Shown here piece by piece: positions 1 to 64,000 of a DNA stretch of 64,000 bases. The stretch is from NCBI RefSeq assembly GCF_002943425.1, contig NZ_PTRA01000001.1, forward strand, positions 2,356,001 to 2,420,000. Reading direction: 5' to 3'. The notes beneath the pieces were generated by a model. That model saw only the letters and a program-made list of their open reading frames with translations, made no database searches and had not been told where the DNA came from. Every line of letters starts with the position of its first letter. Position 1 is the first letter of the stretch. The position numbers and the translations under genes are program-made. The stretch is from Siphonobacter curvatus. Its GTDB lineage: Bacteria; Bacteroidota; Bacteroidia; Cytophagales; Spirosomataceae.

Positions 1-1402
1 GGCCGGTCAGTAACTGCATGAATTTAAACTTGGGCAGATTTCGAATGGAATCTTTCCGAATTTTTACTTCGTTAGCTTTGTACAGGCTATCCGCTCGCTG
101 GTAGCCCTGCGTTTCCAGGTTCGTCAACGGCACTTGCCGCTCCCCTTCCCAGAAGGTCGAGGGTCGTTTGCGGGCCAGGGTATCAATTTCGAACGACCAG
201 TTTCGCGTGACGGTGACGTCTTCTCCGGACTTTTTCCGCTCCTTCCGGTCTTCTTTTTCCAGTTGATTCACCATTTTTCGCAACTGCTTACGAGTCGCCT
301 GCGTGGGTGCAGGTGTGTTGGCTTTACGCAGGGTTGCCGCTATTTCCTTATCGATTTTCTCATCGACTACTTCCGGAATCTGGTGATACTTGGGATTTAG
401 CTTGACCTGATAATTTCGAACAGACGTAATATAGCGGGTTTCGCCTTTTGCTCCCAGAATATTGATTTTGGCGGTCGTCTCCAGTTGTACGGGCATCCAG
501 ACGCCTTCGAAAGGTGAGAATAATTGCCGGATGCCGTACTGCGTTCCGGTTTCGTCCTGAAAGCTAAAGTCCAGACTATGAATACTCCAGCTACCTTCAA
601 TGAGATTCAGCGTACCATCTAATACGTTGAGGCCTTTGCTGCGGGGTGTTACTTTGATTTTGTTGACGATCAATCCCCGATCATTGAAGAAGCCCAAATA
701 TTCGAAGCGGTACAGTCCAAACGATTTCGGCGACAAAGGAGAGACGATTTCACCCAGCATCGGATTATAAAAACTCAGGCGGGCAAAATTGATGGCGGGA
801 TTGCTACCCGGTGGTAGATTCGAGCGGATGGATACTACTTTTTCGGTCACCTGATTGGGCTGGCGAAAGTTCAGGTCGTTTATTGATTCCAGAATATACG
901 TGGTCCCTACCTGCAAGTTGGCTTTCTTGAGGGCATCCTCAAATAGAAAAGGAACTTTCTCAATACGGAAATTTCCTTTCACGTACGTCCGGGCCGACCA
1001 GGTATCCACTTCCAACTGATGAAAACGGGCCGTAGCAATGGCCTTCCGCATGATCGTATAAGCCGGATCTTCCTTGCTCTTCCCGATTCGTACTTCGGCT
1101 AGCTTTATTGCGATTTCCTGCAAGGACACATTCAGCGTCTGCCAGTCGGCGGAGACTTCTACGTTTCGGGTTTCGGTCTGGTGATTGAGGTATTGAAACT
1201 GTAGTTCGTAGGAACCCGGTTTAAGGGCAATTTCGTACTTACCTTCTCCATTCGACATGGTTCCCGTCGAAGTACCTTTTACCTGAATGGAAGCATAGGG
1301 AAGTATTTCGCCACTTTTACTGGTAATCGTTCCCCGGATACCCTGAGTCCAGGCATGATTGAAAAAAAAGCAGGTAAGAATAAGCAGGAGAAGTTTTTTC
1401 AC
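1..1402 (-). CDS. DUF5686 / carboxypeptidase-like regulatory domain protein (partial)
   Basis: This is the N-terminal part of a large outer-membrane-associated protein whose 3' end lies beyond the left edge. Translating the minus strand from a GTG at 1402 gives one open frame of about 467 codons to the window edge. It starts with a hydrophobic signal peptide, followed by a carboxypeptidase D regulatory-like beta-sandwich (motif GTITSKSGEILPYASIQVKG, then GTSTGTMSNGEGKYEI) and a long DUF5686-type region. The member family is typically about 800 residues with a C-terminal beta-barrel, so roughly the first half would be present. A Lys/Glu-rich stretch lies near the truncated end. GTG is chosen because the nearby upstream ATG runs into a stop after five codons. 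Role is unproven; family members are outer membrane proteins, sometimes next to TonB-dependent systems. The annotation rests on domain order and composition. Confidence 0.8.
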   Translation of the reverse strand, partial: MKKLLLLILTCFFFNHAWTQGIRGTITSKSGEILPYASIQVKGTSTGTMSNGEGKYEIALKPGSYELQFQYLNHQTETRNVEVSADWQTLNVSLQEIAIKLAEVRIGKSKEDPAYTIMRKAIATARFHQLEVDTWSARTYVKGNFRIEKVPFLFEDALKKANLQVGTTYILESINDLNFRQPNQVTEKVVSIRSNLPPGSNPAINFARLSFYNPMLGEIVSPLSPKSFGLYRFEYLGFFNDRGLIVNKIKVTPRSKGLNVLDGTLNLIEGSWSIHSLDFSFQDETGTQYGIRQLFSPFEGVWMPVQLETTAKINILGAKGETRYITSVRNYQVKLNPKYHQIPEVVDEKIDKEIAATLRKANTPAPTQATRKQLRKMVNQLEKEDRKERKKSGEDVTVTRNWSFEIDTLARKRPSTFWEGERQVPLTNLETQGYQRADSLYKANEVKIRKDSIRNLPKFKFMQLLTG

Positions 1403-1628
1403 CGGAAAACGGTTTAATGGTCTTTCTTCATTATGCAAAAAACAACGAAAGGGTTGCATGGACTCGCATTCAGGCAGGTACAAAATCCTGAGAGAGATGA
1501 AAATGCATTTCCTTACTATCCGCTCCTAACGTCAGCCCTCGCTTCTTACGTTTGACAATCAAAAGTTACTGATTTTCAATAGATTTCAAAACTATGTAAT
1601 CATCAATTACTGCAATCCTAATAAAAAT

Positions 1629-1650
1629 AAACGTTACTAAAACGTTATTA
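1629..1650. repeat. 11-bp tandem repeat, two copies
   Basis: Two adjacent copies, AAACGTTACTA and AAACGTTATTA, differ at one base and are followed by a further AAAC. They sit in the 284-bp AT-rich gap between the 3' end of the esterase gene and the start of the DUF5686 gene, both on the minus strand. The one-helical-turn period would suit a regulator binding site, but nothing else supports that. No clear -33/-7 promoter was recognised in this gap. Confidence 0.45.
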
Positions 1651-1686
1651 AAACTAAATTTACTAGATAAATGCAATTGCTATTCC

Positions 1687-2505
1687 TCAGAATTGATCGT
1701 TGAAAGCCCATTGTAAAAAGGCTGGCATTATGGCTCCCCACGTTTCCGGATTATGCTGTCCGCCCTCTACTTGCAGATAAGTAAAATCCGTTTCCCGTAT
1801 ATATCCCTTCCTTTCCAGTTCATACATCAGATCATACGTATCGTCAATGGCGTCGATGATACCATTGTTATTTCGATCGTCCTTTTCATCATCGGTACCC
1901 GCTTCAAACCAGAATTTCAGAGCGGGTTTACCAATTGTGTTTCGGATCTGAACGTGCATGATGCGGTCATTGGCATCATCATAGCCTTCGTCATACGCCC
2001 GACTTCGCCACCAGAGTGCTCCCGAGAAAACGCCCACCTTTGAGAATACGTCCGCATGATTCCAGCACACATCCAGAGCTGAAAGTCCACCCAGTGAGAA
2101 GCCCGCATACACCCGGCTTTGTAGCTCTTTATTTACGCGAAAGTGCTTTTCAACATACGGCACCAGTTCATGGAGTACAAATTGGGTATGAGCCTCTGCC
2201 CGATCACCCCTCCCCTTGTAGTCGGGCTGGTGAGCGGTTCCGTATTCCGAGAGCCGTCGTTCATTCGCGTGAATCCCTACGACCAGCAGACCGGGCACTT
2301 GATTTTTCTGGTATAACTTTTCTAGGGTTTCCTGAAGCCGCAACCGTTCAAAATCCTGCCCGTCATTGAGGTACAGAGTGGCGTACAACTGGGTAGACGA
2401 TTCATAACCCGGGGGGAGCAAAAACGTCAGGGAAACCAATCGCTCCAGCGAATGAGAATTGAGCGTTACTGAATGACTTGTAATCGTAAATGGATCCAAA
2501 GGCAT
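1687..2505 (-). CDS. Alpha/beta-hydrolase esterase (PF00756-like)
   Basis: A 272-residue putative esterase of the enterochelin-esterase/esterase D type. The nucleophile elbow GFSLGG is at about residues 135-140 (Ser137) and a likely catalytic His lies in EGGQHNPETW near residue 251. Between them, about residues 210-221, is a DRNNNGIIDAID loop that fits the EF-hand/dockerin calcium pattern (D at 1, N at 3 and 5, G at 6, I at 8, D at 12). No signal peptide is visible, so it is probably cytoplasmic. The frame is open upstream to a TTG at 2523, but the ATG at 2505 is preferred. It is transcribed divergently from a second esterase of the same broad family, which begins the ligase/amidotransferase cluster. 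The substrate is unknown; the neighbour relation suggests ester or amide hydrolysis linked to that pathway. Confidence 0.8.
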   Translation of the reverse strand: MPLDPFTITSHSVTLNSHSLERLVSLTFLLPPGYESSTQLYATLYLNDGQDFERLRLQETLEKLYQKNQVPGLLVVGIHANERRLSEYGTAHQPDYKGRGDRAEAHTQFVLHELVPYVEKHFRVNKELQSRVYAGFSLGGLSALDVCWNHADVFSKVGVFSGALWWRSRAYDEGYDDANDRIMHVQIRNTIGKPALKFWFEAGTDDEKDDRNNNGIIDAIDDTYDLMYELERKGYIRETDFTYLQVEGGQHNPETWGAIMPAFLQWAFNDQF

Positions 2506-2679
2506 AGGATTAAATTCGGCCAACCTGCTTTTCCGCTGGAAATCGGTGTGCGGCAGGTAAAAATGGGTAAGTTACGCCTAATTTTAAAACTGAACAAGCA
2601 CAGTAAACCAAATTAAATTTTACACAAACTTAATTTACCTAATTATAGAAGCAAAACAAGCTTAAAAAACCATTAATTA

Positions 2680-2710
2680 TTTGGATTCTTTAAAAATCGA
2701 AATAATCTTG
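2680..2710 (+). promoter_or_regulatory. Bacteroidota-type promoter for the ligase cluster
   Basis: TTTG at 2680-2683 is followed after 19 bases by TAATCTTG at 2703-2710, close to the Bacteroidota primary-sigma consensus TTTG-N19-21-TAnnTTTG (one mismatch in the -7 box). Transcription would start about 15 bases before the GTG of the following gene. The surrounding 2524-2732 gap is AT-rich and serves two divergent genes. Confidence 0.5.
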
Positions 2711-2732
2711 TAGGCTCTAACTTCATCAACTA

Positions 2733-3437
2733 GTGAACGAACAGTACATTAAGTATTACTCGCATTCTCTACACCGGGATATTGAGTTATTGGTGTTTGG
2801 ACATTGGGGCTATCCGGTTTTAGTTTTTCCAACCAGCCAGCACCGTTACTATGAAGCGAAGGATGTACAATTGGTAGAGTCCGCCCGCTCGCTCATTGAA
2901 GCCGGTAAAATCAAGTTATACTGCGTCGATACCATTGATTCGGACTCCTGGTACGCCCGGCATTTACATCCATCAGCCCGGATCTATCAGGCTAGTTTGT
3001 ACGACCGTTTTCTGAACGAAGAACTGATTCCCTGGATGCAACACGAAAACCATACGCCTACCGTCGCCGTGAGTGGATCCAGTTTCGGTGGTTTTCATGC
3101 GGCCAACGTGGCGTTTCGCCATCCCGAGAAAGTGTCGCATCTATTTACGATGGGAGCCGCTTTTGACATTCGAAATTTCATGGACGGCTATTACGATGAC
3201 AACGTATATTTCAATAATCCACCCGATTATCTGCCTCATTCCCATGACGCAAACCTGTGGCGGATGCAGATTATTTTGGGTACCTGTATCTCCGATTTTT
3301 GCCGGCCTTCTACCGAGCATCTTTCGCAAATTCTGAGTACCAAACAAATTCCACACTGGCTCGACGTGCGTTGGCATGGTACCCACGACTGGCCCATCTG
3401 GCGGGAAATGTTTCCCGAATACCTCGCAAAAATTTAA
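2733..3437 (+). CDS. Alpha/beta-hydrolase, esterase family
   Basis: A 234-residue hydrolase beginning at a GTG codon. GSSFGG at residues 115-120 is the nucleophile elbow (Ser117), and the C-terminal WHGTHDWPIW segment supplies candidate catalytic His residues 215 and 218. It belongs to the putative esterase superfamily (PF00756) that includes mycolyltransferase-like and enterochelin-esterase-like enzymes. No signal peptide is visible. The next gene starts 46 bases downstream on the same strand, so this is likely the first gene of the operon driven by the promoter at 2680. With the divergent esterase upstream, two hydrolases of one fold flank the start of the ligase cluster. The substrate cannot be read from sequence. 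Confidence 0.8.
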   Translation: MNEQYIKYYSHSLHRDIELLVFGHWGYPVLVFPTSQHRYYEAKDVQLVESARSLIEAGKIKLYCVDTIDSDSWYARHLHPSARIYQASLYDRFLNEELIPWMQHENHTPTVAVSGSSFGGFHAANVAFRHPEKVSHLFTMGAAFDIRNFMDGYYDDNVYFNNPPDYLPHSHDANLWRMQIILGTCISDFCRPSTEHLSQILSTKQIPHWLDVRWHGTHDWPIWREMFPEYLAKI

Positions 3438-3483
3438 ACCCTTTAGCATCCGTACTAACGGACCCCAACCACTCCCTTTTCTT

Positions 3484-4440
3484 ATGAAAAAAATCGGTAT
3501 TCTCCACGGTATGGAAAACACCTTCCCGGCGGCTTTTGTGGAACGAGTTAATCTGATCGCCCCCGAAGGAATTAGGGCTGAGCCCGTCAGCGTTGGGAAA
3601 GTAGTACAGGGTGAAGCCAGTGAGTATGCCGTGATCATTGATCGGATTTCACAGGATGTCCCATTTTATCGTTCGTATCTAAAAAATGTGGCTCTCACGG
3701 GTACTATTGTTATCAATAACCCTTTCTGGTGGAGTGCGGACGAGAAGTTCTTCAATAATGCTCTAGCTACCAAAATTGGCGTTCCGGTGCCGAATACGGT
3801 ATTGCTGCCCTCGAAAGCACGGCCCGATGATACGCAGGAAACCTCATTTCGAAATCTGGCCATGATGCCCTGGGAGGAGATTTACCAGTACATCGGATTT
3901 CCGGCCTTTATGAAACCTCACGCGGGCGGTGGCTGGAAAAATGTCTATAAAGTAGATAATCCGGACCAACTCTTCCAGGCCTATGATGAAACGGGTCAGT
4001 TGGTCATGCTTCTGCAGGAAGCCATTGATTTCGAATCGTACTATCGTTGCTACTGCATTGGCGGCAAGCACGTCCGGATTATGCCCTACGAGCCCCGTAA
4101 CCCCCATCACCTCCGCTACGCCGCGGATTTTCCGGAAAACCCGGCGTTGATGAAAACGATGGAAGACTACGTCCTACGTCTCAACCGGGCATTGGGTTAC
4201 GACTTCAATACGGTCGAATTTGCCGTGCGGAATGGTGTACCTATTGCCATCGACTTCTGCAATCCAGCTCCCGATGCCGATGTATATTCGGTAGGAGAAA
4301 CCAACTTTGAGTGGGTGGTCGAAACGGCCGCAGCCTATGCCATCGAACGGGCACTCACTTATGAAGAAGGCAAACTCAATTTAACCTGGGGCGATTTCAC
4401 CAAAGCCGGCGTAACGAATCAACCGCTGACGAGTTTTTAA
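3484..4440 (+). CDS. ATP-grasp domain protein (RimK-like ligase)
   Basis: A 318-residue protein with an ATP-grasp layout: an N-terminal Rossmann-like part (MKKIGILHGMENTFP), a central segment with FMKPHAGGGWKNV (Lys144 and the Gly-rich loop that would cover ATP), LLQEAIDF as a nucleotide-binding strand, and a C-terminal metal-binding region with NTVEFAV and IDFCNPAPDAD (Glu245, Asp257, Asn260). ATP-grasp enzymes make amide or peptide bonds through an acyl-phosphate, so a carboxylate-amine ligase role is inferred. The frame is open back to 3376 inside the previous gene, but the ATG at 3484 avoids that overlap. It lies between a hydrolase and a GCS2-type ligase. The substrate is unknown. Confidence 0.75.
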   Translation: MKKIGILHGMENTFPAAFVERVNLIAPEGIRAEPVSVGKVVQGEASEYAVIIDRISQDVPFYRSYLKNVALTGTIVINNPFWWSADEKFFNNALATKIGVPVPNTVLLPSKARPDDTQETSFRNLAMMPWEEIYQYIGFPAFMKPHAGGGWKNVYKVDNPDQLFQAYDETGQLVMLLQEAIDFESYYRCYCIGGKHVRIMPYEPRNPHHLRYAADFPENPALMKTMEDYVLRLNRALGYDFNTVEFAVRNGVPIAIDFCNPAPDADVYSVGETNFEWVVETAAAYAIERALTYEEGKLNLTWGDFTKAGVTNQPLTSF

Positions 4441-4638
4441 GCCGAGTTTGTGGAGTTTGATCGAGTTTAAAGTTCAAGTTAGATTTAAAGTTTGAGGCAC
4501 GTTTGATTGTTTGAAACTGCCTGTGTATGAATCTTTTCAAACCTTAAATGTTCATCAAACTATTTCAAACTTTAACTCCTCAATCCCACTCAAACTTATC
4601 CCAGTCCACCTCTGTATCATTCCAATTCCTCAGCCCTT
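4441..4638. repeat. Intergenic TTTAAA/CAAACTT-rich low-complexity block
   Basis: This 198-bp gap contains many short related words (GAGTTTG, TTTAAAGTTTGAG, CAAACTATTTCAAACTTTAA, CTCAAACTT) on both strands and no coding potential. Similar word sets occur at about 9181-9240, 10470-10510, 34830-34995 and 63830-63970. The block separates the hydrolase/ATP-grasp pair from the GCS2 gene, so the cluster may be more than one transcript. Confidence 0.45.
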
Positions 4639-5739
4639 ATGCCCGTATTTACCCTTGGCATTGAAGAAGAGTTTCAAACCATAGATCCCGAAACCCGCGA
4701 ACTTCGCTCCCACATGAGCAAGATCGTGGATGGTGGAAAAATTATCCTGCAGGAACGGGTTAAGGCAGAAATGCACCAGGCCGTTGTGGAAGTAGGTACC
4801 AACATCTGTACCAACATCCAGGAAGCCCGCGAGGAAGTCACGTACTTACGCCGGGAAATCATGGAGCTAGCTGACAAGCAGAATCTGCGGATTGCGGCGG
4901 CGGGTACGCACCCCTTTTCTGATTGGGTAGATCAGCTCATTACGCCCAACCCCCGGTACGACCAGCTTATCAGCGAAATGCGGGATGTCGCCCGTTCCAA
5001 CCTCATTTTTGGCCTGCACGTGCACGTCGGCATACCGAGCCGCAACGAAGGACTGGAAATCATGAATGCCGTCCGGTATTTTCTTCCGCACGTCTATGCC
5101 TTAAGTACCAACTCGCCCTTCTGGTGTGGACGTGACACGGGCTTCAAAAGCTACCGTTCCAAGGTATTTGACAAGTTCCCGCGTACGGGTATTCCCGAGT
5201 TTTTCAATACCGCCAACGAATACGACGAGTACATCAACTTACTGGTCAAAACCAATTGCATCGACGACGGTAAGAAAATCTGGTGGGACATTCGCCTGCA
5301 TCCGCATTTCGATACGGTTGAGTTTCGCATCTGTGACATTCCCATGCGGGTGGATGAAACCATTTGTTTAGCGGCACTCATGCAGGCTCTGGTGGTGAAA
5401 ATTTACAAATTGATGCGGCAGAATCTGAACTTCCGGCTTTACCGCAAGGCTCTTATTAGTGAAAACAAATGGCGGGCTGCCCGGTACGGAATTTCGGGAA
5501 AACTGATTGATTTCGGCCGTCAGGAAGAGGTACCTTACGAAACGCTCGCTCAGGAATTAATGGAGTTTGTAGACGACGTACTCGATGAACTCGGCAGTCG
5601 CAAAGAGGTGGAATATATCAATACGATTTTGAAGATGGGTACGGGAGCCGACCGACAGTTGGCCGTCTGGGAACGGACGCAAGACCTCAAAAGTGTAGTG
5701 GATTACATCGTCGAAGAAACCCGCCACGGGATTCGATAA
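4639..5739 (+). CDS. Carboxylate-amine ligase, GCS2/YbdK family
   Basis: A 366-residue member of the glutamate-cysteine ligase type 2 family (PF04107), close to the usual length of about 370. The N-terminal GIEEEFQ motif carries the Glu residues that bind metal-ATP. GLHVHVG (around residue 133) and the DIRLHPHFDTVEFRICD segment (around 218-234) are the other family hallmarks. The fold is that of glutamine synthetase/GshA enzymes, which activate a carboxylate with ATP and couple it to an amine. YbdK-type proteins have only weak glutamate-cysteine ligase activity and their physiological substrate is unknown. Here the gene sits between ATP-grasp and glutamine amidotransferase genes, which argues for a dedicated pathway rather than glutathione synthesis. 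No gshB-like partner was recognised. Confidence 0.88.
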   Translation: MPVFTLGIEEEFQTIDPETRELRSHMSKIVDGGKIILQERVKAEMHQAVVEVGTNICTNIQEAREEVTYLRREIMELADKQNLRIAAAGTHPFSDWVDQLITPNPRYDQLISEMRDVARSNLIFGLHVHVGIPSRNEGLEIMNAVRYFLPHVYALSTNSPFWCGRDTGFKSYRSKVFDKFPRTGIPEFFNTANEYDEYINLLVKTNCIDDGKKIWWDIRLHPHFDTVEFRICDIPMRVDETICLAALMQALVVKIYKLMRQNLNFRLYRKALISENKWRAARYGISGKLIDFGRQEEVPYETLAQELMEFVDDVLDELGSRKEVEYINTILKMGTGADRQLAVWERTQDLKSVVDYIVEETRHGIR

Positions 5740-5846
5740 AAGGCTGTGTTTTTGCAAACGTATACCGATCTTTGCCTTTTATTTTTCAGCTTTTTGAGCC
5801 ACAAAAAGCAATAAGTCATTAACTACGAGTAGATTAACTTGGTTTT

Positions 5847-6659
5847 ATGAAGCAGATACGGTTGGCCATTCTGGATTTATATAATGGTGTTCCCAACGAA
5901 GGAATGCGATGTATTCAGCAATTAGTACAGGAATTTTCGGAGGAAATTGGCGGCTGCGTCGTGCAAATTTTTGACGTTCGGCAGCAAGGTGAGTTACCCG
6001 CTTTGAACGATTTTGACATTTTTATCTCGACGGGCGGGCCTGGAAATCCACTCGAAACGGGTGATTGGGGTACGGCTTATTTCGATCTGATTGATCAGGT
6101 TTTCGAACACAACAAAACGCAGACTGCCAAGAAATTTTTACTGCTTATCTGTCACTCGTTCCAGATGGTGAGTCATCACCTGGGCATTGGTACAGTAACG
6201 CGTCGTAAATCGACCAGCTTCGGTACGTTTCCGATTCATAAAACGGCCAATGGCTACGACGAGCCGTACCTGGAATTACTCCCTGATCCCTTCTGGGCCG
6301 TGGATTCGCGGGATTACCAAATCATTAATGCCAACTTTTCGCGGATTGATGCCATTGGAGCGAAAGTACTTTGCCGGGAGAAAATCCGTCCCCACGTACC
6401 GCTGGAACGGGCCATTATGGCGGTCCGGTTTTCACGCGAAGTATTCGGTACGCAGTTTCACCCCGAAGCCGATGCCGTGGGGATGTTACGCTACTTCCAG
6501 CAGCCCGAGAAACAGAAACAGGTCATTGATGAGCACGGCTATGAGAAGTACCAGAACATGGTCGATCACCTCAACGATCCGGATAAAATTCTGCTGACGG
6601 AATCGGTTATTATTCCGACGTTTTTGCGGGATGCCTACCATAAACTGGCTGCTAACTAA
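5847..6659 (+). CDS. Class I glutamine amidotransferase
   Basis: A 270-residue protein with the complete class I GATase triad: Cys102 in LICHSFQM, and His205 with Glu207 in GTQFHPEAD. STGGPGNP (residues 61-68) is the oxyanion-hole loop. Such domains release ammonia from glutamine and pass it to a synthetase; a few members are gamma-glutamyl hydrolases instead. The synthetase partner is not fused here, and the flanking ligase genes are candidates. The C-terminal 60 residues (after the HPE motif) extend beyond the minimal domain. It is followed at 6688 by another ligase-like gene, 28 bp after the stop. The GCS2 gene ends 107 bp upstream on the same strand. Confidence 0.85.
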   Translation: MKQIRLAILDLYNGVPNEGMRCIQQLVQEFSEEIGGCVVQIFDVRQQGELPALNDFDIFISTGGPGNPLETGDWGTAYFDLIDQVFEHNKTQTAKKFLLLICHSFQMVSHHLGIGTVTRRKSTSFGTFPIHKTANGYDEPYLELLPDPFWAVDSRDYQIINANFSRIDAIGAKVLCREKIRPHVPLERAIMAVRFSREVFGTQFHPEADAVGMLRYFQQPEKQKQVIDEHGYEKYQNMVDHLNDPDKILLTESVIIPTFLRDAYHKLAAN

Positions 6660-6687
6660 CCCCTACCGCACTCTTCACCCATTCGAT

Positions 6688-7881
6688 ATGATTTCAACGA
6701 TTCGTCGGACCTACAATGCCGCTTTTTCGGAAGAAAAGTACCAGGAGTTTCTGGATTCGATTCACCAGGACTGGCCTAACCAACTGGAATTCCGTCTGGC
6801 CGAAACGCCCGTATTTGTTCCGGCTTCCTTACGCGAAAAGCTCGTTACGGCCTGCGAATCGTTTATTGATACCATCACCGCTCCGGATTTCAAAGCAAAG
6901 ACCGAGGCATCTATTCCATCGGATCAGCGGGTTCCCAATGAAAATGAACATACGCATTTTCTGGCGATTGACTTTGCCGTATGCCGGGACCAAAACGGCG
7001 AATTAGCACCCCAACTGATTGAATTGCAGGGCTTCCCTTCGCTGTTTGCGTTTCAGGGCTATTTACCGGAGAAGTTTAAAGAGCACTTTTCGATCCCGGA
7101 CTCGCTGATCTGGAATTTCGGCGGGTACGATTTCGAGGCTTATATAACGAAGCTTAAAGATCTTATTCTGGACGGCGAAGATCCCGCTCACTGCGTTCTG
7201 CTGGAAATCTTTCCGGAAAAACAGAAAACCCGCGTGGATTTTGCCGTTACGGAAAAGTTGCTGGGAATCCGGTCGGTTTGCTTTACCAAGATTCAAAAAG
7301 AAGGTCGAACGCTTTATTACGACCGGGATGGGGTCAAAACACCGATTCGCCGGATGTACAACCGACTGATTTTTGATGATCTGTTGCACTACCCCGACAT
7401 GCCGGTATCGTATCAACTGACGGACGACGTAGATGTAACCTGGGTGGGGCATCCCAACTGGTTTTTCCGAATTTCGAAATACATTCTTCCCCTGCTGAAT
7501 TCGCCGTACGTACCTCAGGCACGATACGTGAGCGATTTTCAGGGTCAGTTTCCCGAAAATCTGGACGATTACGTACTCAAACCCCTGTTCAGTTTCGCGG
7601 GGATGGGCGTCAATCTGCACCCAACGGCAGAATTACTAACCGCTCTTCATGATCCGGAACATTACATTCTCCAGAAAAAAGTGAAGTACGAGCCCGTCAT
7701 TGAGGCTCCCGACGGTGGGGTGAAGTGTGAAATCCGGATGTTGTATGTTTGGCCCGATCAGGCGAAACGACCCGAGTTACTCACGAGTTTAAGCCGCCTG
7801 AGTCGCGGCGAAATGATTGGCGTTCGCTTCAACCAGAATTTTACCTGGGTGGGCGGAACGGCTTGCTTTTTTGAACCCTAA
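6688..7881 (+). CDS. Putative ATP-grasp-type ligase
   Basis: A 397-residue protein not assigned to a named family with certainty. The C-terminal third resembles ATP-grasp: YVLKPLFSFAGMGV (about residues 295-308, Lys298 and a Gly loop) followed by YILQKKV, CEIRMLYVW and GVRFNQNFTWVGGT. The N-terminal half contains FLAIDFAVCRD and LIELQGFPSLFAFQGY, which could be a substrate-binding part. No signal peptide or membrane segment is present. The frame extends upstream to 6631 inside the amidotransferase gene, but the ATG at 6688 gives a clean 28-bp gap. It ends 24 bp before the aminotransferase, so the two are surely cotranscribed. Ligase chemistry is inferred from the loop motif; a structural comparison would settle it. 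Confidence 0.6.
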   Translation: MISTIRRTYNAAFSEEKYQEFLDSIHQDWPNQLEFRLAETPVFVPASLREKLVTACESFIDTITAPDFKAKTEASIPSDQRVPNENEHTHFLAIDFAVCRDQNGELAPQLIELQGFPSLFAFQGYLPEKFKEHFSIPDSLIWNFGGYDFEAYITKLKDLILDGEDPAHCVLLEIFPEKQKTRVDFAVTEKLLGIRSVCFTKIQKEGRTLYYDRDGVKTPIRRMYNRLIFDDLLHYPDMPVSYQLTDDVDVTWVGHPNWFFRISKYILPLLNSPYVPQARYVSDFQGQFPENLDDYVLKPLFSFAGMGVNLHPTAELLTALHDPEHYILQKKVKYEPVIEAPDGGVKCEIRMLYVWPDQAKRPELLTSLSRLSRGEMIGVRFNQNFTWVGGTACFFEP

Positions 7882-7905
7882 CGCGGGTTTTGTGATTACC
7901 TTTTT

Positions 7906-9108
7906 ATGCATCAACGACAGCTTTTCCTAAATCACCTTGCCCAAACGTCGGATTTTCCGCTGGCTTTGGAAATCGAAAAAGCCGAAGGAATCTGGTTATA
8001 CAGTCCCGACGGAAAGGCGTATATGGATTTGATTTCCGGCATCGGTGTTTCCAACGTCGGTCATCGGCATCCGAAAGTGGTTCAGGCCATCAAACATCAG
8101 GTGGATCATTACCTGCACACGCTGGTCTACGGCGAATATGTACAGGCTCCGCAAGTCTTACTGGCTCAGGCTCTGGTCGAAACGCTAGCTGCTTACCATA
8201 CGCCTTCGGGCTATGCGATTGACAATGTGTACCTGACTAACTCGGGTACGGAAGCCGTAGAAGGAGCCATGAAACTGGCGAAGCGGTTCACCGGTCGTAC
8301 CGAAATCATTTCCTGTTTTAATGCCTATCACGGTTCTACGCAGGGAGCCCTGAGTCTGGCGGGAGCCGACTTTTTCAAACGTCAGTTCCGCCCCTTACTC
8401 CCCGATATCCGTCATATTCACCACGGTGTACTGGCTGATCTATCGAACATTACTAGGCGAACCGCAGCCGTTGTCATTGAAGTCATTTCTGCCGAGTCGG
8501 GCATTCGCGTTCCTTCACAGGAATACCTGCAAGCCTTACGCGATCGCTGTACCGAAACGGGTACGCTCCTAATTTTCGACGAGATACAAACGGGTTTCGG
8601 TCGTACAGGTTCCTTCTGGGCGTTCGAGCAATTTGGTGTTGTACCCGACGTTCTGCTGTCGGCCAAAGGAATGGGCGGCGGTATGCCCATTGGAGCATTC
8701 ATGGCTCCGCAACCGCTCATGGCCGTCTTCAAGAACAATCCTATTCTGGGGCACATCACCACGTTTGGTGGGCATCCCGTCAGTGCAGCGGCTTCACTGG
8801 CTACACTTCGGACCATTCAAGAAGAAAACCTGTGTGCATCCGTAGCGGCTAAAGCCGAACTCTTCAAAAAGTATCTGGTACATCCCCGAATCAAGGAAAT
8901 CCGGAATCAGGGTTTGATGATGGCCGTAGAGTTTGCGGATTTCGGCGAATTGAAAGCCATTATCGATCACGGCATTGAAAACGGGGTAGTTACCGACTGG
9001 TTTTTGTTCTGCGACAACTCCATGCGAATCGCTCCTCCCTTGACGATTACGGAAGACGAAATTCGTCAGGCCTGTGATGTGATTCTGCGGGCAATAGAAG
9101 CCGTATAA
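7906..9108 (+). CDS. Class III PLP-dependent aminotransferase
   Basis: A 400-residue aminotransferase of the acetylornithine/4-aminobutyrate family. TNSGTEAVEGAMKLAKRFTG (residues 111-130) binds the PLP phosphate, Asp225 in FDEIQTGFGRTG holds the pyridine nitrogen, and Lys254 in LLSAKGMGGGMPIGAF forms the Schiff base. It starts 24 bp after the preceding ligase-like gene and is the last gene of the cluster, followed by two strong hairpins. It is not next to other arginine biosynthesis genes, so annotation as argD would be unsafe. The likely role is making or consuming an omega- or alpha-amino group of an intermediate in the same pathway; substrate unknown. Confidence 0.85.
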   Translation: MHQRQLFLNHLAQTSDFPLALEIEKAEGIWLYSPDGKAYMDLISGIGVSNVGHRHPKVVQAIKHQVDHYLHTLVYGEYVQAPQVLLAQALVETLAAYHTPSGYAIDNVYLTNSGTEAVEGAMKLAKRFTGRTEIISCFNAYHGSTQGALSLAGADFFKRQFRPLLPDIRHIHHGVLADLSNITRRTAAVVIEVISAESGIRVPSQEYLQALRDRCTETGTLLIFDEIQTGFGRTGSFWAFEQFGVVPDVLLSAKGMGGGMPIGAFMAPQPLMAVFKNNPILGHITTFGGHPVSAAASLATLRTIQEENLCASVAAKAELFKKYLVHPRIKEIRNQGLMMAVEFADFGELKAIIDHGIENGVVTDWFLFCDNSMRIAPPLTITEDEIRQACDVILRAIEAV

Positions 9109-9119
9109 GCCGATAGACA

Positions 9120-9177
9120 GGTAGATAAGCGAATGACCCGAAAGCTTGTAAACTTTCGGGTCATTCGCTTATCTACC
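9120..9177. terminator. Long bidirectional hairpin with perfect 25-bp arms
   Basis: Arms at 9120-9144 and 9153-9177 are perfectly complementary over 25 bp with an 8-base loop. The hairpin lies between the aminotransferase (+) and trxA (-), which converge. There is no long U-tract directly after the stem, so it may act as an mRNA-stabilising or processing structure together with the second hairpin at 9182. Confidence 0.75.
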
Positions 9178-9181
9178 AACA

Positions 9182-9216
9182 AAAAAGGTTTGAGCGATTA
9201 ATTCTCAAACCTTTTT
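9182..9216. terminator. Bidirectional intrinsic terminator
   Basis: AAAAAGGTTTGAG (9182-9194) and CTCAAACCTTTTT (9204-9216) form a 13-bp stem with a 9-base loop, carrying A5 on one side and T5 on the other. This suits termination of both the aminotransferase operon and trxA. Confidence 0.75.
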
Positions 9217-9237
9217 CAAACGAACTCAAACTTTATA

Positions 9238-9561
9238 TTATAATTGAGCAGCCAGTTTCTGAGCCAGTACGGGTTTGGGTACTGCTCCAACTACTTTATC
9301 AACGAGTTCTCCGTTTTTGAAAATCATCAGCGTAGGGATGCTACGGATTCCGAATTTAGAGGGCGTCGTGCTGTTAGCATCTACGTCCATTTTCGCTACT
9401 ACGGCTTTGCCTTCGTACTCGCCAGCTAATTCTTCTACTACGGGTCCGATCATTTTGCAAGGTCCGCACCATTCAGCCCAGAAATCTACTAAAACGGGTT
9501 TATCAGAGTTGATAAGTTGCTCAAAATTAGAGTCGGTCGCCTCAATTGTCTTGTGTGCCAT
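9238..9561 (-). CDS. trxA: Thioredoxin
   Basis: A 107-residue cytoplasmic thioredoxin of standard length. The redox active site WCGPC has Cys32 and Cys35, and the cis-proline is Pro76 in RSIPTLMIF. It reduces protein disulfides using electrons from thioredoxin reductase, which is not encoded here. The ATG at 9561 gives [10 protein letters not shown], a normal N-terminus without a signal peptide. The gene stands alone and ends facing the aminotransferase gene across two hairpins. There is nothing unusual in its residues. Confidence 0.97.
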
Positions 9562-9771
9562 TTCCTTAATATATTAAAAATGCTTAGATGATTCGAAGGT
9601 TAAAACGGATTCGCTTCGTGAAAGTTCAACCAATGCCTAGAAACTTGCTCCGCTTGTCGCTTTCGTACAGAGATAGAACAAGGGCATTTAAAAATTAATT
9701 CACTAGAAGAGAAGATATTCCTCCGGTTTGCTTCCACTCAAAAATCTTTTTTTCGCATTACTTTTCAAACC

Positions 9772-10446
9772 TTATTCGTCGGTGCTTTCTTCAAAAATAA
9801 GGTTGAGAAAGTCCAGATACGGCTTTAAGATCAAACAACTTTCTTCCACCTTCTGGGTAAAATTAGGAGATAGCACTTCCTGATCGGTAAAGGAATGCGA
9901 AAAAAATAACTGCGTCCGACGAAGTAGCTCAATTTCAGGGTGATCTTTTGGATAGCCTTTCGGAGCGGTTTTCAGAGAGGTTCCTTCAGGTTCGCCAAAA
10001 TGAGTTTTAAAAGCGGGAGCTTCAATAATGCCTTTGATTTCCTGGGGATTGTAATCAATTTCCTGACGGAATTTGGCTAACTGCGAAGGCGTTGATTCCC
10101 ACATGCCTCCACCCAAAAACGATTTGCCGGGGGCTATATGCAGGTAATAATCCATCTTGGACGATTTACGTCCACCTTCACCAAAGCTGGCCGCCAGCCA
10201 GGTTTTATAGGGTGATTTGTCGGGTGAAAAGCGGACATCCCGAGCAATGCGATAATTACAGTCCTGGACGCGGATGCCCGCCAGATTTTCGAACTGTCCA
10301 ATGCGATAAATCAGATCCTGAACCGTTTCTTCAAAATTTGATTTAACTCCCTCCCACTCTTTTTTGTGGATTTGGAACCACTCACGCGTATTGTTTTGAG
10401 CTAACTCTTTTAAAAATTTCAGGGTCGAAGCCGGAATTTGGGGCAT
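9772..10446 (-). CDS. DUF2461 domain protein (TIGR02453 type)
   Basis: A 224-residue conserved protein of unknown function. The hallmarks of DUF2461 are seen: FLKELAQNNTREWFQIHKKE near the N-terminus, DCNYRIARDVRFSPDKSPYKTW in the middle and YYLHIAPGKSFLGGGMW after that. No signal peptide is present. The open frame reaches back to 10617 but the extension (beginning MQRLAISG) is unlike the family and enters the hairpin-rich block, so the ATG at 10446 is preferred. The gene is not obviously in an operon. No function is proposed. Confidence 0.85.
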   Translation of the reverse strand: MPQIPASTLKFLKELAQNNTREWFQIHKKEWEGVKSNFEETVQDLIYRIGQFENLAGIRVQDCNYRIARDVRFSPDKSPYKTWLAASFGEGGRKSSKMDYYLHIAPGKSFLGGGMWESTPSQLAKFRQEIDYNPQEIKGIIEAPAFKTHFGEPEGTSLKTAPKGYPKDHPEIELLRRTQLFFSHSFTDQEVLSPNFTQKVEESCLILKPYLDFLNLIFEESTDE

Positions 10447-10617
10447 AATGACTGGATATTTTGAATGGCTTGGTTTGCTTAAAGTTTGATAACGTTTGAA
10501 AAGGGTTGGAGGTTCGTGGGGAGAGAAAGGTAAAAAAGGTATTTCAATAGCGATTTTCTCAGAATAAGTATTTGCCAGCTTCGTCCCGCAGACACCACTG
10601 ATCGCTAGCCTTTGCAC

Positions 10618-10906
10618 ATCTCAGTGACTAGTTACTGCGAAAGTTTTGCTCCTTTAGGACTTTGTTGTTCACCTACACTGGGCTTGGTGCTTCAGATAAG
10701 GCTATCGGGTAGCCCGTAAGCCTTCCGGGCGGGACCTCTCCACGCCTAACCATTCCATGGGGGCCATCCTATGGTGGCTCCCTCGGTAATGCGGTTACTT
10801 TGAGCCAGAGGAAGTGAGTAGTGTTCGCGATAGAGACTAAAAGACCAGCCTTCTCAGCAGCACGACAACCACACCTGCTATCTCCCTAGCATAGTTCCTA
10901 CCTAAC
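10618..10906. other. Unassigned hairpin-rich non-coding block (candidate structured RNA or element remnant)
   Basis: No convincing ORF occurs in either strand, yet the stretch is markedly GC-richer than neighbouring spacers and packed with inverted repeats: a near-palindrome at 10622-10637; AAGGCT/AGCCTT enclosing CGGG/CCCG at 10698-10724; CCAT-tcc-ATGG at 10750-10760; CCAT-cct-ATGG at 10764-10774; and GGCTC/GAGCC enclosing GTAA/TTAC at 10776-10806. The conserved cores of RNase P RNA (GAGGAAAGTCC) and tmRNA (a tRNA-like 3' end) were looked for and not found. The minus strand contains GTGTG near 10870, the 5' signature of a group II intron, but no domain V was seen. It could also be the non-coding part of a decayed mobile element. 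Confidence 0.4.
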
Positions 10907-10994
10907 ATAAGCTTATCTAAATCCTCAAAAAACAAATCCAATTGACTAGCCCTCTACCCCTGGTCTTTCGAAAAAGAACAAACATCCCGGTACT

Positions 10995-11002
10995 TATTTT
11001 TG
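10995..11002 (+). promoter_or_regulatory. Possible -7 box for trpS
   Basis: TATTTTTG matches the Bacteroidota -7 consensus TAnnTTTG exactly. No good -33 TTTG lies at the right distance, so support is partial. The leader to the trpS ATG would be about 80 bases. Confidence 0.35.
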
Positions 11003-11087
11003 ATTGCGGATCGTAGATTGCAGTTTTGCAGTAAAATTAGAAAGCTCTTTTTACGGGCAAACGTCACAATCAATCCTTTCATTTCTG

Positions 11088-12056
11088 ATGGCTCGCATCC
11101 TTACGGGTATCCAAAGTTCCGGACTTCCTCACCTGGGAAATATTCTGGGTGCTATTCTCCCTTCGATTGAACTCTCGCAGGAACCGGCCAATGAATCTTT
11201 CTTTTTCATTGCCGATTTACACTCGCTGACTTCACTAAAAGACGGTGAAGCCCGTCGCCAATATACGTACGCCATCGCTGCCGCCTGGCTGGCCTGTGGC
11301 TTTGATACAGAAAAAAATGTCTTTTTCCGGCAATCACGAATCCCGGAACATACGGAACTAGCCTGGTATCTGGAGTGCTTCACGCCCTACCCGATGCTGG
11401 CCAATGCCCACTCATTTAAAGACAAATCGGAAAATCTCTCCGACGTAAACTCTGGGCTGTTCGTTTATCCGGTCTTGCAGGCCGCCGACATCGTCCTGTA
11501 CGATGCCGAGCTGGTACCCGTGGGTAAAGACCAGCGACAACACCTGGAAATGTCGCGGGATATTGCCTCTTCGTTTAACCATCGCTACGGGGATATTCTA
11601 GTTTTACCCGAAGCCCGGATCAGCGAAAAAGTCATGACGATTCCGGGTACGGACGGTCGGAAGATGTCGAAGTCGTACAACAACTACATCAATATTTTCC
11701 TGCCCGAAAAAGAGCTTCGCAAGTCCGTCATGAGTATCGTAACAGATTCGACGCCGCTGGAAGAACCCAAGAAAACGGAAGGCGATACAACATTCACGTT
11801 GTATTCACTCTTGGCGACGCCCGAAGAAACCGAACAGATGCGGCAAAACTACGCCGGCGGCAATTACGGCTACGGTCACGCCAAACAGGCCTTGTACGAA
11901 CTGATTCTGAAACGCTTTGCTACCGAGCGGGAGCGTTTCTCCTATTACATGCAAAATCCCGAAGAGCTGGAAAAAGCTCTAAGCATGGGAGAAGAAAAAG
12001 CCAAGGTTATTGCCCAGCAAACCATCAAGCGGGTTCGGGAAGTACTGGGTTTTTAA
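11088..12056 (+). CDS. trpS: Tryptophanyl-tRNA synthetase
   Basis: A 322-residue class I aminoacyl-tRNA synthetase that charges tRNA-Trp. The HIGH-like motif PHLGN is at residues 14-18, GKDQ at 146-149 forms part of the active site, and KMSKS is at 192-196. The length fits short bacterial TrpS enzymes. The frame is open to 11004, but the ATG at 11088 (MARILTGIQSSG) places the ATP-binding motif at the normal distance from the N-terminus. It stands alone, followed by a hairpin at 12091. The unassigned hairpin-rich block at 10618-10906 lies upstream; whether that block is part of a trpS leader is not shown. Confidence 0.95.
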   Translation: MARILTGIQSSGLPHLGNILGAILPSIELSQEPANESFFFIADLHSLTSLKDGEARRQYTYAIAAAWLACGFDTEKNVFFRQSRIPEHTELAWYLECFTPYPMLANAHSFKDKSENLSDVNSGLFVYPVLQAADIVLYDAELVPVGKDQRQHLEMSRDIASSFNHRYGDILVLPEARISEKVMTIPGTDGRKMSKSYNNYINIFLPEKELRKSVMSIVTDSTPLEEPKKTEGDTTFTLYSLLATPEETEQMRQNYAGGNYGYGHAKQALYELILKRFATERERFSYYMQNPEELEKALSMGEEKAKVIAQQTIKRVREVLGF

Positions 12057-12090
12057 ACCTTAGTACTTCTAGGCATCCCTTCTTCGTTCA

Positions 12091-12127
12091 CTTCCCGAAG
12101 GCAACGCCGCTTTCGGGAAGTTTGTTT
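12091..12127 (+). terminator. Intrinsic terminator after trpS
   Basis: CTTCCCGAA (12091-12099) pairs with TTCGGGAAG (12112-12120), with a small inner GGC/GCC stem, and is followed by TTTGTTT. Confidence 0.7.
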
Positions 12128-12149
12128 ATCCGTTTGATCAACGCCCCTT

Positions 12150-12698
12150 ATGCTTAACCAACTCGATACGGAATTATTTCTGGCCCTTAACGGAGCCCAT
12201 GCCACCTGGCTCGATCACGCCATGTACTGGATTTCCGATCAGGAGTTCTGGTACCCCTTCTACGGGTTGATTTTAGCCTGGCTTTTCTGGCGTTTCAAAA
12301 AGAAAGCCATCGGCGTAGTACTCGCCTGCGTAGCGACCATTGCCTTAGGGGATCAGTTTACCAGCAGCGTACTCAAGCCCTGGGTGGCCCGGCTGCGGCC
12401 CTGTCACGAACCCTCCATCGAGCGAATGGTTCACGTCGTGTGGGAATGCGGTGGCCAGTACGGCTTTGCCTCCAGTCACGCCGCCAATACGTTTGGTTTT
12501 GTAATGGTCCTGACTATCCTGTTTGGCAAAGAACATCCCTGGATTAAATGGCTGTTTGTTTGGGCAGCTCTCGTCTCGTACAGCCGCATTTATGTGGGGG
12601 CCCACTACCCGCTCGACGTACTGACCGGAGCCGCCGTAGGCATACTTTTTGCTTTTCTGGTTACGTTGATTTACAAAAAACTCTCCGTTCAACGATGA
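12150..12698 (+). CDS. PAP2-family membrane phosphatase
   Basis: A 182-residue integral membrane protein with several hydrophobic segments. All three PAP2 acid-phosphatase motifs are visible: KPWVARLRP (residues 76-84), SSHAAN (108-113) with the catalytic His110, and SRIYVGAHYPLD (145-156) with His152 and Asp156. Relatives dephosphorylate undecaprenyl pyrophosphate or phosphatidic acid; which applies here cannot be told. Its last four bases overlap the start of the next gene as ATGA, so the two are translationally coupled. Confidence 0.88.
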   Translation: MLNQLDTELFLALNGAHATWLDHAMYWISDQEFWYPFYGLILAWLFWRFKKKAIGVVLACVATIALGDQFTSSVLKPWVARLRPCHEPSIERMVHVVWECGGQYGFASSHAANTFGFVMVLTILFGKEHPWIKWLFVWAALVSYSRIYVGAHYPLDVLTGAAVGILFAFLVTLIYKKLSVQR

Positions 12699-13114
12699 AA
12701 ATGCTACTAACAGGCCTTTTGTACTTTTCCGTTTTGCTCTCGGCATGGGCCGCCGATATTGAAGGGGTCTGGTTCAATGAAGAAAAAACCTCAAAAATTC
12801 AGATTTACAAGCAGGGTGACCAGTACTTTGGAAAGATCATCTGGATTAAGGAAGTACAGGCTAATCAACCCAAAAAGGATGTCAATAATCCCGACGAGAA
12901 ACTACGAAATCGAACATTGATGGGCCTGGTTATTCTCTCTAATTTCAAATCTGATGGCGAAAAAGTCTGGTCGGGTGGAAAAATTTATGATCCCCGAAAC
13001 GGAAAGACCTATTCCTGCAGAATCACTAAAGTTTCGGATCGCGAATTAGCCGTTCGCGGTTACATTGGTACACCCATGTTAGGCCGTACCACAACCTTCA
13101 CAAAAGCCGAATAA
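12695..13114 (+). CDS. Secreted DUF2147 protein
   Basis: A 139-residue protein with a short signal peptide (MKMLLTGLLYFSVLLSAWA) followed by a DUF2147 domain (DIEGVWFNEEKTSKIQIY, YFGKIIWIKE, GGKIYDPRNGKTYSC, RGYIGTPMLGRTTTF). DUF2147 proteins are small periplasmic beta-barrel-like proteins of unknown function. The ATG overlaps the TGA of the PAP2 gene (ATGA), a stronger start than upstream codons in the long overlapping frame. A second ATG lies two codons in. The coupling suggests shared regulation with the lipid phosphatase, perhaps in envelope maintenance (inference). A terminator follows at 13134. Confidence 0.85.
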   Translation: MKMLLTGLLYFSVLLSAWAADIEGVWFNEEKTSKIQIYKQGDQYFGKIIWIKEVQANQPKKDVNNPDEKLRNRTLMGLVILSNFKSDGEKVWSGGKIYDPRNGKTYSCRITKVSDRELAVRGYIGTPMLGRTTTFTKAE

Positions 13115-13133
13115 TTGGCTTTTCAGCTCCCCG

Positions 13134-13178
13134 ACCGGTTGACTAAAAACAAGCTTTTTTTAAGTCAACCGGTTTTTT
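13134..13178 (+). terminator. Intrinsic terminator after DUF2147 gene
   Basis: ACCGGTTGACT (13134-13144) pairs with AGTCAACCGGT (13163-13173), followed by a run of T. It isolates the PAP2/DUF2147 pair from prs. Confidence 0.85.
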
Positions 13179-13193
13179 CGTTCGTTTTTTTTC

Positions 13194-13220
13194 TACCTTT
13201 GCGGCTCAATTTCCAAGGAG
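13194..13220 (+). promoter_or_regulatory. prs -7 box and ribosome-binding site
   Basis: TACCTTTG at 13194-13201 fits TAnnTTTG exactly. AAGGAG ending at 13220 lies four bases before the prs ATG and is a clear Shine-Dalgarno sequence, which is uncommon in this window. No good -33 element is seen. Confidence 0.5.
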
Positions 13221-13224
13221 ACCG

Positions 13225-14166
13225 ATGGCTTCCAATCCGGTAAAAATTTTCTCAGGCAGTTCCAGTCAATATCTAGCCCAAAAAATTGCCCGTTTCTACG
13301 GCAAAGATTTGGGAACCGTCACCGTGCAACGTTTTGCCGACGGTGAAATGTCCCCGAGTTTCGACGAATCCATTCGGGGTTGCGATGTATTTCTCATCCA
13401 GAGCACGTTCACACCAGCCGAAAACCTGATGGAACTGTTGCTGATGATCGACGCGGCCCGCCGGGCTTCCGCTCACTACGTAACCGTAGTGATTCCGTAC
13501 TTCGGCTATTCTCGCCAGGACCGGAAAGACAAGCCACGGGTTTCTATCGGTTCCAAGCTGGTGGCGAACCTGCTGACAGCGGCCGGAGCTGATCGTCTGA
13601 TTACGATGGATTTACACGCGGGGCAAATTCAGGGATTCTTCGATTTTCCGGTGGATCATCTGGAAGGGGCGTCCATTTTCGTTCCGTACATCCGCTCGAA
13701 AAACCTGGATAATCTGGTGTTTGCTTCTCCTGACGTGGGAGGCGTAGCCCGGACCCGGAAGTTCGCCAGTTTCTTCCCCGGCTCGAACCTGGTAATCGTG
13801 GATAAGTTCCGGAAGAAAGCCAACGAAATTGCTTCCATGCAATTAATTGGCGACGTGACGGACGCCAACGTTATTTTAGTCGATGATTTAATTGATACGG
13901 GAGGTACTATTTGCAAGGCAGCTCAGCTGTTACTCGACAAAGGAGCCAAATCCGTACGGGCCATCTGTTCTCACCCGGTGATGAGCGGAAAAGCTCACGA
14001 TAATATTTACAACTCCGTACTCGAAGAGCTGATCGTTTCGGATACCATTCCTCAGAAACAGGACAACCCCAAAGTAACGGTATTGTCAGTGGCCGAGCTA
14101 TTTGCCAAAGCCATTGGACGCATTCGTGATCACGAATCAATTAGTTCCCTTTTTATTCATTACTAA
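13225..14166 (+). CDS. prs: Ribose-phosphate pyrophosphokinase
   Basis: A 313-residue PRPP synthetase, full length for the family. It makes 5-phosphoribosyl diphosphate from ribose-5-phosphate and ATP for purine, pyrimidine, NAD, His and Trp synthesis. The N-terminal FSGSSSQYLA, the ATP-binding YFGYSRQDRK, the metal-binding DLHAGQIQGFF and the PRPP loop VILVDDLIDTGG are all present. The gene has its own promoter and ribosome-binding site and is followed 42 bp later by rplY, a pairing common across bacteria. The protein is cytosolic; no anomaly was seen. Confidence 0.96.
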   Translation: MASNPVKIFSGSSSQYLAQKIARFYGKDLGTVTVQRFADGEMSPSFDESIRGCDVFLIQSTFTPAENLMELLLMIDAARRASAHYVTVVIPYFGYSRQDRKDKPRVSIGSKLVANLLTAAGADRLITMDLHAGQIQGFFDFPVDHLEGASIFVPYIRSKNLDNLVFASPDVGGVARTRKFASFFPGSNLVIVDKFRKKANEIASMQLIGDVTDANVILVDDLIDTGGTICKAAQLLLDKGAKSVRAICSHPVMSGKAHDNIYNSVLEELIVSDTIPQKQDNPKVTVLSVAELFAKAIGRIRDHESISSLFIHY

Positions 14167-14208
14167 CGTAGTTTCGGGTTCGCCCGGAGCTTTTTATTAC
14201 CAAACACA

Positions 14209-14763
14209 ATGAAAAAACTCGAGATTGTAGGGTTTAAAAGAGCGAATCTCGGCAAGAAAGAATCGAAAGATCTTCGGGCCGAAGGACTTATTCCATCGGT
14301 ATTGTACGGAGGTGGCGAGCAAATTCACTTCTCTGCTCCTACCATTCTGTTCCGTGATCTTTTGTACACTCCCGATGCGTACGAAGTAACGTTGAACATC
14401 GAAGGTGAAATTCGCAAAGCCATTCTTCAGGACACGCAATTCCACCCCGTTAACGATTCACTGCTGCACGCTGACTTCTTGGAAATCACGGACAAGCCTA
14501 TCAAGGTAAACGTTCCCGTGAAATTCGTAGGTAACTCTCCCGGGGTTATCAAAGGGGGTAAACTGGTTCAGAAACTCCGTAAAATTACGCTGCGTGGTCA
14601 GGCAGAAAACATTCCTGATTTCGTAGAAGTAAGCATCGAAGGACTTGACTTGGGTAAATCCGTACGGGTTGCCGAAGTAAACGTTGAAAACGTTGAAATC
14701 CTGAACGCGAGAAGTCTTCCTATCGCTACGATCGACATCCCTCGTTCACTGCGTGGAAAATAG
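14209..14763 (+). CDS. rplY: 50S ribosomal protein L25 (Ctc type)
   Basis: A 184-residue long-form L25. The N-terminal 5S rRNA-binding domain (residues 1 to about 90) contains the LRAEGLIPSVLYGGGEQIHF signature. The C-terminal TL5/Ctc beta domain (PIKVNVPVKFVG, SVRVAEVNVENVEILN) is present, unlike the short E. coli protein. It lies directly downstream of prs with a 42-bp gap. It ends at a strong terminator, and a pth gene often found next in other bacteria is absent. Confidence 0.95.
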   Translation: MKKLEIVGFKRANLGKKESKDLRAEGLIPSVLYGGGEQIHFSAPTILFRDLLYTPDAYEVTLNIEGEIRKAILQDTQFHPVNDSLLHADFLEITDKPIKVNVPVKFVGNSPGVIKGGKLVQKLRKITLRGQAENIPDFVEVSIEGLDLGKSVRVAEVNVENVEILNARSLPIATIDIPRSLRGK

Positions 14764-14783
14764 TCTTTTCAGACTTTCTGCTG

Positions 14784-14813
14784 AAAAAGCCCGGCTTCGG
14801 TCGGGCTTTTTTT
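14784..14813 (+). terminator. Intrinsic terminator after rplY
   Basis: AAAAAGCCCG and CGGGCTTTTT arms (about 14784-14793 and 14802-14811) enclose an eight-base loop rich in GCTTCGG and end in a T-run. Confidence 0.9.
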
Positions 14814-14905
14814 ATGGCTAAAATTTCAAAATCGGCATTCGCTCTAATCGTGCCAAATCCGTGTAACTTCACGTTTTCGTTTCTTCTCTTACAAACCTAC
14901 CTTTT

Positions 14906-16777
14906 ATGAAACACCTTCGTACCTTACTGGTATGGCTGTTACCTCTGTTGGCTCAGGCTCAGAACGCCGATTCTACCTGGTACCGCAACAACTACACCAA
15001 ACTGGAGCAGTACATTCCAATGCGAGACGGGACTCGCCTCTTCACTTCTATTTACCTGCCGAAAGATCAGTCCGAGAAACATCCCATCCTCATGACCCGG
15101 ACGCCCTACTCCTGTGCCCCCTACGGTGCGGATGTGTATCGGCCTTTTTACATCAACCACTACAAAGAGTACCTGAAAGAAGGATACATCATGGTCATTC
15201 AGGACGTACGGGGTCGCTGGATGAGCGAGGGCGTCTTTGAGGATGTCCGGCCTTTTAATCCCAGCAAAAAAGCTAAAACCGACGTCGACGAAGCCAGTGA
15301 TACCTACGACACCATCGATTGGCTCGTCAAAAACTTACCCAACAACAACCAGAAAGTAGGCGTATTTGGTATTTCGTATCCCGGCTTTTACTCCACAATG
15401 GCCGCCCTCAGCAATCATCCGGCCCTCAAGGCAGCCAGCCCGCAGGCTCCGGTAACGGATTGGTTCTTAGGTGACGATTTTCACCACAACGGAGCCTTTA
15501 TGCTCATGGATGCCTTCAACTTTTACGTCGCCCGGGGCTTCGGTTATCCGCACCCTAAACCCACTAGCGTCGGACCGAAAGGCATGACCCTACCTACGGC
15601 CGATAGCTACGACTTTTTCCTGCGAACGGGAGCCTTGCCGAATTTCACAAAGATGGCTGGCGACAGCGTACGCTTCTGGAATGAAATGATGCAACATCCC
15701 AATATGGATGGCTGGTGGAAAGCCCGGAACGTTCGCAATTTCGCGGACAAAGTCCCCGCGGGCATTGCGACACTGGTCGTCGGAGGCTTGTTCGACGCCG
15801 AAGATTGCTTTGGTGCCTGGACCACCTATCAGGCCATCGAGAAGAAAGCCAAAAATGATAATAAAATCATCATGGGTCCTTGGTTCCACGGTCAGTGGGC
15901 AGGTCGCGGCAGCGATGGTTCTTCCCTGGGGAACGTACAGTTTGGTAGTCCTACCAGTACGTATTACGCCGAAAAAGTGGAAGTACCCTTCTTTAATTAC
16001 TACCTGAAAGGCAAAGGTTCGGTTGCCTCCTTCAAAGAAGCTACGATTTTCTTTACCGGAGAAAACCAATGGCAAACCTTCGATGTATGGCCTCCCAAGG
16101 GGATTACCGAAACACCGCTATACCTGCAGGCGAATGGCAAACTGAGTTTTAAACAGCCGAACGCTCCCGGTACCTTTACTGAATACGTAAGTGATCCGGC
16201 GAAACCCGTTCCCTACGCAGAAGGGGTGAAAAGCTCCCGCACGCGGGAATACATGACGGACGATCAGCGATTCGCTGCCATTCGCCCCGATGTTTTGGTA
16301 TTCAAGACGGATGAACTCACCGAAGATGTTACGCTGGCGGGTACGCTCCTGGCTGACTTACAAGTTGCTCTGAGCAGTACAGATGCTGATTTCGTGGTAA
16401 AACTCATCGACGTATTTCCCGACGATTTCCAGTACACCAATAAAGATTCCTACATCATGAATGGCTACCAGATGCTGGTACGCGGTGAAGTGATGCGGGG
16501 TCGTTTCCGGAAGAGTTTCGAGAAACCGGAAGCCTTTGTACCCAACGAAGTAACGCAGGTGAAATACACGTTACCCGACGTGGCTCATACCTTCAAAAAG
16601 GGCCACCGGATCATGGTACAGATTCAAAGTAGCTGGTTCCCGCTGGTGGATCGCAATCCGCAGAAGTTTGTAGACATTTATCAGGCCAAGGATTCTGACT
16701 TTCAAAAGGCAAACATCAAAGTATTTCATAACAGTACGGCTGCCAGTCAAATCCTGCTGCCGATCCTGAAGAAATAG
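14906..16777 (+). CDS. Secreted CocE/NonD family hydrolase (X-Pro dipeptidyl-peptidase-like)
   Basis: A 623-residue exported serine hydrolase. Residues 1-18 are a signal peptide ending at AQA. The alpha/beta-hydrolase domain (PF02129) has the nucleophile elbow GISYPG (Ser157), with QDVRGRWMSEG upstream, a likely acid in GGLFDAEDCFGAW and a likely catalytic His in GPWFHGQW. The C-terminal third (from about residue 400) is a PepX_C-type jelly-roll with DFVVKLIDVFPD and RGEVMRGRFRKS. Family members include cocaine esterase, glutaryl-7-ACA acylase and X-Pro peptidases. It is monocistronic, converging on the SusD gene across a long hairpin. The substrate is not readable. Confidence 0.88.
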   Translation: MKHLRTLLVWLLPLLAQAQNADSTWYRNNYTKLEQYIPMRDGTRLFTSIYLPKDQSEKHPILMTRTPYSCAPYGADVYRPFYINHYKEYLKEGYIMVIQDVRGRWMSEGVFEDVRPFNPSKKAKTDVDEASDTYDTIDWLVKNLPNNNQKVGVFGISYPGFYSTMAALSNHPALKAASPQAPVTDWFLGDDFHHNGAFMLMDAFNFYVARGFGYPHPKPTSVGPKGMTLPTADSYDFFLRTGALPNFTKMAGDSVRFWNEMMQHPNMDGWWKARNVRNFADKVPAGIATLVVGGLFDAEDCFGAWTTYQAIEKKAKNDNKIIMGPWFHGQWAGRGSDGSSLGNVQFGSPTSTYYAEKVEVPFFNYYLKGKGSVASFKEATIFFTGENQWQTFDVWPPKGITETPLYLQANGKLSFKQPNAPGTFTEYVSDPAKPVPYAEGVKSSRTREYMTDDQRFAAIRPDVLVFKTDELTEDVTLAGTLLADLQVALSSTDADFVVKLIDVFPDDFQYTNKDSYIMNGYQMLVRGEVMRGRFRKSFEKPEAFVPNEVTQVKYTLPDVAHTFKKGHRIMVQIQSSWFPLVDRNPQKFVDIYQAKDSDFQKANIKVFHNSTAASQILLPILKK

Positions 16778-16786
16778 TTTCGCGTT

Positions 16787-16839
16787 AGCACCAAGAAAAA
16801 GCCGATGGTTGTAACAACCATCGGCTTTTTCTTGGTGCT
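16787..16839. terminator. Bidirectional terminator with perfect 26-bp arms
   Basis: Arms 16787-16812 and 16814-16839 are perfectly complementary around a central base, with AAAAAG/CTTTTT inside the stem. The hairpin nearly touches the SusD stop at 16841. It serves two convergent genes. Confidence 0.85.
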
Positions 16840-16840
16840 T

Positions 16841-18421
16841 CTACCAGCCATCGTTCTGTCGCAAATTGGGATTCGCATCCAGTTGCGATTGCGGAATCGG
16901 ATAAATTTCAAACTTGGTACTGTACGGAGCCAGTACGCTGTTGATGATCTGCCGGGGCGTGATGGCGTCCATTTCTTCCTTCAGCGTTCCCCAACGACGG
17001 ATGTCGTAGACGGTGGTAAATTCTCCCGTTAGTTCCAGTCGTCGTTCCCGACGAACCGCTTGCCTCAGGGAAGACACATCACTGGCTCGTACTAAGGTCG
17101 CTTTGGCCCGGCTTCGTACACGGTTTAAGAGTGGCAAAGCCTGAGCGGGTTTTCCTGTTTCGACGTAGGCTTCCGCCAAACCAAGCAGTACGTCCGAGAA
17201 CCGCAGTTCAATCAAATCCGAGCTGTAGCCTTGGGCGGGTGATCCTTCCGGGCGAGCGACCCGGGCCAGTTTTCCATACGCCACGCCACATTCAAAATTG
17301 CTTTGCAGGAAAATTTCACCCGTACGTTTCACCCGGTAATGCCAGGTTTGCGGGTCATAAATGATGCTGTCGCCCGGTTGAGCACCGCCATTCGCCACAC
17401 CCCGAAATACGTAGCGATCGACCAGCGTAAAGTCCCGCCGAGTATCGGCTTTTTCGTAAAGTTTGTAGAAATCGTAGGTGTAGCCAAAACCCGTTTGCTC
17501 ATCGCCATTCACTAATCCTCGCGGAAAAAGATTAAATGGAAAGATGTTCCCGTTCGGATTCGAGGAATTGATGAAATAACCGAAAGACAGAACCAGCTCC
17601 TTGTTGCGTTCATTCTCCAGTGAGAACACGTCCCGAAAATCATCCATGAGCCCGAAGTTGTACTTTGCTTCGTTTTCCGCTCCTACAACCTCCTGTAATT
17701 TCTCGGCAGCCCGCTGGTAGTATTCCGTTTTGTTCAGGGGTCGGCCCGCCATCTGCAAATAGACTTTACCCAACATGGCCTTGGCCGTACCCGCCGAAAC
17801 GCGGCCCAGGTTTTCACCCGTCCACTGATCGGGCAGGTTGTTCTCTGCAAACGTCAGGTCCTCAACAATAGCGGCATAAATTTCTTCCGTCGTTGCCTTC
17901 GGAGCATAAATCAGGTCCCGGTCGTTGAGCGAAACAATCTGACGCAACAGTAAGGGAACGCTGCCGAAATCCCGTACCAGATTGAAGTACGCATAGCCGC
18001 GTAAGAAGCGGGCCTCAGCGATGTAGGGCGTTGCCAGCGTGTCGTTAGTTACCGCCCGACGGGCATTATCGATCACGATGTTAGCCCGATACACTACCTT
18101 GTACATACGGCTCCACACAGCATCAAAAGCACCAGCCGAAGGTAAATGTCCGTAGCGATAGTAAGGGTCGCCACCCGGGCCGAGAATACCGCCCGTGGTG
18201 TACCGTTGTCCGGCTTCACTCAGAATAAAGCGACTCCAGACGTCTGCATAGTTAGCCGAAGTCCAGATTTGGTACACGCCGAGTGTCGCCTTGCTGAGTC
18301 CATCTTCGTCACTAAACACTTGGTCTTCCGACAGGGACGAAAAGGGTTCTTCTTTCAGGTTATCCCGACAGGCCACCAGCCCGAAGGTCAGCAAGCTTAA
18401 AACAAAGATTATTGATTTCAT
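16841..18421 (-). CDS. SusD/RagB-family outer membrane lipoprotein
   Basis: A SusD-like glycan- or peptide-binding lipoprotein of about 526 residues. It starts MKSIIFVLSLLTFGLVAC, a lipoprotein signal peptide with the lipobox cysteine at residue 18. SusD features follow: YNLVRDFGSVPLLL, EIYAAIVEDLTFAENNLP with TPR-like helices, and the C-terminal LAEAYVETGKPAQALPLLNRVRSRA and RRERRLELTGE segment. It caps the SusC porin and captures substrate. An ATG at 18433 overlaps the susC stop by one base; the ATG at 18421 gives a better signal peptide. No SusE/F, glycoside hydrolase or sigma/anti-sigma pair is adjacent, so the substrate is open. Confidence 0.93.
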   Translation of the reverse strand: MKSIIFVLSLLTFGLVACRDNLKEEPFSSLSEDQVFSDEDGLSKATLGVYQIWTSANYADVWSRFILSEAGQRYTTGGILGPGGDPYYRYGHLPSAGAFDAVWSRMYKVVYRANIVIDNARRAVTNDTLATPYIAEARFLRGYAYFNLVRDFGSVPLLLRQIVSLNDRDLIYAPKATTEEIYAAIVEDLTFAENNLPDQWTGENLGRVSAGTAKAMLGKVYLQMAGRPLNKTEYYQRAAEKLQEVVGAENEAKYNFGLMDDFRDVFSLENERNKELVLSFGYFINSSNPNGNIFPFNLFPRGLVNGDEQTGFGYTYDFYKLYEKADTRRDFTLVDRYVFRGVANGGAQPGDSIIYDPQTWHYRVKRTGEIFLQSNFECGVAYGKLARVARPEGSPAQGYSSDLIELRFSDVLLGLAEAYVETGKPAQALPLLNRVRSRAKATLVRASDVSSLRQAVRRERRLELTGEFTTVYDIRRWGTLKEEMDAITPRQIINSVLAPYSTKFEIYPIPQSQLDANPNLRQNDGW

Positions 18422-18432
18422 AGGTTGGCTCA

Positions 18433-21400
18433 TTAGAAATTACAGGACAATCCAATCGTGAAAGACTTCTGAGCCGGGTAGGCTCCATAATCAATGCCCT
18501 GCTGTAAGAGTGATTGGTTGAAGGAACTTACTTCGGGATCGAAACCCGTATACTTCGTCAGCGTGAACAAATTGGTACCCGTTACAAACAGGCGAGGGTT
18601 TTTGACCGGTCCGATTTTCGGAAAACCGTACGAAATCGTCAGCATCTTCAGCCGAACAAAACTGCCATCTTCCAGAATCGCCGAATTGATGTCGCTCGAA
18701 CTGATGCCGCGTTGCGTACTCGGGTACCGGACGTTGTTATGGGGCCTATCGGCAGTCCAGCGATTGAAGTACCAGTCTTCGGTTTGGTTGAAGATGACTC
18801 CCTGATAATCCAGTAGACCATTATTCAGGTAAAAACGCGTCAGGTTCAATACATCATTTCCAACCGAACCCGTGAAGAAGGCGGTTACACTCAGGTTCTT
18901 CCAGGTGAAATCATTTGTCCAGCCGAAAATAAAATCCGGGTTGGACTTTCCGATTACCTGCCGATCGTTGGCGTCGATCTTACCATCATTATTCAAGTCC
19001 TGGTACTTCCACGTTCCCGGAATCTGATCACTGAGAATGGCGTAAGGATACTGGGGAGTACCTTCGTTCGTAAAGTCCGAGGGCTGAGCCAGTCCAATAA
19101 CTCGTAACCCGTAAAACTGTCCCACCTGCTGTCCCGGTATCAGAATACCCGAAGTACCGCCCAACAGGTTTCCACTGATGTTGACGTAATCGGGCGTCTT
19201 GCGTTCCCCTAAATCCAGCAGTGTATTGATGTTTCGGGAGACGTTCAGCCGGGAAGACCATACCAGGTTTTTCTTCTGGATGATATTCGCCTGTACACTG
19301 ACTTCCACGCCCCGGTTTTCCATCGAACCGTAATTGTCGAGGATAGTACTCACGCCCGACTGCGAGGGCAGCGTACGTGGCTGCAAAAGACCCAGCGTCC
19401 GCTTGTTGTAGAAATCAAAGCTAAATACAAAGCGGTCGTTGGCGGAGTTGAAATCTAAACCTGCATTAAGTTGCCGGGTGCGTTCCCAGGAAAGGTTGGG
19501 GTTACCGATCGTCGTGGAGTATAAGCTCGTTCCAATGGCTCCTTCCTGCCCATACTGATAGAAACCGCTGTAAAACTGCGTGAGCGAGGAATAAGGCCCG
19601 ATGGCCTGACTTCCCGTTTCGCCGTAAGAAACCCGGAACTTGGCATTCGACACGAACTTCACGTTTTTCATGAAAGCCTCCTCATTTAGATTCCAGGCCA
19701 GAGCTACCGCCGGAAAGAGGCCGTATTTCTTGTTTTCGGCAAAAGGAGAAGCCCCATCCAACCGCAGAGAAGTATTCAGCACGTACTTGCTTTTGAAAGA
19801 ATAATTGACCCGCACAAAAGCCGATTGCAGCGTTCGGGTTTCTTTGAATGAGCCGATACTCTGGTTCTGGGCACTTCCGATGTTATCCACGCCAAACGCC
19901 GGAATCGCGTAACCGCTGGAAATCGTATTGAGTTGTTCAAACGATTGGTTGTTGTACTCACCCCCCAGCGTTGTATTTAGATAGTGTTTCTCGGCGAAGT
20001 TTTTCTCATACAGGAAATACGCATTTACGTTATAGCTATAGGTGTTGGCCATACTACTGCTCCCGCTTCCTTTCGAAGCGTATCCTTCAGCGGTAGTCGG
20101 TGGCAGAAACACCTGCCGCCGGGTAAGGTTCTGGTTCGTTCCTAAGCTCACGACTAATTGTAAGCCTTTAACAATTTTAAACCAGTTTTCCAGGTTGATG
20201 ACGGAGTAGTCGTTTTGAGAAACATCCGTCTTGGACGTTAACTCATTATAGGGATTGGCAAAGTAGTAGCCCGAATAGCCTGGAATGCCCGAGCTGTTAA
20301 AGCCCAGGTAATTCAGCTCAATGGTTGGGGGGGCTTTCAGACCGTCCAGCAGACCACCGGAATTAGGCCAGGCTCGTGCGGAAGTAATGGCTCGGTTAGA
20401 CTTTTGCCGCACAAAGGACAACTGGCCCTTGAGCGTATACCAGTCATTAATGTCCGTATTGATGTTCGCCCGTAAGCTTGCCCGGTTATTATCAGAATTG
20501 ATAATGGTACCACGTTCGAGCAGGTAGTTGCCGGAAATGTAATACGATGATTTAGGACTACCGCCGGAAACGCCTAGTGTAATATCCTGCCGGAAGCTGG
20601 GTTGCGTAATAGCTTTCACCCAGTCGGTATTCGTCAGCGGAGCATTCAGATCTTTGAAGGGTGCTTCCCGGTTTGTCAGAGCGTAGGATTCATTCATGAT
20701 CTCCGCATACTGCCGACTGTTCATCATACGAATGGGATTGGAAATCTGTCCGAATGAGGTGCGATTCACCAACTCCACCCGTCCTTCGCCGCGTTTGCCC
20801 GTTTTCGTAGTGATCAGAATAACCCCGTTGGCTCCCCGGGAACCGTAGATGGCCGTAGCTGCAGCATCTTTTAGCACTTCCATGCTTTCGATGTCGTTTG
20901 GATTGATACCGTACAGCCCATTCTGGGAATAAGCTCCGGTGAAGTTGGCCGAAGCTTCGCGGTACGGCGGCATCGGAAAGCCGTCAACCACGTACAGCGG
21001 TTCGTTATTACCACTCAGCGAGTTATTCCCCCGAATCCGTACGACGGTTGCCGCTCCGGGTTCGCCGGAAGTTTCCGTCACCTGTACGCCCGTAACCCGT
21101 CCCTGTAAAGCCTGATCAACGGTATTGACAACGGCCGTTTTGATCTCCGTAGCAGCGACTCGGGAAGTAGCCGTAGCCAGGTCTCTTTTGCTTTGCGTAC
21201 CATACCCTACGACAACGACTTCATTAAGGGCCTTGACATCCGGTACCAACCGTACGTTGAGTAAGGGACGCCGATTTACGGGTTGTTCCTGAGCTTTGTA
21301 GCCGGTAAAGCTAAAGACCAGAATGGCCTGATCGTTGGGCACTTTTAACTGGTACGAACCGTCGGTATTGGTAATCGTTTGGATTTTTGTGTTTTTAACT

Positions 21401-21936
21401 GTAATCCCTACGCCGGGCAGGCCGCCCGATTTCTCGTCCGTTACGCGACCTTTCACGAAGCGTCCACCAGGCAAGCTATCCGCCGCAACCTGGGCATTTG
21501 GCGGGGTTACGGGTAGTGAATCCGCCGCTAAGGGTTTCGCCGTATTGGCTGGCCTGGATGCATTAGCCGGTTTAGGAATTGTGTCTGTAGGTATGACTAA
21601 ACTATCGGATTGTGCGACGCGGCGGGGTGTCTTGACCGAATCAGGACGGACGGGCCGAGCCCCTGGTTTCGGAAGTGTATCGGATGGAATCACTAAACTA
21701 TCCTGTTGAATTATCCGGCGGGGTGTAGGCGTTGAGTCGGGTCGAACGCGTGGTTTGGGAATGGTGTCGGCTTTGGGTATGGGAATAACCAGCGTATCCG
21801 GCTTAGCCAGCGAATCCGGTTTCGTTTGCTGAGCCTGTACCTTACCAGTTAGACTGATACCAAGTAAAATGCTGGTACAAACGATGAAAGAACCGGCTTT
21901 TGACCGGACTTTTTCAAGGGGTTGAAGAGGTTCCAT
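18433..21936 (-). CDS. SusC/RagA-family TonB-dependent outer membrane transporter
   Basis: About 1167 residues. The frame continues to a GTG at 21996, but the ATG at 21936 gives a normal signal peptide (IVCTSILLGISLTGKVQAQQ region). After it come roughly 100 residues of Pro/Asp-rich repeats, then a carboxypeptidase-like regulatory domain (GRFVKGRVTDEKSGGLPGVG), the SusC hallmark LNEVVVVGYGTQSKRDLA, a plug domain (VRIRGNNSLSGNNEPLYVVD, AAATAIYGSRGANGVILITT) and a beta-barrel ending in a terminal Phe. It imports a substrate captured by the SusD partner encoded just downstream, energised by TonB/ExbBD. The repeat insertion between signal peptide and regulatory domain is unusual. No N-terminal anti-sigma-interacting (STN) domain was recognised. 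Confidence 0.94.
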   Translation of the reverse strand: MEPLQPLEKVRSKAGSFIVCTSILLGISLTGKVQAQQTKPDSLAKPDTLVIPIPKADTIPKPRVRPDSTPTPRRIIQQDSLVIPSDTLPKPGARPVRPDSVKTPRRVAQSDSLVIPTDTIPKPANASRPANTAKPLAADSLPVTPPNAQVAADSLPGGRFVKGRVTDEKSGGLPGVGITVKNTKIQTITNTDGSYQLKVPNDQAILVFSFTGYKAQEQPVNRRPLLNVRLVPDVKALNEVVVVGYGTQSKRDLATATSRVAATEIKTAVVNTVDQALQGRVTGVQVTETSGEPGAATVVRIRGNNSLSGNNEPLYVVDGFPMPPYREASANFTGAYSQNGLYGINPNDIESMEVLKDAAATAIYGSRGANGVILITTKTGKRGEGRVELVNRTSFGQISNPIRMMNSRQYAEIMNESYALTNREAPFKDLNAPLTNTDWVKAITQPSFRQDITLGVSGGSPKSSYYISGNYLLERGTIINSDNNRASLRANINTDINDWYTLKGQLSFVRQKSNRAITSARAWPNSGGLLDGLKAPPTIELNYLGFNSSGIPGYSGYYFANPYNELTSKTDVSQNDYSVINLENWFKIVKGLQLVVSLGTNQNLTRRQVFLPPTTAEGYASKGSGSSSMANTYSYNVNAYFLYEKNFAEKHYLNTTLGGEYNNQSFEQLNTISSGYAIPAFGVDNIGSAQNQSIGSFKETRTLQSAFVRVNYSFKSKYVLNTSLRLDGASPFAENKKYGLFPAVALAWNLNEEAFMKNVKFVSNAKFRVSYGETGSQAIGPYSSLTQFYSGFYQYGQEGAIGTSLYSTTIGNPNLSWERTRQLNAGLDFNSANDRFVFSFDFYNKRTLGLLQPRTLPSQSGVSTILDNYGSMENRGVEVSVQANIIQKKNLVWSSRLNVSRNINTLLDLGERKTPDYVNISGNLLGGTSGILIPGQQVGQFYGLRVIGLAQPSDFTNEGTPQYPYAILSDQIPGTWKYQDLNNDGKIDANDRQVIGKSNPDFIFGWTNDFTWKNLSVTAFFTGSVGNDVLNLTRFYLNNGLLDYQGVIFNQTEDWYFNRWTADRPHNNVRYPSTQRGISSSDINSAILEDGSFVRLKMLTISYGFPKIGPVKNPRLFVTGTNLFTLTKYTGFDPEVSSFNQSLLQQGIDYGAYPAQKSFTIGLSCNF
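21511..21798 (-). repeat. Three 32-residue Pro/Asp-rich repeats inside the SusC gene
   Basis: Three in-frame units of 32 codons (96 bp) each begin with D(S/T)LVIP and continue with DT(L/I)PKP. The unit starts are 96 bp apart. The later units also share RPDS and TPRR motifs. The third unit degrades after its first half. The segment is predicted to be extended and disordered, placed between the signal peptide and the regulatory domain. Confidence 0.7.
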
Positions 21937-22526
21937 AGAACGAGTATCAGAGCAAATAGATGCACTACCATTTTTCTCAATACGTATCCTAAACACTCAG
22001 TAAATGTTCGATAGCGTTGGAAAGATTCGCAGGTAATATGTACTATGAATAGTCTTTTAAAGCTCAGGACTGGCGTGGGATTGAAGCCTGCGTAAAATCG
22101 AGTGAACTTGTTAAAAAAAATTATTCCACTTCGACAATAGCTGGATTTACGGGAATACTTACAGGAAAGAATGCTACAAAAAATTACTTATTATCATTTA
22201 CATAATCTAGCTTAAAGAACGCTTAATCCTGTTATCTAAAATCAAATACTACTCTCTATTACTCAGTTAGTGAATCAGTTACTAGTCGTTAAACAAAAAA
22301 TCATCTCTCTTTCACAATTCAATTCATTTACTTCATACGTCTTTTTCAACCTATTATCAAGCGGACCATAAGTCACAAAAAAAAGCAGCCTTTCGTGCTG
22401 CTTTTTCTTTATACGATTAGCTTAGATACGCCGTAAATTAGTTTAGAGGTTAAGTGTGACACCGTTACATTTATTACTTATTGACTCTAGTTTCTAAAAC
22501 AGGTTTCGTTCTTTTATGGATTCGAT
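21937..22526. other. Intergenic region upstream of susC
   Basis: About 590 bp without a gene. It is AT-rich, should contain the susC promoter on the minus strand, and carries the terminator of the small membrane protein gene at 22380-22406. No clear TTTG/TAnnTTTG pair, sigma-factor gene or RNA gene was recognised. Confidence 0.5.
22380..22406 (-). terminator. Intrinsic terminator after the small membrane protein gene
   Basis: AAAAAGCAGC (22380-22389) and GCTGCTTTTT (22397-22406) form the stem; read on the minus strand it is followed by a run of about eight T, which fits termination of the gene ending at 22527. Confidence 0.75.
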
Positions 22527-22790
22527 TTAACGTACTTTTTTCAAAGCCATCGCCACGTGCTGCTGAACGCCACTTTGGTGATGAATAACTTTAGCCGCGT
22601 TATTACGTTCAAACCGATGTTCGCTAATAAAGTAATGTAAACCCACTAACAAACCCAAAGCTACTCCTACGGCTGCAATCATTCGTCCGGCCTGTGCGGG
22701 CTGTACAATGAGTAGATTCGCACGGAGCGTTTTTCGCTCCATCCACCCTAGAGCGATCAAGCTCAACAAAACAAAGGTTAACATAAGCAT
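22527..22790 (-). CDS. Small hypothetical membrane protein
   Basis: An 87-residue protein if begun at the ATG at 22790; the frame extends to a TTG at 22853 (108 residues). Two hydrophobic segments are seen (LMLTFVLLSLIALGW and IAAVGVALGLLVGLHYFI), separated by a short basic loop, with a hydrophilic C-terminal tail rich in His, Gln and Lys. No family was recognised. Its terminator downstream supports expression. It is divergent from the PIG-L gene. Confidence 0.5.
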   Translation of the reverse strand: MLMLTFVLLSLIALGWMERKTLRANLLIVQPAQAGRMIAAVGVALGLLVGLHYFISEHRFERNNAAKVIHHQSGVQQHVAMALKKVR

Positions 22791-23002
22791 AGACGTAGGA
22801 GTTTTGGTGAAAAGGGTGTTCAACAAATGTAGGATAATCCGTTTACTAACCAAACGCCTACTCGAAATATTTATGATTATTACAACAAAGTTTTAAGTTT
22901 TTTTAATGAAACGTACGCTACTAGATTGGTGATGGAGCACATCTGGTTAGACTTTGGTACTTTTAAAGTATTGAATCATGTTCTGCTAACCTTAAATTTC
23001 TG

Positions 23003-25486
23003 ATGAGGTCACGGTTTATTCTCTTCGCTCTGTTTTATCTATCGTACACGTTTGGCTTCACTCAAGTACCTAAACCTCTCCCACCCGGCGAGATTCTCCT
23101 GAACCTCAAACGCTTGAATGTACTGGGTTCGGCCATGTACATGGCAGCCCACCCCGATGATGAGAATACCGTCATGTTAGCCTGGCTCGCCAAAGAGCGA
23201 CTGGTGCGTACGGCCTACCTGTCCTTGACCCGGGGCGACGGCGGTCAGAACTTGATTGGTGCGGAGCAAAGCGAACTGATGGGTCTGATTCGTACCTATG
23301 AATTATTAGCTGCCCGCTCCATTGACGGTCCCGAGCAGTACTTCACCCGAGCCAACGACTTTGGCTTTTCAAAAAATACAGAGGAGACGTTAGAGGTGTG
23401 GGGTAAAGATGCAGTCCTGGCCGACATCGTCTGGCGAATCCGAAATTTCCGTCCCGATGTACTAATCTGCCGTTTTCCACCGGATTCCCGGGCGGGACAC
23501 GGAAACCACTCGGCCTCGGCGGCCCTGGCCGAAGAAGCTTTTCAGCTAGCGGGAGATGCCAGTAAATTTCCGGAGCAATTGAAGTACGTAAAACCCTGGC
23601 AACCCAAACGGATTGTCTGGAATACCTTTGCCTTTGGCGTAAACCCGGCCCAGCGTCCAGCAGAAGGCAGTTGGATTTCGGCCGAAATTGGCGGTTACAA
23701 TCCTTTACTGGCAACCTCTTATTCTGAACTTGCGGCCGAAAGTCGTTCGCAGCATAAATCGCAGGGGTTTGGTGTAGCCAGAAGCCGGGGCGTAAAGATT
23801 GAGTACCTGGTGCACAAAGCAGGTGATAAAGCCACGAAAGACGTATTTGATGGCGTAGAAACCAGCTGGAACCGGGTCAAAGGAGGTGCGGCTGTACAGG
23901 CGGTGGTCAATAAAGCCATCGAACAGTTTCGCCCCGATCAACCCGCCGCCATCATTCCTCTGCTCGTACAAGCATATCGACTCGTCGATAAACTGGACGA
24001 TGCATATTGGAAAGAACAGAAGAAAAAAGAACTCTCCCAGCTACTGGTCGCCTGTGCCGGACTCTGGTACGAAAGTAACCCCTCCGAGTACGCCGTGGCG
24101 GGTGGCGAACCCGTACAGCTGACGACTACGTTCATCAAACGCTCCGAGGCTCCGGTCACGCTTCAATCGATTCGCTGGACCAGCTTCAATAAGGATACGA
24201 CGCTAAATATGTCGATCCCTACTAACGAATTACAACGCCTGGTTTTTCAGACTGCCATTCCGCAAAATCAAACTATTACCCAGCCCTACTGGCTCATGCA
24301 GCCGAAAATGGGCAAAGGCATGTATCGCGTGGATGATCAGGCTCTGAACGGTCTGCCCGAGAAGCCTTCCGACTTTCAGGCTCTTTTTTCCGTAACCATC
24401 GGTGGACTGCCGCTGACGCTGACAACCCCCGTTCATTATAAATACACGGATGCGGTTCGCGGCGAATTGTACCGTCCCTTTGAAGTACGCCCGAGCGTAA
24501 CAGCTACGCCAGCTGAAAAAGTATTGGTCTTTGCGGACGGTCAGCCGAAAACGTATACCGTGACGCTGAAAGCGTCGCAGGCGGGTGCATCTGGGAATGT
24601 GAGCTTGGAATTACCCGCGGGATGGAAGTCGGAGCCAGCTCGGATTCCCTTTCAGTTCGCATCGAAATTCCAGGAACAAACCGTTTCGTTCCAGCTAATT
24701 CCACCGACTCAGGCTTCGGAGGCTAGCGTACAGGTGAAGGTACAAACGGGCAATCAGACCAGTAATCGTGGCCTGTACGAGATTGGGTACGAACATATTC
24801 CGGCTCTTACGGTATTCCCCGTGGCAGAAAGCAAGCTGGTGCGTCTGGAAATTAAAAACAAGGCTAAGCTGATTGGGTACATTCCCGGAGCCGGGGATGA
24901 AATTCCGGCGGCCCTGCGTCAGATGGGTTGTACGGTGGTGAATCTGGGGGAAAAAGAATTAACGGGTTCGCTGGCTGCTTACGACGCCATAGTCGTGGGT
25001 GTACGGGCGTACAACGTCAACGATCGGATGAGCTACTACCAGCCCTTTCTAATGGACTACGTGAAAAACGGGGGTACGATGGTGGTGCAGTATCAGGTCA
25101 ATTCCGGCCTTCAGCCGCTGAGCAAAGGCATGGGCCCCTATCCCTTTCATTTGTCACGGGATCGGGTAACGGTGGAAGAAGCCCCCATGCGATTCCTGAA
25201 ACCCGAACATCCCATTTTGAATACGCCTAACAAAATTACCAATCAGGATTTTAACGGCTGGATTCAGGAACGCGGCCTGTACTTCTCCGACGAATGGGAT
25301 CCGCAGTACCAAACCATTTTCAGTAGTAACGATCCCAACGAAAAGCCGCTGGACGGCGGTATGCTGGCTACTGCTTACGGAAAAGGCTGGTACGTCTTTA
25401 CGGGTTACGCGTTTTTCCGGCAATTGCCCGCGGGTGTACCGGGAGCCTATCGGCTCTTTGCCAACCTGATTTCGTTAGGAAAGTAA
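23003..25486 (+). CDS. Secreted PIG-L/LmbE-type deacetylase-like protein
   Basis: An 827-residue exported protein. A signal peptide (residues 1 to about 20) precedes a PIG-L domain with AHPDDE at residues 49-54 (zinc ligands His50 and Asp53), TRGDGGQN and the later GHGNHSAS motif supplying the third His. This domain removes N-acetyl groups from GlcNAc-type sugars in characterised relatives. The middle third is beta-rich (possibly NEW3/Ig-like), and the C-terminal part (YDAIVVGVRAYNVND, FLMDYVKNGGTMVVQYQVN) resembles a ThuA/GATase-like flavodoxin fold without an obvious catalytic Cys. This large multidomain form is common in Bacteroidota. It is monocistronic and ends at a hairpin shared with the convergent stress-protein gene. 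The substrate is unknown. Confidence 0.88.
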   Translation: MRSRFILFALFYLSYTFGFTQVPKPLPPGEILLNLKRLNVLGSAMYMAAHPDDENTVMLAWLAKERLVRTAYLSLTRGDGGQNLIGAEQSELMGLIRTYELLAARSIDGPEQYFTRANDFGFSKNTEETLEVWGKDAVLADIVWRIRNFRPDVLICRFPPDSRAGHGNHSASAALAEEAFQLAGDASKFPEQLKYVKPWQPKRIVWNTFAFGVNPAQRPAEGSWISAEIGGYNPLLATSYSELAAESRSQHKSQGFGVARSRGVKIEYLVHKAGDKATKDVFDGVETSWNRVKGGAAVQAVVNKAIEQFRPDQPAAIIPLLVQAYRLVDKLDDAYWKEQKKKELSQLLVACAGLWYESNPSEYAVAGGEPVQLTTTFIKRSEAPVTLQSIRWTSFNKDTTLNMSIPTNELQRLVFQTAIPQNQTITQPYWLMQPKMGKGMYRVDDQALNGLPEKPSDFQALFSVTIGGLPLTLTTPVHYKYTDAVRGELYRPFEVRPSVTATPAEKVLVFADGQPKTYTVTLKASQAGASGNVSLELPAGWKSEPARIPFQFASKFQEQTVSFQLIPPTQASEASVQVKVQTGNQTSNRGLYEIGYEHIPALTVFPVAESKLVRLEIKNKAKLIGYIPGAGDEIPAALRQMGCTVVNLGEKELTGSLAAYDAIVVGVRAYNVNDRMSYYQPFLMDYVKNGGTMVVQYQVNSGLQPLSKGMGPYPFHLSRDRVTVEEAPMRFLKPEHPILNTPNKITNQDFNGWIQERGLYFSDEWDPQYQTIFSSNDPNEKPLDGGMLATAYGKGWYVFTGYAFFRQLPAGVPGAYRLFANLISLGK

Positions 25487-25513
25487 GGGGTAAGTTTAGA
25501 TTTTAGTTTGAAG

Positions 25514-25558
25514 AAAAGGGTTGAATACGCTCTGCTAAAGAGCTCATTCAACCCTTTT
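25514..25558. terminator. Bidirectional terminator
   Basis: AAAAGGGTTGAAT (25514-25526) pairs with ATTCAACCCTTTT (25546-25558), with a nested GCTCT/AGAGC stem. It lies between convergent genes. Confidence 0.8.
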
Positions 25559-25640
25559 ACCTGTTACGAGCCATGTAATCACCTCACTCATTCGCCCTCT
25601 TCACTAAAACAACTTCTAAATCCTACTTCACTTTAACCAT

Positions 25641-26462
25641 CTATTTCGTTTCGTATACCATCGTTAATACGGGAATTTCAGCGTGGTTCACTACTTTTTC
25701 GGCGATGCTGCCGTGAAACCAATAGCTTAATCCTTTGCGGCCGTGCGTATAGAGGGCAATCAAACCCGCCTTTATTTCGCGAGCGTATCGAACAATACCG
25801 GCTTCTTCGCTTACTGCGTCAATGATTGTGTATTCGTATTTTTCAATTCCCAACTCTTCCGCTAATTGAGCCATTTCTTCTTCTAAATCTTCGAATGTAC
25901 GATCCAGAAAACCGGTATTAACCGTTAGAAAATGAAGATTAGCCTCCGCAACCCCGGGAAACGTTAGAAACTGACGGATGGATTCTACGTTTGTAAAATC
26001 CGTTGGGAACAGTACGGTCTGAAGATCAAGCGGGTCTCCATTTTTCACAATCAGGACTGGGCATCTCGCCTGCCGGACTACCCGTTCGGCGTTTGATCCC
26101 GTCGTTTGCTCCTTCCAGCCCGAAGCTCCTTCAGACGCCATCACGATCAGATCTACTGTACTGGAAGCAATGGTTTCACCAATGGTTCCTTTCTGCCGGT
26201 CGACCAAAGCCGATACTGGTACTTTATGATATTTAGGCTGATCCAGTAGACAGCGAAGCCGATTCTCTACCCCTTCGATCCGTTCTTCAAAAGCATCGTC
26301 AGTATCTTTCATAAACAAGCTGTCTTGTAAAACGGGCTCCGGGTATTTGAGTACCCCCAGTAACCGAACAGAAGCCTGCATCGGTTGAGCCAGCTCAACG
26401 GCTAAGTCTAGTGCTTTCAGAGACAGTGAGCTAAAATCAGTGGGAACGAGTATGCTTTTCAT
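25641..26462 (-). CDS. Universal stress protein, two Usp domains
   Basis: A 273-residue tandem UspA protein. Each half ends with an ATP-binding loop: GASGWKEQTTGSNAERVV in the first and GRKGLSYWFHGSIAEKVV in the second, both fitting G-x2-G-x9-G(S/T). It is cytosolic, without a signal peptide. The frame extends to 26489, but the ATG at 26462 gives the family start MKSILVPTDFS. Usp proteins help survival under starvation or stress; the exact role is unknown. The gene stands alone, preceded by a 484-bp spacer full of dispersed repeats. Confidence 0.92.
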   Translation of the reverse strand: MKSILVPTDFSSLSLKALDLAVELAQPMQASVRLLGVLKYPEPVLQDSLFMKDTDDAFEERIEGVENRLRCLLDQPKYHKVPVSALVDRQKGTIGETIASSTVDLIVMASEGASGWKEQTTGSNAERVVRQARCPVLIVKNGDPLDLQTVLFPTDFTNVESIRQFLTFPGVAEANLHFLTVNTGFLDRTFEDLEEEMAQLAEELGIEKYEYTIIDAVSEEAGIVRYAREIKAGLIALYTHGRKGLSYWFHGSIAEKVVNHAEIPVLTMVYETK

Positions 26463-26587
26463 TGCTTTGCGTCTTAAATGGATACCCAAAACAACGACAG
26501 AATGATTTCTTTAAGAATGTCAGGCGTAAGGTGATCTGGTGATAAAAATCAGTTTTCTTGATTGGGTATTTCGCGTTGTATAGAAAT

Positions 26588-26636
26588 CCCCGCATGGCAT
26601 ACGAGGCTATTCCAATTGAATCCCTTCGGGGTTAGG
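26588..26636 (+). repeat. Dispersed repeat module B, copy 1
   Basis: CCCCGCATGGCATA followed by AATCCCTTCGGGGTTAGG matches, on the opposite strand, CCCCGCATTGCATA followed by AATCCCTCCGGGGTTGG at about 37605-37654, with the same internal spacing. Confidence 0.6.
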
Positions 26637-26756
26637 TGTTCGGTTGAAGAAGGTACTGCAAGTTTTTACATTGTACTTACCATTTTAAAGCTTCAATCTT
26701 GATCTCCCCTTTTCCATTTTCTTTGTAAAATAAGGTAACCTGAGCAGGACGCGTTG

Positions 26757-26812
26757 TCCGTAGCATCCGCTACGGATTTTCTAGTTGGTAGGCTGTGCCT
26801 GCCGGGCTGGTT
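26757..26812 (+). repeat. Dispersed repeat module A, copy 1 (palindrome plus tail)
   Basis: A palindromic 20-mer (TCCGTAGC...GCTACGGA, 26757-26776) is followed by TTTTCTAGTTGGTAGG, CTGTGCCTGCCGGGC. The reverse complement of 37656-37713 matches it at about 50 of 58 positions. Confidence 0.7.
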
Positions 26813-26828
26813 GCAAATCGTATGGTAT

Positions 26829-26850
26829 CTGGTGCAAGTTTCCTATAAAG
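26829..26850 (+). repeat. Dispersed repeat module C, copy 1
   Basis: CTGGTGCAAGTTTCCTA matches TTGGTGCAGGTTTCCTA in the reverse complement of 37553-37582, where the module is a complete hairpin; here only one arm is kept. Confidence 0.45.
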
Positions 26851-26888
26851 CCGTTCAAAGGCAAAACCCATCCGCCCGCTTATAAACA

Positions 26889-26924
26889 AAAAAATACCCC
26901 GACTTACGAGTCGGGGTATTTTTT
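26889..26924 (-). terminator. Intrinsic terminator after aconitase gene
   Basis: AAAAAATACCCCGACT (26889-26904) and AGTCGGGGTATTTTTT (26909-26924) are perfectly complementary with a four-base loop. Confidence 0.9.
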
Positions 26925-26946
26925 AAAACTATATCGGATAGAAAGC

Positions 26947-29214
26947 TTACGCTCCTACGCCACGACGGATGATATTCAGAGCACCACCTGCTTTGAACCA
27001 CTCGATTTGAGCAGCATTGTAGGTATGGTTTACTGGGAATGCTTCCGTTGAACCATCGGCATGGTTAAGTACAATCGTCAGTTGTTTTTCGGGAGCAAAC
27101 TCCGTCAATCCAACGATGTCGATCGTGTCGTCTTCGCGAATCTTGTCGTAATCTGAACCGTCAGCGAAGGTCAGAGCTAACATGCCTTGTTTCTTCAGGT
27201 TCGTTTCGTGGATACGGGCGAACGATTTCACCAGAATCGCACGAACACCCAGGTGACGAGGCTCCATAGCTGCGTGCTCACGAGAAGAACCTTCACCGTA
27301 GTTTTCATCCCCTACAACGATCGTTCCTACGCCTGCTGCTTTGTAACCGCGTTGTACGCCAGGTACCGTTCCATACTCGCCCGTCAGTTGGCTCTTCACT
27401 TCATTCGCTTTTTCGTTGAAGAAGTTGGTAGCACCGATGAGTAGGTTATTGGAAATGTTATCCAGGTGACCACGGTATTTCAACCAGGGACCTGCCATAG
27501 AAATGTGGTCCGTCGTACACTTACCTTTGGCTTTGATGAGCAGCTTCAGGCCCGTGATGTCCGTACCTTCCCAAGGCGTAAACGGTTCGAGCAGTTGCAA
27601 ACGATCGGAGGTGGGTGATACAATCACTTCCACCGTTGACCCATCTTCCGCAGGAGCCTGGTAGCCTGCATCTTCCACGGCATAGCCACGGGGCGGCATT
27701 TCCAGACCTTGTGGCTCATCCAGTTTCACGGCCTGACCTTCTTCGTTGATCAGCGTGTCCGTCATCGGGTTAAACGTAAGGTCACCTGCGATGGCGAAAG
27801 CCGTTACGATTTCCGGAGAAGCTACGAACGCGTGCGTATTAGGGTTGCCGTCGTTACGAGCTTTGAAGTTCCGGTTGAAAGACGTGATGATGGAGTTCTT
27901 TTTGGTAGGATCGCTGGTGTGACGAGCCCACTGACCGATACAGGGACCGCAGGCATTCGCCATAACAACGGCACCCATCGTATCGAAAATGCTGATGTAT
28001 CCGTCACGCTCGATGGTGTAACGAACCAGCTCTGAACCTGGCGTAATCGTGTATTCCGCTTTAGGTTTCAGTTTTTTATCAACTGCCTGTTGAGCTACGG
28101 AAGCTGCACGGGTAATATCTTCGTAGGAAGAGTTCGTACAAGATCCGATCAGACCTACTTCCAGTTCAGCGGGCCAGTTGTTTTCCTGTACCGCCTGAGC
28201 GAACTTCGAAAGCGGCCAAGCCAAATCCGGCGTGAAGGGACCGTTGATATGAGGTTCCAGCGTCGACAGATCCAGTTCGATGAGTTGATCGTAGTATTTC
28301 GCGGGATCAGCGTATACTTCGTCATCTGAACGCAGGTATTCGGCAACACCGTCAGCCAAATCAGCTACGTCGGCCCGGCTCGTACCTCGCAGGTATTCGG
28401 CCATGCGTACGTCGTAAGCAAAGATGGACGTCGTAGCTCCGATTTCAGCACCCATGTTACAAATGGTTGCCTTACCGGTTGCAGACATACTTTCAGCTCC
28501 TTCACCAAAGTATTCTACGATTGCACCCGTACCACCTTTTACCGTCAGCTGACCCGCTACCCACAGAATCACGTCTTTGGCAGAAGCCCAGCCGCTGAGT
28601 TTACCCGTCAGTTTTACACCAATCAGTTTAGGTTGTTTCAATTCCCAGGCCAGACCCGCCATAACGTCGCAGGCATCGGCACCACCTACCCCGATGGCGA
28701 TCATGCCCAGACCACCCGCGTTAGGCGTGTGTGAATCTGTACCGATCATCATACCGCCGGGGAACGCGTAGTTTTCCAATACTACCTGGTGAATGATACC
28801 CGCTCCGGGTCTCCAGAAACCAACTCCGTATTTATTGGAAACCGAAGAAAGGAAATCAAATACTTCCTTCGATTGTTGTACTGCATTGTTAAGATCTTCG
28901 GTAGCTCCTACTTTAGCCTGAATCAAGTGGTCACAGTGTACCGTTGAAGGTACGGCTACCTGCGGACGACCCGCCTGCATGAATTGCAGCAGGGCCATCT
29001 GAGCCGTTGCATCTTGCATTGCCACGCGGTCGGGTGCAAAATCAACGTAATCTTTTCCCCGTGAATACGCTCTTTCCAGAGGATTTTCCCAAAGGTGAGA
29101 ATATAGAATTTTCTCGGAGAGGGTCAGGGGTCGACCGAGTACTTGCCGAGCGGCGGCCACTCGTTCGGGCATCCGGGCGTACACGGTCTGAATCATCTCA
29201 ATGTCAAAAGCCAT
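26947..29214 (-). CDS. acn: Aconitate hydratase, mitochondrial type
   Basis: A 755-residue aconitase that interconverts citrate and isocitrate in the TCA cycle. The three 4Fe-4S cluster cysteines are visible: Cys359 in [12 protein letters not shown], and Cys422 and Cys425 in [11 protein letters not shown]. Length and sequence fit the mitochondrial-type family usual in Bacteroidota rather than AcnA (about 890) or AcnB (about 865). The swivel domain at the C-terminus contains [15 protein letters not shown] and [21 protein letters not shown]. It is cytosolic and monocistronic, with a -7 box upstream and a strong terminator downstream. Confidence 0.96.
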
Positions 29215-29260
29215 CGTTGTATCTAATCGTTTAAATAAATGAAGGAACAGGTTTCGCCCT

Positions 29261-29268
29261 CAAAAATA
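29261..29268 (-). promoter_or_regulatory. Possible -7 box for aconitase gene
   Basis: The minus strand reads TATTTTTG here, an exact TAnnTTTG match, about 47 bases before the ATG. No clear -33 element was found at the expected distance. Confidence 0.4.
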
Positions 29269-29495
29269 CAAAACATGCGGGGTCATATTTCGATAAAATC
29301 TGAAAATCCTGCTTAACTATTATACATAGCTACTGCATTTGACAGTCCCGCCGTTTCTATTGGCATGTAGTTTTATGTCATTTTAACAAGCAAATCTGCC
29401 AATAAGTTTAGGCTTGAAAGGCACGAATTGCAGTGGTTTCGGAATTTTGTCCTTTACTTTGGCAGACACTTCCCATACCCCTACTACCACTAACT

Positions 29496-32003
29496 ATGGC
29501 TAAAAAGAACCTCGTCATTGTGGAGTCACCGGCGAAGGCAAAGACCATTGAAGGTTATTTAGGAGCTGATTTTCAGGTTAAATCCAGCTACGGACACGTC
29601 CGGGATTTACCCGATAAAGGCCTCGCTATTGACATCAAAAATGGGTTTTTACCAACGTACGAAGTTTCTCCCGAAAAGATAAAAGTGGTCAATGAACTGC
29701 GGCAACTGGCTAAATCTTCGCAAGAAGTTTGGCTAGCGACCGACGACGACCGCGAAGGAGAAGCCATTTCCTGGCACCTTAAAGAGACCCTCGGCTTACC
29801 TGATACGACTAAACGTATCGTTTTCCGGGAAATCACCAAAACGGCCATTCAAAAAGCCATTCAAAGTCCGCGTACCATCAATCAGGATCTGGTGAATGCC
29901 CAACAGGCTCGCCGGGTACTGGATCGTTTGATTGGCTTTGAACTTTCGCCCGTCTTGTGGGAAAAGGTAAAACGCGGTCTTTCGGCGGGTCGTGTACAGT
30001 CCGTTGCGGTGCGTTTGGTGGTTGAACGCGAACGTAGTATCGACCAGCACCAGAGTAAATCGAGCTTTAAGGTCGTTGCTCAATTTCTGCTCGATGGTAA
30101 TAAGGTACTACAAGCCGAATTGCCGAAAAATTTCGAAACGGAAGCTCAGGCCCGGGCTTTTCTGGAAAAGTGTAAAGGAGCTACCTTCAGCATCCGGAAT
30201 CTAGAGACTAAACCAGCCAAGAAGTCTCCCGCTCCGCCCTTTACTACCTCGACGCTTCAGCAGGAAGCCAGCCGCAAACTGGGCTTCTCTGTAGCTGCGA
30301 CCATGCAATACGCTCAGAAGCTGTACGAAGCCGGTAAGATCAGCTACATGCGTACGGATTCAACCAACTTGAGCGAGGAAGCTTTAGCTAAATCGAAAGC
30401 TTCGATCATCGAGCAGTTTGGTGAGAAATACTCGCAGCAGCGTCGGTACAAAACCAAGAATGATTCGGCTCAGGAAGCTCACGAAGCCATTCGGCCTACG
30501 GACTTCTCCGTACCTTCAGCGGGCGAAACCCGTCAGGAACAGCGTTTGTATGAATTGATCTGGAAACGTGGTATCGCCTCACAGATGGCCGATGCCCAAT
30601 TAGAGCGTACCACAGCAACTATTGGCATTTCTACTACTTCAGAAGAACTCATCGCCCAGGGTGAGGTCATTAAGTTTGATGGGTTCCTGAAAGTATACTT
30701 GGAATCCAAGGATGATGAAGACGAAGAAAGCAAAGGGATGCTGCCCCCGCTTTCCATCGGTCAGATTCTGAATCTGGACGTCCTGAAAGCAACCGAGCGG
30801 TTTAGTCGTCCCCCTGCCCGTTTTACGGAAGCCAGTCTGGTAAAGGAGCTGGAAGAACGCGGCATTGGTCGTCCTTCCACCTACGCCCCGACGATCTCAA
30901 CGATCATCAAGCGGGAGTACGTCGTTAAGGAAGACCGGCCCGGTAAAGAGCGGAACTTCAAAGAGTTGACATTGAAAAATGATGAACTCACGGAGAAAAC
31001 GGGTAAGGAAACCTATGGTACGGAAAAAGCAAAACTCTTTCCGACAACCATCGGCATGATCGTTAATGACTTTCTGGTAGATAATTTCGATAACGTCGTC
31101 GACTTCAAGTTCACGGCGGATATGGAAGAAGAGTTCGATAAAATTGCGGAAGGCCAGATCGAATGGCAACGCATGATCGACAACTTCTACAAGAATTTTC
31201 ACCAGACCATTGAGCAAAGTTCCTCTGCCGAACGTAGTTCCGTGAAATCGGCCCGCGAGCTGGGTATCGATCCCAAAACCGGTCGCATGGTTTCAGTTCG
31301 CTTAGGGAAATACGGCCCGTTCGCTCAATTAGGTGATTCGAAAGAAGAACAGAAACCGCAGTACGCTCCCCTTCCCAAGGATAAATTACTGGAAAGCATT
31401 ACGCTGGAAGAAGCGATTGAGCTTTTCAAACTGCCGCGTACCGTTGGTGAACTGGAAGGAAAAGAACTACTGGTAAACATCGGCAAGTTGGGCCCGTACA
31501 TCAAGTTCGATGAAAAGTACTACAATCTCAGCGAAGGCGATGATCCGTATACGATTGATGAAGAACGAGCCATTCAAGTGATTCAGGAAAAACGGGCAGC
31601 CGAAGCTTCCGACGCTATTGGTGAGTTTGAAGGTCAACCCATTTCGAAGGGCAAAGGCCGTTTTGGTCCGTACGTGAAGCACGATGGTAAGTTCTATTCC
31701 CTACCCCGGGGCATGAATCTGGATACGATTACGCTGGCCGAAGCGATTCAGATTATCCAGAATAAACGAACCGCCGAAGCCAATAAAATTATTAAGGAGT
31801 TTCCGGAAAATACGACGGTGAAAGTGCTCAACGGTCAGTATGGGCCATACATTCAGATTGGCAAGCGGAACGTGAAAATTCCCAAGGGAACCGAGCCCGC
31901 TTCTCTGACGCTGGAACAATGCCTCGAGTTAGGAGGCGAAAGTCCAGCAGCCGCTACGGAAGAAAAGAAAACGACTCGTAAGAAAGCAGCACCTAAAAAG
32001 TAA
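29496..32003 (+). CDS. topA: DNA topoisomerase I
   Basis: A type IA topoisomerase of about 835 residues that relaxes negative supercoils. The Toprim domain starts at MAKKNLVIVESPAKAKTIEG and includes DDDREGEAISWHL. The catalytic Tyr is residue 284 in GKISYMRTDSTNL. The core continues through RPPARFTEASLVKELEERGI. Instead of zinc fingers, the C-terminus has several Topo_C-type repeats built on GPY/GPF motifs (GKYGPFAQLG, GKLGPYIKFD, GRFGPYVKHD, GQYGPYIQIG) and ends in a Lys-rich tail. That layout is typical of Bacteroidota TopA. The frame reaches back to 29433 but the ATG at 29496 is the family start. Confidence 0.96.
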   Translation: MAKKNLVIVESPAKAKTIEGYLGADFQVKSSYGHVRDLPDKGLAIDIKNGFLPTYEVSPEKIKVVNELRQLAKSSQEVWLATDDDREGEAISWHLKETLGLPDTTKRIVFREITKTAIQKAIQSPRTINQDLVNAQQARRVLDRLIGFELSPVLWEKVKRGLSAGRVQSVAVRLVVERERSIDQHQSKSSFKVVAQFLLDGNKVLQAELPKNFETEAQARAFLEKCKGATFSIRNLETKPAKKSPAPPFTTSTLQQEASRKLGFSVAATMQYAQKLYEAGKISYMRTDSTNLSEEALAKSKASIIEQFGEKYSQQRRYKTKNDSAQEAHEAIRPTDFSVPSAGETRQEQRLYELIWKRGIASQMADAQLERTTATIGISTTSEELIAQGEVIKFDGFLKVYLESKDDEDEESKGMLPPLSIGQILNLDVLKATERFSRPPARFTEASLVKELEERGIGRPSTYAPTISTIIKREYVVKEDRPGKERNFKELTLKNDELTEKTGKETYGTEKAKLFPTTIGMIVNDFLVDNFDNVVDFKFTADMEEEFDKIAEGQIEWQRMIDNFYKNFHQTIEQSSSAERSSVKSARELGIDPKTGRMVSVRLGKYGPFAQLGDSKEEQKPQYAPLPKDKLLESITLEEAIELFKLPRTVGELEGKELLVNIGKLGPYIKFDEKYYNLSEGDDPYTIDEERAIQVIQEKRAAEASDAIGEFEGQPISKGKGRFGPYVKHDGKFYSLPRGMNLDTITLAEAIQIIQNKRTAEANKIIKEFPENTTVKVLNGQYGPYIQIGKRNVKIPKGTEPASLTLEQCLELGGESPAAATEEKKTTRKKAAPKK

Positions 32004-32024
32004 GCTGCCTCTGCTTAACATGTA

Positions 32025-32061
32025 GCAAAACTGCCCGCTATAAGCAGGCAGTTTTGCTTTT
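32025..32061 (+). terminator. Intrinsic terminator after topA
   Basis: GCAAAACTGCC (32025-32035) and GGCAGTTTTGC (32047-32057) form the stem, followed by TTTT. Confidence 0.8.
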
Positions 32062-32109
32062 CAATAGTAGTGATTAGGCTGCAAAATTCTGTAAAAGAGA
32101 TTGACCATC

Positions 32110-32133
32110 GGGGGACGTTACAGTCCCCCTTTT
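32110..32133 (+). terminator. Second hairpin after topA
   Basis: GGGGGAC (32110-32116) and GTCCCCC (32123-32129) with a six-base loop are followed by TTTT. It lies in the 329-bp gap between topA and the AraC gene and would back up the first terminator. Confidence 0.65.
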
Positions 32134-32305
32134 CATTTCTATTCATTTACGCCACACCTGGTTCGATCATGATTTAAAATTTTACTACAGCAAGGTATTC
32201 GATAGATGTAGAGGCTTATATGGACGGTTAATTGACTAGAAAACCTATTTATATTTTGTTAAACCGTGCAAAGTGTATCAAAGCCACAGTAGGGATCTTT
32301 TTACG

Positions 32306-32313
32306 TAAGTTTG
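32306..32313 (+). promoter_or_regulatory. Possible -7 box for the AraC-family gene
   Basis: TAAGTTTG fits TAnnTTTG and lies 19 bases before the ATG at 32333. There is no convincing -33 element. Confidence 0.3.
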
Positions 32314-32332
32314 GAATAGGTTTTGATCATAC

Positions 32333-33301
32333 ATGGCAAAGAAAAACAAACAAGTCTACATTCCCTGGTTCGATACAATCAGTGACTTCTTCGATACGTT
32401 CAGGATTGGCAAGGCAGAAAATAACTTCTTTACTATTATGCGAATGGAAGACCAGGCTAAAGGCAAGTTATTGTTCATGCCGCTCTTTCGTGGTAACTTT
32501 TTCAGGCTGGTTATTTGTAAAACACCCGGGCTTCGGTTTCTATTACCTGACGAAACCTTTAGTACCTCCTCAAACTCTATATATTTCACGTATCCCGGTA
32601 AAATAGAAAGCTGGCAACGTGTGGAAACCATATACGGTTACCTGATTTGTTTTACGCCTGAATTTGCGGGAATAGACCCGCTAAAGCCCTTGTTTGAAAA
32701 AGACTTCCCCTTTTTCGTGAACGGGGCTAATTCAATTTTAAGATTGTCCCAGGCAGATATGGATGCCATCGGCCATACCGCTGAAGCACTGCTTGACGAA
32801 ATGAAATCCAGTAATGCCGATCATTTTGAAATGATACAACACTTGTTAAAAGTGTTGCTTATTCAGGTTCGCCGCCTGTACTATAAAGATAAAGAGGCAA
32901 AGACAGATTTCCAGTTAAAGCAGGCTTCGCTTATGATTCGGTTCAGGAACGTGTTGAATGCCTATTCGATCGATGCACCAACCGCCAAAAAGGAACAGAG
33001 GCCAAGCGTAAGAAGCATTGCGGCTGAACTGCACCTCACCCCTAGCCATTTAAACTTCCTCATCAAAAAATATACAGGACACACCGCTTTATACCATATC
33101 AATGAAAAGATACTGCTGGAGGCAAAAAGCTTGCTGACGCATACCGATCTGCAGGTATCGGAAATAGCCGATCTGCTGCAATTCAATGAGGCAGCTTATT
33201 TCAACCGGTTTTTCAAAAAAATGACGGGTATGACCCCTACGGCTTACCGCGATGATGCCCTTCAACTCATGTGGCGGCCTCTCGACACCCGAAATCGATA
33301 A
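32333..33301 (+). CDS. AraC-family transcriptional regulator
   Basis: A 322-residue regulator. The C-terminal 100 residues are an AraC-type double helix-turn-helix (SVRSIAAELHLTPSHLNFLI, LLTHTDLQVSEIADLLQF and EAAYFNRFFKKMTGMTPTAYR). The N-terminal part is a cupin-like ligand domain. It lies 81 bp upstream of an MFS exporter gene on the same strand, the usual layout in which the regulator controls a drug or metabolite exporter. Base composition of this pair appears lower in GC than its neighbours, which may mean transfer from another Bacteroidota; this was judged by eye only. Confidence 0.9.
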   Translation: MAKKNKQVYIPWFDTISDFFDTFRIGKAENNFFTIMRMEDQAKGKLLFMPLFRGNFFRLVICKTPGLRFLLPDETFSTSSNSIYFTYPGKIESWQRVETIYGYLICFTPEFAGIDPLKPLFEKDFPFFVNGANSILRLSQADMDAIGHTAEALLDEMKSSNADHFEMIQHLLKVLLIQVRRLYYKDKEAKTDFQLKQASLMIRFRNVLNAYSIDAPTAKKEQRPSVRSIAAELHLTPSHLNFLIKKYTGHTALYHINEKILLEAKSLLTHTDLQVSEIADLLQFNEAAYFNRFFKKMTGMTPTAYRDDALQLMWRPLDTRNR

Positions 33302-33382
33302 AAAGTCCAATCATTACCTGAATAGGTGTAAGCCGTGTTCTTGTCATCGTTCCGAAGTTTGGCCCATTCAACAAACAAAAGA

Positions 33383-34573
33383 ATGGACGGACTAACTAAA
33401 ACCAGCAGAACGACTGCACAGGTATCTATGTTGCCGGTATATATCGTATCACTGGCTACTTTCATCATATTTTTTCAAGGCTTCATGGTAGCACCGCTGC
33501 TGCCCATGCTTTCCAAACAGTTTACCACTACTGTCCGGCACGTCAGCTTTATTGAACCTGCCTATCTGCTCGGGTATGGACTGTTTACTTTGGTGTATGC
33601 ACCGCTTAGCGACCGCTTCGGCAGGTTCCGGATTATTGCCTTTTGCCTCTTTGTGTTTTCCTTGCTTACCTTATTAACAGCCTTCGTCAATGGAATTAAT
33701 CAGATGATCTTCCTAAGGCTGTTAACAGGCATCGGTGCTGCGGGTGTTGCCCCTACGACCATTAGTTGGATTAGTGATACCTATCCTTACGAAAAACGCG
33801 GACACGCCCTAGGGATTTTCTTCGGCAGTATGGCAGGGGGTACAGCCTTTGGATCCAGTGCCGGGGCATTGATTACTTCTTTTGTAAGCTGGCGATGGCT
33901 TTTTGTAGGGGTCGCAGCAATTGGCTTGGTTATTTTTATGCTGACATTGCGACAAAAAAACAACTTCGAGAAAAGGGAAGCTGTGGCCAAAACCAAGGAT
34001 AGTATTTTGCGGTCTTTCCACACAATCTTATCGACTGAAAGGGCAAGGTATACCTATTTTTATGTATTGGTCAATGGAATGTTCCATAGCGGTGTCTTTG
34101 CCTGGTTAGGTTATTTCTTTTACAAGAATTATGGACTGAACGAACGTCAGATTGGTCTTGCCTTATTAGGTTACGGTATTCCTGGACTATTGTTTGGGCC
34201 ATTGTTAGGAAGGCTGGCTGATCGTTATGGGAGAAATAAAATTATCCCCATCGGCCTGTTTCTTGGGGCAGTTTCTGTGTTGCTGTTAAGCCAGAATTTT
34301 AGCCTTGCCGCTTCCTGCCTTTTAGTAGCCCTGCTTTCTTTTGGGTTTGATTTATCTCATCCGTTATTTGCCGCTATTGTCACCACGTTTAGCTCTAAAA
34401 AAGGTGCGGCTACAGGACTTTTCGCTTTTTTCCTTTTTTCAGGCTACGGCCTCGGAAGTCTGGTATTGAGCCTGATCGTCGATATCGGTCTAGATAAAGC
34501 ATTCAAACTATTTGGAGCTGGTATTCTCGTGGCGGCTGTTTTTTCCATAGCTGTTTTCAGGAAAGAAAAGTAG
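33383..34573 (+). CDS. MFS transporter (drug/metabolite exporter type)
   Basis: A 12-helix major facilitator of about 396 residues, located in the inner membrane. The motif-A-like loop YAPLSDRFGRFRII and its second-half counterpart LLGRLADRYGRNKII are visible, and RLLTGIGAAGVAPTTISWI fits motif C of the antiporter group. The ORF can begin at 33335, but the ATG at 33383 (MDGLTKTSRTTAQ) places about 15 residues before helix 1. It follows the AraC gene closely and is likely regulated by it. Substrate unknown. Confidence 0.88.
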   Translation: MDGLTKTSRTTAQVSMLPVYIVSLATFIIFFQGFMVAPLLPMLSKQFTTTVRHVSFIEPAYLLGYGLFTLVYAPLSDRFGRFRIIAFCLFVFSLLTLLTAFVNGINQMIFLRLLTGIGAAGVAPTTISWISDTYPYEKRGHALGIFFGSMAGGTAFGSSAGALITSFVSWRWLFVGVAAIGLVIFMLTLRQKNNFEKREAVAKTKDSILRSFHTILSTERARYTYFYVLVNGMFHSGVFAWLGYFFYKNYGLNERQIGLALLGYGIPGLLFGPLLGRLADRYGRNKIIPIGLFLGAVSVLLLSQNFSLAASCLLVALLSFGFDLSHPLFAAIVTTFSSKKGAATGLFAFFLFSGYGLGSLVLSLIVDIGLDKAFKLFGAGILVAAVFSIAVFRKEK

Positions 34574-35004
34574 GAACAACATTCACACCTATGCTTCCTA
34601 TAGTTTTTCACTCATTTACTAAGTTACTTCCTTTGAGTTATCGAATATTTTATGCTACTGTCATTGGCTTTCCATCTAACTCAGTTCGAAAAATCAACTT
34701 ATTCATTTTTATTACTTGCAATTATTTGAATAAAAAGCGTGGGTTAATCCCCACCAGTTTTGATAATTCGCCACTACACATTTCACTCGGTTGTTAGGGG
34801 TTAGAGGCCGGACAGGTATCTCCTTAACTACAGGTTTAAAGTAGTTTAAAGTTTGAATGAGGCATGAAACACGTTTGGTCTTTTGTAATTTACTAGCTAT
34901 CAAACTTTTCAAACCATAAAAGTGACAATTGGCAAGAGCTTACTAGCCGCTAGTCTTTTAAACCTTAAACCCGTTCAAACCAACGTAAACTCGCTTCACT
35001 TCCT
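34574..35004. other. Gene-free spacer with CAAACTT/TTTAAA-rich sequence
   Basis: A 431-bp spacer. A 68-codon ORF at 34591-34797 is of biased composition, has no start signals and is rejected. The second half (34830-34995) contains many CAAACTT, TTTAAA and AAACGTTT-like words resembling those at 4441-4638. A weak GTGGG/CCCAC hairpin is at about 34739. No RNA gene was seen. Confidence 0.5.
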
Positions 35005-35688
35005 ATGAAAAAAATAGTTGTATTAAGCGGAGCTGGTATTTCCGCCGAAAGTGGCATTAAGACCTTTCGGGATTCGGATGGTCTTTGGGAAAACTATCGT
35101 ATTGAAGACGTTGCCACACCAGAGGCCTGGCGAAGAGATCAGGCTCTGGTGCTTGACTTCTATAACCAACGCCGCAAACAGGCTCTGACTGCTGAACCCA
35201 ATGCAGCTCATCACATTTTAGCCGAACTTGAAAAAGATTTCGAAGTTCAGATCATTACGCAAAACGTAGATAACCTGCACGAGCGGGCGGGCAGTACGCA
35301 CGTCTTACATTTACACGGGGAGTTATTCAAAGCCCGCTCAACGAAAAATCCGGCCTTGATTTATGAGCTGGGGGACTGGGCTCTCAACGTAGGCGATCAG
35401 TGCGAACTGGGCAGCCAGTTGCGACCGCATATTGTGTGGTTTGGAGAGGAGGTTCCGGCCATTCAGGAAGCAATTCCGTACTGCGAGGAAGCGGATGTAT
35501 TCATCGTGGTTGGCACCTCTTTGCAGGTGTATCCAGCGGCAGGTCTAGTTGATTTTGTTCGTCCGAATACGCCCGTTTACGTAGTCGATCCGAACCTACC
35601 CTCCGTTTCACGTCGGAAAAATGTAACGTATATTGCTGAAAAAGCCAGTCTGGGTTTACAAATGATTCAAAATCAATTGCAAGCTTAA
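35005..35688 (+). CDS. cobB: Sir2-family NAD-dependent deacylase (CobB class)
   Basis: A 227-residue sirtuin. GAGISAESGIKTFRD binds NAD, QNVDNLHERAGS is the second NAD/catalytic motif and His104 in LHLHGELF is the general base. Tyr53 and Arg56 (FYNQR) match the YxxR signature of class III enzymes that prefer succinyl- or malonyl-lysine. The zinc tetracysteine is absent: only two Cys occur in the whole protein (133 and 160), and the region between LHGELF and QLRPHIVWFGE contains just one. It would be cytosolic, removing acyl groups from lysines at the cost of NAD. No operon partner is apparent. Confidence 0.9.
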   Translation: MKKIVVLSGAGISAESGIKTFRDSDGLWENYRIEDVATPEAWRRDQALVLDFYNQRRKQALTAEPNAAHHILAELEKDFEVQIITQNVDNLHERAGSTHVLHLHGELFKARSTKNPALIYELGDWALNVGDQCELGSQLRPHIVWFGEEVPAIQEAIPYCEEADVFIVVGTSLQVYPAAGLVDFVRPNTPVYVVDPNLPSVSRRKNVTYIAEKASLGLQMIQNQLQA

Positions 35689-35800
35689 AACACCCGAATG
35701 TCCGGAATCTGGGCCTTTTAACAATAATTAGTAGGCTTTCCCGGACTTTTCTTCCTATTTATGAGTTAATATAGGTGAAATTTCATTAACACGATTTGAT

Positions 35801-37420
35801 ATGCGTAAATGGTTCATTCCGGTAGCACTGCTTGCTGCCCATTTAGCAACCGCTCAGAATCAGGCTCCTGTTACGGAACCGGTAAAGACGAAAGCCCCAA
35901 CCAACTGGTTTAATCTTGACTATTCGGCCGATAAAATCCGCGGCGTAAGTTCAGAGAAAGCCTACGAATTAGTCAAAAAACGTAAATCATCGCCCGTGAT
36001 CGTCGGGGTGATCGATTCCGGAATTGATATTAACCATGAAGATCTGAAATCGAAAATCTGGACCAACCCCAAGGAAATTGCGGGTAACGGTAAGGACGAC
36101 GACAACAACGGCTACGTGGATGACGTGCACGGCTGGAGCTTCCTCGGCAATAAAGACGGACAGAACGTTGATAAGGAAGGCCTGGAACTGACCCGGGAAT
36201 ACGGCAAGTACAAGAAACTTTTCGAAGGAAAAGCGGAAGCCGATATTCCTGCCGATCAGAAAGACGCCTTCACATACTATCAGGAATTAAAAATTGCCTA
36301 CAACGAGAAAGCTCAGGAGTCGAAAATGATGCTTCCGTTGATTGAAAACCTGCTGAAGTCTTATACAGAAGCCGGTGCAACGTTGAAAGAATACCTGAAG
36401 AAGGATACCGTCACGGCGGAAGATGTAGCTAAAATCGATAAAACGACCGCCGATGGTAAGCTGAAGCGGGCGATTGCCGCCTACGAACGCGGTTTCCAAA
36501 TGGGTTACAATGAGAAAGAGTTGCAGGAAGCTTACGATCATTATAAGACGGAAGCTGAAGTACAACTTAATCCGGATTACAACGCCCGTCAGACTATCAT
36601 TGGTGATAATCCCGAAGATACCAAGGATCATAACTACGGCAACAACGACGTGATCGGCCCTGACGCTCGTCACGGTACGCACGTAGCGGGTATCATCGGT
36701 GCTGACCGGAATAATGACCTGGGCATGAAGGGTGTCGCTGATAATGTAAAAATCCTGGTAGTACGGGCAGTACCGGACGGCGATGAACGTGACAAAGACG
36801 TGGCCAATGCCATTCGTTACGCCGTTGACAACGGAGCTCAGATCATCAATATGTCGTTTGGGAAAGCGTATTCACCCCAGAAAGAAGCGGTTGATGAAGC
36901 CGTGAAATACGCGGAATCGAAGAATGTACTGCTGGTTCATGCCGCCGGTAACGAATCACAGAATACGGATGTAGAGCCTAACTTCCCGAACCGTAAACTC
37001 AAATCAGGTAGTGAGCCCAACAACTGGATTGAAGTTGGTGCGTTGAGCTGGGAACCCAACAAAGTGGCCAACTTCTCGAACTACGGTAAAAAAGGCGTCG
37101 ATTTGTTCTCACCCGGCGTGGCTCTGTACTCCACCGTACCCGGTTCTAAATACGAAGAACTGGACGGTACGTCGATGGCCTCTCCGGTAGTTGCGGGTGT
37201 GGCGGCTCTGGTGAAATCTTATTTTCCCAAAATTACGGCCGCTCAGTTACGGCAATTGCTGATTGAATCAACTGTGAAGTTTCCGGAACAACAGGTTAAT
37301 CAGCCCGGTGGCGAAGGTCAGGTTGCCTTTGGCGAACTTTCTAATTCAGGCGGTGAAGTAAACGCTTATAATGCCGTGAAACTGGCCCTAGAATGGGAAA
37401 AAGCGGGTAAGATTAAGTAA
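35801..37420 (+). CDS. Secreted subtilase (S8 serine peptidase)
   Basis: A 539-residue exported protease. The signal peptide ends at LATAQ (about residue 19). The triad is Asp72 in VGVIDSGID, His291 in ARHGTHVAGI and Ser458 in GTSMASPVV. The 219 residues between Asp and His are far more than in subtilisin; the insertion holds a Ca-binding-like DDDNNGYVDDVHGWSF segment followed by Lys/Glu-rich helices (about residues 130-260). There is no long C-terminal domain or sorting tail, so it is probably periplasmic. A terminator with a large loop follows. It stands alone between the sirtuin gene and a repeat-bearing spacer. Confidence 0.92.
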   Translation: MRKWFIPVALLAAHLATAQNQAPVTEPVKTKAPTNWFNLDYSADKIRGVSSEKAYELVKKRKSSPVIVGVIDSGIDINHEDLKSKIWTNPKEIAGNGKDDDNNGYVDDVHGWSFLGNKDGQNVDKEGLELTREYGKYKKLFEGKAEADIPADQKDAFTYYQELKIAYNEKAQESKMMLPLIENLLKSYTEAGATLKEYLKKDTVTAEDVAKIDKTTADGKLKRAIAAYERGFQMGYNEKELQEAYDHYKTEAEVQLNPDYNARQTIIGDNPEDTKDHNYGNNDVIGPDARHGTHVAGIIGADRNNDLGMKGVADNVKILVVRAVPDGDERDKDVANAIRYAVDNGAQIINMSFGKAYSPQKEAVDEAVKYAESKNVLLVHAAGNESQNTDVEPNFPNRKLKSGSEPNNWIEVGALSWEPNKVANFSNYGKKGVDLFSPGVALYSTVPGSKYEELDGTSMASPVVAGVAALVKSYFPKITAAQLRQLLIESTVKFPEQQVNQPGGEGQVAFGELSNSGGEVNAYNAVKLALEWEKAGKIK

Positions 37421-37459
37421 TTTACAGTTTTTGGTTTACAGTTTTCAATTGACTGCGAC

Positions 37460-37521
37460 AACCGGGAAGTTTGGAGGTCTTCTGATGAGGAAGGTATCTA
37501 GACTTCCCGGTTTTGTTTTTG
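37460..37521 (+). terminator. Terminator-like hairpin after the subtilase gene
   Basis: AACCGGGAAGT (37460-37470) pairs with ACTTCCCGGTT (37502-37512) across a 31-base loop, followed by TTTGTTTTT. Confidence 0.6.
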
Positions 37522-37552
37522 TTGCTTACTTAACTCAAGCAAGACCCATTGC

Positions 37553-37582
37553 ATTGGTACAGGTTAGGAAACCTGCACCAAT
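37553..37582. repeat. Dispersed repeat module C, copy 2 (complete hairpin)
   Basis: ATTGGTACAGGTT and AACCTGCACCAAT form a 13-bp stem with one mismatch and a four-base AGGA loop. Its reverse complement contains the sequence kept at 26829-26850. Confidence 0.55.
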
Positions 37583-37604
37583 GTTTTCCTTTTTAAGTAA
37601 GTAT

Positions 37605-37654
37605 ACCAACCCCGGAGGGATTTAATATACTTTGCCCCCTATGCAATGCGGGGA
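37605..37654 (-). repeat. Dispersed repeat module B, copy 2
   Basis: Reverse complement of the module at 26588-26636 with a few substitutions. It contains an internal CCCCC/GGGG hairpin. Confidence 0.6.
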
Positions 37655-37655
37655 A

Positions 37656-37713
37656 CCGACCCGCCCGGTAAGCACAGCCTACCAACTAAAAAATCCGTAG
37701 CAAATGCTACGGA
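37656..37713 (-). repeat. Dispersed repeat module A, copy 2
   Basis: Reverse complement of the module at 26757-26812. It ends in the 20-bp palindrome TCCGTAGC...GCTACGGA at 37694-37713, perfectly self-complementary except for the central bases. Modules A and B abut here but are about 120 bp apart in the other copy. Confidence 0.7.
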
Positions 37714-37767
37714 TGGCCCATCCCACTATATTCATTGGGTTTATCCTACCAAAATTGAAAACCGGCC

Positions 37768-38370
37768 TCACCCCCGCTTCAATCCTTCCCAAACCGTATT
37801 TACGGCCGTATTCAGCAACATAACATCCAGCGTCAAATCACCCGAAAGTTTCATTTTTACGACAGCAGTAATATTACCATAGACCATCCAGGCCATCAAG
37901 CGGGAGGAGATGTCTTTCAATTGTCCCGTGTGAATACCTTTTCGTAAAAACTCCCAGAGTGGCTGATAAAAGTTGAACATCTCCTCTTTGGAGAGCTTGT
38001 TCATAATGGGCGAATTGGCGTAATGCTCAATAAACAGAAACTGATCGGGATGGCTTACATAGTAGTCGTACAAACCCAGAAATACACTTCTGAACCGATC
38101 TCGGTACGGCTTAGTCGTATCATCACTTTCCTGAATCACCAGAGCAATTTTGTCCCGGTACAGCAGGAAAAGCTCATCAATCAGTTGCTCCTTGCTTTCG
38201 AAGTAATGATAAATCGTTCCGGCGGCTACGTTGGCGTGCTGAGCAACCATACTCATAGGTGTGGCATGGAACCCATTCTTTGAAATCAAATCCAGCGTAG
38301 CCTCCAGAATTGCTGTGCGTTTATCCAGGGGTCTGTCTGATTTTTTAGGGGTATCAAGCCGTTTCGCCAT
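37768..38370 (-). CDS. TetR/AcrR-family transcriptional regulator
   Basis: A 200-residue regulator with an N-terminal TetR helix-turn-helix (residues about 18-62: AILEATLDLISKNGFHATPM and VAAGTIYHYFESKEQL). The C-terminal ligand/dimerisation domain is helical and not assignable. It lies 51 bp downstream of the DUF1460 gene on the same strand, so it may be the last gene of the minus-strand group GH13, transporter, DUF1460, TetR. Whether it controls the maltose genes is open; no operator was found. Confidence 0.88.
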   Translation of the reverse strand: MAKRLDTPKKSDRPLDKRTAILEATLDLISKNGFHATPMSMVAQHANVAAGTIYHYFESKEQLIDELFLLYRDKIALVIQESDDTTKPYRDRFRSVFLGLYDYYVSHPDQFLFIEHYANSPIMNKLSKEEMFNFYQPLWEFLRKGIHTGQLKDISSRLMAWMVYGNITAVVKMKLSGDLTLDVMLLNTAVNTVWEGLKRG

Positions 38371-38421
38371 GCCTCGTAGCCTTTGTTAAATAGTCAATGG
38401 ATTTGAGTTCGTACTCGTGAT

Positions 38422-39222
38422 TTATTGTAGACGAGCCACAATGATACCCGTCTGATCCCGGTGCCGGTTCAAATACGCTGCCAACGGTTCCGCCGAAATC
38501 ACCACTTTTTTCTGATCTGTTGAGGCGTGCAGCAAATACACCTTCCCCCCTTTTTGGTACGCAAATCCTTCGTGTGAAACATCCAGTCCAGCTTTGGCTG
38601 AGGTAATACCAATGATATCGCCTGTTCGTAGTTTTGACTCGATGGCAGAAAACTTATCCTTCGGAATGTAGTACTTCTGAATCTGATTCAAGGCCTGTTC
38701 GAGCGACTGTACTCGCTCGAAATTCTGCGAATCGGCCAGTTGAGCGTATAGATTCCGGTGCTTCGTCATGAAATCAATGGGTTTGTTGTAGGGCACGCCG
38801 CCCCACGCCTCTGCCATCAATCGAGCTTCACCGTATCCAACCAGTTGTTGTAAGAAGGATGAAAAGTAATGTTGCCGACTTCCATACCCCTGTACCTTCC
38901 CCTGATCGTAGCGATACCGGGCTAATTGGTGCTTGAAGTGATCCACAGTCAGCGTATCGGACTCAATAGTTTGGGTAAGAGCCAGTACGTTTTCCACAAA
39001 CGTCGTACAATCCAGTTCTCGCAAGTTTATCACCAGCTGTTCATCGCCGGGTTGTTCGAGAGTACGGGCCACGTAAGGCGTATTGAGAAAACTCAGGGCT
39101 ACGGTACCCGCCGTTTCTCCCGGCGTCTGACCCTTCGGAATTAGAAGCTTTTGCTGAATTAGCTCCAGGTCACCCATGACGAAGGCCAGCCATAAGCCAA
39201 GCCACATACTTACCTTTATCAT
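38422..39222 (-). CDS. DUF1460 protein, NlpC/P60-like fold
   Basis: A 266-residue exported protein with an N-terminal hydrophobic segment (MIKVSMWLGLWLAFVMG). DUF1460 members resemble papain-like NlpC/P60 amidases. The candidate nucleophile is Cys in LRELDCTTFVEN and the catalytic His lies in DVSHEGFAYQ; the SKLRTGDIIGITS segment matches the core strand. A peptidoglycan-amidase role is likely but unproven. It begins 24 bp after the transporter gene on the same strand and would be cotranscribed with the maltose genes, which is an odd functional mix. Confidence 0.85.
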   Translation of the reverse strand: MIKVSMWLGLWLAFVMGDLELIQQKLLIPKGQTPGETAGTVALSFLNTPYVARTLEQPGDEQLVINLRELDCTTFVENVLALTQTIESDTLTVDHFKHQLARYRYDQGKVQGYGSRQHYFSSFLQQLVGYGEARLMAEAWGGVPYNKPIDFMTKHRNLYAQLADSQNFERVQSLEQALNQIQKYYIPKDKFSAIESKLRTGDIIGITSAKAGLDVSHEGFAYQKGGKVYLLHASTDQKKVVISAEPLAAYLNRHRDQTGIIVARLQ

Positions 39223-39246
39223 TGACTGAATACGTAGAATCGTTTG

Positions 39247-40575
39247 TTAAGCCTTCTCTTCATCATCGACACGCAGGGTCATTAACCCCGCAATGATCAA
39301 TAAAATTCCCCCAAAGACGATAACCTGAATCGGAGCCCAACCTACCAGCTTGATGAGATAGGATAAGCCCAGGCTCGCCAGAAACTGAGGGAATACAATA
39401 AAGAAGTTGAATACGCCCATAAAGTAACCCATTCGTTCAGCAGGTAGGCTACCGGATAATAAAGCGTAGGGTATGGTCAGAATACTCGTCCAGGCAATAC
39501 CGACGCCCGTCATTGACAATAACAGCCACTGGTGATCTTGTATGAAATAGATCGAAATCAGTCCAACCCCTCCGATAACCAAACTTAGCAAATGGGTCAT
39601 TCGCCGTCCGATTCGGGCGGCAATAGTTGGAACCAGTAAGGAGAAAAGAGCCGAGACGCCATTGTACACCGCAAATGCCGTCCCTACAAAATTTGCCCCT
39701 TCATTGTACCGTTCGGAATGCGTATCGCTGGTTCCGTAGATGTGTTCTGTTACGGCATTGGTCGTATAAATCCACATGCAAAACAGCCCAAACCAGGTGA
39801 AAAACTGTACAACGGCCAGTTGACGCATCACCTTAGGCATTTGAAACAAGCCCGAAAAGGTTTCCTTGAATTCATCGCCCAGCCGTCGATTTCGTCCTTC
39901 CTGACGAAAGGCTTCCAGATTTTCGGGTGGATATTCTTTCGTAGTGAGTACGGTATACGAGACGCAGGAAATAAAAGCGGCAGCTCCCAGGTAATACGAC
40001 CATCGAACCGAGTTCGGAATTTCCCCCGGATCTGCCGTATTTGCTACGCCGAGGTACGTAAAAATAGCGGGCAGTGCCGACGCCACTACCGCTCCCACGC
40101 CAATGAAAAAGCTTTGCATGGCAAATCCGGACGTACGTTGTTCACTGGGCAGCAGGTCGCCCACAAAGGCCCGGAACGGTTCCATCGAAATGTTGATCGA
40201 TGCATCCAGAATCCAGAGCATACTGCCCGCCATCCAGAGACTGGAGGAATTGGGCATGAAAATCAGAGCCAGCGTAGCAAATACGGCTCCAAAGAAAAAA
40301 AACGGTCGCCGCCGCCCCCACTTGGGGTGCCAGGTTCGGTCACTGAAGTAGCCAATGATGGGCTGTACCAACATGCCCGTCAGCGGAGCCGCAATCCATA
40401 ACAAAGGGATTTCTTCGGCGTCTGCTCCGAGGGTGGAAAAAATGCGACTCGTATTGGCGTTTTGCAGAGCAAAGCCAAATTGAATGCCCATGAACCCGAA
40501 GCTCATGTTCCAGATTTGCCAGAACGATAACCGGGGTTTTGAGAAAACGGAAGCAGAAGCGGGGGAACCGGGCAT
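39247..40575 (-). CDS. SLC45-type MFS sugar transporter
   Basis: An inner-membrane transporter of about 442 residues with 12 predicted helices. The loop after helix 2 (IIGYFSDRTWHPKWGRRRPF) carries the GRRRPF signature of SLC45/GPH-like sucrose and maltose carriers, and a conserved FALQNANTSRIF lies in helix 1. The frame extends to a TTG at 40614 overlapping the upstream amylase stop, but the ATG at 40575 leaves a 22-bp gap. Position in the locus makes maltose or malto-oligosaccharide/H+ symport the likely function. Confidence 0.88.
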   Translation of the reverse strand: MPGSPASASVFSKPRLSFWQIWNMSFGFMGIQFGFALQNANTSRIFSTLGADAEEIPLLWIAAPLTGMLVQPIIGYFSDRTWHPKWGRRRPFFFFGAVFATLALIFMPNSSSLWMAGSMLWILDASINISMEPFRAFVGDLLPSEQRTSGFAMQSFFIGVGAVVASALPAIFTYLGVANTADPGEIPNSVRWSYYLGAAAFISCVSYTVLTTKEYPPENLEAFRQEGRNRRLGDEFKETFSGLFQMPKVMRQLAVVQFFTWFGLFCMWIYTTNAVTEHIYGTSDTHSERYNEGANFVGTAFAVYNGVSALFSLLVPTIAARIGRRMTHLLSLVIGGVGLISIYFIQDHQWLLLSMTGVGIAWTSILTIPYALLSGSLPAERMGYFMGVFNFFIVFPQFLASLGLSYLIKLVGWAPIQVIVFGGILLIIAGLMTLRVDDEEKA

Positions 40576-40597
40576 TCGCGTAGGGAATGGATTACGT

Positions 40598-42319
40598 TTA
40601 GGGAGTGATTTCAAAAATCAACGCACTGTTGGCCGGAATTTGGACGGCAATTCCATCCGTAGCCTGGAAGCTTCCTTTTACTTTTTTGTTCAGGAAAATC
40701 TCCTTGTACGCATACGATGCCTGCGGTGAAAGGCCCGCCATATTCCAGAACAATTCGGGAATTCGTACCGAAGTTTGATACGTCTGCGTCCGACTGAAAT
40801 TCGTTACGATCAGTAACAGCTGATTTTCGGTGTACCGCAGGTAACTATACAGTTTCGATTCGTCGTAGCCTGCGGATTGACCGCCCCCATTCACGTACTG
40901 TAAATCAAAGAAATTACCGTATTGAATGGCTTCCGACTTGCGGCAGAGTTTATTTACGGCTAAGTAGAAATCGTACAGCTTTTTCTCTTCGGGCGATAAT
41001 AGTCCGCCGTCGAATTTCCCCTCATTCATCCATTTCTGCCACTGCGGCACCCGCCACCAGTCGAACAACGTAGTTCGGCCATCGTTCGTCTGGAACCCTT
41101 CGGCTTCGGCAGCGGGCTCGCCTACTTCCTGTCCGAAATAGTACATCACCGGACCGCGTCCCTGCGTGGCACTTACCACCCAGGCGGGAATGGCATACTC
41201 GGCTTTTCCGGCAAAAAACTCACTGGCAATCCGTTGCTCATCGTGATTTTCCAGGAAACGTAACATGTGTTTCTCAATATCACCAGACTCGTGTTGCCAC
41301 ACCCGCGTAATGCCCGAAGCATGTCCCCGATCTTCCATCAGCTCCCGCAGCGTATCGTACATTCCTACTTTGTCGTACAGGTAATCAAACTGACCTACGT
41401 GGATGTAGTTGTGGTACCGTAGCGGATTATAAATTTCAGCAATGAAAATAATGTCTCCTTTGGCTTTAATCTGGGGAATACACCAGGCCCAGAATTCCAC
41501 CGGCACCATCTCAGCCATATCGCAGCGGAAGCCATCTACGCCTTTCGCCACCCAGTACAGCAGAATGTCCCGCATTTTTAGCCAAGTATCCGGAATGGGG
41601 TCGAAGTGACAGGAACGCCCATTCTGGTAATCAACGCCGTAATTAAGTTTACTCGTTTCGTACCAGTCATTGATACTGGGTTGAGCCTGAAACACGTCAT
41701 TTCCCGTGGCTCGGGCCGGATATTCAAAGTACGGGTGCGGGGATTCGATGGGCAGGTGAACACCCTCCGGAATGGCAAACTCTTCGTTCGGCAGATAATA
41801 GAAATTATTGGCCGGAGAAAACGCCTGCGTATCCGCGTCCGTTTCGCCAAAATCAAGCACCCCGGCGGGTTTGGCATCAGAGTGATACTGACGAGCCACG
41901 TGATTCGGTACAAAATCAATAATCAGCTTTAGCTTCTGAGCGTGGACCCGTTTCACCATCGCTTCAAACTCTTCCATCCGCCGCGAAGGGTCCTGAGCCA
42001 GGAAGGGATTCACGTCGTAGTAGTCTTTGATGGCATACGGCGAGCCGGCCCGACCTTTTACCACCGCCGGATGATCTTTGGGAATACCAAGAGCCGAAAA
42101 ATCTTCCATGGTGGCGTGTTCCAGCACACCCATCGTCCAGACGTGGGTCATACCGAAATTTTTCAAATTTTTCAGAGCGGTATCACTGACATCCCTAAAC
42201 GTGCCGGTACCGTTTTCACTCAACGAGCCCCAGGGTTTTACTTGCGACTGTTTATTACCGAACAAACGAATGGTCAATTCATAAATGAGCAGCTTGTCGT
42301 TTTGCTTTTCTACAGACAT
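40598..42319 (-). CDS. Cytoplasmic GH13 alpha-amylase-family enzyme
   Basis: A 573-residue glycoside hydrolase family 13 enzyme without a signal peptide. The family regions are visible: DFVPNHVAR (region I), GFRCDMAEM with the nucleophile Asp (region II), FIAEIYNP with the acid/base Glu (region III) and FLENHDEQR with the stabilising Asp (region IV). It likely acts on imported malto-oligosaccharides. It is the first gene of the minus-strand unit, 22 bp upstream of the transporter start, and diverges from the secreted GH13 gene across a 225-bp promoter region. Specificity cannot be read with confidence. Confidence 0.9.
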   Translation of the reverse strand: MSVEKQNDKLLIYELTIRLFGNKQSQVKPWGSLSENGTGTFRDVSDTALKNLKNFGMTHVWTMGVLEHATMEDFSALGIPKDHPAVVKGRAGSPYAIKDYYDVNPFLAQDPSRRMEEFEAMVKRVHAQKLKLIIDFVPNHVARQYHSDAKPAGVLDFGETDADTQAFSPANNFYYLPNEEFAIPEGVHLPIESPHPYFEYPARATGNDVFQAQPSINDWYETSKLNYGVDYQNGRSCHFDPIPDTWLKMRDILLYWVAKGVDGFRCDMAEMVPVEFWAWCIPQIKAKGDIIFIAEIYNPLRYHNYIHVGQFDYLYDKVGMYDTLRELMEDRGHASGITRVWQHESGDIEKHMLRFLENHDEQRIASEFFAGKAEYAIPAWVVSATQGRGPVMYYFGQEVGEPAAEAEGFQTNDGRTTLFDWWRVPQWQKWMNEGKFDGGLLSPEEKKLYDFYLAVNKLCRKSEAIQYGNFFDLQYVNGGGQSAGYDESKLYSYLRYTENQLLLIVTNFSRTQTYQTSVRIPELFWNMAGLSPQASYAYKEIFLNKKVKGSFQATDGIAVQIPANSALIFEITP

Positions 42320-42499
42320 GGTTGTTTTCTTGGGAAGTTATGGAATGACACTACCGCATTTTCACCGGAAGTGTTTCAAAAATCAGGGTTGTGAATCACA
42401 CTTTCGAATTCTTTTCCCGACTATTTTTTCTTTACTGATGCCCTTAACTATCATTAAGTATCCAAATCAATCAATTTTATCGCAACAAATTAATATTTC

Positions 42500-42512
42500 C
42501 GTAAATTTTACG
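42500..42512. promoter_or_regulatory. Palindrome in the divergent maltose promoter region
   Basis: CGTAAATTTTACG is a 13-base perfect palindrome with a single central base, 33 bases upstream of the secreted GH13 start and between the two divergent units. It could be an operator; nothing identifies the protein. Confidence 0.3.
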
Positions 42513-42544
42513 TTCGTTTGCTACTCACTTTAATTGTTCGCCCC

Positions 42545-44440
42545 ATGTTTTTGCGGATCAGTCTTTTCTGTTTTCTGCTTCTTGAGACGCTACCCCTCTT
42601 TGCTCAAGGTCTTAAGATCCAACGCATTAACCCCACCAACTGGTACGTGGGTATGAAAAGGCAACAGGTACAGCTACTGGTATACGGGCCGAATATCAAA
42701 GGTGCGAAAGTAAAGGTCAATTACCCCAGCGTGTTTGTTGATCGGGTGCATCAGGTGGAAAGCCCGAATTATGTGTTTGTGGACCTGACCATCGGTGCGG
42801 ATACTAAACCCGGCACGCTACAACTACAGTTTTCGAAAGTCTTTCCTTTAACGGAAAGACGAAATAACAGTACGATCGTCAACGGTGGCCGGGAAATGAT
42901 CGTCACGATACCCTATGAACTGAAGGCTCGTACGGCCCGCCCCCAGACCGTCGATTCGCGGGACTTTGTTTATTTGCTGCTTCCCGACCGCTTTGCTAAT
43001 GGCGATCCTTCCAATGACCGTTTCGCGGATATGGCCGATACGCAACTGGACCGAAACAATCCGTTTCTGCGACACGGTGGCGATCTGGCGGGCATCATGA
43101 AACACCTGGATTACTTTAAAGAACTGGGCGTAACGACGCTGTGGCTCAATCCCGTGATCGAAAACGATCAGCCTACCACGAATGAAGGGGGAGCCATGCG
43201 TTCGTCCTACCACGGCTACGGCTTTACAGACCACTACAGCGTTGATAAACGCCTGGGCGGAAACGAAGCTTACCTGAAACTCGTAGCAGCGGCTCACGCC
43301 AAGGGACTAAAAATCATGCAGGACGCGGTGTATAATCACGTAGGGAAAAATCACTGGCTGGTTCGAGATTTGCCCGCTAAAGACTGGTTGAACCAGTGGC
43401 CGCAGTATCAGAACACGACCTACAAAGACCAGCCCGTCGTAGACCCCTATGCTTCGGATTACGACCGCAAAGTGAGCCAGGATGGCTGGTTCGTTCCTTT
43501 CCTGCCCGATCTGAATCATAAAAATTCTTACGTAGCAAATTTTCTGATTCAGCATGCCCTCTGGTCGGTCGAGTATTTCGGCATTGATGCCTGGCGGGTA
43601 GATACGTATTTTTACAACGATCTGAACTTCATGAATACGCTTAACCAGCGGCTGCTGGAAGAGCATCCCAACCTGTATATCTGTGGTGAAAACTGGGTAA
43701 ACAGTGTCACAAATCAGGCGTACTTCGTTAAGAATAAACTCAATGTTCCCTGGAAGAGCAACCTACCCGGAGCCATTGATTTTCAGATCTATAATGCTAG
43801 CAACGAAGCCCTAAATCAGAACATTAACCGCTGGTACGAAACGCTGGGGCAGGATCTCCTCTATGAAGATCCCTACCGCAATCTGATTTTTCTCGACAAC
43901 CATGACCTGGATCGCTTTTATTCGGTGATTGGGGAAAATTTGGACAAGTACAAAATGGGCATAACTTTTTTGCTTACGACCCGCGGTATTCCCCAACTTT
44001 ATTACGGAACGGAGCTTCTTATGAAGAATTTTAAAAATCCATCGGATGCTGAAGTTCGTAAGGATTTTCCGGGTGGTTTCGCCAATGACCCTACCAACAA
44101 GTTTACAGCCGCTGGCCGAACCGCTACCGAAAATGAAGCTTTTACCTATGTACGTACGCTGGCTAACTTCCGTAAAACCTCCACAGCCCTGCAAACAGGA
44201 AAATTGACGCAATTTTTGCCACTGGACGGAATCTATGCGTATTTTCGGCACGATACTAAGGGTACGGTAATGATACTCATGAACGCCAATACGACGAAAA
44301 AAACGATCGATACGGACCGCTTTCGTGAACGCATGAATGGCTTTTCTTCGGCCAAAAATGTACTGACGGGAGCCCGGATATCGAATGTACAGCAGATTCA
44401 GATTCCCGCTCGTTCCTCCCTTGTACTGGAGCTTCAATAA
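42545..44440 (+). CDS. Secreted GH13 enzyme (neopullulanase/cyclomaltodextrinase-like)
   Basis: A 631-residue exported enzyme. The signal peptide (to LFAQ) is followed by an N-terminal beta-sandwich (IQRINPTNWYVGMKRQQVQL) of the cyclomaltodextrinase N type and then the (beta/alpha)8 barrel: QDAVYNHVG (region I), GIDAWRVDTYFYND (nucleophile Asp), YICGENWVN (acid/base Glu) and FLDNHDLDRF (region IV). The C-terminal beta domain ends VLELQ. It would cut alpha-glucans or pullulan outside the cytoplasm, like SusA. The frame extends to 42518, but the ATG at 42545 begins the signal peptide. It heads a three-gene unit with pgmB and the GH65 gene. Confidence 0.92.
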   Translation: MFLRISLFCFLLLETLPLFAQGLKIQRINPTNWYVGMKRQQVQLLVYGPNIKGAKVKVNYPSVFVDRVHQVESPNYVFVDLTIGADTKPGTLQLQFSKVFPLTERRNNSTIVNGGREMIVTIPYELKARTARPQTVDSRDFVYLLLPDRFANGDPSNDRFADMADTQLDRNNPFLRHGGDLAGIMKHLDYFKELGVTTLWLNPVIENDQPTTNEGGAMRSSYHGYGFTDHYSVDKRLGGNEAYLKLVAAAHAKGLKIMQDAVYNHVGKNHWLVRDLPAKDWLNQWPQYQNTTYKDQPVVDPYASDYDRKVSQDGWFVPFLPDLNHKNSYVANFLIQHALWSVEYFGIDAWRVDTYFYNDLNFMNTLNQRLLEEHPNLYICGENWVNSVTNQAYFVKNKLNVPWKSNLPGAIDFQIYNASNEALNQNINRWYETLGQDLLYEDPYRNLIFLDNHDLDRFYSVIGENLDKYKMGITFLLTTRGIPQLYYGTELLMKNFKNPSDAEVRKDFPGGFANDPTNKFTAAGRTATENEAFTYVRTLANFRKTSTALQTGKLTQFLPLDGIYAYFRHDTKGTVMILMNANTTKKTIDTDRFRERMNGFSSAKNVLTGARISNVQQIQIPARSSLVLELQ

Positions 44441-44465
44441 CTGGAAACCAAAACTTTAGATTGCC

Positions 44466-45122
44466 TTGAAAGCTTGCCTGTTTGATCTTGACGGAGTAAT
44501 TGTTGATACGGCTATTTATCATTTTAAAGCCTGGCGACGACTCGCCAATGAACTGGGTTTTGACTTCACGGAACACCAGAACGAACAGTTGAAGGGTGTT
44601 TCCCGCATGGAGTCGCTGGAATTGATTCTGCAATGGGGTGGTGTTACTTTATCCGATGAAGAAAAACAGCAATGGGCCGCTCGCAAAAACGAATGGTATC
44701 TAGCCTATGTCAATCAAATGACGCCGCAGGAAGTTCTGCCCGGCGTTCGTGACTTTCTTGATTCCTTACGAAAAGCGGGGATTGGCATTGCGTTGGGTTC
44801 TGCCAGTAAAAACGCCCGACTGATTCTGGAGCGAATTGATATGCTCGATGCCTTTGATGCCATCATCGATGGTACGCATACGACCAAAAGCAAACCTGAT
44901 CCGGAAGTTTTCTTACTCGGAGCCCAGGCCTTACACCAAAATCCCGCCGATTGTGTCGTCTTTGAAGATGCCGTGGCGGGCATTGAAGCCGCCCACCGGG
45001 GAGGAATGAAAGCCGTCGGCGTCGGATCTCCTGAAGTACTCACGGAAGCGGACGTGGTAATTACGGCCTTTACCGAAACCAGTTTGACCAAGCTCAGCGA
45101 CGAACTGCTGGGTTGGCAGTAA
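44466..45122 (+). CDS. pgmB: Beta-phosphoglucomutase
   Basis: A 218-residue HAD-superfamily mutase. FDLDGVIVDT gives the nucleophile Asp8 and the acid/base Asp10. GVSRMESLELIL is the cap-domain substrate signature, SASKNA is motif II, and KPDPEVFLLGAQAL and FEDAVAGIEAAHRGG are motifs III and IV. It converts beta-glucose-1-phosphate to glucose-6-phosphate, taking the product of the GH65 phosphorylase encoded next. The start is a TTG at 44466, the only start that keeps the nucleophile motif at the right place. It begins 25 bp after the GH13 stop. Confidence 0.93.
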   Translation: MKACLFDLDGVIVDTAIYHFKAWRRLANELGFDFTEHQNEQLKGVSRMESLELILQWGGVTLSDEEKQQWAARKNEWYLAYVNQMTPQEVLPGVRDFLDSLRKAGIGIALGSASKNARLILERIDMLDAFDAIIDGTHTTKSKPDPEVFLLGAQALHQNPADCVVFEDAVAGIEAAHRGGMKAVGVGSPEVLTEADVVITAFTETSLTKLSDELLGWQ

Positions 45123-45236
45123 ACCCCTTTTGAAAAGAACTTACGTACGCTCAGCCCTCTCTTGACTGGGCGTACTTCACATACCGATTAGTGACCCCTC
45201 CTACTGGAAACAACTAATCGCTGAACTTAAACTCGG

Positions 45237-47564
45237 ATGAAAAATTATTTGAACCACGATGAATGGTGCATCATCGAAGAAGGCTTTCATGCGGATTGGA
45301 ATGAAATCACCGAATCGATTATGTCCCTGGGTAATGGCCGGATGGGTCAGCGGGGCAATTTTGAAGAGGGCTACTCCGGCAAAACCCTACCGGGTAACTA
45401 TGTAGCCGGAGTCTACTTTCCGGATAAAACCCGGGTTGGCTGGTGGAAAAACGGCTACCCCAATTACTTCGCGAAAGTCATAAATGCCGCCAACTGGATT
45501 GGTATCCAGATTGAGCTGGAGGACGAAAAACTGGATCTGGCGAACTGCCACGTGCACGAATTCCGTCGGACCCTGAATATGAAAGAAGGCTGGCTGAGCC
45601 GTTCGTTTGTGGCGATGCTGCCTTCCGGTAAACAGGTGGGCGTCACGGCGAAACGGTTTTGTTCGCTCACCCACGATGAAGGCGGGGTCATTCGCTACTG
45701 CATCAAACCCCTGAATTTTGATGGCAAACTCACCATCATGCCCTACATCGACGGAACGATTTCCAACCGCGACTCCAATTACGACCAGAAATTCTGGCAG
45801 GAGATTCACCGGGAAACGGGTTTTGCGGAAGGCTACCTCCACCTGACTACGGTGCCGAATGAGTACGGGGTACCTCAATTCCAAGTCGTTACGGGTCAGA
45901 AATTCGCTTTATACAAAGACGGAGCTTCGTTTCCGTTCCAAGCCTTGCCCGTCAAGCAGGAAGGTTTCGTTAGCAGTCGCATTCAGTTGGACGTCATTGC
46001 AGGCGAAGAAATCGCTCTGATTAAATACGCCTGCAACCTGAGTGACCAGAATCACGCCCGTGAGGACCTGCTCGCCCACGCCAAGACGTACCTGGCTACC
46101 ATGGCCGAAAAAGGATACGAACAACTTTTGAGGGAACAAATCGAAGCCTGGGCCCAGAAATGGCAGCAGATGGATATTGTCATTGAAGGGGACGTCGCAG
46201 CTCAACAAGCCATTCGGTTCAATTTGTTTCAACTCAGTCAGACCTATACGGGAGAAGACGATCGCCTCAACATTGGTCCCAAAGGATTTACGGGAGAAAA
46301 ATACGGCGGCGTGACCTATTGGGATACGGAAGCGTACTGCATTCCCTTCTATCTCTCCACGGCAGAACCCAAAGTAGCCCGTAACCTACTCATTTACCGT
46401 TGGAAACAACTGGGCAAAGCCATTGAAAACGCTGAAAAGCTGGGTTTCACGGGAGGAGCGGCCCTCTATCCGATGGTGACAATGAACGGGGAGGAATGCC
46501 ATAACGAGTGGGAAATCACTTTCGAGGAAATCCACCGTAACGGAGCTATTGCCTACGCCATCTACGATTACATTCGGTATACGGGCGATACGGCTTACCT
46601 GGGTGAATACGGCTTTGAGGTACTCCTGGGCATTGCCCGTTTCTGGTCGCAGCGGATTACGTGGTCAGACGAGCGTCAACAATTTGTCATGCTCGGCGTA
46701 ACCGGACCGAATGAGTACGAAAACAATGTGAACAATAACTGGTACACGAACTACATCGCTCGCTGGTGCCTGCAATACACGCTGGAGGTAGCCGATCAGT
46801 TGAAGAATACGGAGGCCGAGCGTTACGCCACTTTGAGTCAGCAACTGCAGCTCAACGAAGAAGCGGAGTTTGGTCGCTTCCAGGCCATTATCGACCAGCT
46901 TTACTTACCCGAATCGAAAGAATTAGGGGTTTTCCTACAACAGGATAGTTACCTGGATAAAGAACAAATTCTTGTAACCGACCTGCGTCCCGAAGATCGT
47001 CCGCTGAACCAGAAATGGTCCTGGGATCGAATTTTGCGGTCGCCTTTTATCAAGCAGGCGGACGTACTGCAGGGCTTATACTTCTTCGAGGATGAATTTG
47101 AGGAAGCGACGATTCGGCAGAACTATGATTACTACGAACCCCGTACGGTCCACGAATCTTCTCTGTCGCCCTGCGTACATGCCATTTTGGCGTCCCGACT
47201 GGGGATGGATGATAAAGCCTACGAAATGTATCTGCGAACGAGTCGTCTGGATTTGGATGACTACAACAACGATACCGAAGATGGGCTACACATCACCTCC
47301 ATGGCAGGTACTTGGATGTCAGTAGTTAAAGGTTTTGGTGGCCTGCGGGTAAAAGACGGACAGCTCCACTTATCGCCCCGTTGCCCCCAGCAATGGCAGA
47401 GTTATTCGTTTATTATTCGTTTTCGGGACAATATCCTCGATGTACACGTCCGACCGGATGGCACAGAAATTGAGAACATAGCGGGTGATGAGCTTACCGT
47501 ATGGGTTCACGGCGAAAATCGCAGTATTCCTGCGGCAATAGTCGAAGCCCCCGAAGAAGAGTAA
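45237..47564 (+). CDS. GH65 maltose phosphorylase-type enzyme
   Basis: A 775-residue family 65 phosphorylase of normal length and cytosolic. The N-terminal super-sandwich (FHADWNEITESIMSLGNGRM) is followed by the helical (alpha/alpha)6 barrel with the catalytic acid Glu493 in GVTGPNEYENNVNNN, and the KWSWDRIL/HESSLSPCVHA segment for phosphate binding. Inverting phosphorolysis of maltose gives glucose and beta-glucose-1-phosphate, which fits pgmB 114 bp upstream. Kojibiose, nigerose or trehalose phosphorylase activity in the same family cannot be excluded by eye. It ends the plus-strand maltose unit. Confidence 0.93.
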   Translation: MKNYLNHDEWCIIEEGFHADWNEITESIMSLGNGRMGQRGNFEEGYSGKTLPGNYVAGVYFPDKTRVGWWKNGYPNYFAKVINAANWIGIQIELEDEKLDLANCHVHEFRRTLNMKEGWLSRSFVAMLPSGKQVGVTAKRFCSLTHDEGGVIRYCIKPLNFDGKLTIMPYIDGTISNRDSNYDQKFWQEIHRETGFAEGYLHLTTVPNEYGVPQFQVVTGQKFALYKDGASFPFQALPVKQEGFVSSRIQLDVIAGEEIALIKYACNLSDQNHAREDLLAHAKTYLATMAEKGYEQLLREQIEAWAQKWQQMDIVIEGDVAAQQAIRFNLFQLSQTYTGEDDRLNIGPKGFTGEKYGGVTYWDTEAYCIPFYLSTAEPKVARNLLIYRWKQLGKAIENAEKLGFTGGAALYPMVTMNGEECHNEWEITFEEIHRNGAIAYAIYDYIRYTGDTAYLGEYGFEVLLGIARFWSQRITWSDERQQFVMLGVTGPNEYENNVNNNWYTNYIARWCLQYTLEVADQLKNTEAERYATLSQQLQLNEEAEFGRFQAIIDQLYLPESKELGVFLQQDSYLDKEQILVTDLRPEDRPLNQKWSWDRILRSPFIKQADVLQGLYFFEDEFEEATIRQNYDYYEPRTVHESSLSPCVHAILASRLGMDDKAYEMYLRTSRLDLDDYNNDTEDGLHITSMAGTWMSVVKGFGGLRVKDGQLHLSPRCPQQWQSYSFIIRFRDNILDVHVRPDGTEIENIAGDELTVWVHGENRSIPAAIVEAPEEE

Positions 47565-47569
47565 TTTTC

Positions 47570-47601
47570 TTTGCGTCCGTAAACGGTGGTTTTACTTTTT
47601 G
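47570..47601 (+). promoter_or_regulatory. Promoter for dps
   Basis: TTTG at 47570-47573, a 19-base gap and TACTTTTTG at 47593-47601 approximate the Bacteroidota promoter with one extra base in the -7 box. The ATG of dps is 21 bases further. Confidence 0.45.
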
Positions 47602-47622
47602 TCAACCGAACGATACGATAAC

Positions 47623-48099
47623 ATGAGTACTTTAAATGCCATTGGTTTAGATACCGATAAATCCGCTGCATTAGCCCAGAAGCTGAACGAATTATTGGCT
47701 AATTATTCCATTTTTTACCAAAATACCCGCGGGTATCACTGGAATATCAAGGGCGAAAAATTCTTTGAATTACACGTAAAATTCGAAGAGCTGTACAACG
47801 ATTTGTTGCTAAAAATTGACGAAGTAGCTGAGCGGATTTTAACGTTGGGGTATACACCGAACCACAATTATTCGGAATATGCCCGCCAGTCGCAAATTCT
47901 GGAAAGTGCCAAAGTTTCGAACGGTACTACGGCAGTAGAAGGCATTTTGAATTCGTTCAAGGTAATTATGCCACTGCAACGCGAAATCCTGGCGATAGCG
48001 GGTGAAATCAACGACGAAGGAACCAGTGCCCTAATGAGCGATTACATTCGTTCGCAGGAAAAAATGGTCTGGATGTACTCGGCCTTTTTGAATAACTAA
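47623..48099 (+). CDS. dps: Dps-family DNA-protection ferritin
   Basis: A 158-residue ferritin-like protein. YHWNIKGEKFFELHVKFEEL with the following NDLLLKIDEVAERI carries the His, Asp and Glu ligands of the inter-subunit ferroxidase site of Dps. Dodecamers oxidise Fe(II) with peroxide and protect DNA in starvation. The open frame begins at a TTG at 47599, but the ATG at 47623 is preferred. It has its own promoter and a perfect hairpin terminator, so it is monocistronic. Confidence 0.93.
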   Translation: MSTLNAIGLDTDKSAALAQKLNELLANYSIFYQNTRGYHWNIKGEKFFELHVKFEELYNDLLLKIDEVAERILTLGYTPNHNYSEYARQSQILESAKVSNGTTAVEGILNSFKVIMPLQREILAIAGEINDEGTSALMSDYIRSQEKMVWMYSAFLNN

Positions 48100-48123
48100 G
48101 GACAGGTTGGTCTACTTACCTTG

Positions 48124-48159
48124 CGGAAAGCCGTTGTCAGACAACGGCTTTCCGTTTTT
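48124..48159 (+). terminator. Intrinsic terminator after dps
   Basis: Perfect 14-bp arms at 48124-48137 and 48141-48154 with a three-base loop, followed by TTTTT. Confidence 0.9.
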
Positions 48160-48186
48160 CTCAGGCAACCGGTTAATTTTACACGC

Positions 48187-49239
48187 ATGCTAATAATCGA
48201 TGCCGCTCTTCCTTTACCCGAGCCGCAGACGGAGTACGAAGCTCAGGCCCTGCATTTCTGCCAGCAGTGGCTTTCGGGTCAATCGCATTTCCAGCTGCAG
48301 ACTTCCGGTTCGACGGGTACGCCCAAAATCATTACGCTAACTCGGGCTCAGATGCAGGCCTCTGCCCGCCTTACGGCTGAAACCTTTCAGTTGCAGCCCG
48401 GCGATCAGGCCCTTTGCTGTTTGAATATCAACTACATTGCGGGAGTAATGATGCTCGTTCGTACGCTGGAATGTGGATTACGCACTTTTGTTACAGAACC
48501 CAGCTCCGACCCGTTACCCAAAGATGTCTCGCTCGATTTCGCGGCGTTTGTACCCCTGCAACTGCAACATTTACTGGAACAAGCGAGTGAATCTTTACCG
48601 CAGCTCAATCAAATGAAGGCCATTATCATTGGTGGGGCGGCCGTTTCGCAGAGCTTACACGCAGCCTTACAGGTAATACAAGCTCCCGTATATGCTACGT
48701 ATGGCATGACCGAGACAGTTTCGCACATTGCCGTTCGCCGCCTGAATGGTCCCGAGCAGTCGGATTACTTTCAGGCCTTACCGGGAGTAGCTTTAGGGCT
48801 TGACAAACGCGACTGCCTGCACATTACTGCCGCTGCTTCTAATTTCGAACGCATTCAGACCAATGATGTCGTAGAAATGCAGGACGGTGGACGTTTTCGT
48901 ATGCTGGGTCGGGCGGATCATATCATTAATTCTGGAGGGATTAAAATTCAACTGGAAGAAGTGGAACGCTGGGTTGAACCGATCGTACAAGCCTATTATC
49001 CCGGAAAACGTTTCTTTGCCTGGGGTTTTCCCGATGAACGGCTAGGGCAGGCACTAACGCTCGTCATCGAAGCGGAGTCGCTCGCTCCCGAACTAAATCA
49101 GGAATTGCTCTGGCAACTTAAAAATCAGCTCCCCGCGTATAAGTCCCCACGGTCTCTACGTACGGTAAATGCTTTCCAGCATACACCCACGGAAAAAGTT
49201 GATAAACGAGCTACTGTACAGGGGCTACCCACTGAATAA
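48187..49239 (+). CDS. menE: o-Succinylbenzoate-CoA ligase-like AMP-binding enzyme
   Basis: A 350-residue adenylate-forming enzyme. QTSGSTGTPKIITLT is the AMP-binding P-loop, YATYGMTETVSHIAVR motif A5, RMLGRADHIINSGGIKIQLEEVE the hinge and PTEKVDKR the C-terminal catalytic Lys region. It is shorter than most family members because the N-terminal part is reduced, as usual in Bacteroidota MenE. It would activate o-succinylbenzoate in menaquinone synthesis; menB lies 14 kb away at 62969. The ORF can extend to 48121 but that runs through the dps terminator, so 48187 is the start. Confidence 0.82.
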   Translation: MLIIDAALPLPEPQTEYEAQALHFCQQWLSGQSHFQLQTSGSTGTPKIITLTRAQMQASARLTAETFQLQPGDQALCCLNINYIAGVMMLVRTLECGLRTFVTEPSSDPLPKDVSLDFAAFVPLQLQHLLEQASESLPQLNQMKAIIIGGAAVSQSLHAALQVIQAPVYATYGMTETVSHIAVRRLNGPEQSDYFQALPGVALGLDKRDCLHITAAASNFERIQTNDVVEMQDGGRFRMLGRADHIINSGGIKIQLEEVERWVEPIVQAYYPGKRFFAWGFPDERLGQALTLVIEAESLAPELNQELLWQLKNQLPAYKSPRSLRTVNAFQHTPTEKVDKRATVQGLPTE

Positions 49240-49321
49240 TTGTTAAGATCTGCCCGAAAACTGCCTCTAAACGCCGAAAACTAAAAACTATTCACTATTT
49301 TTCACGCACAGAATTGTGCTT

Positions 49322-50113
49322 ATGGAAACTCTTCTACGATCCGTTGAGATCAATTATCAAACGGCAGAGCTTATCCCTGCTCCGTATTCACATAAATATT
49401 TCATCCGCAGTACGGTTAATCGGGCGGATGAATTACACGTGGTGTTTCGCATTGAATACACCGATCGGGACGATCTGACGGAAGAAGAAATTCTGGGCGA
49501 AGGATTCACGGGTAACGACGATTTCGAGTGGGAAGGTACACTCCTACCCGTTTGGACGGAAGAACTTCGGTCGCTGGTTGCTAAAACCGACTTTTACAAG
49601 ACCAGTCGTCCGGCCCAGGAAGCTGAAAATCAGTTCTGGCTCAATATTGAATACAAGGATCAGGAACCCTTACTGGGCAAACCCCGGAACCGGGAGCCCT
49701 GGGAATACCTGTCGCAGGAACTCATTCAGGCCATCTACGAAACGGCCCGTTTGGAAGCTCCGCTGAAACTGATTTATCTGAAGAAACTGAAGGATAAGTC
49801 AGTACAACTGGAAATGAACGTGTTCTTCTCCAAACGTACGGTGAAGATGAATATGCAAGTGGGGAACATTGAAAAGTCGAATGAACTTCGCTGGGATACG
49901 TTGAATCCGGTGCTACGACTCATTTACGCGGGTGAGTTTCTAGCCGAAAAAGCTACGCCTAAGAAGCCCGATCATCCAGGTAACTTTATCAATGTTGGCG
50001 ACGGCCTTTGGTACGAATTTGGCAAATCACTGGTTAATCCGAGCGGTAACAATCGGTTTCTGAACGACATCGAACGTACGCTGGACGAACTCTCGCAGTT
50101 GCCTACAGAATAA
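49322..50113 (+). CDS. Conserved hypothetical protein
   Basis: A cytoplasmic protein of about 263 residues with no signal peptide or membrane segment. The N-terminal half (VEINYQTAELIPAPYSHKYF, LHVVFRIEYTDRDDLTEEEI) is rich in acidic residues, and a later part (FFSKRTVKMNMQVG) is basic. No family was recognised. A GTG two codons upstream (49316) is an alternative start. It has a terminator shared with the convergent XRE gene, good codon usage and no overlapping competitor, so it is probably real. No function is proposed. Confidence 0.7.
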   Translation: METLLRSVEINYQTAELIPAPYSHKYFIRSTVNRADELHVVFRIEYTDRDDLTEEEILGEGFTGNDDFEWEGTLLPVWTEELRSLVAKTDFYKTSRPAQEAENQFWLNIEYKDQEPLLGKPRNREPWEYLSQELIQAIYETARLEAPLKLIYLKKLKDKSVQLEMNVFFSKRTVKMNMQVGNIEKSNELRWDTLNPVLRLIYAGEFLAEKATPKKPDHPGNFINVGDGLWYEFGKSLVNPSGNNRFLNDIERTLDELSQLPTE

Positions 50114-50115
50114 AC

Positions 50116-50144
50116 AAAAAGCGGATGGTTGCCATCCGCTTTTT
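50116..50144. terminator. Bidirectional terminator
   Basis: AAAAAGCGGATGG (50116-50128) pairs with CCATCCGCTTTTT (50132-50144) across a three-base loop, between two convergent genes. Confidence 0.9.
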
Positions 50145-50150
50145 TATGTC

Positions 50151-51119
50151 TCAGGCTTTCGCCCGATCAAGTTCTTCTTTTAATTCTTCTACTAACGCTT
50201 TCATACGGTCAAGCGATACGGGCGGTTCGGGTAGCTTGGTACTATAAAAGCCGCGAACGGCCCAGACTTCTACAATGTCCTTCAGGGAAAGTTCGATCGT
50301 CTGAATACCTGGATTATCCGAACTTAGTAAAAGCGTACTTTTGATTTTCAGCTGATTATAGACCCGTCGGTACAGTAAACCCTGCATTCGGGATACGATC
50401 AGATAGTGCCGGGAGTCTTCAAGTGTATACCAATCCGTTACCTGTTCAGCAATCAGAATGGAACCGGGAATGGAAAAATCATCGCCTACTTCAAAAGCCC
50501 GGACAACACCCGCTTTCGTCTGCGGTCCCTGAAACGGCGGCAACTGCTGAATGTACTCCCCCTGCCGCGATTTCATGACGTATTCGCTCATCCGCCCCTG
50601 GTTGACCAGCCGAATACCCGAATCTACCGGAGTCGTTGGAACAGGTGTCTGAATCACGGGTGGAGCCGTAACCGTTGCCCGATTGAACGCTTCCGATGCT
50701 TTGGGTAATTCTACGGGCGTATCGGACAGAAAATCCAAGCGATTGAGTTTACGAAGCGTTACTCGCTGGGCGACCAGATTAACCTGCGATTTTTCCCGGA
50801 AATACGTATCCACCACTTTTTGAATGGGCTGCGGTGGACGGGGTGTTTCGGGACGGTAAACGGGAGGCGTCGCGGAGGCGGGACCTAAATTCAGGCTGGG
50901 CGTATCACGAATCCGGCGTAAATCAACCGTCAGCAACTGATCGAGCGTCACGCCAAACAATTGCGAAAGTTTGATGAGCGTCTCGCGGGGCGGGTTAGCT
51001 CTCGCTTCTTCGTACGCACCAATGTTTGGCCTTTTGGTACCCAGGCGACGAGCTAACTGCTCCTGTGTCAGATCGTTACGGTTCCGCAGATACCGAATAT
51101 TCTCGCTAATGATGCTCAT
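50151..51119 (-). CDS. XRE-family regulator with LexA/S24-like C-terminal part
   Basis: A 322-residue protein. Residues 1 to about 65 form a Cro/C1 helix-turn-helix (SIISENIRYLRNRNDLTQEQ, RRLGTKRPNIGAYEEARANP). A Pro-rich linker follows. The C-terminal 150 residues (GSILIAEQVTDWY, HYLIVSRMQGLLYRRVYNQL, IVEVWAVRGFYS) resemble the S24/LexA beta fold, but no Ser-Lys catalytic dyad is evident, so self-cleavage is unlikely. A helical tail ends the protein. The frame extends to 51224 but the ATG at 51119 is the natural XRE start. It stands alone and its targets are unknown. Confidence 0.85.
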   Translation of the reverse strand: MSIISENIRYLRNRNDLTQEQLARRLGTKRPNIGAYEEARANPPRETLIKLSQLFGVTLDQLLTVDLRRIRDTPSLNLGPASATPPVYRPETPRPPQPIQKVVDTYFREKSQVNLVAQRVTLRKLNRLDFLSDTPVELPKASEAFNRATVTAPPVIQTPVPTTPVDSGIRLVNQGRMSEYVMKSRQGEYIQQLPPFQGPQTKAGVVRAFEVGDDFSIPGSILIAEQVTDWYTLEDSRHYLIVSRMQGLLYRRVYNQLKIKSTLLLSSDNPGIQTIELSLKDIVEVWAVRGFYSTKLPEPPVSLDRMKALVEELKEELDRAKA

Positions 51120-51313
51120 ACCGCCTCCTAAATTGACAAAATTTTTAGCAAAACTATTTAAAATAGAAAGCGAGTCAAGTTTTTTGCTCCTTCGTTTCCT
51201 CAGATTAACCCCGTTTTTCCTCAAAAAAAACCAATACGCCTACGTAGCCCTGCTAAAAATTTCAAAGTTTGTGCTTAGCTTACACCCTTCATTTTTTCCC
51301 TAGATTCGTAGGA

Positions 51314-54148
51314 ATGAATCGTTTTCTTTTCTGTGTATGGTGCTGTTTGACTGGATATCAGGCACTTGCTCAATTAGGTAACACCAGCCAGAACCCTGCC
51401 TCCATTCGCTGGTTTCAGTACCGGACTCCTCACTTCCAGATCATTTATCCGGAAGGTCTTGATTCAGTTAGTAATCGACTAGCAAATACCATGGAAACGG
51501 TTTATGAGCCCGTATCCAAGACCCTTGGTCGCAAACCCCGTCGTATTCCTCTGGTGCTGCAAACCCAAACCACGGTTTCCAATGGATTTGTGACCCTGAC
51601 GCCCCGTCATACCGAGTTCTATATCACGCCTCCACAGGACGCGAATTTTCTGGGCAATAATCGCTGGCTTGACCTGCTGGCCGTGCACGAATACCGGCAC
51701 GTCGTTCAGAATGAAAAAGCGATGACCGGTATTAGTAAGGGATTGTTCTATCTGTTTGGCTACAATGCTACTAATTTTCTAAAAACCGGCATCCCTGACT
51801 GGTTTGCGGAAGGAGACGCCGTGTGCACGGAAACGGCACTCTCCCCCGGCGGACGCGGGCGAATCCCGGAGTTTAATCTCCTGCTCCGTACCCAGTTACT
51901 AAGCCGAAATAAGCCGTTCAGCTACCCTAAAATCGTTGCGGGTTCGTACCGGGATAACCTTCCCGATTGGTATGTACTGGGCTATCACCTGACGAATTAC
52001 GCCCGTAGAAAGCTGGGGCCTGAGGTCTGGAATACGGTTCTTGACCGGTACTACCGTTTCCCCTTCTACCCCTTTTCTTTTTCGGACAAACTGCGGAAGA
52101 TTTCAGGCTTGCGGACGGAAGATTTGTATCAGGAAGCGGCGGCTGACTTTACCCGGCAATGGGCCGCTCAGCAAGCCGTAGCGTCATCCGCCCCGCAGGT
52201 TACTACCAAACCCGTTCGGGTGTATACGGATTACGAGTACCCACAACTATTGCCCGATGGGCGGATCGTTGCGTTGAAGTCGGGATTAGCGAATATTCCT
52301 GCTTTCGTACTGCTGGACGGGCAAAACGAAACGAAGCTGTACGAAACGGGTTTTCTACAAAATTCTGCCACCCTTTCGCTGGGCCAGTCTACGCTGGTTT
52401 GGGCGGAACAACACTTTGATCCCCGCTGGGGCATGCGGGATTATACCGTACTCAAGACACTCGACCTGCCTACGGGAACGATGCGGCAAGTCACCCGAAA
52501 AAGCCGCTATTTTGCTCCGACGATTTCGCCCGATGGGCGTACCATTCTCACGGTGTCCATTGATACGGAAGGAAAAAGTGAATTGGTGTTAGTGCAGGCT
52601 TCCGACGGTCAGGTTCTTCGGACTTTTCCGAATTCTCAACAGTCGTTGTACCAACAGCCCCGGTTTGCAGCGGATGGTCGCCGGGCCATTATGGTACGAC
52701 AGGTAGGTTCTCAGAAAACGCTCACGATACTAAATCTGGAGACAGGGCAATCGCAGGATGTTTTTCCACTCCAGACGCAGAATCTTTCTCAGCCGCTGTT
52801 GTACGGTGACTGGGTACTTTACAACGCTCCGTACACGGGTACCGACCAGATTTACGCGTTTCATCGAACCAGCCAAAAACATTACGCTGTCACGCAACGG
52901 CCTTTTGGAGCGTACCACGCCGCTCTTTCACCCGATGGTCGTACCCTGGCTTTTCAGGATTTTACGGAACAGGGTTACCGGATTGCCCGACTGCCCTTTA
53001 ACCCAGCGGAATGGACTGAACTTACGGAAATCCCGACTTCCCCTACCCGCTCGTTTGGTCCGCTGGTCCAGCAGGAAAACAATCCCGCGTTACTGGCTTC
53101 CGTACCCAATCAGTCGAACGTTCGCAAGCCTTATTCCAGGGCTCATTTATTTAACATTTACGGCTGGGGACCGGTGCTGACTTCCTCCGAGACGGACTTA
53201 TCCGTGGGCATCCAATCGCAGAATTTGCTTTCTACGGCCTTCACTTCCGCCGGGTATACCTATAACGCCAACGAACGACAGGGCCGCTGGGAAGGCAACT
53301 TCAGCTTCTACGGTTGGTATCCGGTCATCGATGTGAGTGTAGCGAGTGCCGGACGTCAGACGGTCTTTTCACTCGACGAGCAACTGCCCATTGATAGTCT
53401 TCGAAAAGATTACTGGCGACAAAACGAATTTAACGTCGGCTTACGCCTGCCCCTGGTCTTGACCCATTCCAAGTATCGGGAAGGACTCTCGCTGGCTGTA
53501 CAAGCCAATTTTATTCAGACCCAGGGTTACGATCTTCCCTTACGCAGCCGTACCGAGCCGGGCCGTCATAATTTATCGGCCACGACCGTTTCCCTAAGTT
53601 ACTCCCGTCTGTTACGGCAAGCCAAGCGGGATGTGCAGCCTCGCTGGGGGCAAACGTTTAGTCTATACGCCCGCAATACGCCTTTCGGAGGTGTACTACA
53701 GGGTAACTTGCTGGCTTTACAAACGAGACTGTACTTTCCAGGATTTTTCCCGCATCATTCCATTCGTCTTTACGGCGGCGTACAGTTTCAGGGTTCTGGC
53801 GATTCGTACGTATTTGGCAGCCCGATGTTTTACCCTCGGGGATATGCATACGCCAGTGCTGCGAAACTAACGACGGGTACGCTTCAGTATCAGTTGCCGC
53901 TGGCCTACCCCGACTGGAGTTTGGGTCGCTTGCTGTACGTGCAGCGAATCAAACTGAATGCCTTCGCGGATTTGGGCTATGCCGTCACGGGTGAGCGAAG
54001 CCGTACTTACCAATCTACAGGTGTTGATGTTACGTTCGATTTCAACGTCCTGCGTTTACGGCAGGCTTTCGAACTGGGCTTCCGGAGCCTCTGGACCCGC
54101 GGCGGTACGTTTCAATCTCAATTTTTAGTTATTAATATTGGATTTTAA
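51314..54148 (+). CDS. Secreted HExxH metalloprotease-like protein with propeller and barrel regions
   Basis: About 944 residues. A signal peptide (to ALAQ) precedes a gluzincin-like domain with HEYRH (His125, Glu126, His129) and the downstream GIPDWFAEGDAV motif supplying Glu166, as in the peptidase MA group. Residues from about 300 to 600 contain repeated SPDGRT/ILTV and AADGRRAIMV blocks typical of WD40-like/TolB beta-propellers. The last 300 residues have alternating aromatic strands and end in VINIGF, like an outer membrane beta-barrel. It thus appears to be a protease anchored in the outer membrane. The ATG at 51314 is preferred to 51269. It is followed 37 bp later by an S10 peptidase gene, so a peptide-degrading pair is plausible. 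Confidence 0.75.
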   Translation: MNRFLFCVWCCLTGYQALAQLGNTSQNPASIRWFQYRTPHFQIIYPEGLDSVSNRLANTMETVYEPVSKTLGRKPRRIPLVLQTQTTVSNGFVTLTPRHTEFYITPPQDANFLGNNRWLDLLAVHEYRHVVQNEKAMTGISKGLFYLFGYNATNFLKTGIPDWFAEGDAVCTETALSPGGRGRIPEFNLLLRTQLLSRNKPFSYPKIVAGSYRDNLPDWYVLGYHLTNYARRKLGPEVWNTVLDRYYRFPFYPFSFSDKLRKISGLRTEDLYQEAAADFTRQWAAQQAVASSAPQVTTKPVRVYTDYEYPQLLPDGRIVALKSGLANIPAFVLLDGQNETKLYETGFLQNSATLSLGQSTLVWAEQHFDPRWGMRDYTVLKTLDLPTGTMRQVTRKSRYFAPTISPDGRTILTVSIDTEGKSELVLVQASDGQVLRTFPNSQQSLYQQPRFAADGRRAIMVRQVGSQKTLTILNLETGQSQDVFPLQTQNLSQPLLYGDWVLYNAPYTGTDQIYAFHRTSQKHYAVTQRPFGAYHAALSPDGRTLAFQDFTEQGYRIARLPFNPAEWTELTEIPTSPTRSFGPLVQQENNPALLASVPNQSNVRKPYSRAHLFNIYGWGPVLTSSETDLSVGIQSQNLLSTAFTSAGYTYNANERQGRWEGNFSFYGWYPVIDVSVASAGRQTVFSLDEQLPIDSLRKDYWRQNEFNVGLRLPLVLTHSKYREGLSLAVQANFIQTQGYDLPLRSRTEPGRHNLSATTVSLSYSRLLRQAKRDVQPRWGQTFSLYARNTPFGGVLQGNLLALQTRLYFPGFFPHHSIRLYGGVQFQGSGDSYVFGSPMFYPRGYAYASAAKLTTGTLQYQLPLAYPDWSLGRLLYVQRIKLNAFADLGYAVTGERSRTYQSTGVDVTFDFNVLRLRQAFELGFRSLWTRGGTFQSQFLVINIGF

Positions 54149-54184
54149 ACCCTTACCATCCGTTTCATTCTTCTCTATTCCCGT

Positions 54185-55687
54185 ATGAAAATCCGATCGC
54201 TCTACCTGTTTTCCGCTCTGCTGCTGAGTAGTACGCTGAACGCTCAGCCTTCGCAGGAAAAACCCGTACCCTTTGTGGCTCCGCCCAGCCCCGTTGAAAC
54301 CAAAGGGCAAGTGACCATTCAGGGCAAAACTATTTCGTACACGGCCCGTACCGGCTACCTTACGTTGAAAGACGAAAGTGGTAAAGCCAAAGCTAACATT
54401 TTCTTCATCGCGTATACCCGGGATGGGGTGTCGGATCTGACGAAACGTCCCATTACGTATACCTTTAACGGTGGACCGGGTTCGGCTTCGCTCTGGTTGC
54501 ACCTGGGATGCATTGGGCCCCGTCGGATTCCCATGACCGAAAAAGGAGAATCGCTGGCTCCGCCCTATGCCTTGGTCAACAATGAATACAGCTGGCTCGA
54601 CAAAACGGATCTGGTCTTTATCGACCCCGTCAATACGGGTTACAGTCGGGCCGCAGCCGGTGAGAATGAGAAACAGTTTCTCGGGTACAATGAAGATATT
54701 CAATCAGTGGGTGAATTCATTCGTCTCTACACCACGCAATACGGACGCTGGGGATCGCCTAAATTTCTGGCGGGCGAAAGTTACGGTACTACGCGTGCGG
54801 CGGGTCTTTCGGGCTATTTGCAGGATCGTTACAACCTGTACATCAACGGAATATCGCTTATCTCATCCATCCTGAATTTCCAGACGGCCCGTTTTGACCG
54901 GGGCAATGATTTGCCCTTCGCCCTCTTTTTACCTACGTACACGGCGATTGCCTGGTATCACAAGAAACTGGCTCCGGAGTACCAGGCCGACCTCAAGAAA
55001 ACGCTTCAGGCGGCCCGCGACTTTGCCGCAGGCGAGTACACTACGGCCCTAATGAAAGGTGATTTACTGACGGAAACCGAAGAAAAAGCGTTGGCTGAAA
55101 AATTGTCCAAGTTTACGGGCCTTTCCCAAACCTACCTGCGGCAAACGCGTTTACGCGTTGAAATTGGCCGTTTTGTGAAAGAATTACTCCGCTCGGAAGG
55201 TAAAACGGCGGGCCGGCTGGATGGCCGCATGACCGGTACGGATTTCGACGATGCGGGCGATGGCTACGAGTTTGATCCCAGCCTTGATGCCACCATTTCT
55301 GGACCGTACTCCACGGCTTTGAATCACTACGTTCGGCAGGAACTCAAGTACGAAAATGACCTGCCTTACCTGGCCTTGACGGGGCGTGTACAACCCTGGA
55401 ATTATAACAATGTCCAAAATAGCTACCTCAATGTGAGTGAAACCTTACGGCAGGCCATGAGCAAGAACCCCTTTCTGAAAGTGTGGGTGGGTGCGGGTTA
55501 TTACGATCTGGCGACGCCATTTTTTGCCGCCGAGTACACCTTTCACCACATGGGACTTAAGCCGGAACAGCGGAAAAACGTATCTTTTACCTACTACGAA
55601 TCCGGGCACATGATGTACATCCATAAGCCGTCGCTGATCCAGTTGAAGAAAGATGCCGACACCTTTTACGATCAGGCCCTGAAATAA
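54185..55687 (+). CDS. S10-family serine carboxypeptidase
   Basis: A 500-residue exported peptidase. The signal peptide ends at LNAQ. FNGGPGSASLWLH is the S10 oxyanion motif, Ser199 in GESYGTTRA is the nucleophile, and ESGHMMYIH near the C-terminus carries the His. A likely Asp is in VWVGAGYYDLATP. It removes C-terminal residues from peptides in the periplasm or at the cell surface. The short gap to the metalloprotease-like gene upstream suggests cotranscription. A terminator follows at 55724. Confidence 0.92.
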   Translation: MKIRSLYLFSALLLSSTLNAQPSQEKPVPFVAPPSPVETKGQVTIQGKTISYTARTGYLTLKDESGKAKANIFFIAYTRDGVSDLTKRPITYTFNGGPGSASLWLHLGCIGPRRIPMTEKGESLAPPYALVNNEYSWLDKTDLVFIDPVNTGYSRAAAGENEKQFLGYNEDIQSVGEFIRLYTTQYGRWGSPKFLAGESYGTTRAAGLSGYLQDRYNLYINGISLISSILNFQTARFDRGNDLPFALFLPTYTAIAWYHKKLAPEYQADLKKTLQAARDFAAGEYTTALMKGDLLTETEEKALAEKLSKFTGLSQTYLRQTRLRVEIGRFVKELLRSEGKTAGRLDGRMTGTDFDDAGDGYEFDPSLDATISGPYSTALNHYVRQELKYENDLPYLALTGRVQPWNYNNVQNSYLNVSETLRQAMSKNPFLKVWVGAGYYDLATPFFAAEYTFHHMGLKPEQRKNVSFTYYESGHMMYIHKPSLIQLKKDADTFYDQALK

Positions 55688-55723
55688 CCCGATCTGTTTC
55701 ATTGAACGTAGCCTTTGTATAAC

Positions 55724-55752
55724 GTTGCCAGCCCAATTGGGTTGGCAACTTT
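55724..55752 (+). terminator. Intrinsic terminator after the S10 gene
   Basis: GTTGCCA/TGGCAAC (55724-55730, 55743-55749) encloses CCCAATTGGG and is followed by TTT. The rest of the 227-bp gap to the next gene shows nothing clear. Confidence 0.75.
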
Positions 55753-55914
55753 CGTTTCATGGGCCTCCCATCGCTTGAATTCACATTTTTTAACAGCCAA
55801 AAAGACCCTTTTCATCGCAAAAGCGGCCTGTAGCTATTGGCAAATCCATTTCTATCGCACTAATTGCCCCCATCAAAGTAATTTTTGTACCCGTAAATTT
55901 TTAACACTTTAGCC

Positions 55915-56607
55915 ATGAAACGTTATCTAGTTGCCTTCGCTCTGCTGTTGTTCAGCACCTACTCCTTTGCTCAATTCGGTTCCAATCGGAATCGTCGTAA
56001 CGACCGCGAAGCCGTTACTTTTTTTTCAAACTCCAACTACCGGGGTCAATCCGTACAGCAATATTCCGGTGATTTCCGGACCATCAATTTTTCCATTGGT
56101 TCCATCCGCGTACCCAATGGCTACGTAGTTGAAGCGTTTTCGGAACCTAATTTCCGCGGACAATCGGTGAAGTTTAGTGGCAACGTAGCCCAATCCGGTA
56201 ACCAGATTCGTTCGTTACGCATCGTGCAGGACCGGAACTATAACGGTCGCCCCGATTATTCCGATAACCGTCCGGGCCGTGGCCGTCCGGATTACAATGA
56301 TCGTCCGGGCTATAACAACAACCGCCCCGGGTACAACGACAATGGTTCCGTCGTTTTCTTCGCGGATGACGACTATCAGGGAGGTTCGGTGACCTTGAAT
56401 ACGGGTCGTTATCGTTCATCAGCCCTGGGACAGATGAACAAAAAAGCTTCTTCGATTCAGGTTCCTGCGGGTTACACCATTCAGGTATTTGAAAACGATA
56501 GCTTCACGGGCAACTCCTACACCCTGACGAGTAGCAACAACCGTCTACGCAACATTGGCTGGAATGATCGTATTGGTTCAGTAATTATTACTCGCGGCCG
56601 TCGCTAG
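55915..56607 (+). CDS. Secreted beta/gamma-crystallin-like protein
   Basis: A 230-residue exported protein. After the signal peptide (to FAQ) come two crystallin-type domains: residues about 34-108 (AVTFFSNSNYRGQSVQQYSG, VEAFSEPNFRGQSVKFSG) and about 148-226 (VVFFADDDYQGGSVTL, IQVFENDSFTGNSYTL). Each has the Greek-key Y/F-x-G-x-S pattern. Between them is a linker of short NDRPGYN-like repeats rich in Asn, Arg, Gly and Pro. Crystallin domains of this type often bind calcium and stabilise secreted proteins; the role is unknown. The gene is monocistronic and ends at a long hairpin. Confidence 0.88.
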   Translation: MKRYLVAFALLLFSTYSFAQFGSNRNRRNDREAVTFFSNSNYRGQSVQQYSGDFRTINFSIGSIRVPNGYVVEAFSEPNFRGQSVKFSGNVAQSGNQIRSLRIVQDRNYNGRPDYSDNRPGRGRPDYNDRPGYNNNRPGYNDNGSVVFFADDDYQGGSVTLNTGRYRSSALGQMNKKASSIQVPAGYTIQVFENDSFTGNSYTLTSSNNRLRNIGWNDRIGSVIITRGRR

Positions 56608-56617
56608 ATTTTACCCG

Positions 56618-56674
56618 TTCACTATACAAAAAGAAAGGCAGCCTCTATGACTGCCTTTCTTTTTGTATAGTGAA
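56618..56674. terminator. Bidirectional terminator with perfect 24-bp arms
   Basis: Arms 56618-56641 and 56651-56674 are fully complementary with AAAAAG/CTTTTT inside. The hairpin serves the crystallin gene and the convergent MBOAT gene. Confidence 0.85.
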
Positions 56675-56726
56675 ATCGGTTACGCTCGGAAGAAACTTTT
56701 CGATTCTTACAGGCTAACTGTAGTTT

Positions 56727-58196
56727 CTAAAATTGGAAATAGATAAAGGGTTGTACTTCCGCCGACTGTACCTGGGTCATCAAGAGAATTACGGCCAACA
56801 GCCAGGCCAGTTTGCCCACGAGCGGCAGGCGAATAATCCAGTTTTCGGCCTGTAATTCCATAGAGCGTGGTAGAAAATGCAACGTATAACCCAACAGCAT
56901 CACCAACAGAACGTTTTGATAGCCTTCGATAAACTGAACTATCAGCATGGGGTTAAACTCAGTAGCGATCTGGTGCAAGAGTTGCTGAGCAATTTCCATG
57001 GAATCAGCCCGGAAGAAAATCCAGCAAAAGCAGACAAAATGGAAGGTCAGCAGCTGAGATACCCAGCGGTACGTCGGGTACGCTCCGGGCGAAAAATACG
57101 AACGAATAACGCGGTGGAAAACTAAAGCTCCGCCGTGTAATACGCCCCACAGAATAAATCGCCAGGCGGCCCCGTGCCAGAGTCCACCCAAAACCATTGT
57201 CATGAAGAGGTTGAAATAGGTACGGAAAATGCCCTTACGGTTTCCGCCCATCGAAATGTACAGGTAGTCGCGTAACCAGCTGGACAATGAAATGTGCCAG
57301 CGACGCCAGAATTCAGTAATGTTGCGGGATTGATACGGTGAATCGAAGTTGACCGGATATTCGAAACCCAGCAGTAGAGCAATACCGATTGCCATATCGG
57401 AATACCCCGAAAAATCGCAGTAGATCTGCAACGCGTAGCCATAAACCCCAAAGAGATTTTCCAACCCCGAATACAGCGTAGGATTATCGAAAATCCGATC
57501 AACAAAGTTGACGCTGAGGTAATCGGAGATAACGACCTTTTTAAATAAACCACTACCAATCAGAAAGATAGCTCGCCCAAACTGCTCGGGCGTTACGATC
57601 GTAGGTCGGTAAAGCTGCGGAATAAAGTCCTTGGCCCGTACAATCGGACCGGCAACTAGCTGCGGAAAAAAGGAAACGAAAAAAGCGTAATCCAGAATAC
57701 TCTTGACGGGTTTGATTTCACCCCGGTAAATGTCAATGGTATAGCTCAGCGACTGAAACGTATAAAACGAAACGCCCACCGGCAGGAAAATCGGCAGCGG
57801 ATTATAGGGCTGGTGCGAAAACTCGGTCCAGGCCTGATAGAAAAAGTTGGTGTACTTGAAATACGCCAGCAAGCCCAGATTAAGTATCAGGTTGATAATC
57901 ATCCAAAGCCGTTTGAATACCTTCTGATCGGCATCGTAAATAAACCAGCCGAGTACGTAATCCACCACGGTAGCCAGTACCAGCAATAGAAAATACCAGC
58001 CCGAAGATTTGTAATAGAAGTACAGCGAAAATAAGGTCACGAAAATGACCTTGGCCCGGTGGTGCGGTTGCAGCAGTACGTATATCGACGAGAACCCCAG
58101 AAACAACCACAAAAAAAGGCCACTGTTAAATAAAATTGGAGCCTCGGGTTGATACTGAAGCAGTTCCGTCAGTTTACTAAAGTCGATGGGTGGCAT
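56727..58196 (-). CDS. MBOAT-family O-acyltransferase (AlgI-like)
   Basis: A 489-residue membrane protein with about ten hydrophobic segments. MBOAT hallmarks are FLPVGVSFYTFQSLSYTIDI, QLVAGPIVRAKDF, FWRRWHISLSSWLRDYLYI and GGLWHGAAWRFILWG with the catalytic His. AlgI-like proteins move acetyl groups across the inner membrane for transfer to polysaccharides. The first 20 bases of the gene overlap the end of the SGNH gene upstream. The three genes thus form an operon equivalent to algI with algJ/algX-like partners. Confidence 0.93.
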   Translation of the reverse strand: MPPIDFSKLTELLQYQPEAPILFNSGLFLWLFLGFSSIYVLLQPHHRAKVIFVTLFSLYFYYKSSGWYFLLLVLATVVDYVLGWFIYDADQKVFKRLWMIINLILNLGLLAYFKYTNFFYQAWTEFSHQPYNPLPIFLPVGVSFYTFQSLSYTIDIYRGEIKPVKSILDYAFFVSFFPQLVAGPIVRAKDFIPQLYRPTIVTPEQFGRAIFLIGSGLFKKVVISDYLSVNFVDRIFDNPTLYSGLENLFGVYGYALQIYCDFSGYSDMAIGIALLLGFEYPVNFDSPYQSRNITEFWRRWHISLSSWLRDYLYISMGGNRKGIFRTYFNLFMTMVLGGLWHGAAWRFILWGVLHGGALVFHRVIRSYFSPGAYPTYRWVSQLLTFHFVCFCWIFFRADSMEIAQQLLHQIATEFNPMLIVQFIEGYQNVLLVMLLGYTLHFLPRSMELQAENWIIRLPLVGKLAWLLAVILLMTQVQSAEVQPFIYFQF

Positions 58197-59403
58197 AATC
58201 GTTGAAGGCTTGCATTAAAGCCTGATACAGTAAATTTCCCTGCAATTCGTAGCCTTTGCGAGTGTAGTGCACCCCATCGCTCGTAATTAGATGATTTTTT
58301 CTCCAGAACGCGGCTGGTCCCGTAATGCCGTACAAATCCCAACTAGGCAGATGATGTTCGCTGGCGTAGTTCAGAATGGTCTGCCGTACTTCCGCCATTT
58401 TCGGATTGGCCTGCGTACGACGCTTGTACGAATCAGCGGGGGTGGTCAGTAAGATCGTCGCCTGCGGATTGGCTTTTTGCAGGTTTTGTACCAAAGCATC
58501 GATGTTGGTGTAAAACTCCGTCATGGTCAGGGCAGCACTATGGGCTTCGTTGGTACCCAGCGAAACCACAATAAGCTGCGGTTCGAGCCCTTTGGTCTGC
58601 TCCGCGAAATACCGGGCGTCGCGGTAATGCGAAAACTGAGCCCCGTTTACTCCTACAGAGTGATAGAGTACGCCAGGCTGGCCATTTTCCAGACTGAACC
58701 CAAACAAGGTCGTATGATTTTGTCCCGGTCTTGTTTGAACGGATTCCAGGGAAAATTCGTCGTTCAGTTCGTTGAGATCGACTAAAATCGGTGATTGCCC
58801 CTCTGCTCCACCAGAGGTTTGTACGGAAGCCATCACGGCTCCTGAAGCATCTAGGATATTAAAGTCATAACTGCTGGTATCCCGTAGACAGAAAACTTTA
58901 AGGCGATCAAACTGATACCCCAGGGCCGAGTCCGAGCGAATTTGTACGTTCATTCGTTTCCCGGGATAGGCATTCCGAATGGTTACACCTCCAATGCCGA
59001 TTGGCAATTCGGCGTCGGGAAAAATGCAACGTCTGGCTTGCCAGATGGCCTCACTACTGGTCTGATAGGTATGAGGCTCGTTAGTACGGGCTACACGCAG
59101 GGGTACAATCAGTCCTCGGCCAGCATTTCCAAATTCGTACTGAAACTGCTTTCGAACGGTATTCGTCAGGAAATCAGCTTGTAGGTGAGAATCACCAATG
59201 TGCAAAATATTGACAACGCCCTGTTGCCGTGCCTTTAATTCCGTCAGAGCATCAAAAAACGGATTCAGGCTTTCGACCTGCTGGATCGCGTTGGTTTCGG
59301 AGGTCTCGATGCTGGGAGACAGTAGTTTGACGAGTGAGGTCTGAGCCTGAGCGTTGGGCAACAGTGCGAACAGCAGCAGGCTCAGTCGTAAGATTCTGAT
59401 CAT
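58177..59403 (-). CDS. Exported SGNH/GDSL hydrolase-fold protein
   Basis: A 408-residue protein with a signal peptide (MIRILRLSLLLFALLPNAQA). SGNH blocks are visible: NILHIGDSHLQAD (nucleophile Ser), VVSLGTNEAHS (Asn block) and ITSDGVHYTRKGYE (Asp and His). The combination of an MBOAT and SGNH partners suggests that it transfers or removes acyl groups on a polymer in the periplasm. The frame extends to 59460 but the ATG at 59403 gives the signal peptide. Its start lies inside the annotated 3' end of the upstream SGNH gene and its end overlaps the MBOAT gene by 20 bp. Confidence 0.86.
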   Translation of the reverse strand: MIRILRLSLLLFALLPNAQAQTSLVKLLSPSIETSETNAIQQVESLNPFFDALTELKARQQGVVNILHIGDSHLQADFLTNTVRKQFQYEFGNAGRGLIVPLRVARTNEPHTYQTSSEAIWQARRCIFPDAELPIGIGGVTIRNAYPGKRMNVQIRSDSALGYQFDRLKVFCLRDTSSYDFNILDASGAVMASVQTSGGAEGQSPILVDLNELNDEFSLESVQTRPGQNHTTLFGFSLENGQPGVLYHSVGVNGAQFSHYRDARYFAEQTKGLEPQLIVVSLGTNEAHSAALTMTEFYTNIDALVQNLQKANPQATILLTTPADSYKRRTQANPKMAEVRQTILNYASEHHLPSWDLYGITGPAAFWRKNHLITSDGVHYTRKGYELQGNLLYQALMQAFNDYATHRL

Positions 59404-60745
59404 ATTTTTTCTTTTCAAACAAGAGGGCTTTTGCCAACAAACGGGCAATCTTGCGACCACCGGCGTATTTCAGGTGCGTGTAATCTTTGTTCGCCAATCC
59501 CGCATTTACGTACTTGACCATTGAGCCTTCCCCGCCCATGGCTTCCCAGAGGTTCCAGAAGGTTACACCCGTTTTGCGGGACATTTCACGTTGGGCTTCA
59601 ATCAGGTACGGAATACTGGGAAAGGAAACGTACGAATCCGCCTGTCGCATGCTTCGATCGGATACGCCAATGACCAAGATGCTCGCTTCGGGAAATCCTT
59701 TTTTGATTCGTTCAATGGCCGCCATCATTTTGGGAACGTACCAGCCCAGTTGCGTCGTATTCGGCTGAATGACATTTAAGCCATATTGCAAAATGACGAG
59801 TTTATAATGCTGTAAGCTGTTGAATTGCTGATACATGGATTCCGAAACCCCCAGCAAACCCCAGCCCGAATTACCCCGAATACTGAAATTATCGACGTAG
59901 ACCCCATGATCTGCCTCGAAGCTTAGTCCGTACAGCGTTAAATTATTGCCGAACGAAAAACGAACTTGATTTCCCGCCGCCGTCAGAGCGTGCTCGGCCA
60001 GGGCAGAGCGAGCGACCAATGTATCCGCCTGCTCCGGCTCAGAACCCAGCGTATATCGTAAAGCACTGCTCTGTTTGGCTTGGTAAAAGACCCGAACGCG
60101 ATCAAAGCGACTGGCCCCGTAAGGTCGCCCGGTACTGTAATTGACCAGATTATTACCTTCAGGAATGAAGCTGTAGCCAGATACTCCCAAAGCTGGACTT
60201 CCCTGTTGTTTTTGTAAGACCGAATACGTTTTGAAATTCCGGAATTGATGGCGAATGGTGGCCCGAAAATTAGCCACGGGCGACGTGAGAGGTACGTAAC
60301 CCACGCCTCGTCCACCGAATAGTGCCTGTAGCGTATCCCGGAAATCCCCGCACAACATGTCTCCCTCAATAAAGGAATCGCCAAAAAAGGCAATCCGTAC
60401 GGGCTTGGTCTGGGCTTCCTGACTTAGAGCCTGCATAATCTGCCGAAGACCCTGCCCCGTGCTGTCGTAATCTTCAATGCAGGTAATTCCGTTCGGACAG
60501 GGCAGATGCTTCTTCTGCACCGCCACGGACTCCTCAACCTTCGGTGCAGTCTTTGCCGAAGGTGTTTTTTTCGCAAAAGACAAAGGTGGCGAAGGCTTCG
60601 TATCTTCCTGAATAGACGAAAACAATCGAACTGGTTTCAGATTTATATCGCTCCAAACCCTTTCGGGTACATACGAAAAGGCCACTAAACCAGCCACCAG
60701 CAACAGGGTCAATATCGGAACCTGCCGCAACGAATTGGAGGCCAT
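59252..60745 (-). CDS. Membrane-anchored SGNH-fold protein
   Basis: A 497-codon ORF. An N-terminal hydrophobic anchor (VPILTLLLVAGLVAFSYVP) precedes a Pro/Lys-rich linker and an SGNH domain with AFFGDSFIEGDML (Ser124) and NKDYTHLKYAGGRKIARLL (Asp and His). The last 50 codons lie inside the next gene in another frame and look like out-of-frame sequence. One extra base in the A6 run at 59405-59410 would instead end the protein at the ATGA that starts the next gene. A sequencing indel, transcript slippage or a real 152-bp overlap are all possible. First gene of the MBOAT operon. Confidence 0.8.
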   Translation of the reverse strand: MASNSLRQVPILTLLLVAGLVAFSYVPERVWSDINLKPVRLFSSIQEDTKPSPPLSFAKKTPSAKTAPKVEESVAVQKKHLPCPNGITCIEDYDSTGQGLRQIMQALSQEAQTKPVRIAFFGDSFIEGDMLCGDFRDTLQALFGGRGVGYVPLTSPVANFRATIRHQFRNFKTYSVLQKQQGSPALGVSGYSFIPEGNNLVNYSTGRPYGASRFDRVRVFYQAKQSSALRYTLGSEPEQADTLVARSALAEHALTAAGNQVRFSFGNNLTLYGLSFEADHGVYVDNFSIRGNSGWGLLGVSESMYQQFNSLQHYKLVILQYGLNVIQPNTTQLGWYVPKMMAAIERIKKGFPEASILVIGVSDRSMRQADSYVSFPSIPYLIEAQREMSRKTGVTFWNLWEAMGGEGSMVKYVNAGLANKDYTHLKYAGGRKIARLLAKALLFEKKKYDQNLTTEPAAVRTVAQRSGSDLTRQTTVSQHRDLRNQRDPAGRKPESVF

Positions 60746-60841
60746 GAATAAATTAGGTACGGAGTTGAGTGAAGAATAAGTTTAACTGGTGGGCTTCCGG
60801 ATTGCTTTGTACGGGTCAACCGGAAGCCCGCAAACGGAATA

Positions 60842-61726
60842 TTACTTTTTATAAATGCTGCCTTTGGCTGCTAACAGCGTATTCTGCATCAGTGAAATAA
60901 TGGTCATCTGGCCAACGCCACCGGGTACCGGCGTAATGAAGCTGGTTTTGGGAGCCACTTCATCAAATTTCACGTCTCCTTTGAGGGAGAAACCCGATTT
61001 TTTGCTGGCGTCTGGTACGCGTTCCAAGCCTACGTCCAATACGACGGCTCCTTCTTTTACCATATCCGCCGTAATAAATTCCGGACGACCCAAAGCTCCT
61101 ACCAGAATATCCGCCTGACGGCAGATTTCCGCCAGATTTTTAGTTTTGGAGTGTGTGATCGTTACGGTACAGTTGCCCGGATAAGTGTTCCGTTGCATCA
61201 GAATGCTCATAGGTAAGCCTACAATCTGGCTGCGACCTACAACGACGCAATGTTTACCCGCTGTTTCGATGCCGTAATGTTCCAGCAGCATCAGGCAGCC
61301 CTGAGGCGTGGCTGAAATGTAAGCGGGCAGGCCTTTGGCCATGCGGCCGATATTGATGGGGTGAAAGCCGTCCACATCTTTCGCCGGATGGATCGTTTCC
61401 ATCACGGCATCGGGGTTGATGTGAGCAGGCAGGGGTAGCTGGACAATCAGACCGTCCATGTCCGGATTTTCGTTGATTTCGCGGACTTTATCAAGCAGTT
61501 CGGCTTCCGTTACCGTTTCGTCAAAACGAACCAAAGTCGACTCAAAACCCAATTCTGCACAGGCTTTGACTTTGTGAGCGACGTAGGTTTCAGAAGCTCC
61601 ATTGGTACCCACCAAAATAGCCACCAAATGGGGCGTTTTGCCGGATTGAGCTTTCAATTGTTGTACTTCTTCGGCGATCTGGGCCTTGAAATGAGAGGCA
61701 ACAGCCTTGCCGTCAATCAATTGCAT
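60842..61726 (-). CDS. folD: Methylenetetrahydrofolate dehydrogenase/cyclohydrolase
   Basis: A 294-residue bifunctional Fol[14 protein letters not shown] holds the catalytic Lys, [14 protein letters not shown] and [14 protein letters not shown] are the conserved substrate blocks, and [13 protein letters not shown] binds [15 protein letters not shown] is the C-terminal signature. It converts 5,10-methylene-THF to 10-formyl-THF for purine and fMet-tRNA synthesis. It is cytosolic and monocistronic, with a -7 box upstream on the minus strand and the start ATG at 61726. Confidence 0.96.
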
Positions 61727-61763
61727 AATATTCTGCTCTAAATAGTAAAACGAAAATCAAACC

Positions 61764-61771
61764 CAAAGATA
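61764..61771 (-). promoter_or_regulatory. Possible -7 box for folD
   Basis: The minus strand reads TATCTTTG, an exact TAnnTTTG match, 38 bases before the folD ATG. The -33 element is unclear. Confidence 0.4.
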
Positions 61772-61870
61772 CGGAATCCAGCGATTTCCTTGAGTTCCCT
61801 TTGCTCATTTACCCAAGAAATCTGGCTCGCTCCTCTTCAAGAAAAACCGCAAGCAATTACGGACAAATGG

Positions 61871-61901
61871 TTGACTATAGGGCAGTTACGACGTATATTT
61901 G
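61871..61901 (+). promoter_or_regulatory. Bacteroidota-type promoter
   Basis: TTG at 61871-61873, a 20-base gap and TATATTTG at 61894-61901 match the consensus well. A GGGAGG follows at 61901-61906, and the ATG is at 61925. Confidence 0.6.
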
Positions 61902-61924
61902 GGAGGATTTATTACGCGTAACCC

Positions 61925-62284
61925 ATGCAATTATCTTTCTTACCAGCCGACGAACGTCGTTTTTTTATTGACCTGTTTGCTCAAGTGGTTTTCGATTCCC
62001 GCCGGAATCGGCCCCGGCTGAAAACCATTACCAATCAGCGGGTTCCGGGCGATTTGTCCGTCCGTTGTCCGCTGCGTTTACTACGTCAGTTTCCGGAAGG
62101 AACCATTTATAAACTGGATGCCCGGCTGGTACAAACGCCGGGAAAACAGCCGTACCTCGTCGCCGTTAATCAACGAACCTTGCACCGGGCTCTTGAATTT
62201 TATGACCATAATCTAACCGTGCAGAACGGTGAATGTAAAGCTCCCCGCCCTGCCCGCCGGGTCGTGAAAGAACGATCTGCCTAA
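61925..62284 (+). CDS. Small conserved hypothetical protein
   Basis: A 119-residue cytoplasmic protein, basic overall (Arg-rich near residues 27-31 and at the C-terminus PRPARRVVKERSA). The core LPADERRFFIDLFAQVVFDS and the beta-rich GTIYKLDARLVQ suggest a small folded domain. No family was recognised. A good promoter lies directly upstream, which supports it as a real gene. No function is proposed. Confidence 0.6.
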   Translation: MQLSFLPADERRFFIDLFAQVVFDSRRNRPRLKTITNQRVPGDLSVRCPLRLLRQFPEGTIYKLDARLVQTPGKQPYLVAVNQRTLHRALEFYDHNLTVQNGECKAPRPARRVVKERSA

Positions 62285-62447
62285 CTTTTTAAGGCTTTTC
62301 AATTGATATTCTACGCACTATCGAAATTTTTACGCTTTCTATACGAGCTTCTTTGCCTGCTTCCTCTCGATTCCTGTCTCTCCTTTCCAATTTCCTGCCA
62401 AACAATCCGTATTTTTGGGCGTTTTTCTACTAAAAACCATCGGTACT

Positions 62448-62930
62448 ATGCCGGAAAACACGGAAGCAGGGGCGTTCGAAAACCCCATTAACCCAGACAA
62501 GGTAGCCGAAAATCCCGGTCTCCTTCCCTACGCCCATAACGCGGGCAGTGCAGTCATTCGTCCCGAAGACGAAGGTAAAATCAAAGCTAAAGCTCTGACC
62601 GCTATGCGGCAGCAGACGGGCAAGCAGTACGATCAGCTTGCCGGGCAAATGAAAACCCTGCTGGATCAGGCCAAGGCCATTCAGAAGCGGGTGGAAGTTT
62701 CAGAACGGGTCTATACAGCGGCGATTAACTTTGAGCCCTTCATTGGTCAGACCATGTATCTGTACGAAAAAGCGGATGGCTCAGACCTCCTCTCGCTGGT
62801 GGCTCCGCACGAATGGGGACGTTCCTTTAAATATAACCGCTACGTAGCTCAGGTAACGATGCTGTACGATCACACCTGGGATGTACTGTTTTATAACGAC
62901 GAAGGCGACGAAGAACGCGTTGAAATTTAG
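62448..62930 (+). CDS. DUF2452 domain protein
   Basis: A 160-residue conserved protein. INPDKVAENPGLLPYAHNAG near the N-terminus and HEWGRSFKYNRYVAQVTMLY in the C-terminal part mark DUF2452; a helical segment (AMRQQTGKQYDQLAGQMKTL) lies between. Family function is unknown. The ATG at 62448 is preferred to 62415. It lies 38 bp upstream of menB on the same strand, so the two are likely cotranscribed. Confidence 0.8.
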   Translation: MPENTEAGAFENPINPDKVAENPGLLPYAHNAGSAVIRPEDEGKIKAKALTAMRQQTGKQYDQLAGQMKTLLDQAKAIQKRVEVSERVYTAAINFEPFIGQTMYLYEKADGSDLLSLVAPHEWGRSFKYNRYVAQVTMLYDHTWDVLFYNDEGDEERVEI

Positions 62931-62968
62931 TCGCTGCGTAAAGACTTCATCTTGAAAATCACGAAGTA

Positions 62969-63823
62969 ATGAGTAATAATCCGAAAACTGCTCCGATCCT
63001 TTCCTGGCAACTACCCTGGGAACCGATTAAAGAATACCGCGAAATCCGCTATTTGTACTACGAAGGAATCGCCATGATTTCGATCAACCGTCCAGAGGTA
63101 CATAATGCCTTTACGCCCCTGACGGTCAACGAAATGATTGAAGCGATGGAACTGGCCCGTCAGGATACGCGGGTTGGCGTGATCATTCTGACGGGTGAAG
63201 GCGGTCGGGCATTCTGCTCGGGCGGTGATCAGTCGGTACGTGGTCACGGTGGCTACGTGGGCGAAGATTCCGTTCCCCGTCTGAACGTACTGGACTTACA
63301 GCGTCAGATTCGTTCAATTCCCAAACCCGTCATTGCAATGGTAGCCGGATGGGCTATCGGTGGTGGACACGTTCTGCACGTAATCTGTGACCTGAGTATT
63401 GCGGCGGAAAACGCCCGGTTTGGCCAGACGGGACCGAAAGTGGGAAGCTTCGACGGCGGTTTCGGTGCCAGCTACCTGGCCCGCATCGTGGGTCAGAAAA
63501 AAGCCCGCGAAATCTGGTACCTCTGCGATCAATACGACGCTCAGGATGCTCTGTCGATGGGTCTGGTTAATAAGGTGGTCGCCATCGAAAAACTGGAAGA
63601 AACAACGGTGGAATGGTGCCGTAAGATCTTGGCAAACAGCCCGATTGCTCTGCGGATGCTCAAGTCTTCGTTCAACGCCGACCTGGATGGACAGGCGGGT
63701 ATTCAGGAGCTGGCCGGTAACGCTACTCTGCTGTACTACCTCAGCGACGAAGCCAAAGAAGGGCAACGTTCGTTCCTGGAAAAACGCAAACCCGATTTCC
63801 GGAAATTCCCGCAGTTTCCTTAA
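62969..63823 (+). CDS. menB: 1,4-Dihydroxy-2-naphthoyl-CoA synthase
   Basis: A 284-residue crotonase-fold enzyme of menaquinone synthesis, which closes the naphthoquinone ring of o-succinylbenzoyl-CoA. [20 protein letters not shown] forms an oxyanion-hole region, [17 protein letters not shown] the second, and [20 protein letters not shown] is the MenB-specific Asp-bearing loop. The C-terminus [13 protein letters not shown] is typical. Length fits. Its substrate would come from the menE product (48187). It follows a DUF2452 gene closely. Confidence 0.95.
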
Positions 63824-63832
63824 TGTTGTTTA

Positions 63833-63966
63833 GAGTTTAGGGTTTTGCGTTGGGTGATTGATCAATCATTTTGTTCTGACATTACGTAGATAACTACTAC
63901 TGGAACACTTGTGGATAGCATGAGAAAGCTTTATCTCCACTAACCATAACTCAAAACCCTAAACTC
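63833..63966. repeat. 15-bp inverted repeat pair downstream of menB
   Basis: GAGTTTAGGGTTTTG (63833-63847) and CAAAACCCTAAACTC (63952-63966) are perfect reverse complements 104 bases apart. The spacer holds no gene. It belongs to the same family of AAACTC/CAAACTT-rich intergenic words seen elsewhere in the window. Confidence 0.55.
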
Positions 63967-63988
63967 AAAACTACCCAACCCTACGCTT

Positions 63989-64000
63989 ATGAACTATCTG
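63989..64000 (+). CDS. Possible start of the next gene (partial)
   Basis: An ATG at 63989 begins ATGAACTATCTG and runs off the window. The position, 165 bp after menB on the same strand, suits a new gene, but four codons cannot identify it. Confidence 0.25.

Follow-up and report, generated by a model that had tools for sequence, protein, structure and literature searches.

Glutathione biosynthesis, whether by GshA and GshB or by the GCS2-type ligase and glutathione synthetase of plants and yeast, proceeds through a GCS2-fold ligase followed by one or more ATP-grasp ligases. In the ergothioneine (EgtA/EgtC) and Puu pathways, one enzyme adds a gamma-glutamyl group and an amidotransferase-like hydrolase removes it; EgtC is a class II enzyme and PuuA is glutamine-synthetase-like, and neither type matches the cluster described here. 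To our knowledge, no physiological product has been firmly assigned to YbdK-type ligases. Amidoligase clusters in which ATP-grasp and GCS2-type ligases occur with peptidases and amidotransferases were reportedly surveyed by Iyer et al. in 2009, who are said to have predicted that they make peptides. An excerpt of PMC12568646 calls YgiC and YjfC peptidylpolyamine synthetases, with the title of a reference there speaking of peptide-spermidine ligase activity, and shows Cp1B of the fungal E-64 pathway to be an ATP-grasp enzyme that condenses an L-amino acid with a dicarboxylic acid.

The window, a 64,000-nucleotide stretch of Siphonobacter curvatus DNA, contains a gene cluster (here A to G) that shares features with several of these systems. 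Its GCS2-fold and ATP-grasp ligases resemble those of glutathione biosynthesis, and protein F shares the eukaryotic glutathione-synthetase fold with the plant and yeast pathway; unlike that pathway, the operon has an extra ligase, a putative amidase, and esterases. Similarity in fold or profile to glutathionylspermidine synthase and YgiC/YjfC is common to F and to a second ligase, k34, which occurs in other genomes, but F differs from glutathionylspermidine synthase in having no Pfam match and no fused amidase domain. F also belongs to the same fold group as Cp1B (9cjn), and the E-64 pathway, as far as the excerpt of PMC12568646 describes it, likewise assembles amides with stand-alone ligases independently of an NRPS. 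The fungal pathway differs from this cluster in its use of epoxysuccinate and other partner enzymes, and in having neither a GCS2 ligase nor a gamma-glutamyl amidase. We tentatively interpret genes B to F as the core of a predicted operon for a small, amide-linked metabolite of gamma-glutamyl type, made without an NRPS and by the logic of glutathione metabolism, a reading to which we give a little less than an even chance. No description of the cluster was found in the open literature, a coverage that takes in few subscription papers.

Results

A sequence-only reading of this DNA had proposed a cluster of seven genes, and all seven are open frames at the positions it gave. Genes B, C, D, E, F and G are co-directional on the plus strand (2733-9108), A is divergent on the minus strand, and the start codons of A and B lie 209 bp apart. 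A scan of the region for promoters and terminators yielded no excess over shuffled sequences (5 vs 8.0 and 7 vs 8.7, respectively). We surveyed 111 loci around F for gene neighborhood, and 296 Bacteroidota genomes for presence or absence of the individual genes.

Protein F (6688..7881, plus strand) matched no Pfam or NCBIfam family at an E-value of 0.001. The frame opens at 6631, but homologues start only at about residue 20 of it, and the start of F is therefore most likely at 6688. Foldseek analysis of the predicted model (pLDDT 94.8) matched it to glutathionylspermidine synthase (3n6x, E=2.4e-14), yeast glutathione synthetase (1m0w, 2.8e-13), YgiC (7uk8, 2.0e-12), and Cp1B (9cjn, 5.1e-11), with a TM-score of about 0.6 for the 3n6x and YgiC matches; the F profile searched against the PDB matched YgiC (E=0.0037) and no other structure. 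The fold of the predicted model supports the earlier label 'ATP-grasp-like', and places a previously unclassified family in the glutathione-synthetase-like ATP-grasp group. Since the fold of F puts it in the company of glutathione synthetase and glutathionylspermidine synthase, the cluster, for which the earlier reading could name no pathway, can be compared with glutathione-type metabolism.

A different ligase, k34, adjoins C in all eight loci fetched from genomes that contain C and E but lack F. E follows k34 in seven of these loci, and D is absent from three of the eight genomes. The k34 profile matched glutathionylspermidine synthase 3n6x at 5.5e-8; the link between F and k34 themselves is weak in hhalign (probability 21%). 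Fusions of E to F were not seen among the loci, an 875-aa frame in locus L084 being F in frame with an upstream stretch that resembles a membrane transporter, as judged by eye. Tandem F-F arrays were apparent only, arising from the clustering of this transporter-like stretch with F.

Protein E (5847..6659, plus strand) belongs to the class I glutamine-amidotransferase fold. It scored 27.5 bits against PF00117, above the cut-off of 22.8, and residues C102, Q106, H205, and E207 are invariant in 40 of 40 sequences; we take C102, H205, and E207 to be the catalytic Cys/His/Glu triad of class I glutamine amidotransferases. The first Foldseek match of the E model (pLDDT 95.2) was gamma-glutamyl peptidase 1 (9k7i, E=3.2e-14). 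Amidotransferases followed close behind, among them a Thermotoga amidotransferase (1.6e-12), whose TM-score equalled or exceeded that of the peptidase match, and aminodeoxychorismate synthase (2.5e-11). Arabidopsis GGP1, the best match, is like E a single-domain protein of class I amidotransferase fold, with an identity to E of about 18%. In five loci an M29-type peptidase (PF02073, 63.2 bits in the one member scanned) lies between D and F, and E is absent from all five of these genomes. The top fold match and the peptidase found in this slot suggest that E may be a gamma-glutamyl amidase. The earlier assignment of E as a glutamine amidotransferase stands for the family, PF00117, but may not for the activity. 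Other peptidases also adjoin the module, M17 in five loci and M42 in three.

The evidence on E bears upon an alternative in which it is a true glutamine amidotransferase subunit, releasing ammonia from glutamine for use by F (or C), much as CarA feeds CarB, so that the product would be a terminal carboxamide. The PF00117 score, the invariant Cys-His-Glu set, and the high rank of amidotransferases in the Foldseek search are all consistent with such a role, as is gene position: at all 63 F loci that have E, E immediately precedes F, the tightest pair in the cluster, and it follows k34 in most of the variant loci. A dedicated ammonia donor is harder to reconcile with the absence of E from 37 of the 92 genomes that contain F, and with the five E-less genomes in which the slot holds an M29-type peptidase rather than another ammonia source. 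E is also located elsewhere in the genome in about ten F genomes, and in a further locus (L066) it is reversed and faces away from F. We consider this alternative rather unlikely.

Protein D (4639..5739, plus strand) scored 223.2 bits against PF04107 and, at 563.8 bits, exceeded the curated cut-off of 371 for NF010039 'carboxylate-amine ligase'; its profile matched YbdK (1r8g) in the PDB at E=1.2e-65, and its score of 51.1 bits against gshA_cyano (TIGR02048) fell below the cut-off of 249.05. By family, D is a GCS2-type ligase of the YbdK group. Canonical glutathione synthesis in this genome was rejected, the best GshB (TIGR01380) score being 45.3 bits against a cut-off of 299.05. BshC is present in 291 of the 296 genomes, and bacillithiol probably provides the principal thiol pathway, so that a thiol product is not needed; at this frequency of BshC, a correlation with bacillithiol loss is uninformative. 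From the lack of a GshB above cut-off and the presence of BshC, the product of the cluster is probably not glutathione.

Protein C most likely starts at 3484 (3484..4440, plus strand), a longer frame beginning at 3376 within B. Its sole match in Pfam was R2K_2 (PF18299; 19.7 bits, cut-off 26.2), it scored 28.8 bits against rimK_fam (TIGR00768; cut-off 143.4), and its profile matched a D-Ala-D-Ala ligase (3r23) in the PDB at E=0.0013. Residues K144, P145, G148-G150, D257, and N260 are invariant among 33 sequences, and these together with the sub-cut-off profiles indicate an ATP-grasp ligase like RimK and D-Ala-D-Ala ligase. The RimK/LysX and Ddl families being the closest named relatives of C, the ligases might instead tag a protein or a polymer of the envelope, with the hydrolases taking the tag off again; peptide tagging is proposed for R2K ATP-grasps in an excerpt of PMC4431377, and C grazes R2K_2. 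However, C scores under every cut-off, the folds of E and F suggest small-molecule enzymes, and among the neighbor families of the 111 loci (ORFs of at least 90 aa) none looked like a conserved gene for a small carrier or target. We judge tagging improbable.

The two PF00756-type hydrolases of the earlier reading, one of them divergent in sequence, were both recovered: A (1687..2523, minus strand) scored 102.2 bits against a cut-off of 22, and B (2733..3437, plus strand, GTG start) is the divergent member at 43.7 bits. The translation of A carries the GxSxG motif GFSLGG, and the GxSxG-elbow serine of B is retained in 27 of 31 aligned members, having been lost in L055, L074, L100, and L124. A was found at 28 of the 111 F loci, divergent beside B, C, or E in 27 and downstream in one. 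PADLOC assigned none of the seven proteins (0/7) to an anti-phage defence system, and this candidate function was rejected.

Protein G (7906..9108, plus strand) is a lineage-specific, ArgD-like class III aminotransferase (PF00202, 330.7 bits). It scored 338.1 bits against argD (TIGR00707; cut-off 410.05) and 272 bits against putrescine aminotransferase models (cut-off 612), and has three further paralogues in the genome at 31-38%. The gene is real and adjacent, as had been noted, but it occurs at 18 of the 111 F loci, every one in the window's own family, and is a lineage add-on outside the conserved core. A class III transaminase together with a gamma-glutamyl ligase and a protein with the fold of a gamma-glutamyl amidase could also reflect Puu-like catabolism, in which D would gamma-glutamylate amines, G would transaminate them, and E would free them. 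Such a role sits poorly with the restricted occurrence of G, with the lack of any Pfam match to a glutamine-synthetase-type (PuuA) or Peptidase_C26 (PuuD) protein among the seven, and with two extra ATP-dependent ligases, costly and unexplained in catabolism; of catabolism we are more doubtful still than of tagging.

The complete set of seven genes is not universal among the 111 F loci. At least one partner was found in the B-C-D-E-F order and direction at 80 of them, and the conserved core order covers 15 of 24 family labels (100 loci, L037-L136). D lies near F at 66 loci, C at 65, E at 63, and B at 52, whereas the most frequent neighbor family other than A-G reaches 12 of 111, indicating that these partners adjoin F more often than expected by chance. 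Among the 296 genomes, C is present in 108, D in 103, F in 92, and E in 70, with joint presence of C and D in 91, C and F in 89, and D and F in 87; C, D, and F occur together in 84 of the 120 genomes that have at least one of them, including genomes in which the genes are unlinked. D is absent from five of the 92 F genomes. The genes behave as a unit, as the earlier reading had proposed, and their order is kept in related genomes, the opposite of what that reading had named as grounds for its refutation. Among plasmid records, C and F had no match and B matched 14 records, mostly Rhizobium; neither annotation nor ORFs revealed the operon at plasmid loci L137-L140, of which L137 and L140 are unannotated and L140 was read only in part. 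That the genes are chance neighbors of unrelated function, as scattered genes in some genomes and the 31 of 111 loci called with F but none of A-E or G nearby might suggest, is largely refuted by the conserved order and is very improbable, since presence covaries across many family labels even when the genes are unlinked, although the Fisher values ignore relatedness.

Discussion

The reading of B to F as an operon for a gamma-glutamyl-type metabolite draws upon protein families and folds, conserved order, co-occurrence, and functionally suggestive proteins that take the place of E and F in some genomes. The genes look suited to assembling amino-acid pieces into a small molecule resembling glutathione and to trimming it, and the predicted chemistry of the families points, as previously suggested, to an amino-acid-derived amide or peptide. 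The product may, as the earlier reading supposed, be intracellular, although a missing transporter gene next to the cluster says little on the point. In the pathway we envisage, D would form an amide between a carboxylate that it activates, most probably glutamate's gamma-carboxyl, and either an amine or an amino acid. C would attach one more amino acid, and F would condense the carboxylate of the resulting peptide with a final amine, which might be a polyamine. E would remove or recycle the gamma-glutamyl group, and ester or thioester adducts, whether of the product or of its precursors, could be opened by B and A. G, in the family to which the window belongs, may supply or remove an amino group on one of the building blocks. 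Counting against this reading are the 37 of 92 F genomes that lack E, of which only five were seen with an M29 stand-in, the 31 of 111 loci with F alone, and the loss of the B serine in four of 31 members.

A broader and more speculative proposal, which we think rather unlikely to hold in all its parts, is that many Bacteroidota make a second gamma-glutamyl peptide beside bacillithiol, perhaps a polyamine conjugate serving as a functional analogue of glutathionylspermidine. Its dedicated operon would combine one or two esterases and a GGP1-like gamma-glutamyl amidase with three ligases, one of the YbdK type and two of the ATP-grasp type; in some lineages, unrelated stand-ins would have replaced the last ligase or the amidase.

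A conserved operon with defined partners offers a concrete route to the physiological product of a YbdK-type ligase. If our interpretation is correct, the common annotation 'glutamine amidotransferase' would be misleading for E, and much of a bacterial phylum would make a gamma-glutamyl metabolite that has not been described.

Organization of the cluster and family assignments

We found all seven genes of the cluster at the positions where the sequence-only reading had placed them in this 6.39 Mb genome. Gene A (1687-2523, minus strand) and gene B (2733-3437, plus strand) are divergent from each other and encode PF00756 esterases. B is followed on the plus strand by C (start 3484), D (start 4639), E (start 5847), F (start 6688) and G (start 7906), with intergenic gaps of 46 (B-C), 198 (C-D), 107 (D-E), 28 (E-F) and 24 (F-G) bases. 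Gaps of 24-198 bases indicate that B to G can be transcribed as one unit; a promoter and terminator scan added nothing on B-G transcription. Left of A lies a long minus-strand frame (2-1483) that by eye begins with a carboxypeptidase-regulatory-like repeat region and is apparently unrelated to the cluster. A thioredoxin (named by eye) and a DUF2461 protein (PF09365) are encoded at 9238-10617, convergent with the operon.

The families originally proposed for A, B, D, E and G were borne out by Pfam and NCBIfam; C matched only weakly, being RimK-like but under cut-off in both, and F matched no family in either. D exceeded the cut-off of the curated YbdK-type model NF010039, and E narrowly exceeded that of PF00117. 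G, an aminotransferase, was closest to ArgD at a score under the ArgD cut-off; the host genome contains three further G paralogues (31-38% identity), indicating that G is not its sole transaminase of this type.

Conservation of gene order

Using a separate threshold for each gene, we detected B in 125, C in 108, D in 103 (101 above the D cut-off), F in 92 and E in 70 of 296 Bacteroidota genomes; all five occurred together in 50 genomes and C, D and F in 84. The Fisher values for co-occurrence across the 296 genomes take no account of relatedness. Among close relatives F was present in 24 of 39, the host genome included, and F of a same-genus relative is 97% identical to that of the window.

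The functional grouping in the sequence-only reading depended on gene order being kept in relatives. We examined this in 111 F loci (82 from the 92 F genomes, 18 from further relatives and 11 named loci), in which D was called in 66, C in 65, E in 63, B in 52, A in 28 and G in 18. Wherever called, the genes stood in the order B-C-D-E-F-G on a single strand without exception; the loss of order that would have counted against that reading was therefore not seen. A was divergent upstream in 27 of its 28 loci and downstream in one. The commonest neighbour family outside A-G reached 12 of the 111 loci, and F was linked to at least one core partner in 15 of 24 family labels (loci L037-L136). No partner of F was called in 31 loci, some being truncated by contig ends. 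Seven genomes, all from one family, have the operon in two parts, with A-C-D at one site and F, with or without E, elsewhere. A looser search placed E on the opposite strand in L066, and weak A-like esterases upstream on the same strand in L083, L097, L127 and L128. In these four loci, and in L077 where the orientation differs, the module is joined by a further esterase, an M17 aminopeptidase and an ATP-grasp_4 protein, the last indicating an added ligase in one lineage.

Some cluster copies of B (L055, L074, L100, L124) lack the GxSxG elbow serine, and some of these genomes carry a second B-like gene elsewhere. In Peptoclostridium acidaminophilum (L138, 4788-10825) a relative of B follows an annotated ATP-grasp gene of marginal similarity to C; a gene for an ADP-ribosylglycohydrolase lies four genes downstream.

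Structural predictions for F and E

The AlphaFold2 model of F (mean pLDDT 94.8, 56 homologues) had as its top Foldseek match in the PDB the putative glutathionylspermidine synthase 3n6x (2.4e-14). Other top matches were yeast and human glutathione synthetases, homoglutathione synthetase, E. coli YgiC and GspS, and the fungal ligase Cp1B, with TM-scores of about 0.5-0.6 for the best. A sequence profile of F matched only YgiC in the PDB (E 0.0037), over a stretch containing a K-P...G...G loop. Residues D95, E112, Q114, K298, P299, G305 and G307, invariant in 56 sequences, correspond by eye to metal and ATP ligands. In one paper YgiC and YjfC are termed peptidylpolyamine synthetases, and Cp1B is shown to ligate a dicarboxylic acid with an L-amino acid, releasing ADP (PMC12568646). 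From the fold and profile matches, and these published activities, F is most likely a ligase of a peptide or acid with an amine. In L084 (6555-9179) F is in frame with an upstream sodium/solute-symporter-like stretch (by eye), as a fusion or as overlapping genes.

For E (pLDDT 95.2), Foldseek ranked Arabidopsis gamma-glutamyl peptidase 1 first (9k7i, 3.2e-14), followed by SMU.1228c. Lower in the ranking came a Thermotoga amidotransferase (1.6e-12), then aminodeoxychorismate synthase (2.5e-11), and homoserine succinyltransferase was likewise within range. By TM-score the Thermotoga amidotransferase equals or exceeds gamma-glutamyl peptidase 1. Cys 102, Gln 106, His 205 and Glu 207 are invariant in 40 sequences. 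The predicted fold alone is compatible with both a hydrolase and an ammonia donor; we consider it rather unlikely that E supplies ammonia as a true amidotransferase.

Substitutes for E and F and additional partners

In five loci (L071, L073, L095, L101, L102) proteins of a single sequence cluster lie between D and F. One member was scanned and identified as an M29 peptidase (63.2 bits against a cut-off of 27); E is absent from all five genomes. No stand-in for E was found in the other 32 F genomes lacking it. Fifteen genomes have E and C without F. In all eight of these for which loci were fetched (L147, L149, L151, L153, L155, L158, L159, L160), C directly adjoins k34, a ligase that resembles glutathionylspermidine synthase and falls in no named family; E follows k34 in seven. 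The other loci from L026 onward that were compared contained no k34. The k34 profile matches 3n6x (5.5e-8), its Pfam circularly permuted ATP-grasp match is under cut-off, and its direct comparison with F is weak (21% probability). A second PF00756-type esterase, k83 (one member scanned), lies downstream of E in four k34 loci. The peptide theme is extended by aminopeptidase-like genes of the M17 type in five loci and by M42 genes in three (one member of each scanned).

Proposed pathway

A search of open-access papers returned no description of this cluster. BshC is present in the host genome and in 291 of 296 genomes overall, and no GshB scored above cut-off in the host. The product is therefore probably not ordinary glutathione and need not be a thiol. 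PADLOC matched none of the seven proteins. A role of the ligases in tagging is improbable, as is a Puu-like catabolic route.

We tentatively favor a glutathione-like operon for a small gamma-glutamyl-type peptide or amide, glutamyl being inferred from the family of D and the fold of E. S-formylglutathione hydrolase plays the esterase role in glutathione metabolism and presumably belongs to the same Pfam clan as the cluster esterases; by analogy, A and B may hydrolyze ester or thioester adducts. D would form a gamma-glutamyl-type amide for C and F to lengthen, and E would remove or recycle the gamma-glutamyl group. G would act on one amino group, and this in the window's family alone.
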